IMG/VR virus record: IMGVR_UViG_3300047564_000567 | Coordinates: 1-27,797 of that record | Strand: one strand, 5' to 3' | Source of the DNA: a virus | Length of the DNA stretch: 27,797 bases | In this document: piece after piece, positions 1-27,797 of the stretch | How positions within the stretch are numbered: position 1 is the first letter of the stretch | Layout: every line of letters starts with the position of its first letter | Notes under the pieces: generated by a model | The model's input: only the letters and a program-made list of their open reading frames with translations | Told to the model about the DNA's origin: nothing | Database searches by the model: none | Made by a program: the position numbers and the translations under genes

Positions 1-666
1 AGCACTTGCACCAGCAACTGTGTTACCGGCGGATAAAGCAGCAGCGTCCCACGGCGCAACACCACTAGCAATTCCTTCGCCCAACCAAGCGCCATTGCCG
101 AAGGCCGAAGCACCTGCTTCAGCGCCAGCAGCACCTGCTCCGCCTAAAAGACCGGAGTTAAACAAAGCACCGGCACCGCCAATAGTGGCAAGGAAAGCCA
201 GTGTCTTTGCCATGTCGTCTTTTTCTTCAAAACGACCGATAAAGTTACCCTGTGCATCGTACTCGTTGTACATGCCTTGGGCGTCAGCGGGGCCACGATA
301 ACCAGCAACGTAGCCGGTAGCGGGAGCGCCTGAGACTTCAGCGGCAGTGTTCTCCCAGCGCTGACCCAGCAACGGAGAATACCCGTCTGGGAGCATACCA
401 GCGGCTTGGTTCAGATTTACAGCCAGGTTGTTTAAGTCTGCACCAGACAAAGCACCCTGTAAAGACTCTACTTGGCTGGGGGCTAAATTAGTAGGCATAA
501 AGTTAGCCGCTTGGTTGGCATTTACGTTCATGCCCAGCGAGGTGTTCAGATACCCGGCCACCTGCTCAGGGTTGTAACCCGCAGACGATGCCAAAGACCC
601 GGCAGTAGCATAATCGCCTGCTGCGATAGCCTGGTTAAACGCCGCTAATTGTTCAGCAGTTGCCAT
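1..666 (-). CDS. Ala/Gly-rich putative virion protein, N-terminal part (runs off left edge)
   Basis: This frame is open from an ATG at 666 to the window edge (222 codons, no stop), so only the N-terminal part is visible. Residues 1-145 are polar and rich in Ala, Asn and Gln. From about residue 150 the protein becomes a run of small and hydrophobic residues (a LAFLATIGGAGALF stretch, then GlyAla-rich sequence). That would suit a membrane-active internal or ejection protein, but this is inference. The start overlaps the stop of the upstream gene as TAATG, so the two are probably translationally coupled. Its place downstream of the capsid cluster argues for a virion role. I recognise no family; an intact copy could be much longer. 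Confidence 0.75.
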   Translation of the reverse strand, partial: MATAEQLAAFNQAIAAGDYATAGSLASSAGYNPEQVAGYLNTSLGMNVNANQAANFMPTNLAPSQVESLQGALSGADLNNLAVNLNQAAGMLPDGYSPLLGQRWENTAAEVSGAPATGYVAGYRGPADAQGMYNEYDAQGNFIGRFEEKDDMAKTLAFLATIGGAGALFNSGLLGGAGAAGAEAGASAFGNGAWLGEGIASGVAPWDAAALSAGNTVAGASA

Positions 667-995
667 TATGCTTTCCTTATAACCTCAAATGTGTTAATGA
701 TGCTCATGTCAGAGCCTGTCTCGGATTCTGCCCGGATTTGGTCGCCTTCTTCAAGCACGATATAGGCACCACCATCAAACTTCAGGAAATTACCTGCTGT
801 CAGGATGTAGTTGTCCAACACTTTGATCTCTACGTTGGTGCTTTTGTCATACCAGAACACATCCACAAACTTGTTGTTGCCGGTGTGGTTGACAATGTAG
901 CAAAGGTTCCACAGAGCATAGTAACCCGTAGGAACAGTGTAAACAGTTGTTTTTAGTGCCGCTGTTAGGTTGTTACCTACGGATATTTGTCTCAT
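666..995 (-). CDS. Putative virion structural protein, 109 aa
   Basis: The product begins MRQISVGNNLTAALKTTVYTV and alternates short hydrophobic and polar segments, with several aromatic residues (GYYALWNLCYIV, FVDVFWYDK). This pattern suggests a small all-beta protein such as a head-completion, decoration or tail-attachment protein. No catalytic motif or membrane segment is visible. It lies in a chain of overlapping minus-strand genes: its ATG overlaps the stop of the 56-aa gene upstream, and its stop overlaps the start of the next gene. The function is inferred only from position between the capsid gene and further virion genes. Confidence 0.75.
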   Translation of the reverse strand: MRQISVGNNLTAALKTTVYTVPTGYYALWNLCYIVNHTGNNKFVDVFWYDKSTNVEIKVLDNYILTAGNFLKFDGGAYIVLEEGDQIRAESETGSDMSIINTFEVIRKA

Positions 996-1165
996 TACAG
1001 AGCTTCCTCTTTCTCAAGTTTAGCAGGACGGCCACGCTTGGGTGTTTCCTCAACCGGCTTAACATCCTCTACTACCATTTCATAGTCGGGGTGCTTCTTC
1101 ATGCCCTCAACGTCCCACTCAGGGAAGTCATAAACCAAACCAGACAATTTACATTTAAATTTCAT
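995..1165 (-). CDS. Small basic-tailed protein, 56 aa
   Basis: This short gene starts MKFKCKLSGLVYDFPEW and ends with a charged tail containing a KRGRPAKLEK segment that resembles an AT-hook (GRP flanked by basic residues). The ATG is at 1165 and the TAA overlaps the start of the next gene. It is the first gene after the terminator at 1199-1224, so it may depend on read-through or on a promoter I do not see. Small proteins of this kind occur after capsid genes in related podoviruses, but no function is known to me. Nucleic-acid binding through the GRP motif is a guess. Confidence 0.65.
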   Translation of the reverse strand: MKFKCKLSGLVYDFPEWDVEGMKKHPDYEMVVEDVKPVEETPKRGRPAKLEKEEAL

Positions 1166-1198
1166 ACTAGCCTTTCTGGATCATTCCGTGAACGATCT

Positions 1199-1224
1199 AA
1201 AAAAGCCAGCCCCGAAGGGCCAGC
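1199..1224 (-). terminator. Rho-independent terminator after the 104-aa gene
   Basis: Read on the minus strand this is an 8-bp stem (GCTGGCCC / GGGCTGGC with the two wobble pairs G-T and T-G) closed by a TTCG tetraloop and followed at once by six T. It starts eight bases past the stop codon of the 104-aa gene and would separate the capsid transcript from the genes to the left. Confidence 0.8.
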
Positions 1225-1231
1225 CAGAAGG

Positions 1232-1546
1232 TCAGAAGTCGTAACGACCGACCATGAATTTAGCGGTGGTGGAAGCCAAGTCCACAGCACCAGCCGTATT
1301 GTTCAACAGTGTCAGGGTGACAGTATCAGCAGCAGTCACAGCGCCTGCAACCACAGCATCGACCGTATCCACACCTAACGAAACACCGAAAACCACATCA
1401 CCCAGAGCAACACCAGGAACAGTAACATCCACCGAAGCGAATGTGCCCGAACCTGTAGCAGCGTTGCCAAAGTTAACAGTCTCAGAAACTTCCCAAAAAT
1501 CAGAGAAGATTCCTTGAAACTGTTGACGACCACGTGTAGCAGGCAT
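1232..1546 (-). CDS. Putative capsid-associated structural protein, 104 aa
   Basis: The gene lies directly downstream of the major capsid gene and carries its own terminator. The product begins MPATRGRQQFQGIFSDFW. The rest is rich in Val, Ala, Thr and Gly in alternating beta-strand-like pattern (VTVPGVALGDVVFGVSLG), with almost no charged residues. The size, composition and location fit a small capsid decoration or head-stabilising protein. I cannot assign a family. The start has a good AGGAG ribosome site, and the gene sits between two hairpin terminators (1557-1584 and 1199-1224), which would let it be expressed at a level different from the capsid gene. Confidence 0.75.
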   Translation of the reverse strand: MPATRGRQQFQGIFSDFWEVSETVNFGNAATGSGTFASVDVTVPGVALGDVVFGVSLGVDTVDAVVAGAVTAADTVTLTLLNNTAGAVDLASTTAKFMVGRYDF

Positions 1547-1556
1547 TTGTATCTCC

Positions 1557-1584
1557 TAAAGAAAGAGGGGCACTAAGACCCCTC
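1557..1584 (-). terminator. Weak or leaky terminator after the capsid gene
   Basis: On the minus strand a perfect 6-bp stem GAGGGG/CCCCTC with an 8-nt loop is followed by TTTCTTT. It begins about ten bases after the capsid stop codon. The imperfect T-run suggests partial termination, leaving some read-through into the 104-aa gene. Confidence 0.55.
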
Positions 1585-1593
1585 AGTTAAACA

Positions 1594-2508
1594 TTAGGCC
1601 GGAACAGCCAGAGCCACGGCAGAACCGTCACGCAGTTCTTTCACGCCATACAGCATGTCAGAGGTGAACAGCGTACCCAGGTACTCTTGCTTGTACTGAG
1701 TCTGCGAACGAACGCCCATCTGCTCAACCAGAACCGCGAAGTCCTTGTGTGCCAGCAGGCAGATACGGGTCGATGTCGAGCCAGAGGTGGTGTCAGCGTT
1801 TGTGGTAACAAACACCGGAACACCGTACACGTTGCCGATCTCGCCGTTACGGATGGTGGCGCCATCACCAACGAAAGCCTGCTCGGTGAAACGAGCGATA
1901 CCCATCATGGTGTTGCGGGTAGACGGCGGAACGATAAGGAAACGGTTGTCCATCGGCACATCGTTGTCGTCCAGACGCTGGATTGAGCGACGGATAGCAG
2001 CATCGGTCAGAGCGCCAAAGCCGGTGTTGGAACCAGCAACATAGGCGGTCGTGCCGTCAGCACCCGAGAAAGCACCGCTGTAAGCGCTGGTGCCACCGCC
2101 GCCTTGCACACCGCGACCCAGTTGAACCAGATCGGTGTCAACTTGACGGGCCAGAGCGTAGCCAGCGTCGTCAGTGTAGAACTGACGCAGCGACGACAGA
2201 GCCTGGGCTTCCACGATATCTTCGATCAGTCGGCTGTACTCGTAGTGCTTGTCAATGTTCACAACCACTTCGTTCTCGGTTGCTGCAATCAGCGTAACCT
2301 GTGTCGAAGCAGACTTCACCGAAGCGTTACCGCGTGTCGGCGACGGGATGTGAACGGAATCACCCTTCTTGCCCTTGAATGCCATCTTCTTGACGAGGTT
2401 GGCGGCAACGAGGTTCTTCTTGTACGACGCAATAATCTCATCACTCCAAATCTCAGGAATGAATGTTGCGCCGGTCGTCGTAGTGACGTGATTTGTACCT
2501 AAAGGCAT
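1594..2508 (-). CDS. Major capsid protein (HK97-fold type)
   Basis: This 304-aa protein forms the head shell. The N-terminus (MPLGTNHVTTTTGATFIPEI) is followed by a segment on capsid subunits needing stable contacts (IDKHYEYSRLIEDI), a helical region with LARQVDTDLVQLG, and a C-terminal part with NRFLIVPPS and GNVYGVPVFV, which are typical of phage coat proteins of the HK97 fold in podoviruses. The length is normal for this group. It follows the scaffold gene by 25 bases and has a GGAG ribosome site eight bases before the ATG. The perfect sigma70 promoter at 3870-3898 lies upstream of scaffold and capsid, as expected for the most abundant virion protein. A leaky terminator follows. Confidence 0.9.
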   Translation of the reverse strand: MPLGTNHVTTTTGATFIPEIWSDEIIASYKKNLVAANLVKKMAFKGKKGDSVHIPSPTRGNASVKSASTQVTLIAATENEVVVNIDKHYEYSRLIEDIVEAQALSSLRQFYTDDAGYALARQVDTDLVQLGRGVQGGGGTSAYSGAFSGADGTTAYVAGSNTGFGALTDAAIRRSIQRLDDNDVPMDNRFLIVPPSTRNTMMGIARFTEQAFVGDGATIRNGEIGNVYGVPVFVTTNADTTSGSTSTRICLLAHKDFAVLVEQMGVRSQTQYKQEYLGTLFTSDMLYGVKELRDGSAVALAVPA

Positions 2509-2533
2509 AATTAAATCTCCATAAAATTAAAAG

Positions 2534-3304
2534 TTATTTAACCCTCCCCTCGGCGTAGGCTTGCATGATTTCAGTTTGCAGAGCCTCATAGCGATTGGGG
2601 TCAGTCATCTTGAGCCGGATAAGGTCGGCACGGCGATAGACCTTCTTGGAGGATTCCCCGGTTCCACCTGTGTCAACAGCGGCGGCTTTTAAAGACTGTG
2701 TACGTTCTGTCTTGGCAGTTTCCGTAACTTGTTGTGTCTTAGCCGTCCGAATCTGTTTGAAGGTAGACAGAAGTTCGTCAGCAGCGTTGTAGTCATACTG
2801 TGCATCAGCCAATGCGTACATATTCAGACGCATCGGAGAAGCCTTCACCCACTCAATGAACTCGCCATCCCGAACCACCTCTGCAAAATCAGGGTGCTTT
2901 TTAGCGAGTGCTGCTTGAGTCTGTAATTGCCTCATCTGAGCGGCTGCTTGTTTAGCGGCCAACACATCAGGGTGACTTTCAACTGCTTTACGAACCGCCT
3001 GCTTGGGGTCTTCAAAGAAGTCTAACTCAGTTTCTTCTTTTGTCGGTTCTGGTTGCTTTGCCGAGAGTTGTTGCTTCAACAGTTGGTCAGCAAGTCGTCG
3101 TACCTCACCCACTTCCTGTGCCTGCCGACCAATCAGCCGTTCAGCCTCTTGGTGCATGGTCACAATCTCCTCAAGACTCTTGCCCTTGTATTTGTCGGGA
3201 ATCTTGGGGGTTTCTGCGGGTGCCTCCGCTACAGGGGCTTTTTGCTCCTCTGCGTCCAACTCACTCAGTTGATTCAGGTCATCGTCATTATCAATAAGAG
3301 CCAT
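2534..3304 (-). CDS. Capsid assembly scaffolding protein
   Basis: This 256-aa, strongly charged, mostly helical protein lies immediately upstream of the capsid gene, the classic place for a scaffold. The first 45 residues are acidic and Pro/Ala-rich, followed by a long helical and probably coiled-coil part (residues about 45-150: EEIVTMHQEAERLIGRQAQEV, then KQAAAQMRQLQTQAALAKKH). The C-terminus is basic (KKVYRRADLIRLK and a final EGRVK), as is usual where scaffolds bind coat protein. No enzymatic motif is seen. It would direct head assembly and then leave the procapsid. The identification rests on composition and position rather than on a unique motif. Confidence 0.85.
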   Translation of the reverse strand: MALIDNDDDLNQLSELDAEEQKAPVAEAPAETPKIPDKYKGKSLEEIVTMHQEAERLIGRQAQEVGEVRRLADQLLKQQLSAKQPEPTKEETELDFFEDPKQAVRKAVESHPDVLAAKQAAAQMRQLQTQAALAKKHPDFAEVVRDGEFIEWVKASPMRLNMYALADAQYDYNAADELLSTFKQIRTAKTQQVTETAKTERTQSLKAAAVDTGGTGESSKKVYRRADLIRLKMTDPNRYEALQTEIMQAYAEGRVK

Positions 3305-3366
3305 ACCAAACCTTTCGTCCTGCCATAACGGTTTTAGGACATTTATCTATGCACTCAGGTTCCCGC

Positions 3367-3609
3367 TTACTCCCCATGAGAAGCGGCCTGCTTGCGTTCT
3401 TGCTGAAGTTTCTCTGCACGAACACGCTCCCACCGGTCATAGGCACCAGGGAAAGCACCAGTAATGCCCTCCAACTTGACCGTACCGGCAGAAACGATCC
3501 TGACAGCATCCTTACCGCATTCTTTACACGGCGCAGAGCGAACGCTATCATCCACAAAAGATTCCGTAACGTGGCCCTCGGAGCAGCGAAATTCAAAGAT
3601 TCGTTTCAT
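3367..3609 (-). CDS. Zinc-ribbon protein, 80 aa
   Basis: The N-terminus MKRIFEFRCSEGHVTESF followed by CKECG places a C-x2-H at residues 9-12 and a C-x2-C at about 28-31, a short FmdB-like zinc ribbon. The rest is a helical tail (YDRWERVRAEKLQQERKQ). Similar small zinc-ribbon proteins sit close to scaffold genes in T7-like and HMO-2011-like podoviruses, but I know no established role; regulation or assembly are possibilities. The gene overlaps the end of the 80-aa gene upstream by 17 bases, which suggests coupled translation. A 62-base non-coding gap separates it from the scaffold gene. Confidence 0.8.
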   Translation of the reverse strand: MKRIFEFRCSEGHVTESFVDDSVRSAPCKECGKDAVRIVSAGTVKLEGITGAFPGAYDRWERVRAEKLQQERKQAASHGE

Positions 3610-3835
3610 CTTTCAACTCCTCATAGGCTTTACCGCAGGCATCACGGCGGGTTAGAAGCAAATCCAATATGTCAATCTGGCCTTTCCTGAAATACAAATC
3701 GTTCGCGTCAGTGACCAGTGATAAATTATTGGTTGCGTCTTTAATCTTCTGTAAATCCTCAATCAAGTCAGCCCACCCAGGCATAGCCATCATGGTGAAC
3801 TGATTTTCATAGTATTTCTGTAATTCAGGTGTCAC
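3593..3835 (-). CDS. Hypothetical protein, 80 aa
   Basis: This is the first gene downstream of the perfect-consensus promoter at 3870-3898. The product (MTPELQKYYENQFTMMAMPG at the start, then LTRRDACGKAYEELKDETNL at the end) is helical and acidic, with no membrane segment or metal site. Homologous-looking small proteins precede the zinc-ribbon gene in related podoviruses, but I do not know their function. Its stop lies inside the start of the zinc-ribbon gene. It could help capsid assembly, because it shares the transcript with scaffold and capsid, but this is inference from location. Confidence 0.75.
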   Translation of the reverse strand: MTPELQKYYENQFTMMAMPGWADLIEDLQKIKDATNNLSLVTDANDLYFRKGQIDILDLLLTRRDACGKAYEELKDETNL

Positions 3836-3869
3836 GGATTGTTCCTTTCTGGAGTCCTTATACCCATAT

Positions 3870-3898
3870 ATTATATATCAAATTGTAAATTATGTCAA
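3870..3898 (-). promoter_or_regulatory. Perfect-consensus sigma70 promoter for the capsid operon
   Basis: On the minus strand TTGACA (3898-3893) and TATAAT (3875-3870) are separated by exactly 17 bp, a perfect match to the bacterial sigma70 consensus, in an AT-rich gap. The -35 overlaps the TGA of the repeat protein gene. Transcription would start near 3863 and run into the 80-aa gene, zinc-ribbon, scaffold and capsid genes. Confidence 0.85.
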
Positions 3899-5280
3899 GT
3901 GTAAACAGTAGGGTCTTTGTACAAAATTACCCAAGAAGTACCGTTATAGTACTTCATCACGGCATTTATACCAAAACCTACGGCACCGCCAGACTCTGTA
4001 GCCGCCAGTGTACCAATCCGGCCCAGCGTACCTGTAATGCCTGGATTGACATAACCTTCTTCAACGTATCCTTCTTGAACATAGCCGCCTAATACATCAG
4101 AGCCTGTTTCTGTTGCGCTGAATGAGCCAGAAACACCGCCTAGTGTAGAACCGGTAGCACTAAAGGTATCTGTACCTACTTCAGTAGCCGATAACGACCC
4201 TGAAACAAGGACAGTCCCTGTTGAAGCAAAGGTATCAGAACCTGTTTCAGACGCTACTAAAGCACCTGTTATGATGACCTTACCAGAAGCACTAAATGTG
4301 TCTGAACCTACCTCAGTAGCCGCCAGTGAGCCGCTAACGCCAGTTATAACAGCGCCAGAAGCACTAAAGGTATCGCTTCCTGTCTCAGTAGCTGCTAAAG
4401 AGCCGCTGATAACGCTAGTTACAGTACCTGATGCACTGAAAGTGTCTGAACCTACTTCAGTAACTGCTAAAGAACCTTTAACAATTACGTCGCCTTCTGC
4501 TGAAAAGGTATCAGAACCTGTTTCTGTAGCAGACAGCGATCCAGTACGTTCCGGTAGCGTTTCCCGCAACCTAAGCAGGACTAACGGGCCGCGAACGTTT
4601 GTGGTTGTACCACCAGCAGTAGCGGTAATTGTGGGCGCTGCCGAAGCAGTACCACTAGCAACTGTTGTCCAAGCACTGAAACCACCGATGTCGTTACCGG
4701 TCTGAGAGTCAGGTTCGTTAAACTCTGTCGGTGTATCAAACGTAGCGCCTGTCGCGCTAATTGCGTGTGCTGAAAATTGGTTAGGTGTGCTAACGTCAGT
4801 CGGAACACACATTGCCCAAATGAGCAAGTCATCCGTTGTTAGCCCAGGGTTAGCTGCAAGTGTAACACTAACGTTACCGGCTGTTGTATCGGAGCCGTCG
4901 CTAGAACCATAACTAATCGTACCACCATTAGTCGGCACCCGCACCATAAAGGCCCAAGTGACGTTGTTAGTACCGATAGTAACGCTTAAGTTACCTGTTT
5001 CGTTACCGGTAACAGTGTCCTTAGTATAAAAACGAAGGTTAGTGTTACCGGTATCGGCACCTAAAGTGGTACCATAACCGCCTGCACCTGTAAGGCTGTC
5101 CCGTAACGTCCACCCAGAAGGGGTAGTTACCGTACCGCCGTTTGCGGTAGACGGTTTTTGACCAACAATCAGTACGATTTGGTTTGTTGAAGTAAGGCCG
5201 CTTGGGTACGCCGGAGAAACTGAGGTTCCGCCACTGGCTGAATAGGCTACCGCTGCGGCGACCGGTGTTCCAAATGCCAT
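3895..5280 (-). CDS. Tail/fibre-like structural protein with tandem repeats
   Basis: This 461-aa protein is rich in Gly, Ser, Thr and Ala. Residues 1-240 form a beta-rich region (PSGWTLRDSLTGAGG, WAFMVRVPTNGGTISYG) of a type common in phage appendage proteins. Residues about 247-403 are seven tandem repeats of 21-24 residues with the core GSLAATETGSDTFSASG. A short region with GYV-EGYVEEGYV turns and a C-terminal domain (MKYYNGTSWVILYKDP, typical of phage tail proteins) follow. It could be a head fibre, tail fibre or adhesin-like decoration. The repeats probably form a stalk. The ATG at 5280 has an AAGG ribosome site. The exact role in the virion is unknown. Confidence 0.8.
   Translation of the reverse strand: MAFGTPVAAAVAYSASGGTSVSPAYPSGLTSTNQIVLIVGQKPSTANGGTVTTPSGWTLRDSLTGAGGYGTTLGADTGNTNLRFYTKDTVTGNETGNLSVTIGTNNVTWAFMVRVPTNGGTISYGSSDGSDTTAGNVSVTLAANPGLTTDDLLIWAMCVPTDVSTPNQFSAHAISATGATFDTPTEFNEPDSQTGNDIGGFSAWTTVASGTASAAPTITATAGGTTTNVRGPLVLLRLRETLPERTGSLSATETGSDTFSAEGDVIVKGSLAVTEVGSDTFSASGTVTSVISGSLAATETGSDTFSASGAVITGVSGSLAATEVGSDTFSASGKVIITGALVASETGSDTFASTGTVLVSGSLSATEVGTDTFSATGSTLGGVSGSFSATETGSDVLGGYVQEGYVEEGYVNPGITGTLGRIGTLAATESGGAVGFGINAVMKYYNGTSWVILYKDPTVYT
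4080..4542 (-). repeat. Tandem coding repeats, about seven units of 63-72 bp
   Basis: Within the repeat protein, seven consecutive units each encode G-(S/A)-(L/F)-x2-(T/S)-E-(T/V)-G-(S/T)-D, followed in most units by T-F and a linker of variable length (2-7 residues). The units are not identical at the DNA level; synonymous changes are frequent, so the array is old or kept diverse. Units alternate between ETGSD and EVGSD. Confidence 0.85.
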
Positions 5281-5290
5281 ACGTTACCTT

Positions 5291-5896
5291 TCACGTATAC
5301 GGAGGCGTATAACTAGGTGTTCCAAACTTATTTACTTGATAATAGAAGTCGACGCCAATTAAAAAAGCATCGCCAGTAAATGTGTCATTTACATGTCCGC
5401 CATCACGGAACAAACGAATAAGGAAACGCATGTTAGGAACAGCGTCTTCACCAGGAAACGGTGTGCTAACTAACTGAAAATGTTTATAAGCAGTTCCGTC
5501 CGCCGCTTGTTCATAGTATTCTGTTACTGAAGAATTAAAAGTTCCGTTAACTCCGGCCCAAATATATTCAATACCCCAGCGAACAGTGCCTGTGTTTGTA
5601 CTGTTACCAGGACTCCAGTGGAATGCCAAATAAAGATCAGTCCCAGGTGCCCATGCTAAAGGAACGTCCCAGTTAGTATACGCTTCGCTTAAAGCGCTAG
5701 GAACAAACGCATATGCGGCGATACCATCACGAAACGTTGCTAATTCTGCGGGGTTTCCTAAACCATCCCGAACAGACGGCTCTAGTCCGTCCATTGCCCA
5801 AGCTGTTTCAGTACGCCCGTCTAAATCAGTAAAGTTACCGTCTAGTTCAGCATGTGTAAGAGGACTGCCTTTTGTAGAACGCAGTGTAATGGTCAT
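5291..5896 (-). CDS. Putative tail-fibre or appendage protein, 201 aa
   Basis: The N-terminus contains KGSPLTHAELDGNFTDLDGR, a segment seen at the start of many phage tail-fibre and appendage proteins. The rest is beta-rich, with many aromatic residues (YLAFHWSPGNSTNTGTVRWGIEYIWAG, FLIGVDFYYQVNKFG) as expected of a jelly-roll or lectin-like domain. No enzyme signature is present. It ends ten bases before the repeat protein gene, so these proteins are probably made together and may form one appendage. Receptor binding is possible but not shown by the sequence. Confidence 0.75.
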   Translation of the reverse strand: MTITLRSTKGSPLTHAELDGNFTDLDGRTETAWAMDGLEPSVRDGLGNPAELATFRDGIAAYAFVPSALSEAYTNWDVPLAWAPGTDLYLAFHWSPGNSTNTGTVRWGIEYIWAGVNGTFNSSVTEYYEQAADGTAYKHFQLVSTPFPGEDAVPNMRFLIRLFRDGGHVNDTFTGDAFLIGVDFYYQVNKFGTPSYTPPYT

Positions 5897-5905
5897 AAAA
5901 CCACC

Positions 5906-6286
5906 TTACGCGTGCGTGATAGCAGCCGAAGTAATCGTAACTGTTTGACCAGAGGTAATGGATGTGCTATCAAGATTAATGTCAGAACCTGATGTACCAA
6001 CAGTCAGACCGGTAATCACATCGGTACCGTTGCTGTCGCGGATACGGGCAGCAGCAGCAGTACCGGTAGCGTTGGCGCTGGTATCGCTTTTGGGGAAGCC
6101 CGAGAATGTCAGAACACCACCAGAGGCAGAAGATGCACACGGATCATTCAGCGTAATCTCAGCCAGCACGGTGCCCATGCCTGTCGTACCAATCTGGAGC
6201 ACACCGGCACCAGAACCACCGTCGATCTGTGCTGCCACAGCATCCATACGGGCATTCTTCACAGCAGTTGTATAAGTAACAGCCAT
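5906..6286 (-). CDS. Putative virion structural protein, 126 aa
   Basis: The product begins MAVTYTTAVKNARMDAVAAQI and continues as a Gly, Ser, Thr and Ala-rich beta protein with one visible Cys (NDPCASSASGG). Proteins of this type are frequent near collagen-like and fibre genes in podoviruses and siphoviruses, but have no fixed name. The gene is tightly packed between the collagen-like gene (ten bases upstream) and the 201-aa gene (nine bases downstream). A head fibre or small decoration role is plausible from context only. Confidence 0.75.
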   Translation of the reverse strand: MAVTYTTAVKNARMDAVAAQIDGGSGAGVLQIGTTGMGTVLAEITLNDPCASSASGGVLTFSGFPKSDTSANATGTAAAARIRDSNGTDVITGLTVGTSGSDINLDSTSITSGQTVTITSAAITHA

Positions 6287-6296
6287 TTTCTATCCT

Positions 6297-6743
6297 TTAA
6301 GAAATGTCAAACCAAATGTCGCCTACCGATGCACCTACAGGCTCAGTGGCTTGAACAAAAATACGTGGGCCAGCATATTGTTGGATTAGTGTAGATGACG
6401 CACCCTGAGACTTTTCTGTTAACAGCGGGCCTGCATCAATTTCTACACCATCCGACATCTTGAAGACCAAGGAACCGTCAGCAGCAATCTCGGCATCTAC
6501 AACGGAAACACCATCTTTTCCGTCTTTGCCATCCTTGCCGTCTTTCCCGTCCCTTCCGGCGATACCTTGTGGCCCCTGTGGGCCTTGGATACCTTGTACG
6601 CCGTCTTTACCTGGCCTGCCTTCCGGCCCTTGTGGGCCTTCCAGCTTCTTAATCGTGTCGGCTCTGTCGGACAACTCCCGTACTTGCTTCTTGAGTTTTC
6701 CAACATTATCAGCCAGTAACAGGAGTTTGTCGTCGTCCATCAT
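6297..6743 (-). CDS. Collagen-like phage structural protein
   Basis: This 148-aa protein has three parts. Residues 1-35 are a short coiled coil (LLLLADNVGKLKKQVRELSD), residues about 36-80 hold fifteen uninterrupted Gly-X-Y triplets (GPQ, GPE, GRP, GKD repeated), and residues 81-148 are a globular C-terminal part ending in GDIWFDIS. Coiled coil plus collagen triplets indicates a trimeric rod. Phage collagen-like proteins usually serve as fibres or whiskers. The DNA of the triplet region (about 6504-6638) is itself repetitive. The start overlaps the portal stop (ATGATGG), so it is translated with the portal. Which end is attached to the particle cannot be told. Confidence 0.9.
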   Translation of the reverse strand: MMDDDKLLLLADNVGKLKKQVRELSDRADTIKKLEGPQGPEGRPGKDGVQGIQGPQGPQGIAGRDGKDGKDGKDGKDGVSVVDAEIAADGSLVFKMSDGVEIDAGPLLTEKSQGASSTLIQQYAGPRIFVQATEPVGASVGDIWFDIS

Positions 6744-8758
6744 TCACCTAAAGATTGCTTAAACTGAGCGTCTGAAGCCTTTTTAGCCTCCATCTGAGCC
6801 AAGGCAATGCGCTCATTGCTGTCAATGTCCTTCTCTTTGAGGGCGATTTCAGCCAGTTTAACCCGGCGCTCGAAATCTTTGCTCTCATTGTCCTCGTTGA
6901 GGTTGTTGGACAGTGCTGCAATGTACTTTGCCTGTGCCACTTGCGGGGCAATCTCCGCTTCCACAGCAGATTTCTGTGCCTCAGCCGCTTCACGCTGCGC
7001 TTTAGCCTGCAACTCAGCAATCTGAGCCTGTAAAAGCGCCATTTGCATCTGTTGCTGCTGCATCGCCGCCTGTTGTTGCTCCGGATTCGGCTGATTCATC
7101 TGCGCCAAGGCACCCAGAATCTCGCCACGGTTGCTCAGGCTGCTGTTTTGAACAATTCCTTGCAGAATCAGCGGCAGAACCGGTGTCTCCGGGCCTAAAG
7201 TCTGCAACAGAGCAATCATTTGCTGCTGTTCAAACTCACGGGCCAAGATACCCAGCGTTGCGGTCGGGATAAACTCCATATCCTCGGCCGGATAACGGTC
7301 AGGATCAAACTGCATGTAGCGCCAAGCAGCCTTGTTGATGAAGGGGATCATGAAATCCTCTTGGAAATTCGACAAGGTGCGCTTGTATTTCTTGATAATC
7401 CCCGCCATCGCCATGCTCATGCCGCCAGCACCAGCATCACGCGGGGCATTGGAGGGCATTCCGGCGCTATCCACGGTGCCGGTAGCCTGCAACAGCATAC
7501 GCTCAAAGTTCTGAGCCGCTGCAACAGCGTTTTGATCGGTCTGACCGAACTTGAACGGGCTTAAAATCTCAGCCGGGTTGCCGTTTGTAAGGATTGCCTT
7601 ACCGGGCTTGATCTCAAACTTGGCTCCACGCGGCAGTCGCGTAGCATCCATAGCGATCATCGGGGCAGTTGTCAGCGCCAGAGAGTCCATATGGGCGCGT
7701 AACTGGCCGTCGATGGCCTTCTGCATGTTGTAAGCCTTCTCAACCGTGCCACGGCCCCAGAAACGACCGGGAACAGTGTCATCCTGGTACGCAATGACCG
7801 GACGATCCTTCATCATGTACGGGTTCGGCTCGGCTTTCAGCAGCAGACTGTCGTTGGCGATCACCACAATGGCTTCCACCAAGTTGCAATGCTCGTCTGC
7901 CTTGCTGCCTTCAGGGAATAATTCTTCGTATTCCTCGTCGTCGGTACCCTCAAGGTACTCACGCGGCACCAAACCGTAGTAAGTCAGCAGTTTAACTTTG
8001 TCATCGTCAAACTTACGGGCATCCTGAGTGGCCTCAAGAGCATCATCCGTAGGCATTGTGTCGATGTCTACCTTCTTGTAAATACCCTTTTCAATGCCTT
8101 CCACCACCTTGTGGATAGACACAAACTTCTCAATCGCCACGCCAAGGGCATCGTCGATGGTTTCAGCGTTGGGATCAATCAGGAAATTCTTGGGATTGAC
8201 CGGCTTTAACTTGATGCAGACACGCTCAGTCTCGGTAACGCCAATCGCAGCAGCTCCAGACATGCCCGGAATCGGCTGTGTGTCCGGCGTGTACTTGTAT
8301 TCGGACTTGACGACAATCTCACCGATGCCGGTGCCGTAGATTTCTGCCATCAACTCGATGTGGTCAACCGATTTCTTGATCTTGTCGCGGCTGAAATCCT
8401 CCATCAGTTGCTTCTTGATGGCTTCCACATCCAGCGGATTCTGGTTTACGTCCTTGATGTCATCCTTAATGTCAAAGAACTCACCGCTACCGAAGATGGC
8501 TTCCATGATCTCAGCGTGGCGGGTCTCCACAGCCTGCTGCGTGGCAGGGCTGATGATGCGGCTACGCTCAGACTCACGCATCCGGTCAGCAGAATCCCAC
8601 TGACCACGAAAGATGCGCTCATATTCCAGCCAGGAATCAAGGTAGTTACTGTCCCGGTGGTCACGCCAGCGGTCAGTATGGTCAACGATCCACGACACCA
8701 GTTCTTTTTCTTCTTCTGTCGGTTCGTCGAATTCAGGTTGCTTTTCGTAGTCTTCCAT
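6740..8758 (-). CDS. Portal protein (head-tail connector)
   Basis: This 672-aa protein would form the ring at the capsid vertex through which DNA is packaged. It has an N-terminal acidic part, a region with WLEYERIFRGQW and RSRIISPATQQAVETRHAEIMEA, a portal-core segment with DRPVIAYQDDTVPGRFWGRG and KAIDGQLRAHMD, and a long Gln/Ala-rich helical C-terminus (about 545-672), as in portals of podoviruses with a barrel domain. I chose the ATG at 8758 over two upstream GTG codons, because it overlaps the stop of the preceding gene (TGATG) as elsewhere in this operon. It lies between the terminase group and the fibre genes. No truncation is visible. Confidence 0.92.
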   Translation of the reverse strand: MEDYEKQPEFDEPTEEEKELVSWIVDHTDRWRDHRDSNYLDSWLEYERIFRGQWDSADRMRESERSRIISPATQQAVETRHAEIMEAIFGSGEFFDIKDDIKDVNQNPLDVEAIKKQLMEDFSRDKIKKSVDHIELMAEIYGTGIGEIVVKSEYKYTPDTQPIPGMSGAAAIGVTETERVCIKLKPVNPKNFLIDPNAETIDDALGVAIEKFVSIHKVVEGIEKGIYKKVDIDTMPTDDALEATQDARKFDDDKVKLLTYYGLVPREYLEGTDDEEYEELFPEGSKADEHCNLVEAIVVIANDSLLLKAEPNPYMMKDRPVIAYQDDTVPGRFWGRGTVEKAYNMQKAIDGQLRAHMDSLALTTAPMIAMDATRLPRGAKFEIKPGKAILTNGNPAEILSPFKFGQTDQNAVAAAQNFERMLLQATGTVDSAGMPSNAPRDAGAGGMSMAMAGIIKKYKRTLSNFQEDFMIPFINKAAWRYMQFDPDRYPAEDMEFIPTATLGILAREFEQQQMIALLQTLGPETPVLPLILQGIVQNSSLSNRGEILGALAQMNQPNPEQQQAAMQQQQMQMALLQAQIAELQAKAQREAAEAQKSAVEAEIAPQVAQAKYIAALSNNLNEDNESKDFERRVKLAEIALKEKDIDSNERIALAQMEAKKASDAQFKQSLGE

Positions 8759-9021
8759 CACCACTTCACCTTATCGGCCCAGTAAGCAGCAGACATCTTG
8801 CCCTTGGCAATGTTGTCGGCGTGTCGAGCCTTGAAAGATTTATTACGGGCAGTGCCTTCCGGAGAACCAGAAACACCTTGCTGTCCAAAACGGATAGTCT
8901 TTACTTGATCGCCATCTTTGGCTACCACCACATGACTCTTGGTTGGGTGGTCAGGTGTGCGCTTGGGCTTGTTGTAGCCAGAGACACCAGCACGGGTAAG
9001 CCGAGAGTCTTTGGTAGCCAT
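8758..9021 (-). CDS. Conserved basic phage protein, 87 aa
   Basis: The product starts MATKDSRLTRAGVSGYNKPK and contains VKTIRFGQQGVSG and HADNIAKGKMSAAYWADKVKW. I recognise this pattern as a small protein repeatedly found next to the portal gene in T7-like and related podoviruses. It is strongly basic (Lys, Arg and His rich) without a signal peptide or metal site, so DNA or virion association is likely but unproven. The gene overlaps the portal start and the end of the Cys-rich gene by single bases. I use the ATG at 9021, not an upstream one that would extend into the neighbour. Confidence 0.85.
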   Translation of the reverse strand: MATKDSRLTRAGVSGYNKPKRTPDHPTKSHVVVAKDGDQVKTIRFGQQGVSGSPEGTARNKSFKARHADNIAKGKMSAAYWADKVKW

Positions 9022-9128
9022 CACTTGCCCTTCATCATGCACTTACCGGCTTTCTTGCACTTGGCCGGAGTAGGGCACCCTGCACAGGGCTTGAATTCTT
9101 TCATCGGGATTGTCTTTTTAGTAGCCAT
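9021..9128 (-). CDS. Cys/Lys-rich mini-protein, 35 aa
   Basis: This 35-residue product (MATKKTIPMKEFKPCAGC at the start) has four Cys in the spacing C-x2-C, then C-x5-C, and ten Lys. This suggests a small metal-binding fold. The start has a GGT-type ribosome site and its stop overlaps the next start (TGATGG). No function is known. Its placement in the terminase-portal interval is conserved in style with related phages. Confidence 0.7.
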   Translation of the reverse strand: MATKKTIPMKEFKPCAGCPTPAKCKKAGKCMMKGK

Positions 9129-9279
9129 TCTTTTTACCTTTCTTGGCAGTCTTGGCTGCATCCTTGAAGTCCTTGGCGCTAGGGGCACCCTTGTCACCCG
9201 GCTTACGCATCTTCTCACCGCTACCGGCTTCGATGCGCTTACGCTTGGCGTTGATGTTTGCGTACAGTCCTGGTTTCAT
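9118..9279 (-). CDS. Conserved Lys-rich phage protein, 53 aa
   Basis: The product begins MKPGLYANINAKRKRIEAGS and continues with GEKMRKPGDKGAPSAKDF and a poly-Lys tail. It is a short basic protein that I have seen directly after the large terminase in podoviruses of this type. It starts one base before the terminase stop and overlaps the next gene by 11 bases. The charge suggests nucleic-acid or virion association. The biochemical role is unknown. Confidence 0.8.
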   Translation of the reverse strand: MKPGLYANINAKRKRIEAGSGEKMRKPGDKGAPSAKDFKDAAKTAKKGKKNGY

Positions 9280-10536
9280 TTAGTACCCCGCTACTTTGTC
9301 CATAATGACGTAATCTTCTTCGTCATAGTCTTGGTTATAGTTTGCTACGGCTAACTGATCTATGTAGGAGAGCGCATCAACAAGATCATCGTGAACGCCA
9401 GCAGTAGGAAACATAATAAGTTGGTCTTTAAATTCTTCCCAATCTTCTTCTTCATTGAACGAAATCCTGCCGTGCTCCATGCGGCCCTGAAGACTCCAGA
9501 CAACCCGATCAGTCTTTTTCTTGTTGCCGTGAGTAAGGTCTTGAATGTGTGCATAAATGTTATTCTTCCTCATCAAGTCATTCAGATAGGGCAGAACAGC
9601 ATTCTTCAATGCCCCTCGTTCAATACCAACTCCAATCGGCTGATAGTCCCGGATTGTTTTCAGGATGTTTACCGCTGTCTCTCGGATGTCCCACCGACCA
9701 TGCAGAATCTTGTCAACCCACCAGTTGCCGTTGTCTTCCAACTTTACAATTGCAATCGCAGTCTCATCCAGCCGCTTCTTGGAGGCTGTTGCCTGCTTGC
9801 CTACTTCCTCAAAGCCAGCCAAGTCGATAGCCACGACATACTGACCGTACTGAGGCTCAGGTGCAGTCTTGAACCATTCTTCCTTGAAGACATCAGAACC
9901 AGCATTGTCGAAGGAACTTAAATATTCCTGTTTGAACGCAAACGAGCTAAGTGTACGCTTAGCCGCTTCAATTTCCTTAGGGTCGATCGTCTCGTTGTCT
10001 GCTGTAGTGAAGTGCCAACTTTTCCATTCGTCATCTGTCCCATCTTGACCAAACTTAAAAGTATCGTAAAACCAATTACGACCTGAAGGAGTAGAAATGA
10101 AAAGAGCACGACCTTTTTTGTCTGAGAGAGCAGCACGAAGAATCTTTTCCCAAACTTCCTGCTTAATGAACGCACACTCATCTAGCACCAGATACGTTAA
10201 GGACACACCACGAAGGCTGTCGGGGTTATCGGCACCACGCACCAGAATCTTCCTGCCGTTAATCAGGCTGATCTCCAGGTTGTTAACGTGGCTAGACTTG
10301 ATGACTGGCCTACCTAAGTCCTGAAGCAAGTCCCAGATAATTGTCCGGGCTTGTCCCATCGTAGGGGCCACATACATCACGCTAGACCCTTCCGGGCAAT
10401 TCAGAGCCTCAATCAACAGGCTCACGGCAGACAGGCGGGACTTACCACAACGTCGTCCGGCAGCAACCACCTTGAATCGGGTGGGGTCTGTAAACACCTT
10501 CTTTTGCCATTCCAGCAGCTTGAAGTTAAGTTCCAT
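9280..10536 (-). CDS. terL: Terminase large subunit (DNA packaging ATPase/nuclease)
   Basis: This 418-aa motor pumps DNA into the prohead and cuts the concatemer. The N-terminal ATPase has Walker A VVAAGRRCGKS (about residues 24-34), Walker B with catalytic Glu in YLVLDECAF, and the coupling motif FISTPSG. The C-terminal RNase H-like nuclease has VAIDLAG, an acidic residue in GVGIERGA and the DDLVDAL motif, the expected three metal-binding sites. The length fits compact podovirus terminases. Two adjacent ATG codons (10539 and 10536) are possible starts. The gene overlaps the small subunit by 11-14 bases, indicating coupled synthesis. Confidence 0.96.
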   Translation of the reverse strand: MELNFKLLEWQKKVFTDPTRFKVVAAGRRCGKSRLSAVSLLIEALNCPEGSSVMYVAPTMGQARTIIWDLLQDLGRPVIKSSHVNNLEISLINGRKILVRGADNPDSLRGVSLTYLVLDECAFIKQEVWEKILRAALSDKKGRALFISTPSGRNWFYDTFKFGQDGTDDEWKSWHFTTADNETIDPKEIEAAKRTLSSFAFKQEYLSSFDNAGSDVFKEEWFKTAPEPQYGQYVVAIDLAGFEEVGKQATASKKRLDETAIAIVKLEDNGNWWVDKILHGRWDIRETAVNILKTIRDYQPIGVGIERGALKNAVLPYLNDLMRKNNIYAHIQDLTHGNKKKTDRVVWSLQGRMEHGRISFNEEEDWEEFKDQLIMFPTAGVHDDLVDALSYIDQLAVANYNQDYDEEDYVIMDKVAGY

Positions 10537-10909
10537 CATCTTCCTCCCGGTACTCTACGTCCTGAACCTCCTCCACCACCTCAGCGGTAGGCTGGTTCAA
10601 CCCGGAGATATTAATGCTGATTTGTGGCATAGAACCACCCTGCTTGGCTTGGTCAAAAGCAGACACCGGAACAACCCGGTCTACAACCAACTTCCAGGCA
10701 GCAGCTTGGTGGGGGTGCTCATCGTTAAGGGCAGCATCAAATATCTTCTCTAAGACCTTAGAAGATTTCGGGGACAACAACATTCTGTCCCTATACTCAT
10801 TGATGATGGCTGCTGTCCCTTTAGGACGACCAACAGACCTACTTTCCTTCATTTCCTTCAAGGCTGTCTTAGGCGGACGGCCTTTAGGATTTCCACTTGG
10901 TTTTGTCAT
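10526..10909 (-). CDS. terS: Probable terminase small subunit
   Basis: This 127-aa protein is the first gene of the late minus-strand arm and lies next to the large terminase, the usual place for the DNA-recognition subunit. The N-terminus holds two GRP motifs (GNPKGRPPKTAL and SVGRPKGTAA) that suit DNA binding. A central helical part (DRMLLSPKSSKVLEKIFDAAL, AAAWKLVVDRV) follows, and the acidic tail (EVVEEVQDVEYREEDDG) would contact TerL. It has an AAGGTG ribosome site. A strong sigma70 promoter lies about 50 bases upstream. The name rests on context and composition; some proteins of this kind carry only a family label such as DUF5681. Confidence 0.8.
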   Translation of the reverse strand: MTKPSGNPKGRPPKTALKEMKESRSVGRPKGTAAIINEYRDRMLLSPKSSKVLEKIFDAALNDEHPHQAAAWKLVVDRVVPVSAFDQAKQGGSMPQISINISGLNQPTAEVVEEVQDVEYREEDDGT

Positions 10910-10958
10910 CTTTCACCTTTACCCCTGACGGGAGGACAATCTTCCACTCATACCTATT

Positions 10959-10986
10959 ATTATACCATACTTTTTACAAAAGTCAA
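10959..10986 (-). promoter_or_regulatory. Strong sigma70 promoter for the terminase/portal operon
   Basis: On the minus strand TTGACT (10986-10981) and TATAAT (10964-10959) are 16 bp apart, with an extended -10 (TGG directly before TATAAT). Transcription would begin near 10952 and reach TerS after a leader of about 40 bases. Confidence 0.8.
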
Positions 10987-10995
10987 CACTTTTGT
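10976..10995. promoter_or_regulatory. Inverted repeat over the late promoter -35 (possible operator)
   Basis: ACAAAAGT (10976-10983) and ACTTTTGT (10988-10995) form a perfect 8-bp inverted repeat with a 4-bp centre. It covers the -35 hexamer of the TerS promoter, so a dimeric protein bound here would block it. No repressor candidate is evident in the window. Confidence 0.45.
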
Positions 10996-11055
10996 TGAAG
11001 ACAACCCAAAGAAAGTTAGACAACATCAAGGTGTCAGGATTCTGTAAGTGTTCTC

Positions 11056-11155
11056 TACTTTAAAGTTACTTTAATGTATATATACTTATAGTATTACTTC
11101 TTTAATGATTACTTTAATAGTGTATTTACTTATAAAGTAATACTTATAAAGTAAC
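11056..11155. repeat. AT-rich repeat block (ACTTTAA / ACTTATAAAGTAA)
   Basis: The block contains the perfect palindrome ACTTTAAAGT (11057-11066), further ACTTTAA copies at 11068 and 11111, and two direct copies of ACTTATAAAGTAA at 11128-11140 and 11142-11154 (14-nt period). It resembles a DNA-unwinding element or a set of protein sites. The 15-nt TTACTTTAATGTATA recurs at 14280-14294. Confidence 0.6.
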
Positions 11156-11460
11156 ATCTATGTTAACGTCCTAGTACTATAGAGTATAGGGTAACACAGA
11201 AGTCTGATCTTGTCAAGCACTTTCTTCAGTCTTTACACAAGAAGGCTTTAAAGGCTCTATAAGCCCTTGATGGGCTGTCTCGCTACCCTGCCATAGCCTT
11301 GTCTGTTTTAAGGGCTTGTAGGCTGTTTTAGAGGCTTCTAGGCGTATTGACCTTTGGTTGTGTCTTAGTTTATGGGTTCCCTTCCTAGTTCCCCATTCAG
11401 GGTGTCCAGATTCCACCGTCCTAGTCCTTCATCTGTCCCCAATTAAGTCCTTATAGATCA

Positions 11461-11486
11461 AACACTTACACTATTTCTTAAGTGTT
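11461..11486. repeat. Inverted repeat AACACTTA / TAAGTGTT
   Basis: A perfect 8-bp inverted repeat with a 10-nt loop lies in non-coding DNA. No T-run directly follows on either strand, so it is more likely a protein site or structural element than a terminator. Confidence 0.45.
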
Positions 11487-11545
11487 GCTATCCTGGCTAC
11501 AACTGTTCTTATTTTACTTCTTTTTCAGTTATCTTTTTTGTGTAC

Positions 11546-11590
11546 GGGAGGGGCTCCCACAATAATTCCTCAACAGTCAGTACCCCTCCC
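11546..11590. repeat. GGGAGGGG / CCCCTCCC inverted repeat with C-run
   Basis: The arms are 11546-11553 and 11583-11590, separated by 29 bases, and each is preceded by GTAC or GTA. The second arm continues into a run of seven C. The first arm also forms a small local hairpin GGGAG/CTCCC. Nothing else explains the homopolymer. Confidence 0.4.
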
Positions 11591-11609
11591 CCCCTGTCAA
11601 GTTAGTAAG

Positions 11610-11657
11610 CACACACTATAGGTAGCGTGTCAGTGAGCACTCACACACTATAGGTAG
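11610..11657 (+). repeat. Exact 16-nt tandem repeat CACACACTATAGGTAG, two copies
   Basis: Copies are at 11610-11625 and 11642-11657, a period of 32 bp (three helical turns). Each is preceded by a related AGTAAGCAC or AGTGAGCAC segment, and a third such segment (AGTAAGCACTCACATGACC, from about 11679) lacks the TATAGG part. An inverted repeat GTGAG-CA-CTCAC (11633-11644) lies between copies. The CACTATAGGTAG core differs from the T7 promoter core CACTATAGGGAG at one position. They may be iterons or phage-polymerase promoters. Confidence 0.6.
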
Positions 11658-11714
11658 TGTACCACACCAGGCTTGTAAGTAAGCACTCACATGACCTGGG
11701 AAGTTACTCACAAG

Positions 11715-11723
11715 TTATCCACA
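11715..11723 (+). promoter_or_regulatory. Perfect DnaA box
   Basis: TTATCCACA matches the E. coli DnaA box consensus at all nine positions. It lies in non-coding DNA just after the tandem repeats. A single box is weak evidence alone, but its position supports use of host DnaA at this region. Confidence 0.55.
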
Positions 11724-11852
11724 AGGGGCGAGTAAGGGGCGATGTGGGACCATATAAGAGGTACTATCAAGGGACAACCCAGTGCCTCGGTCTCTCACAC
11801 AATGTTACTTTGTAAAGTATTGTAAAGATAGAGAAACCTAGGGCTTACCCTA

Positions 11853-11882
11853 TAGACAACCCTGCAGCGGGGGCGTTATAGT
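11853..11882 (+). promoter_or_regulatory. Probable sigma70 promoter of the first early gene
   Basis: TAGACA (11853-11858) and TATAGT (11877-11882) are 18 bp apart. The predicted start near 11889 would begin at an ATCGC...GCGAT element (11889-11912) that also holds a CGCAAGC direct repeat, possibly regulatory. The first early gene starts at 11931. Confidence 0.45.
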
Positions 11883-11930
11883 TACTACATCGCAAGCAAT
11901 AACGCAAGCGATACAACCCAAGAGGACAAC

Positions 11931-12209
11931 ATGAAGATCAGTACCGAACACATTCGCTGGGATGTTATGGTGGGTGACGCAAGCACAGGCGACGATTATG
12001 TAGCGTGCTACTGCGCCGACAATGAGGGCCTTGTGCAAGTGGTGGACTATGGGGATCGTGGGGTAACTATCGAGGACCAGTTATATGTTGTGAAACGATT
12101 TCCCAAAGTAGATACGGAGGAGCATATTTTGGATATCTTGAAGGATGCTGAAAAATACTTAGCCGCAACATATAATGATGTGTTTCAGGATTTCCGGATT
12201 GATCGTTGA
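11931..12209 (+). CDS. Hypothetical early protein, 92 aa
   Basis: This is the first gene of the plus-strand arm. The product begins MKISTEHIRWDVMVGDASTG and has a mixed beta then helical pattern (VKRFPKVDTEEHILDILKDAEKYLAATY). It is acidic, without signal peptide, membrane segment or metal site. The start has a good AGAGGA ribosome site five bases before the ATG. First genes of early phage arms often act on the host (shut-off or anti-defence), but nothing in the sequence shows which. Its stop codon overlaps the -35 of the next promoter. Confidence 0.75.
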   Translation: MKISTEHIRWDVMVGDASTGDDYVACYCADNEGLVQVVDYGDRGVTIEDQLYVVKRFPKVDTEEHILDILKDAEKYLAATYNDVFQDFRIDR

Positions 12210-12234
12210 CAATATCCACTGTAGCGCCTACAAT
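12206..12234 (+). promoter_or_regulatory. Strong early sigma70 promoter
   Basis: TTGACA (12206-12211) is followed after exactly 17 bp by TACAAT (12229-12234). The -35 overlaps the stop of the first early gene. Transcription would start near 12241, ahead of the 60-aa gene. Confidence 0.8.
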
Positions 12235-12283
12235 GTGGGCGCTGTGGTGGGCACTGTCGCCCTGTCACCCTGGAGCTACTAGC

Positions 12284-12466
12284 ATGTTGATTCCCGTCTA
12301 TGACAATCGAACCATTGTGGCCTATGCGCGCAGCGCCAAACACGCCCAGACTATCCTGCGCGGTATGCTGCAGCATATCCCCAAAGGATGGAAAATCACT
12401 GTTCGCGAGCGTGATACCAGCATCATTGACCTACCCGCTGGCCTGGTCTATTCTGTCCACCCGTAA
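12284..12466 (+). CDS. Hypothetical early protein, 60 aa
   Basis: The product (MLIPVYDNRTIVAYARSAKH at the start) is a small basic alpha/beta protein with a predicted strand-helix-strand order and no recognised motif. I chose the ATG at 12284 over an upstream in-frame ATG because it follows a GGAG-type site and because the upstream one lies in the promoter region. It is probably transcribed from the promoter at 12206. Function unknown. Confidence 0.7.
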   Translation: MLIPVYDNRTIVAYARSAKHAQTILRGMLQHIPKGWKITVRERDTSIIDLPAGLVYSVHP

Positions 12467-12477
12467 TAACCCCACAC

Positions 12478-12506
12478 TTGCAAGGGGCTTTCCTGGCCCC
12501 TACAAT
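12478..12506 (+). promoter_or_regulatory. Early sigma70 promoter
   Basis: TTGCAA (12478-12483), a 17-bp spacer and TACAAT (12501-12506) lie in the gap between two early genes. Transcription would start near 12513, ahead of the 69-aa gene. The -10 context (CCCCTACAATG) closely resembles that of the previous promoter. Confidence 0.75.
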
Positions 12507-12539
12507 GCACCCATCACTAACCCTACGGAGAAACACACT

Positions 12540-12749
12540 ATGACCACCGAAGCAACCCTTTTGATGACGTTCCGCGACCGCATCTCCGGCTTTGCAGGGC
12601 AGGAAGGCCGCAACAACCCTGAGCTTCAGCAGGCCGTCAAAGCCGCTGGCGCAGACATTGTGAAAGCCCTGCAGCAGAACCATGGGCATTCCCTCGCGGA
12701 TGCTGTGGCCCTGCTGCGTATGGTTCTGAACGGCCTTAACATCAAGTGA
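12540..12749 (+). CDS. Hypothetical early protein, 69 aa
   Basis: The product (MTTEATLLMTFRDRISGFAG at the start) is almost entirely helical by eye, with two amphipathic segments (ELQQAVKAAGADIVKALQQN and SLADAVALLRMVLNGLNIK). There is no Cys cluster or membrane span. Its ATG follows GGAG by nine bases, slightly long. It lies 34 bases after the promoter at 12478-12506. Function unknown; a small helical early protein could bind a host enzyme. Confidence 0.7.
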   Translation: MTTEATLLMTFRDRISGFAGQEGRNNPELQQAVKAAGADIVKALQQNHGHSLADAVALLRMVLNGLNIK

Positions 12750-12756
12750 GACACAC

Positions 12757-12840
12757 ATGGCTGACATTCTTACCTCTATCATCTTGGGCATGATCTCTGC
12801 CGCTCTTGCCCTGGCGTACTTTGACGTTCTGTTTTTCTGA
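12757..12840 (+). CDS. Single-span membrane mini-protein, 27 aa (tentative)
   Basis: A 27-codon frame begins MADILTSIILGMISAALALA and ends YFDVLFF, a nearly continuous hydrophobic helix long enough to cross the membrane once. It fits exactly between two genes (7 bases after one and 24 before the next), which supports it being real. The ribosome site is weak (GTGAG), and such short frames can arise by chance. Confidence 0.5.
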   Translation: MADILTSIILGMISAALALAYFDVLFF

Positions 12841-12864
12841 CCCTAAACCATTGGAAACCATATC

Positions 12865-13194
12865 ATGAAAACCCGCGTAACACTCGACGATTTTGTGCAA
12901 GCATTCAAGGATCATGGCCGCGAATCGCAATTCTCGCGCCCTGCGCTGTACGGCCTGTTCAATTACTTGGAACAGTACGAGGAAGATACGGGCGAGGATG
13001 TCGATCTTGACGTTATCGCGCTTTGCTGCGACTACACAGAGGCCGACTACAAAGACATTGCAGACGACTATGGGATTGACGTTTCTGAGTGCGCCGATGT
13101 CGAGGATATGCGCGAAGCTGTCTTGAATCACCTTCAGGATGAAACCCTGGTTGTCTGGTATGATGACGAAAGCGTGCTTTTTGCTAACTTCTGA
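12865..13194 (+). CDS. Acidic conserved early protein, 109 aa
   Basis: The product begins MKTRVTLDDFVQAFKDHGRE and contains FNYLEQYEEDTGEDVDLDV and IALCCDYTEADYKDIADDYG. I recognise this pattern (FS-AL-LF-YLE then DVIALCC-YTE) from unnamed proteins in many tailed phages of Gram-negative hosts. It is very acidic, with Asp/Glu about a quarter of the residues. DNA mimicry is therefore conceivable but is only inference. No enzyme motif is visible. Ribosome site GGAAA precedes the ATG, and a GAGGTG site for the next gene follows the stop. Confidence 0.8.
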   Translation: MKTRVTLDDFVQAFKDHGRESQFSRPALYGLFNYLEQYEEDTGEDVDLDVIALCCDYTEADYKDIADDYGIDVSECADVEDMREAVLNHLQDETLVVWYDDESVLFANF

Positions 13195-13203
13195 GGTGCT
13201 ACT

Positions 13204-13347
13204 ATGTACGAGGTAAGGTTTAGAACAAGCGGCATCGTAGCGGTGCGCTTCACCAGCAGGGGCGCTGCTGCTGCATGGGTGCAGCGTAACGATACCGACG
13301 CCGAGGGCAACCCTGTCGGGATGTTCACCATTGTAAAGGTGAAATGA
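13204..13347 (+). CDS. Hypothetical early protein, 47 aa
   Basis: This 47-codon gene (MYEVRFRTSGIVAVRFTSRG at the start) has a good GAGGTG ribosome site six bases before the ATG. The pattern is strand, strand, helix (GAAAAWVQRN), strand (MFTIVKVK), as in small phage proteins that act on host factors. Its stop is followed after one base by the ATG of the next gene. Function unknown. Confidence 0.7.
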   Translation: MYEVRFRTSGIVAVRFTSRGAAAAWVQRNDTDAEGNPVGMFTIVKVK

Positions 13348-13348
13348 A

Positions 13349-13546
13349 ATGTCAAACTACTGTCTTGCAACCGTTCGTTTTCGTCCAGGGGCGCAGCCTT
13401 ACACCTACAAAACCGACGCCGGTATTCAGGTTGGCGACAAAATATCGATTTATTCGTGGGTCAGTCAGTCAAGGGTAAGCCTACCCGTGGAAGAAATCAA
13501 ACCGATGGACGACAAAACATCATACACTTACGCAAGAAAGGACTAA
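13349..13546 (+). CDS. Hypothetical early protein, 65 aa
   Basis: The product (MSNYCLATVRFRPGAQPYTY at the start) is small, beta-rich and neutral to basic. GIQVGDKISIYSW suggests an SH3-like barrel, but this is a visual impression only. It sits between two genes with one-base gaps and presumably is translated with them. Function unknown. Confidence 0.7.
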   Translation: MSNYCLATVRFRPGAQPYTYKTDAGIQVGDKISIYSWVSQSRVSLPVEEIKPMDDKTSYTYARKD

Positions 13547-13547
13547 C

Positions 13548-13667
13548 ATGGAGCACTCTGTACCGATGCACATTGAAGAGCTTCTTACCCTGCTGGAGGA
13601 GATTCAGGCGGGGGATGAAGTAGAAATTTTCGACTATATCGACGACGAGGAAATGAACGATGAATAA
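13548..13667 (+). CDS. Acidic mini-protein, 39 aa
   Basis: This 39-codon gene has a strong AAAGGA ribosome site. The product (MEHSVPMHIEELLTLLEEIQ, then a tail with DYIDDEEMNDE) is a short amphipathic helix followed by a very acidic tail. The stop overlaps the start of the signal-peptide protein. Function unknown. The clear ribosome site and packing argue that it is real. Confidence 0.65.
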   Translation: MEHSVPMHIEELLTLLEEIQAGDEVEIFDYIDDEEMNDE

Positions 13668-13989
13668 GACACTTGCAACCCTGGCGCTTGCCCTGTCCGT
13701 GGGGCTTGCACATGCTCAGGCTATCCCTGAACCCACCCGCATTGCAACCACTGCTATCTGCTGGGGGCAAGAGGATGGCCGTAGAATCCTCACAGAGCTG
13801 CTTAAAGGGCCATACAAGCCTCTGTTGGAGGCACGGGAAGGGGAGGGTACTACACCAAGTAAAATCGTGATCCTGGCGGATTCTAGCGATGGGGAGATTT
13901 TGTTATTCCGTCTGCTGCCTTCGGGCTTGTGTCTCATGGCTCAGGGGTACATTGAGAAACTGGCAGACAAGGTATTCAAGGGGATTTGA
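13660..13989 (+). CDS. Secreted/periplasmic early protein with signal peptide, 109 aa
   Basis: Residues 1-20 form a textbook Sec signal: positive start (MNK), hydrophobic core (LATLALALSVGLA) and an AHA cleavage motif before QA. The mature part of about 89 residues has two Cys (AICWG and LCLMAQG) that could form a disulphide in the periplasm. It has helix and strand pattern but no lysozyme or protease motif. A phage early gene with an export signal suggests action on the host envelope, for example superinfection exclusion or receptor masking, but this is inference. Its ATG overlaps the end of the 39-aa gene by eight bases. It is not lipoprotein-like, as there is no lipobox. Confidence 0.8.
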   Translation: MNKTLATLALALSVGLAHAQAIPEPTRIATTAICWGQEDGRRILTELLKGPYKPLLEAREGEGTTPSKIVILADSSDGEILLFRLLPSGLCLMAQGYIEKLADKVFKGI

Positions 13990-13990
13990 C

Positions 13991-14245
13991 ATGCGTTGTT
14001 CATGCTGCGACCGACAATTGAACGACTACGAGGCCACCCGCAAGAACGCCATCACCGGGGAATACTTCGACCTATGCCAAGCCTGCTTTGCTAGTGTCGC
14101 CGAGGTGACTCCGTTGCAGGTACGCGACAGAAAAGACCTGTTGATGCAGGAGGATGTGACACAGGAGCTACTAGACATTGACAACGAGGCAGAAATGTGC
14201 TACAATGAGAACTTTAGAGGAGACGATGTAGTTAAAGACACATAA
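13991..14245 (+). CDS. Small zinc-finger early protein, 84 aa
   Basis: The N-terminus MRCSCCDRQLNDYEATRK holds C-x2-C (residues 3-6, with a further Cys at 5). A second C-x2-C follows at about 29-32 (DLCQACF) after an ITGEYFDLC segment. This is a compact zinc ribbon of a type seen in many phage early proteins. The C-terminal half is acidic and helical (LLMQEDVTQELLDIDNEAEM). It may regulate transcription or bind a host protein. The end of the gene carries the promoter at 14178-14206. Confidence 0.8.
   Translation: MRCSCCDRQLNDYEATRKNAITGEYFDLCQACFASVAEVTPLQVRDRKDLLMQEDVTQELLDIDNEAEMCYNENFRGDDVVKDT
14178..14206 (+). promoter_or_regulatory. Strong early sigma70 promoter
   Basis: TTGACA (14178-14183), exactly 17 bp, then TACAAT (14201-14206), inside the 3' end of the zinc-finger gene. 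Transcription would start near 14213 and read the 57-aa gene and the replication genes after it. Confidence 0.8.
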
Positions 14246-14314
14246 ATGTATAACTTTATATGTATTTATATAAATGTATTTACTTTAATGTATAAACTTT
14301 AAAGGAAACTATAC
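14246..14314 (+). promoter_or_regulatory. AT-rich leader with ACTTTAA repeats
   Basis: This 69-base gap is almost all A and T and repeats the elements TTTATATAAATG and TTACTTTAATGTATA, the latter also found at 11067-11081. It ends with AAAGGAAAC, the ribosome site of the next gene. It could be an mRNA leader, a second promoter or a protein site; which of these cannot be told. Confidence 0.45.
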
Positions 14315-14488
14315 ATGCAAGACTTCGACGAACGAGACCAGTATGAATTCTTTCGGTGGTCTGTAATCCAGGATGTTGTCGATCTGTTCATGCTGGAGGG
14401 TCGTGATTCCATCATGGCAGACGTAGCCGAGGAGGTGGTTAAACGGCTTAACAAGGGGCAAGAACCGGCAGCAGAGGCTGTCGAATGA
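14315..14488 (+). CDS. Hypothetical acidic protein, 57 aa
   Basis: This 57-codon frame begins MQDFDERDQYEFFRWSVIQD and is acidic and helical (VVDLFMLEGRDSIMADVAEE). The AAAGGA ribosome site lies 8 bases upstream of the ATG. It is the first gene after the AT-rich leader and promoter at 14178. Its stop overlaps the start of the 18-residue hydrophobic frame. Function unknown. Confidence 0.7.
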   Translation: MQDFDERDQYEFFRWSVIQDVVDLFMLEGRDSIMADVAEEVVKRLNKGQEPAAEAVE

Positions 14489-14541
14489 TTGTTTTGGTGG
14501 TCTTTCTGTCTTTCATTGTCTTTTTACTTTCAGGTGACTAA
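14485..14541 (+). CDS. Hydrophobic 18-aa mini-ORF (tentative)
   Basis: The frame ATG to TAA encodes MIVLVVFLSFIVFLLSGD, essentially one membrane helix. It starts inside the previous stop (ATGA) and ends directly before the next ATG, so it fills the gap exactly. It could be a true micropeptide or only a spacer. No ribosome site is distinct, though termination of the upstream gene could supply ribosomes. Confidence 0.4.
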   Translation: MIVLVVFLSFIVFLLSGD

Positions 14542-14649
14542 ATGAATCCGTGGCCTTTCCCTGCATACCCTAACCCCAAAGACCCTGGGCCTAATCGTGG
14601 CAAGCTGCCGCCATTCAACCCAGACAACGAGGAGGATGCTCCGTTATGA
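14542..14649 (+). CDS. Pro-rich mini-protein, 35 aa
   Basis: This frame (MNPWPFPAYPNPKDPGPNRG at the start) has ten Pro in 35 residues and an acidic end (NEEDAPL). It begins one base after the preceding frame and its TGA overlaps the ATG of the next gene. It is probably extended and unstructured. Function unknown. Confidence 0.5.
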   Translation: MNPWPFPAYPNPKDPGPNRGKLPPFNPDNEEDAPL

Positions 14650-15011
14650 CACGGGACGACATCATCCGCATGGCACGGGAGGCTGAGATTGACTGCGATG
14701 CGGACGGCGACATTTGGGGTAGCACCAACGGATCGTTGATTCGCTTCGCTGAGCTTGTTCGGCAGCACACGCAGATCGAGCAGATGCCAAAGTTTGAGGA
14801 GCTTGCCAATATCTTGCGCGAGAAGCAGGAGCCCGTGGCGTGGATGACGCCAAGCAAGCAGAACATTGTTGCCGCCGATGATGTTGGCGCCTCGGTTCCA
14901 AACTGGACGGACTATTACACGATCCCTCTCTACATCTTGCCGCCGCCATGCCCAACCTGCGAAGCACTGGCCCGAACTGTAATGATGGATCAGATGGGGC
15001 GCGATGCATGA
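14646..15011 (+). CDS. Conserved hypothetical phage protein, 121 aa
   Basis: The product begins MTRDDIIRMAREAEIDCDAD, the opening of a group of small proteins frequent in phages and prophages of beta- and gammaproteobacteria. It is followed by a helical segment (IRFAELVRQHTQIEQM), a central segment VAWMTPSKQN, and a C-terminal part with PPPCPTCEALART (a CxxC). I know no function. Its start overlaps the stop of the Pro-rich frame and its end overlaps the start of the small membrane protein. Confidence 0.8.
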   Translation: MTRDDIIRMAREAEIDCDADGDIWGSTNGSLIRFAELVRQHTQIEQMPKFEELANILREKQEPVAWMTPSKQNIVAADDVGASVPNWTDYYTIPLYILPPPCPTCEALARTVMMDQMGRDA

Positions 15012-15151
15012 GCGGTTGGCTGATCCTTTTCACCGGGGCCATCTATGCCTACGTCGCCATCGAGCAGGGCATGAAGGGTAACACCGGCATGTTGATCGCG
15101 TATAGCGGCTATGCTTTCTCTAACATTGGGCTTTACATGCTTGCAAAATGA
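15008..15151 (+). CDS. Small two-span membrane protein, 47 aa
   Basis: MSGWLILFTGAIYAYVAIEQ forms one hydrophobic helix, a short charged turn (GMKGN) follows, and MLIAYSGYAFSNIGLYMLA forms a second. The size and topology match holin-like or other small phage inner-membrane proteins, but a lysis role is unproven, and its early position before the primase argues against a late holin. The start is the ATG at 15008, overlapping the preceding stop. Its last codon overlaps the primase start. Confidence 0.7.
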   Translation: MSGWLILFTGAIYAYVAIEQGMKGNTGMLIAYSGYAFSNIGLYMLAK

Positions 15152-16734
15152 CCAGTAAATTTCTTCGGCACGTTGCCTGTGATGCCTGTGGCAGCAGCGA
15201 CGGCAACAGCCTATACGATGACGGGCACACTCACTGCTTTGTGTGCAACACAACCAAACGCGGAGAATCTGACACTGTGGAAACAGTACGAGCACGAACA
15301 ACGATTCGTATGATTGAGCCAACAGGCACCTTTGCTTCCATTCAAGACCGGGGCATTAGTCGTGCCACCTGTGAAAAGTATGGAGTGACCCAGGCGGACA
15401 ACAGGCACTTCTATCCGTACACCAACACCGACGGCATTACAATTGCTTACAAGGTACGCGAGGTAGAACACAAAAAGTTTTCCATCAAGGGAGACTTCAC
15501 AGAGGCGCGGCTATTCGGTCAAAACCTGTTCCACCAGGGCGGTAAGTATGTCACGCTAGTGGAGGGCGAACTAGACGCCCTTGCAGCCTTCCAGATGACT
15601 GGGAGCCAGTGGCCTGTGGTGTCCATTCGCAATGGTGCTAACGCAGCCCTCAAGGATGCCAAGGCGCAGTACGAGTGGCTGAACACGTTTGACAACATCG
15701 TTATCTGCTTCGATGCCGATGAACCGGGCAAGAAGGCAGCTAAAGAGGTTGCAGAACTGTTCGGGCCGAAGGCTAAGATCGTCAAACACTTGTCGGGATA
15801 CAAAGACGCCTGTGACTACTTGGTTGCTGGTGCAGGAAAGGAATTCGTAAATGAATGGTGGCGTGCTGAAGCATTTGTGCCAGATGGTATTGTCGATGCT
15901 GCTTCCCTCTGGGAGTCTGTCTCAACACCCGAGAAACCCGCAGAAGCATTCTACCCCTGGAAAGGCTTAAACAGGCTATTGTATGGTATTCGACCGGCTG
16001 AACTGGTTACTATCACGGCAGGCTCTGGTCTGGGTAAATCTCAGTTTCTACGCGAGGTGCTCTATCAAATCCTTCGGTCAACTGGCTGGAACATTGGCGC
16101 GATGTTTCTGGAGGAATCGGTACGCAAAACCGCCCGTAGCATCATGTCCGTCCATGCTAACAAGATGCTGCACCTGCCTGACACAGAGGTTACAGAATCC
16201 GAGCTTAAAGAGGCGTTTGATTCGACTCTGGGCACAGGCCGCATTTATCTGTTTGACCATTTTGGCTCTCTTGAGATTGAAAACGTCATCAGCCGAATTC
16301 GATACATGGCTAAAGCTCTGGATTGTCGCGTGGTTTTCCTTGACCATATTTCTATCGTTGTATCCGGCCAGGACTCAGGCGACGAACGCAAGGCCATCGA
16401 CAACATGATGACCAAACTACGGACACTGGTACAGGAACTGGGTATCACCTTGTTTTGTGTGTCTCACCTGCGCCGTCCTGTGGGCAACGCAGGGCACGAA
16501 GATGGTCAGGCGGTGTCGTTGTCTCAGCTGCGTGGCTCTGGTGCCATTGCTCAGTTGTCGGATGCGGTCATTACGTTGGAACGCAACAGCATGGCAGAGG
16601 ACGAAGAAGAACGACACACTACCAAGGTGGCGGTGGCAAAGAACCGGTTTAATGGCTACACTGGCCCTGCCTGTCACTTGCGTTTTGACACTGTTTCTGG
16701 TAGAATGCTGGAAGTGGAGGAGCAGCCGTTGTGA
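15148..16734 (+). CDS. Primase-helicase (T7 gp4-like)
   Basis: This 528-aa fusion unwinds the fork and primes the lagging strand. Residues 11-33 hold a zinc-binding C-x2-C...C-x2-C, followed by a TOPRIM primase core with EGELDALAAF (about residues 138-147) and FDADEPGKKAA (about 188-198). After a linker, the RecA/DnaB-like helicase has Walker A ITAGSGLGKSQF (about 288-299), the acidic motif EES, Walker B CRVVFLDHIS and the SHLRRP and VAKNRFNGYTG motifs near the C-terminus. Both halves look intact. It is the centre of the replication module and probably acts with the split polymerase. The GTG of the next gene overlaps its stop. Confidence 0.95.
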   Translation: MTSKFLRHVACDACGSSDGNSLYDDGHTHCFVCNTTKRGESDTVETVRARTTIRMIEPTGTFASIQDRGISRATCEKYGVTQADNRHFYPYTNTDGITIAYKVREVEHKKFSIKGDFTEARLFGQNLFHQGGKYVTLVEGELDALAAFQMTGSQWPVVSIRNGANAALKDAKAQYEWLNTFDNIVICFDADEPGKKAAKEVAELFGPKAKIVKHLSGYKDACDYLVAGAGKEFVNEWWRAEAFVPDGIVDAASLWESVSTPEKPAEAFYPWKGLNRLLYGIRPAELVTITAGSGLGKSQFLREVLYQILRSTGWNIGAMFLEESVRKTARSIMSVHANKMLHLPDTEVTESELKEAFDSTLGTGRIYLFDHFGSLEIENVISRIRYMAKALDCRVVFLDHISIVVSGQDSGDERKAIDNMMTKLRTLVQELGITLFCVSHLRRPVGNAGHEDGQAVSLSQLRGSGAIAQLSDAVITLERNSMAEDEEERHTTKVAVAKNRFNGYTGPACHLRFDTVSGRMLEVEEQPL

Positions 16735-16901
16735 AAGAACTATATAATCTGCTGTGGGGCGGTATCTACCAATACACAGTGTTCACTTTCGAAGACAACT
16801 TGCTAGACAAAGCCTTGGACTTTGTTGAAGACATGCGAGAGCAGGGGTTGGTTGTGCAGGTTGAAGACGTTAAATTTGAAAAAGTACGCTATGAAAAATG
16901 A
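16731..16901 (+). CDS. Hypothetical protein, 56 aa (GTG start)
   Basis: A GTG at 16731 overlaps the primase-helicase stop (GTGA) and follows a GGAGGAG site by nine bases. The product (VKELYNLLWGGIYQYTVFTF, then LLDKALDFVEDMREQGL) is a small alpha/beta protein and acidic. It ends inside the start of the next gene. Nothing indicates its function, but the ribosome site and packing support it. Confidence 0.65.
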   Translation: MKELYNLLWGGIYQYTVFTFEDNLLDKALDFVEDMREQGLVVQVEDVKFEKVRYEK

Positions 16902-17058
16902 AATAACTTTAAGTTACGAAGTGGCTGAACATATCTTTAGGTTAATTAACGCGTCTGTGTCTCTTGCTGAAGAATTTTTTGAAACGTCCACAGGCCCGGT
17001 TACAACAGAAGCTATAGAAAAATTACGACAGGCGATCAACAACGCATACAAAGACTAA
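16891..17058 (+). CDS. Hypothetical helical protein, 55 aa
   Basis: The product MKNEITLSYEVAEHIFRLIN and onward (SVSLAEEFFETSTG, AIEKLRQAINNAYKD) is almost all amphipathic helix. The ATG at 16891 is preferred; an upstream in-frame ATG would lie inside the previous gene. Ribosome site is weak (AAAG), so coupling to the upstream gene is likely. Function unknown. Confidence 0.65.
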   Translation: MKNEITLSYEVAEHIFRLINASVSLAEEFFETSTGPVTTEAIEKLRQAINNAYKD

Positions 17059-17066
17059 AGGACAAA

Positions 17067-17276
17067 ATGAAACCCGATTACCATTCAATCAACGACGATG
17101 ATATGTACATCTACGACATCTTTCGTGATCGAATCGTTAAGAACCTGGGCGGGGGCTACCACCGGTTTGATACTGTGTCCGTGAGTCACGGCCAGACTGC
17201 CATGCTTGGCCTGTCTCTAAAGAATTTTCTGTGGATGTGGAAACGTTTTCAAGAACCTACAAAGGAAGAAGCATGA
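17067..17276 (+). CDS. Hypothetical protein, 69 aa
   Basis: The product begins MKPDYHSINDDDMYIYDIFR and ends with a helical part LGLSLKNFLWMWKRFQEPTK. It has an AAAGGA ribosome site, and its TGA overlaps the next ATG (ATGA). No motif is seen. Packing between two short genes shows it belongs to the replication operon. Confidence 0.7.
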   Translation: MKPDYHSINDDDMYIYDIFRDRIVKNLGGGYHRFDTVSVSHGQTAMLGLSLKNFLWMWKRFQEPTKEEA

Positions 17277-17497
17277 CTACTAAAAAAGTTAGCCTTCGCC
17301 AGATGGCTGAAGACCTGGGCTATGTGAAGAAGTTTGGCAAGTATTGGGAGTACGATTATTTCTCTATGTGGGATAACTACGGAGAAGGCCCGTGCGGTAC
17401 GGCTATGGGTTCTGACTACAACAACACTCCGATTACTGCCGAACAAATGAAAGAAGAATGGATTAAAGAATACGGAAACGAGGCGCAAACAACATGA
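17273..17497 (+). CDS. Hypothetical protein, 74 aa
   Basis: The product (MTTKKVSLRQMAEDLGYVKK at the start) contains WEYDYFSMWDNYGEGPCG and an acidic helical end. The first 20 residues resemble a short helical DNA-binding or docking segment but do not make a full helix-turn-helix. The ATG at 17273 follows AAAGGA and is preferred over an upstream ATG. Function unknown. Confidence 0.7.
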   Translation: MTTKKVSLRQMAEDLGYVKKFGKYWEYDYFSMWDNYGEGPCGTAMGSDYNNTPITAEQMKEEWIKEYGNEAQTT

Positions 17498-17685
17498 TGG
17501 ATGTCGAGTCGGTGGTGCAGCGGCTGTTTTCATTGGAGACTAAGTACTATGACCTCCAAAACAGATACCAAGCATTGATCCACCAATATGAGATTCTGAA
17601 AGAGAAATATGAAGCGGTTAGTGCTGGACATCGAGACGGACAGCAAGCACTCTACGATACACCTAGCGGTGACGCGGGACATTGA
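17494..17685 (+). CDS. Hypothetical coiled-coil protein, 63 aa
   Basis: The first 45 residues form a likely coiled coil (VVQRLFSLETKYYDLQNRYQ and ALIHQYEILKEKYEAV). It overlaps the exonuclease part of the polymerase by 77 bases in another frame, which is unusual here, so its C-terminus may be an accident of overlap. Either it is a real short gene or the polymerase starts later. The polymerase start at 17609 preserves the exonuclease motif DIETD and is secure. Confidence 0.55.
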   Translation: MMDVESVVQRLFSLETKYYDLQNRYQALIHQYEILKEKYEAVSAGHRDGQQALYDTPSGDAGH

Positions 17686-18457
17686 CACCGGGGAAACAAT
17701 AGTATGGAAAGAAGCAAGCCGCCTTCAGGAATATATAAAGGCCGCTACATTGATAATCGGCCACAATCTAATCGCCTTCGATGGACCGATCCTCAGGATT
17801 ATCTGGAATATTTCGATAAACTTGAAGAAAGTGTTCGATACGTTGATAGCGTCAAGGTTGCTAGAGCCGAGCAGAGAGCAAGGGCACAGCCTCGACGCGT
17901 GGGGAAAGACGCTGGGGAAGGAGAAGATTGACTATGCCAAAGTCTGGGAATGGATCGAAGGACGACGACAAGAGTATCCTGGAGAATGTTTTGACAAACC
18001 CCAAGAAAATCTGCTTGTTGATTATTGCATACGGGATTGTCTTGTTACTGACCGACTCTATGCTCACCTTTGTAAAGAACTGAGCAAGAAAGAGTTTAGC
18101 CAGCAGTCTATCGACCTAGAACACAAGGTAGCCTTCATCATCTCAAGGCAGGAACGTAATGGATTCAAACTCGACCTACCCTTCGCAACCATGCTACTTG
18201 CTGACATCCAAGGAAAACTGGATGAAATATATGAGTCAATGCAACAGCGATGGCCACCCTACGAAGTCCCCCGCGTCAGCGAGAAAACAGGCAAGCAACT
18301 TAAGCCGCTGCTGGTTACTTTCAACCCCGGCAGTCGCAAGCAGATCGGAGAAAAACTGATCGAACTTGGCTGGAAGCCTAAAGACTTCACTCCTACGGGG
18401 CAACCCATAGTAGATGAAAACGTGCTAGACCGAATCGTTAAGGAATGTGATGGCTAA
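17609..18457 (+). CDS. Split DNA polymerase A, N-terminal part (3'-5' exonuclease and start of thumb)
   Basis: This 282-aa protein is the first half of a T7-like family A polymerase. Exonuclease motif I is DIETD (D7, E9), motif II NLIAFD (N53, D58) and motif III Y139-x3-D143, so proofreading should work. Residues 170-245 match the T7 region around IISRQERNGF, and FNPGSRKQIGEKL and VVDDEVL-like IVDENVLDRI match the thumb, where the ORF stops after VKECDG. The T7 thioredoxin-binding insertion of roughly 75 residues is missing; only a short turn is present here. The stop lies inside the start of the PAPS-reductase-like gene. The rest of the enzyme is encoded at 19159-20079. Confidence 0.92.
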   Translation: MKRLVLDIETDSKHSTIHLAVTRDIDTGETIVWKEASRLQEYIKAATLIIGHNLIAFDGPILRIIWNISINLKKVFDTLIASRLLEPSREQGHSLDAWGKTLGKEKIDYAKVWEWIEGRRQEYPGECFDKPQENLLVDYCIRDCLVTDRLYAHLCKELSKKEFSQQSIDLEHKVAFIISRQERNGFKLDLPFATMLLADIQGKLDEIYESMQQRWPPYEVPRVSEKTGKQLKPLLVTFNPGSRKQIGEKLIELGWKPKDFTPTGQPIVDENVLDRIVKECDG

Positions 18458-19184
18458 GATTGTCGTGCCCGTCAGCGGCGGTAAAGATTCCCAGGCGTGT
18501 TTAAAACTCGCTGTTGAGGCTTACGGCACTGCCGATGTTATTGGCCTCTTCTGCGATACACAGTGGGAACATCCGTTAACATACAAGCATATCGACACAA
18601 TGGAACGTATTTATCGGGTTCCTATTGTGCGTGTTACTGGCGGTTCTGTTCCTGAGAAGGTTCGCAAGTATCAGCGGTTTCCTGTGCTTAGCCAGCGTTT
18701 CTGCACAGACGAACTAAAGATAAGGGAAACCAAGATTTTCCTAAAGAACTATGCAGAGCAGAATGGAGAGACACACGTTTGGTACGGGATGCGTCTGGAC
18801 GAAAGCCACCAACGGAGAGAAAGATACAAAGACAAGTTAGACCAAGAACTGTATCTTCCGCACGAAGTTCTACGAAAGTATCCGAAATACTTGGCTAAGT
18901 TGGGTGTTCGGTTTAAGATGCCCATTCTGTCGTGGTCTTCCGAGGAAGTCCTAGACATCTTGGGAGACGAAAAGAACCCGCTTTATGGAATGGGTTTTGA
19001 TAGGGTAGGCTGTTTTCCTTGCCTCGCTGCTGGAGACAAACAAAAAGTAAAGTTCTTTGAGTTTGACGACTTTGGCCGCGAACAGTACAAAAAGGTCATC
19101 CTGCTCCAACAGGAAACAGGCAAGAACATGTTTACAACCAAGAAATATCAGGAAGGTAATGGTTGCTCTATCTGCTCAATCTAA
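18450..19184 (+). CDS. PAPS-reductase-family (PP-loop) protein lying between the polymerase halves
   Basis: This 244-aa protein belongs to the PP-loop ATP pyrophosphatase/PAPS-reductase superfamily. The nucleotide-binding SGGKDS is at residues 9-14. Then come LFCDTQWEH (C35), RFCTDELKIRE (C85), GMRLDES (113-119), RVGCFPC (C188 and C191) and a final GCSIC (C239 and C242). The usual ECGLH tail of assimilatory PAPS reductases is absent. The Cys pairs could hold an iron-sulphur cluster as in DndC-like or other phage members. The ATG at 18450 with AAGGA six bases before is chosen over a GTG at 18447. It overlaps the exonuclease part by eight bases and the polymerase part by 26, so all three are co-translated. 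Substrate is unknown. Confidence 0.88.
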   Translation: MAKIVVPVSGGKDSQACLKLAVEAYGTADVIGLFCDTQWEHPLTYKHIDTMERIYRVPIVRVTGGSVPEKVRKYQRFPVLSQRFCTDELKIRETKIFLKNYAEQNGETHVWYGMRLDESHQRRERYKDKLDQELYLPHEVLRKYPKYLAKLGVRFKMPILSWSSEEVLDILGDEKNPLYGMGFDRVGCFPCLAAGDKQKVKFFEFDDFGREQYKKVILLQQETGKNMFTTKKYQEGNGCSICSI

Positions 19185-20079
19185 ACAAGAGTTAAAAGAA
19201 ACAGCTACGCTCATCCGAGACTACCTGCTGCTTCAGAAGCGCATCGCGCAGATCAAGTCGTGGATTGACGAAGTAGGCAACGACGGCAGGGTACACGGCA
19301 AGGTCATCACCAACGGGGCTGTTACGGGCCGCATGACGCACAGTAGCCCTAACATGGCTCAGGTGCCTAATGCTGGTTCTGTCTATGGCCCAGAATGCCG
19401 CCAATGTTGGACTGTTGAAGACGGGAACATGCTGGTGGGCTGCGATGCCTCTGGCCTGGAACTGCGTATGCTGGCTCATTACATGCAAGACAAGGAATAC
19501 ACCCATGCGGTCGTTTCAGGATCGTCGAAAGACGGAACGGACATCCACACGAAGAACCAGAAAGCGGCTGGCCTACAAACGCGGGATCAGGCAAAGACAT
19601 TCATCTACGCCTTCCTCTACGGGGCAGGCCCAGCGAAGATCGGCAGCATTGTTGGTGGTACTGCAAAGGACGGACAAAAACTTATTGATTCCTTCCTTGA
19701 TGCGACTCCCGCGCTCAAGGCTCTACGAAATAAGGTATCCAAGTATGCAGGCAAGGGTTATGTACCGGGGCTTGATGGTCGCAAGATATGGGTACGCTCC
19801 GAGCATTCCGCACTTAATAGCCTACTACAAGGCGCAGGCGCAATTGTAATGAAGCAGGCTCTGGTGCTGTTTGACGAGAAGATCAGGCGCAACCGGTGGC
19901 CTGTAAAGCTCGTGGTCAATGTTCATGATGAATTACAATGGGAGACTTCTCCTGAGTTTGTTGAACTTACAGGGAAAGCCTGCGTAGAGTCCATTGAAGA
20001 AGCAGGGAAGGTTTTTAATCTTCGCTGCCCCGTCACAGGAGAGTATAAATATGGCAAAACATGGCGAGACACCCACTGA
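19159..20079 (+). CDS. Split DNA polymerase A, C-terminal part (palm and fingers)
   Basis: This 306-aa protein is the second half of the T7-like polymerase. It begins within the thumb (LIRDYLLLQKRIAQI, T7-like LIKEYLMIQKR) and carries motif A CDASGLELR (D96, E101), motif B R142-x3-K146-x7-YG155 and motif C VHDEL (H256, D257, E258). All catalytic residues are present. I chose ATG at 19159 because AGGAAGG precedes it and the T7 similarity begins near residue 18; earlier in-frame codons encode only PAPS-reductase shadow. The two halves together (about 588 residues) equal a full polymerase without the T7 thioredoxin-binding insertion. The C-terminus overlaps the next gene by 29 bases. Confidence 0.92.
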   Translation: MVALSAQSKQELKETATLIRDYLLLQKRIAQIKSWIDEVGNDGRVHGKVITNGAVTGRMTHSSPNMAQVPNAGSVYGPECRQCWTVEDGNMLVGCDASGLELRMLAHYMQDKEYTHAVVSGSSKDGTDIHTKNQKAAGLQTRDQAKTFIYAFLYGAGPAKIGSIVGGTAKDGQKLIDSFLDATPALKALRNKVSKYAGKGYVPGLDGRKIWVRSEHSALNSLLQGAGAIVMKQALVLFDEKIRRNRWPVKLVVNVHDELQWETSPEFVELTGKACVESIEEAGKVFNLRCPVTGEYKYGKTWRDTH

Positions 20080-20233
20080 CCGCATAGTAGTAGATGTGTT
20101 CAAAGACTCTTATCAACTCAGCCACACAGCGGGGCTAGACATCATGGAGGTGGCCACTCTGTTGTATTTGTGCCTACAAGAGATAGAAAAAACCCTCGAC
20201 TCTTGCGAGGATATTCCAACTATGCTACAATAG
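20051..20233 (+). CDS. Hypothetical protein, 60 aa
   Basis: The product (MAKHGETPTDRIVVDVFKDS at the start) is a small, mostly helical protein with DIMEVATLLYLCLQEIEKTL. It starts within the end of the polymerase gene after a GGAG site and ends just before the tRNA genes. Its end contains the promoter at 20203-20231. Function unknown. Confidence 0.65.
   Translation: MAKHGETPTDRIVVDVFKDSYQLSHTAGLDIMEVATLLYLCLQEIEKTLDSCEDIPTMLQ
20203..20231 (+). promoter_or_regulatory. Sigma70 promoter ahead of the tRNA genes
   Basis: TTGCGA (20203-20208), 17 bp, TACAAT (20226-20231). Transcription would begin near 20238, two bases before the tRNA-Leu. It would serve both tRNAs and the SSB gene after them. 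Confidence 0.6.
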
Positions 20234-20239
20234 CGTTTT

Positions 20240-20324
20240 GCATCGGTGGTGGAATAGGTAGACAAGGCGGACTTAAAATTCGTTGCCGATAGGCGTGAGG
20301 GTTCGAGTCCCTCCCGATGCACCA
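20240..20324 (+). tRNA. tRNA-Leu (anticodon TAA)
   Basis: The 85-base sequence folds into a full cloverleaf: acceptor GCATCGG/CCGATGC, a five-pair anticodon stem with two G-T wobbles and loop CTTAAAA (anticodon TAA, reads UUA/UUG), a long variable arm (GCC..GGC type) as required of type II tRNA-Leu, T-arm GAGGG-TTCGAGT-CCCTC and encoded ACCA. It would help translate leucine codons that are common in AT-richer phage genes. Confidence 0.93.
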
Positions 20325-20326
20325 TA

Positions 20327-20400
20327 GCCCCTGTAGCATGAAGGTCGTGCAGTTGCCTTGTAAGCATCAGGCCCTGGTTCGATTCCGGGCAGGGGCACCA
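20327..20400 (+). tRNA. tRNA-Thr (anticodon TGT)
   Basis: Acceptor GCCCCTG/CAGGGGC, D-stem GCAT/GTGC, anticodon loop CTTGTAA (anticodon TGT), T-arm CCTGG-TTCGATT-CCGGG and encoded CCA are all present. The anticodon stem GTTGC/GCATC has one T-T mismatch and the D-loop is short, so folding may be a little weak. It follows tRNA-Leu by two bases and is probably processed from the same transcript. Confidence 0.85.
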
Positions 20401-20420
20401 TTAACTTTAAGGAAAATGAA

Positions 20421-20846
20421 ATGAGCATTTCTGAGAAACCCGTCAAAATCTCCGGTCAACTGTTCTGGTCTAACTGGATGAGCGAACTCAACACCAAGTT
20501 CAACGAAGACAACAAGAAGTACGAATGTACCCTTGGTGCTCTGTCGGACAAGGCTGTTGAGGCTCTGGAAGGTCTGGGCGTGAAGATCAAGGAAAAAGAT
20601 ACGATGGGTAAGTACATCGTCGCCAAGTCGAACTTCGTGTTTGAGCCGGTAGACGAAGACGGCAACCCCGTGGACATCAAGAAGATCGGCAACGGCACCA
20701 AGGCAGTCGCCATTGTGTCCAGCTACCGCCACAAGATGTCTGCCAAGTACGGCGCTGCTCCTAGCATCCGTAAGTTGATCGTGACTGAACTCAAGGTATA
20801 CAGCCCCGATACGGCTCTCAACGAAGAAACGGATGATGTCCTCTAA
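20421..20846 (+). CDS. Single-stranded DNA-binding protein (T7 gp2.5-like)
   Basis: This 141-aa protein coats ssDNA during replication and coordinates polymerase and helicase. It shows the pattern of phage OB-fold SSBs: FSxN-type strands, a basic region with KEKDTMGKYIVAKS, the segment GNGTKAVAIVSSYRHKMSAK (matches the T7 gp2.5 region GGGSKLKVKYSL) and a final acidic tail (NEETDDVL) that in T7 gp2.5 contacts replication partners. It is a compact version (gp2.5 has 232 residues). It lies between the tRNAs and the exonuclease gene, and its stop overlaps the exonuclease start. Confidence 0.85.
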   Translation: MSISEKPVKISGQLFWSNWMSELNTKFNEDNKKYECTLGALSDKAVEALEGLGVKIKEKDTMGKYIVAKSNFVFEPVDEDGNPVDIKKIGNGTKAVAIVSSYRHKMSAKYGAAPSIRKLIVTELKVYSPDTALNEETDDVL

Positions 20847-21558
20847 ACTGGCTTTGGTTGATGCCGACGTAATGGTTTATCGTGTCGGCTTCGCCACCGA
20901 GGATAACTCTGAGCAACTGGCTAGGGCACGGCTTGTCGAGTGGTTTACAGACATTGTGTACATCGACCTCAAATGCGATGACTACAAAGCCTGGATCACC
21001 GGCAAGTCCAACTTCAGGTACGACATTGCCAAGCATGTTCCTTACAAGGGCAATCGCAAAGACCTGAAGAAGCCCAAGCACTATGCTTACCTTCGGGACG
21101 TACTGGTTAAACGGCTACACGCAGAGGTGACAGAGGGAGAAGAAGCAGATGACGCTGTTGGCATTGCTTCTACCCTGCACCCCGATGCGTGGATCGTCCA
21201 TGTCGATAAAGACCTGGATCAACTGCCGGGTAACCACTACAACCCGGTCAAGAAAGAACAATACGTTGTGACACCATTTGAGGGATTGCAGTCGTTTTAT
21301 AAGCAACTGCTTACGGGTGATCGTACAGACAACATCGAGGGCATACATGGAATCGGCCCTACAAAGTCTGCCAAGATCATCAAGGGGTGTCAAACCGAGG
21401 AAGAACTATTTGAGGCTGTATGGAAAACTTATCAGAAACACAACCAGCCTATCGAAAGGCTACTGGAAAACGGTCAACTGCTATGGCTTCGGAGGGAGCC
21501 GGGACAGATCTGGTCGCCGCCTTCCAACTTGCCGGTAGCACTTGGTCAGTCCAGTTAA
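20833..21558 (+). CDS. 5'-3' exonuclease (FEN-1/T5 exonuclease family)
   Basis: This 241-aa nuclease removes RNA primers and flaps. ALVDADVMVYR at the N-terminus gives the first active-site Asp, GEEADDAVG the central acidic cluster (E-x-D-D) and HVDKDLDQLPGN the third metal site. LTGDRTDNIEGIHGIGPTKSA is the helix-3-turn-helix that binds DNA. The C-terminus is short. Two ATG codons (20833, 20836) are possible starts. It overlaps the SSB gene by 14 bases and is followed by a metallopeptidase-like gene that overlaps it by 76 bases. Confidence 0.93.
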   Translation: MMSSKLALVDADVMVYRVGFATEDNSEQLARARLVEWFTDIVYIDLKCDDYKAWITGKSNFRYDIAKHVPYKGNRKDLKKPKHYAYLRDVLVKRLHAEVTEGEEADDAVGIASTLHPDAWIVHVDKDLDQLPGNHYNPVKKEQYVVTPFEGLQSFYKQLLTGDRTDNIEGIHGIGPTKSAKIIKGCQTEEELFEAVWKTYQKHNQPIERLLENGQLLWLRREPGQIWSPPSNLPVALGQSS

Positions 21559-21767
21559 GCCCCGACATTACAGAGATGGGCTACTGTGACTCCGAGGCTC
21601 ACGTTATCAAGATTCGCAGCAACCTCAGCGAACAGGCGCGTATGGCTACGTTCTACCACGAACTTGTCCACGCCATCCTGTTCACTATGGGTCAGACAAA
21701 CCACAACGAGGAGTTTGTAGACACCTTCGGTGGTTTCATGCACCAGTTTATGAACACTAAAGAATGA
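21483..21767 (+). CDS. HExxH metallopeptidase-like protein, 94 aa
   Basis: This short protein has a clear HELVHAI (59-63) zinc-binding helix after a strand with EAHVIKIRSN, then EEFVDTFGGFMHQFM with a possible third ligand Glu77. The pattern fits a minimal zincin of the ImmA/IrrE- or SprT-like kind found in phage genomes. It lacks any other domain. The ATG at 21483 lies inside the end of the exonuclease gene. The first 20 residues come from the overlap and are poorly conserved in type. The function could be host-protein cleavage or DNA-linked regulation, neither shown. Confidence 0.8.
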   Translation: MASEGAGTDLVAAFQLAGSTWSVQLSPDITEMGYCDSEAHVIKIRSNLSEQARMATFYHELVHAILFTMGQTNHNEEFVDTFGGFMHQFMNTKE

Positions 21768-22114
21768 AGACTTCCAGCGCAAAACAAAAAGGCCGTAAGC
21801 TACAGCAGTGGGTACGAGATAAGATGTACCAATACTGCCACGCTCTACGGCCTGGGGATGTGGAATCAACGTCTATGGGTGCCGGTGGTGAGGATGTCAA
21901 GTTGTCTCCCCATGCCCGTGACTTCTACCCCATCCAGATTGAGTGTAAGTCTTACGCCAAGTTTGCCATTTACGAAGTCTACAAACAAGCCTGTACGCAC
22001 GGCACCTACGAGCCGGTAGCAATCATCAAGCAAAACAACTGCAAGCCCTTGGCTGTGGTAGATGCTGATTATTTCTTCCGCATGTTCGGGCACGAAAAGA
22101 ACCCTAACGTATGA
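21764..22114 (+). CDS. PD-(D/E)XK-type nuclease (putative Holliday-junction resolvase-like)
   Basis: The 116-aa product has the compact restriction-endonuclease-like order: KGRKLQQWVRDK helix, GAGGEDVKL with acidic E43-D44, and IECKSY with E60-x-K62 on the next strand, then a helix with VYKQACTH. Related phage proteins act as small resolvase- or homing-like nucleases, so it may resolve replication intermediates or trim DNA before packaging. It overlaps its neighbours by four bases each (ATGA-type). Metal and substrate preference cannot be told. Confidence 0.8.
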   Translation: MKTSSAKQKGRKLQQWVRDKMYQYCHALRPGDVESTSMGAGGEDVKLSPHARDFYPIQIECKSYAKFAIYEVYKQACTHGTYEPVAIIKQNNCKPLAVVDADYFFRMFGHEKNPNV

Positions 22115-22299
22115 GCGACATTCAATTTACAGTAACGCATCTGCGCGACAACGAAGACGGGTCAGCAGACTTTACTTTCAATATGTCAGACGAGCAAAAG
22201 AACAACATTGTGCGGTGGGCCATCATTGAGATGCTCCGCAAAGCAATCGAAGAAGGAAAGAACCTTGACCCAGGTAAAGACAATTTGGAAGACGCCTGA
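22111..22299 (+). CDS. Hypothetical protein, 62 aa
   Basis: The product (MSDIQFTVTHLRDNEDGSAD at the start) has a beta start with an acidic turn, then a helix (KNNIVRWAIIEMLRKAIEEG). The type is frequent before ThyX in phage operons but has no name I know. Its start overlaps the nuclease stop, and its 3' end provides the ribosome site and the TTG start of ThyX. Confidence 0.75.
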   Translation: MSDIQFTVTHLRDNEDGSADFTFNMSDEQKNNIVRWAIIEMLRKAIEEGKNLDPGKDNLEDA

Positions 22300-22897
22300 C
22301 GCTGAGTACCTTCTAGCGTTCATGGCCCGGGTGTCTAACCCGCACAACCAACACAACAACGAATCGGCTCCCAAGTTGCTGCGCTACCTCATCAAGCATA
22401 AGCACTGGAGTCCTTTCGAAATGGTGTCGGTATGTATGGAGATCAAGACAACCCGAGACATTGCCCGTCAAATCCTGCGCCACCGTTCCTTCAGTTTCCA
22501 AGAATTCAGCCAACGCTATGCCGTGGCAGACGACTTTGAAACCAGCGAACCCCGGTTGCAGGACGAAAAGAACAGGCAAAACAGCATCCCCGTCGAAGAC
22601 CGGGAACTGTACAAGTGGTGGGAAGACCGGCAAACCGATGTACTTGCAGAGGCTAAACGAGCCTACGCCGAAGCCCTCAACAACGGTATTGCCAAAGAGG
22701 TTGCCCGTAAGGTTCTGCCTGAGGGACTCACCATGAGCAGTATGTATATGTCTGGTACGCTGCGTAGCTGGCTACACTATGTAGACATCCGCTGCGGCCC
22801 AGAGACACAGAAGGAGCACCGCGACGTAGCCCTCCTGTGCAAAGCCGAACTAGAGAAATACTTTCCTAATGTAATGGAAGCCTTTATTGGAGTCTAA
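22265..22897 (+). CDS. thyX: Flavin-dependent thymidylate synthase
   Basis: This 210-aa enzyme makes dTMP from dUMP with methylene-THF, NADPH and FAD, and supplies nucleotides for replication. The ThyX signature RHRSFSFQEFSQRY starts at residue 72, and a second conserved segment LRSWLHYVDIRC holds FAD/dUMP residues. The N-terminal LLAFMARVSNPHN and ARQILRHR fit the family. I place the start at TTG (22265), which has AAGGAAAG eight bases upstream and gives a normal ThyX length; no ATG exists in the right place and an ATG at 22208 would begin inside another gene. It overlaps that gene by 35 bases. Confidence 0.92.
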   Translation: MTQVKTIWKTPDAEYLLAFMARVSNPHNQHNNESAPKLLRYLIKHKHWSPFEMVSVCMEIKTTRDIARQILRHRSFSFQEFSQRYAVADDFETSEPRLQDEKNRQNSIPVEDRELYKWWEDRQTDVLAEAKRAYAEALNNGIAKEVARKVLPEGLTMSSMYMSGTLRSWLHYVDIRCGPETQKEHRDVALLCKAELEKYFPNVMEAFIGV

Positions 22898-22898
22898 C

Positions 22899-23228
22899 AT
22901 GACAGACGACAACGAATACATGAGTCACTACACTTTTGCCTATCGAAACTTCGATGAGAACAAAAGCGTAGAATTCAACCAGTCCTTCGACGACTGCGTT
23001 ACCTGGCCTACTGTGCTGAATGCCTTTACTGACTTCCTGAGCAGCGTGTACGGCTACGATGTGTCAAGCAAGGTGCGCATCGAGGCCAGCAAGTATGGCA
23101 TCGACCAAGGCTGGTCTGGTGGCTACTTTGACAAAGACGACGCTGATGCTCAGTTTGTAAAGAAAGCAGACCGCGACGAATTCTACAACATGTTTGATGA
23201 CGGCCAAGATGAAGATTTTGCTCCTTGA
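22899..23228 (+). CDS. Hypothetical acidic protein, 109 aa
   Basis: The product begins MTDDNEYMSHYTFAYRNFDE and contains a helical middle (WPTVLNAFTDFLSSVYGYDV) and a long acidic end (DEFYNMFDDGQDEDFAP). It begins one base after the ThyX stop with a GGAG site six bases before the ATG. There is no known domain. It could bind a protein in the replication machinery through its acidic tail. The start of the exonuclease gene lies inside its end. Confidence 0.75.
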   Translation: MTDDNEYMSHYTFAYRNFDENKSVEFNQSFDDCVTWPTVLNAFTDFLSSVYGYDVSSKVRIEASKYGIDQGWSGGYFDKDDADAQFVKKADRDEFYNMFDDGQDEDFAP

Positions 23229-23946
23229 CATCGAGTCTGCCCCTAACACAGCCTATGTGTGGGGGCTTTTTAAACAGAACATCAGCATCTCTCAAATCGT
23301 TAACTCGTCTGAGATGCTGTGCTGGGCTGCTAAGTGGCTCGGTCAGGACACAGTAGAGTTTGCCTCTATCATGGGCGGTAAGCGTAAGATGCTCCAACGC
23401 ATCCATACCCTGCTCAATGAGGCCGACGCTGTGGTGCACTACAATGGTAGCCGGTTTGACATCCCCACGCTCAACAAAGAATTCCTGTTGGCTGGTATGG
23501 CTCCTCCGGCTCCGTATGCCCAAATCGACCTGCTTCAGACCGCCCGTAGGCAGTTCCGATTCCCGTCTAACAAACTGGATTATGTCGGTCAAGCCCTCGG
23601 CGTAGGCCGCAAAGAAGGCCACGAAGGGTTTGAATTGTGGATCAAGTGCATGAACCGCGACAAGGATGCTTGGCAACGCATGGAAGCCTACAACAAGCAA
23701 GACGTTGTACTGCTTGAACAGGTGTACTTCAAGTTCCTGCCGTGGATCAAGAACCATCCCAACCGAGGCGTACACTCTGAGACTCCGCTTGTGTGTCCTA
23801 CCTGCGGGTCTAACGAGGTGCGTAAGCGTGGCTTTAACGTCACCAAGGCCGGTAAGTATCAGCGGTATCAGTGCAACGGCTGTGGCTCTTGGTCTAGCCA
23901 GCGTACCGGTGCTAAGTTGGATGAACTTGTGCTGAAGGCGGTGTGA
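23209..23946 (+). CDS. DnaQ/RNase H-like 3'-5' exonuclease with C-terminal zinc ribbon
   Basis: The N-terminal MKILLLDIES holds exonuclease motif I (D7, E9). ADAVVHYNGSRFDIPTLNKEF holds motif II and YNKQDVVLLEQVY motif III. Residues about 190-230 form a four-Cys ribbon (CPTCGSNEV and CNGCGSWSS) with a KRGFNVTKAGKYQRYQ segment like those of transposase- and IS1-type zinc ribbons. It may work on nucleic acids as a free nuclease in repair, recombination or nucleotide recycling. The ATG at 23209 gives the classic exonuclease start; two earlier codons, TTG and ATG, are less good. It overlaps the previous gene by 20 bases. Confidence 0.87.
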   Translation: MKILLLDIESAPNTAYVWGLFKQNISISQIVNSSEMLCWAAKWLGQDTVEFASIMGGKRKMLQRIHTLLNEADAVVHYNGSRFDIPTLNKEFLLAGMAPPAPYAQIDLLQTARRQFRFPSNKLDYVGQALGVGRKEGHEGFELWIKCMNRDKDAWQRMEAYNKQDVVLLEQVYFKFLPWIKNHPNRGVHSETPLVCPTCGSNEVRKRGFNVTKAGKYQRYQCNGCGSWSSQRTGAKLDELVLKAV

Positions 23947-24275
23947 TGCGAGAATGCAGCAACTGCTTCTATCGTGAGTTTGATCGCGGCTATTCTGCCT
24001 GTGTTACTTGCAGCGGCTACGCTAATTGGACTGCCAGGGACACTTACTTAAAGGAATATTTGGTGGAAGAAGACGTTGTTAACAGCCCCAAGCACTACAC
24101 GCATGGCGGCATTGAACCTATCGACGCTATCGAGGCATGGGGTCTTAACTTCCGGCTGGCTAACGTGGTCAAATACGTTGCCCGTGCAGAGCACAAGGGC
24201 AGGCCGCTGGAAGACCTCAAGAAAGCCCTGTGGTATCTACAAAGAGAGATCAGTAAACGTGAGTCCAACGCTTGA
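23946..24275 (+). CDS. DUF3310-family protein with N-terminal zinc finger
   Basis: The C-terminal half has the DUF3310 pattern (NSPKHYTHGGIEPIDAIEAW, then LANVVKYVARAEHKGRPLED and LKKALWYLQREI), which is common in phages and often called a nucleotide-kinase-like or MazG-related helper, though activity is unproven. The N-terminus (MRECSNCFYREFDRGYSACV, TC) adds a C-x2-C...C-x2-C zinc finger. It lies between the exonuclease and RNR genes, and its start overlaps the previous TGA (TGATG). A nucleotide-metabolism role fits the neighbourhood. Confidence 0.88.
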   Translation: MRECSNCFYREFDRGYSACVTCSGYANWTARDTYLKEYLVEEDVVNSPKHYTHGGIEPIDAIEAWGLNFRLANVVKYVARAEHKGRPLEDLKKALWYLQREISKRESNA

Positions 24276-24417
24276 CGAATTAAAACAGGAACTCAAGAAA
24301 CTCGATGAGGTAACACTGCTGGAGGTGCTAGACATCACCACAATGGAACTTGTCGAGTATCTTGATGACTACATTGACCAAAAACAACAAAAACTTTTTA
24401 GGACACTTTATGGCTGA
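24259..24417 (+). CDS. Hypothetical acidic helical protein, 52 aa (GTG start)
   Basis: The frame starts with GTG at 24259 inside the DUF3310 end and reads VSPTLDELKQELKKLDEVTL then LEVLDITTMELVEYLDDYID. It is acidic and helical, and could form a coiled coil. Its end overlaps the RNR start by eight bases. Ribosome site is weak, so translation would be coupled. Function unknown. Confidence 0.6.
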   Translation: MSPTLDELKQELKKLDEVTLLEVLDITTMELVEYLDDYIDQKQQKLFRTLYG

Positions 24418-26311
24418 AATGACTCCATACCAAAACTACATTGCCAAATCGCGCTATTCCCGGTTCCTTGACGATAAAGGTCGTCGTGAGCACTGGCCTG
24501 AGACAGTAGCACGTTACTTCGACTTCATGGAGAAACATCTGAAGAAGAAGTTTGAATATGAACTTGACCCTGCACTCCGTAAGGAACTGGAGGAGGCTGT
24601 TACTAACCTGGAAGTAATGCCGTCCATGCGCGCCATTATGACCGCAGGGGATGCACTTGACCGTCAGAACGTTGCTGGCTATAATTGCTCTTATCTACCT
24701 ATTGATGATCCGAAGGCTTTTGACGAAGCCATGTATATCCTTCTCTGTGGAACCGGCGTTGGTTTCAGCGTGGAGCAAAAGTATGTCAGTCGTCTGCCAG
24801 AGATTCCGGATGCTTTGTTTGAGTCTAACACTATGGTGGTTGTTAAAGACTCCAAAGAAGGCTGGGCAAAGGCTCTCCGTCAGGTCATCGCGTTACTGTA
24901 TGCCGGTGAGATTCCCAAATGGGACGTATCTGGCGTACGTGCCGCAGGAACCCGGCTCAAGACATTCGGGGGTCGTGCTTCTGGGCCAGAGCCTCTGGTT
25001 GAACTGTTCCGCTATGTGGTTTCTAAGTTCAAGGGAGCAGCCGGTCGGAAACTCACCAGCCTGGAGGCGCACGACATTCTCTGCAAGGTTGGCGAAGTGG
25101 TGGTTGTGGGCGGAGTACGCCGAAGTGCTATGATTAGCCTGTCAGACCTGTCAGACGACCGTATGGCACATGCCAAGGCCGGTAACTGGTGGGAAGGGCA
25201 GGGCCAACGTGCTTTGGCTAACAACAGCGCGGTGTACACGGTGAAGCCGGATGTCGGTCAGTTCATGCGTGAGTGGAGCAGCATTTATGAGAGTCATTCG
25301 GGAGAGCGCGGAATCTTTAATCGCTATGCTTCGGAATTGCAGTCAAGTAAGAATGGTCGCCGTAAGCTGGAGCAAGAGTGGGGCACTAACCCTTGCAGTG
25401 AGATTATTCTTCGCCCTTATCAGTTTTGTAACCTATCCTCTGTTGTTGTGCGTAGCGGCGATACTCTGGATCGACTACGGGATAAGATTCGCATTGCGAC
25501 TATTCTCGGCACTTTTCAGTCCACGCTAACGCACTTCCCGTACCTGCGTAAGATTTGGCAGACCAACACAGAGGAAGAACGTCTGTTGGGTGTCTCAATG
25601 ACCGGTATCCTGGATAACCCGTTGCTGAATAATCCCGACAATCCCGCACTTCCTGCTATTCTAGAAGGACTAAAAGCACATGCTGTGGCTGTTAATGCTG
25701 AGTTTGCTGATGATATTGGCATCCCTCGTAGTGCAGCTATTACCGCTGTTAAGCCCGAGGGTACAGTCTCTCAGCTTACTGGCACTGCTAGCGGTATCCA
25801 CCCTCAGCATAGTCAGTATTATATTCGTCGGGTACGTTCCGATAATAAAGACCCTCTTACTGCTTTCCTGAAGTCTCAAGGGTTCCCGTCTGAGCCTTGT
25901 GTTATGAAGCCTGAGTCCACCACGGTGTTCAGCTTCCCGATGCGGGTGGAGAAGGGCGCAGTGTTCCGCGAAGACCTGTCAGCCATCCAGCACCTGCGGC
26001 TGTGGCTGCTGTTCCAGCGTCACTACTGTGAGCACAAGCCTTCGGTGACTATCAGCGTTAAAGAGACTGAGTGGCCGGAAGTCGGTGCATGGGTGTGGAA
26101 GAACTTTGACGAGATTACAGGTGTGTCGTTCCTGCCAATGGACGGCGGCACCTATCGTCAGGCTCCCTACGAAACCATCACCGAGTATGAGTACCACGAC
26201 ATGGCCTCTAAGATGCCCACAGGTATTGATTGGGACAAGTTCATCGAGGGTACCGACAACGTTGAAGGTGTACAACAACTGGCCTGCACTGCGGGTGTGT
26301 GCGAGATTTAA
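24410..26311 (+). CDS. nrdJ: Class II (adenosylcobalamin-dependent) ribonucleotide reductase
   Basis: This 633-aa enzyme reduces ribonucleotides to deoxyribonucleotides. Motifs are the first redox Cys in AGYNCSYL (C93), GTGVGFSVEQ, NPCSEI (N327, C329, E331, the radical site), VKPEGTVSQLTGTASGIHPQ, and the C-terminal redox pair CTAGVC (C626, C631). The order, single-subunit length and lack of an R2 partner point to a monomeric class II enzyme that uses vitamin B12 coenzyme rather than an iron cofactor, so it works with or without oxygen but depends on host cobalamin. The ATG at 24410 has AGGA six bases before it; the upstream in-frame start lies in the previous gene. Confidence 0.93.
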   Translation: MAEMTPYQNYIAKSRYSRFLDDKGRREHWPETVARYFDFMEKHLKKKFEYELDPALRKELEEAVTNLEVMPSMRAIMTAGDALDRQNVAGYNCSYLPIDDPKAFDEAMYILLCGTGVGFSVEQKYVSRLPEIPDALFESNTMVVVKDSKEGWAKALRQVIALLYAGEIPKWDVSGVRAAGTRLKTFGGRASGPEPLVELFRYVVSKFKGAAGRKLTSLEAHDILCKVGEVVVVGGVRRSAMISLSDLSDDRMAHAKAGNWWEGQGQRALANNSAVYTVKPDVGQFMREWSSIYESHSGERGIFNRYASELQSSKNGRRKLEQEWGTNPCSEIILRPYQFCNLSSVVVRSGDTLDRLRDKIRIATILGTFQSTLTHFPYLRKIWQTNTEEERLLGVSMTGILDNPLLNNPDNPALPAILEGLKAHAVAVNAEFADDIGIPRSAAITAVKPEGTVSQLTGTASGIHPQHSQYYIRRVRSDNKDPLTAFLKSQGFPSEPCVMKPESTTVFSFPMRVEKGAVFREDLSAIQHLRLWLLFQRHYCEHKPSVTISVKETEWPEVGAWVWKNFDEITGVSFLPMDGGTYRQAPYETITEYEYHDMASKMPTGIDWDKFIEGTDNVEGVQQLACTAGVCEI

Positions 26312-26487
26312 TGATCTTAGTACGCTTCCGCCAGGGTATCGGCTTAGACATCGAGTACAACGACGACATCTGCCACAGGGTGGCCTATGAGGAAGACGAA
26401 GAAGGTCTTCTCATGTTCATGGGCATCCTGCTAAAGATTCCATTCTTTACAATCTACATCGGTGAATTCATAGAAGACACTGAATAA
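26311..26487 (+). CDS. Hypothetical protein, 58 aa
   Basis: The product (MILVRFRQGIGLDIEYNDDI at the start) is a small acidic alpha/beta protein with a hydrophobic segment (LMFMGILLKIPFFTIYIGEF) that may be membrane-associated. Its ATG overlaps the RNR stop (TAATG). It is the last plus-strand gene of the arm before the terminator. Function unknown. Confidence 0.65.
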   Translation: MILVRFRQGIGLDIEYNDDICHRVAYEEDEEGLLMFMGILLKIPFFTIYIGEFIEDTE

Positions 26488-26489
26488 AC

Positions 26490-26529
26490 AAAAAAGCCCC
26501 GTAACCTAATAAGTTATCGGGGCGTCTTT
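26490..26529. terminator. Bidirectional terminator hairpin left of the HNH gene
   Basis: AAAAAA (26490-26495) precedes GCCCCG-TAAC ... GTTA-T-CGGGGC (26496-26523), a ten-pair stem with one bulged T, followed by a CTTT. On the minus strand the stem is followed by TTTTTT, so it is strongest for leftward transcripts, but it also ends the plus-strand arm. Confidence 0.75.
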
Positions 26530-26531
26530 AC

Positions 26532-26936
26532 ATGGAAATGTGGAAAAAGATAGAAGGGTTTGAAACCTATCAAGTTTCTAGTATTGGTCAAGTGAAATCG
26601 TTACCTAATGATAAAACTAAAAAAGAAAAGATACTAAAACCTTTTTATTCACAAGGTTATCCTAAAGTACACCTTTGGAAAGAAGGAGTAAGAAAAAAGA
26701 GATCAGTGCATTCTTTAGTGGCTGATGCTTTCTTAGAAAAACCAAAACAAGAAGGTCTTGTTATAAACCATAAAAATGGAAATAAAGCAGACGCTTCTTA
26801 CCAAAATTTAGAGTGGGTAACTATTAAAGAAAACAACTTTCATAGGTATCATAAAACAACAGACATAAAACAAATCTACATTGAAAAAATAAAAAGGATA
26901 ATGCTAAAACAAGGTATAACAAAAGATGACCTATAA
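26532..26936 (+). CDS. HNH homing endonuclease with NUMOD4 domain
   Basis: This 134-aa protein is a free-standing homing endonuclease that cuts and copies itself into DNA. Residues 4-24 (WKKIEGFETYQVSSIGQVKS) are a NUMOD4 DNA-binding motif. The HNH centre is H60, N79-H80 and N92, in VINHKNGNK and QNLEWVT. The C-terminus is a short Lys-rich helix, perhaps a truncated HTH. Unlike its neighbours the gene is very rich in A and T and in AAA codons, a mark of recent transfer. It lies outside any gene, between two similar terminators, and has no clear ribosome site. Confidence 0.9.
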   Translation: MEMWKKIEGFETYQVSSIGQVKSLPNDKTKKEKILKPFYSQGYPKVHLWKEGVRKKRSVHSLVADAFLEKPKQEGLVINHKNGNKADASYQNLEWVTIKENNFHRYHKTTDIKQIYIEKIKRIMLKQGITKDDL

Positions 26937-26940
26937 AAAT

Positions 26941-26970
26941 GCCCCGTCGGAGCAATCCTTCGGGGCTTTA
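26941..26970. terminator. Bidirectional terminator hairpin right of the HNH gene
   Basis: GCCCCG-TC-GGA ... TCC-TT-CGGGGC (26941-26966) forms a six-pair stem plus an inner GGA/TCC, followed by TTTA. On the minus strand it is followed by ATTTTTA. It ends the leftward tail/fibre genes. The outer arms (GCCCCG/CGGGGC) are the same as in the hairpin at 26496-26523. Confidence 0.75.
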
Positions 26971-26984
26971 TCATTTGTACTGTC

Positions 26985-27233
26985 TTATGCCCATACACGC
27001 ATCGGTGTTGCCACCTCCACGGCATAGGGTTCCAGTACAGTACCGTCTTCTTCGTCTACCAAGCGTACATTCACATGCCAGCCAGGTAAAGCAGTCATCA
27101 CAGGTTCTTCTTCAGTACCGGTATTCTTATAGATCACACCAACGGTGTCGATGTTCCGATACTTCTGTGTCTCTCCATCAAACAGCACTGCCTTGGCAGC
27201 ATCTTCGGAGGAAAACTTCAAGTAATAATCCAT
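26985..27233 (-). CDS. Hypothetical protein next to a tail/fibre gene, 82 aa
   Basis: The product (MDYYLKFSSEDAAKAVLFDG at the start) is a compact beta-rich protein with GVIYKNTGTEEEPVMTALPG and WHVNVRLVDEEDG. Such proteins occur directly after fibre genes in many phages, and may be an assembly helper or small tip component. The ATG at 27233 follows AAGGAG by five bases; an earlier GTG at 27239 lies too close to this site. The gene sits ten bases after the upstream gene and is followed by the terminator at 26941-26970. Confidence 0.75.
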   Translation of the reverse strand: MDYYLKFSSEDAAKAVLFDGETQKYRNIDTVGVIYKNTGTEEEPVMTALPGWHVNVRLVDEEDGTVLEPYAVEVATPMRVWA

Positions 27234-27242
27234 AGTCACTCC

Positions 27243-27797
27243 TTAGCGTGTCAAAGCCTGTAACTGCGCGTTGGTGACACGCTGCGGGTAGAAGGCGATC
27301 TTGCGGATGGTGCCGTTGAGCCAGTTGCCGGAGCCGCTTTGATTCCCCAAAAGCATCCTGTTTACCGTGGGCACAGAACCTGACGTATCTGTGTTTTGCA
27401 GGGTGCCCGCAACAGCAAAAGCAAAATCGTTGATCTTGTACGCAATAGCCGCTTTGGAATTGCCGTTATTTGTGTTTGTATCAAAGACAGCTTGGTTTAC
27501 GCCGCCAACCTGAATTGCGTAGGTTTGGTCTGTGTACGATGACAGTACCCGAGCCAGACTAATGATTCTGTTGTTTGCTGTTCCGTCATCAATTTGCAAT
27601 TTGTATGGAAATTGGTTTGTTCCCGCGTATGTGATGTTTGTTTGAGCATCAACGTAAATCGTCCCCTCACTCGCGTTGTACCAGCTACTGAAGTTCGTCC
27701 CCGTCATGCTGGCGCTATCAGCAGCGCGGGTGGCCTGTGATGCCACGGTGGGGATGTAGCTGGTGGGGAAGGCTCCGGCTTCTAGCTGTGCGCCCCA
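27243..27797 (-). CDS. Tail/fibre protein, C-terminal part (LamG-like; runs off right edge)
   Basis: This frame is open to the right edge, so only the last 184 residues are visible. They begin WGAQLEAGAFPTSYIPTVAS, an assembly common in phage fibre proteins, and then form a concanavalin/LamG-like beta-sandwich (FSSWYNASEGTIYVDAQ, GNWLNGTIRKIAFYPQRVTNAQLQAL). The ending IRKIAFYPQRVTNAQLQAL is typical of this phage domain. It probably binds a surface sugar or builds the fibre tip. There may be more repeats or an enzyme upstream, outside this window. It is read from the right on the same strand as the structural genes. Confidence 0.85.
   Translation of the reverse strand, partial: WGAQLEAGAFPTSYIPTVASQATRAADSASMTGTNFSSWYNASEGTIYVDAQTNITYAGTNQFPYKLQIDDGTANNRIISLARVLSSYTDQTYAIQVGGVNQAVFDTNTNNGNSKAAIAYKINDFAFAVAGTLQNTDTSGSVPTVNRMLLGNQSGSGNWLNGTIRKIAFYPQRVTNAQLQALTR

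Follow-up and report, generated by a model that had tools for sequence, protein, structure and literature searches.

The window analyzed here, a 27,797-bp record from an uncultured tailed phage, has head, portal and terminase genes on its minus strand; its T7-type replication region is encoded on the plus strand. In this region we find three overlapping ORFs, each in a different frame: two (polN and polC) encode the parts of a single DNA polymerase, and between them lies the gene for a PP-loop protein (Table 1). No further polymerase gene was found among the scanned ORFs of the window. A match to phrog_403 ('DNA polymerase exonuclease subunit', 23194-23943) represents a second exonuclease-like gene besides the exonuclease domain of polN, and a free-standing HNH endonuclease gene is located at 26532-26936. 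Shortly 3' of the polymerase, at 20240-20400, are tRNA genes for Leu(TAA) and Thr(TGT), in DNA that is kept in two related IMG/VR contigs, L001 and L002.

Table 1. Features of the replication region, with positions in the window.
Feature	Position	Strand	Remarks
T7-type primase-helicase (Pfam/PHROG matches)	15148..16734	+	same strand as polN, upstream
Small conserved ORF	17494..17685	+	overlaps polN start; counterpart precedes the polymerase in L002 and L099
polN: 3'-5' exonuclease and first thumb half of a T7-type family A DNA polymerase	17609..18457	+	282 aa
Left flank of insert, 22 bp	18428..18449	+	not homologous to L001/L002; encodes the end of polN
PP-loop / PAPS-reductase-fold gene, complete	18450..19184	+	244 aa; SGGKDS, VGCFPC, GCSIC
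AGGAAGG-TA-ATG: Shine-Dalgarno-like sequence and start of polC	19150..19161	+	within 3' end of PP-loop gene, +1 frame
polC: second thumb half, palm and fingers	19159..20079	+	306 aa; motifs A, B, C
Right flank of insert, 33 bp	19185..19217	+	part of the codons for SKQELKETATLIRD

The two polymerase ORFs match contiguous halves of one profile, phrog_17 (positions 670-924 by polN, 928-1233 by polC), and Pfam finds PF01612 in the former and PF00476 in the latter. As the initial annotation had described, the motifs are divided between the two, each set in the appropriate half: the exonuclease motifs DIET, HNLIAFDGP and YCIRD in polN, the polymerase motifs A (DASGLELR), B (RDQAKTFIYAFLYGAG) and C (VHDE) in polC. 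The combination of an exonuclease domain with a PF00476 domain bearing motifs A, B and C is that of a T7-type family A polymerase; what is missing is the single uninterrupted chain, as the halves are read from different frames and separated by a third gene. Neither half contains a stop or frameshift elsewhere. The ORFs overlap by 8 nt (polN stop and PP-loop start) and by 26 nt (PP-loop end and polC start), and the start of the PP-loop gene is preceded by a Shine-Dalgarno-like AAGGA in the left flank (18440-18444). The bare ATG in the +1 frame at the 3' end of the PP-loop gene is in itself not a special feature, being present in 18 of 55 homologs. Scans of the insert for promoters and terminators gave no excess over shuffled sequences.

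In both L001 and L002 the polymerase is a single ORF. Since these contigs are close relatives of the window (∼94% nucleotide identity for L001 over 6.5 kb downstream of the insert, ∼91% for L002 over 3.7 kb), the split is not a chance constellation. The alignment to L001 breaks at 18427 and restarts at 19218, the 35 bp of L001 at this point being replaced by 790 bp. At the protein level, the ...VDENVL of polN meets the ...VDESVL of the intact relatives, and the start of polC, SKQELKETATLIRDYLLLQKR, aligns with their SKVDMPEAQMIAEYLLLQKR; the insert therefore sits between ...VDE(N/S)VL and SK..., without the loss of a single polymerase residue. The halves had been correctly perceived to meet at one homologous point, but the polymerase does not resume only at LIRDYLLLQKR, as had been assumed, since polC begins earlier, at the ATG at 19159. 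Intact relatives on one side and an insert coding for a complete, separate protein on the other are what characterizes phage genes interrupted by a free-standing gene.

The insert includes short flanks on both sides of the PP-loop gene. The last nine codons of polN (DRIVKECDG) fall into the non-homologous left flank, and the residues SKQELKETATLIRD at the right flank are homologous to SKVDMPEAQMIAE of the intact relatives, their DNA being a different allele. The 22 and 33 bp match no allele found elsewhere, which points either to a donor having a different polymerase allele or to changes that followed the split. Searches for such a donor allele led nowhere: in IMG/VR, TLIRDYLLLQKR was restricted to a near-identical contig, and the pattern VDENVLDRI retrieved only unrelated loci and alleles that were similar but not the same. 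At its 3' end (19906-20079), polC also differs in allele from L001 and L002, with 18 non-synonymous window-specific changes within 44 codons from 19945 onward, while the neighboring DNA to either side shows ∼90-95% identity. This segment is, judged by its sequence, a recombination patch in which the 3' end of polC was exchanged. Window-specific codon changes elsewhere were 10 synonymous to 1 non-synonymous in polN, a bias that may partly pre-date an insertion perhaps too young to have left a signal of selection, and 14 to 7 in the polC core.

We extended the comparison to 217 fetched loci matching the polymerase, some contigs being fetched more than once. The split point is crossed unbroken and in one frame by 195 of these, so that one-piece polymerases, which the initial annotation had proposed to look for in relatives, occur well beyond L001 and L002; 17 of the 217 do not cover the point. 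The only interrupted loci are the window itself (L081) and a second contig that was retrieved four times (IMGVR 3300047510_000178; L082 and L176). This contig has the same junctions and overlaps with the window over ∼12.3 kb, in which the two sequences are identical except for 12 differences confined to the outermost ∼90 bases. Due to the identical interior of the overlap, the two may share reads; the contig supports the junctions, though perhaps without independence at the read level. Two viral scans revealed no further split of this kind among their PP-loop loci; the scan of genome contigs yielded 10 loci.

By alignment, the split point corresponds to residue ∼369 of T7 gp5, which we take to be part of the thumb. 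The thumb is the part that holds on to DNA, and the thioredoxin-binding loop of T7 is located there. An AlphaFold model of an intact relative (pLDDT 91.6) had T7 polymerase as its best PDB match (Z 40) and places the junction (residues 273/274) where a short helix (270-275) ends, next to a 3-residue loop that leads to the long thumb helix (279-302). This loop varies in length, being longer in the intact polymerases of L046 and T7. In L046, the uninterrupted polymerase (4-1470) has a loop of ∼27 residues exactly at the split point of the window. The split would be tolerated at this site because it adjoins the length-variable loop joining the two helices, and the conserved elements of the polymerase, both catalytic motifs and secondary structure elements, are all kept.

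The inserted gene appears complete and lies in a third frame (18450-19184), as noted from the outset. Its product matches PF01507 (E 2.7e-21), contains the canonical ATP-type PP-loop SGGKDS and the cysteine pairs VGCFPC and GCSIC, and keeps all residues that are invariant across an alignment with 45 homologs, the terminal cysteines included. The predicted fold (pLDDT 93) superimposes on APS/PAPS reductases with Z-scores of 13.6-15.4 and an rmsd of 2.6-3.3 over 163-177 residues. With its SGGxDS motif and PAPS-reductase-type fold, the protein thus belongs to the PP-loop / PAPS_reduct superfamily, and in this respect its assignment to the PAPS reductase family was apt; however, it lacks the C-terminal catalytic motif ECG(L/I)H of CysH, ending instead in GCSICSI, and scores far below the NCBIfam cut-offs for CysH and DndC. 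Matches to DndC/SspD were partial and low (TIGR03183, 41 bits where 290 are required), and no partner genes (DndD/DndE, SspB/C) were detected among the PHROG-scanned ORFs of the incomplete genome; padloc was applied to the PP-loop proteins alone. The inserted gene is probably not a PAPS reductase, and we refer to its product simply as a PP-loop enzyme. Nor is it a homing endonuclease, in agreement with the earlier reading, as it matches PP-loop-type families and no endonuclease family (HNH, GIY-YIG, LAGLIDADG). The best PDB profile match of the family alignment was chain C of 21fy, 'PptA' (E 2.7e-7); a literature search on PptA returned nothing relevant.

What the initial annotation had overlooked is that polymerases in this phage group often have the PP-loop gene as a neighbor. 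Homologs, mostly 50-68% identical, are located in the replication modules of many phages, where primase-helicases, DnaB-like helicases and polymerases are their commonest recognized neighbors. In eight loci (L097, L099, L100, L101, L102, L105, L107, L108) it precedes a polymerase gene at a distance of 19-749 bp, and that polymerase gene is unbroken as far as it is contained in the contig, indicating that in related phages the slot before the polymerase is where the PP-loop gene is at home. From these positions we infer that a resident neighbor of the polymerase relocated into the polymerase gene. In L002, two ORFs lie between primase-helicase and polymerase, named by eye as DNA methyltransferase-like (L002:1296-1997) and HNH-type (L002:2109-2543), the latter overlapping the polymerase start. 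Both are absent from that place in the window, and their occurrence in L002 implies that the slot turns over.

We consider it likely that the locus encodes a two-chain polymerase, expressed from a unit of three overlapping genes, and that the PP-loop gene, an upstream neighbor in relatives, now resides inside. Since the polymerase gene has been cut into two overlapping genes by the PP-loop gene, two separate chains are the probable products. According to this model, a PP-loop gene that is separate and just upstream in related phages came to lie inside the polymerase gene; one mRNA would carry all three ORFs, to be translated in turn by coupled re-initiation, which is the simplest reading of the overlaps and the Shine-Dalgarno-like sequences. 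The chain with the exonuclease and one half of the thumb and the chain with the other half, palm and fingers would fold separately and join via thumb and palm to form a functional polymerase, and the PP-loop protein would be produced as an independent enzyme. Assembly of the two chains is suggested by the retained motifs, the 10:1 synonymous bias in polN and the precedents discussed below. Further, its nested location could guard the PP-loop gene against being lost, as any deletion that is not precise would harm the polymerase.

The main alternative is that the insertion broke the polymerase and that phages of this lineage are defective or replicate with another enzyme, which we regard as unlikely. 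It would fit an insertion that is unique among the examined loci and limited to one strain, and another polymerase could be encoded elsewhere, since the genome is an incomplete 27.8 kb fragment; yet all catalytic motifs and secondary structure elements are kept, polC possesses its own start and Shine-Dalgarno-like sequence, both halves are free of other stops and frameshifts, with a purifying pattern in polN, and the scanned ORFs of the window include no other polymerase gene. It is very unlikely that the PP-loop gene of another phage was joined into an intact polymerase gene by an error of assembly or sequencing: the split is present in two separately assembled contigs, the starts overlap neatly, and the flanks encode polymerase-like residues unlike those of any other contig compared, even if both split-bearing contigs, identical inside, could stem from the same reads.

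Two further readings would restore a single chain. Removal of the insert at the RNA level, by an intron or by bypass, has parallels in phage polymerase genes with introns (e.g. ProddE), but just 22 and 33 bp of the insert lie outside the PP-loop gene, and we judge it extremely improbable. The earlier verdict that these 55 bp leave too little room for an intron or intein is confirmed: Rfam searches of the region and of the whole window matched no group I or II intron, returning only two tRNAs above threshold, and an intein is discounted by the frames of the insert, which differ from those of both halves, and by the lack of a match to any intein family. A polN-PP-loop-polC fusion through two +1 frameshifts, with the PP-loop protein as an inserted domain, is in our judgment likewise extremely improbable; both junctions are +1 steps between overlapping open frames, but we recognized no slippery site by eye, and good ribosome-binding sequences precede both internal starts. 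Compatible with two separate chains, and in our estimation very improbable, is the idea that the PP-loop protein is part of the replisome, bound between or beside both polymerase chains and coupling an ATP-dependent sulfur or nucleotide reaction to DNA synthesis, with nesting to fix the stoichiometry; the frequent place of the family beside primase-helicase and polymerase genes agrees with such a role without proving it.

The two-chain polymerase proposed here would be a family A replicative polymerase divided within the thumb by a non-mobile, metabolic-type gene, suggesting that gene splits may arise without a homing endonuclease or an intron. As the insert is short and close relatives are uninterrupted, its history and the assembly of the chains are directly testable. 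Our search of the open-access literature turned up neither a published thumb split nor an insert of the PP-loop type.

Splits of essential phage genes by free-standing genes have been described, and the analogy drawn by the initial annotation is supported. In Aeromonas phage 25 (43A/43B) and Aeh1 (nrdA), the halves retain their function: gp43A and gp43B co-purify with polymerase activity, and the split NrdA is fully active (PMC2988022). These cases involve a family B polymerase or a ribonucleotide reductase, and the insert is a homing endonuclease; free-standing endonuclease genes of T4 have been described with overlaps of 11-24 bp (PMC2988022). A published split of a family A polymerase is that of the OM43 phages MEP401 and MEP402 (PMC10580990; OP830906, OP830907), which likewise have two polymerase ORFs with a free-standing ORF between them and no intron shown. 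Their split, however, is located just before motif A (T7 ∼467), ∼100 residues downstream of ours, and the inserted ORF encodes a 77-aa protein of unassigned family rather than a PP-loop protein. It was published as a possible intron; the three ORFs (L088, L094) are nearly back to back. Considering this different position and the 195 loci that are unbroken at the split point of the window, the proposal that the junction is a general hot spot is not supported. The same applies to the supposed coincidence with the DnaJ-like zinc region of the HMO-2011 polymerase, which, in an uncertain alignment, falls N-terminal of our junction (roughly T7 330-358). Polymerases of this type are likewise phage family A enzymes with additional sequence separating the exonuclease from the palm, but the partial DnaJ domain is in-frame within one chain (PMC9038755). 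The Desulfovibrio phage ProddE also has an interrupted T7-type polymerase, in its case by an annotated intron with a splice site at another position, and PaP3-like phages (HE983844), considered as a candidate for the same split, encode the exonuclease in a gene of its own at a distance of several genes. The phage 'PAPS reductase' genes of phrog_424 (e.g. Vibrio phage 1.047.O, L097-L108) are of the same family as our insert, with 53-68% identity, and often found in replication modules, but they stand alone, beside the polymerase gene rather than inside it. Split phage polymerases are thus already known, and the thumb split around a PP-loop gene adds a variant to them.
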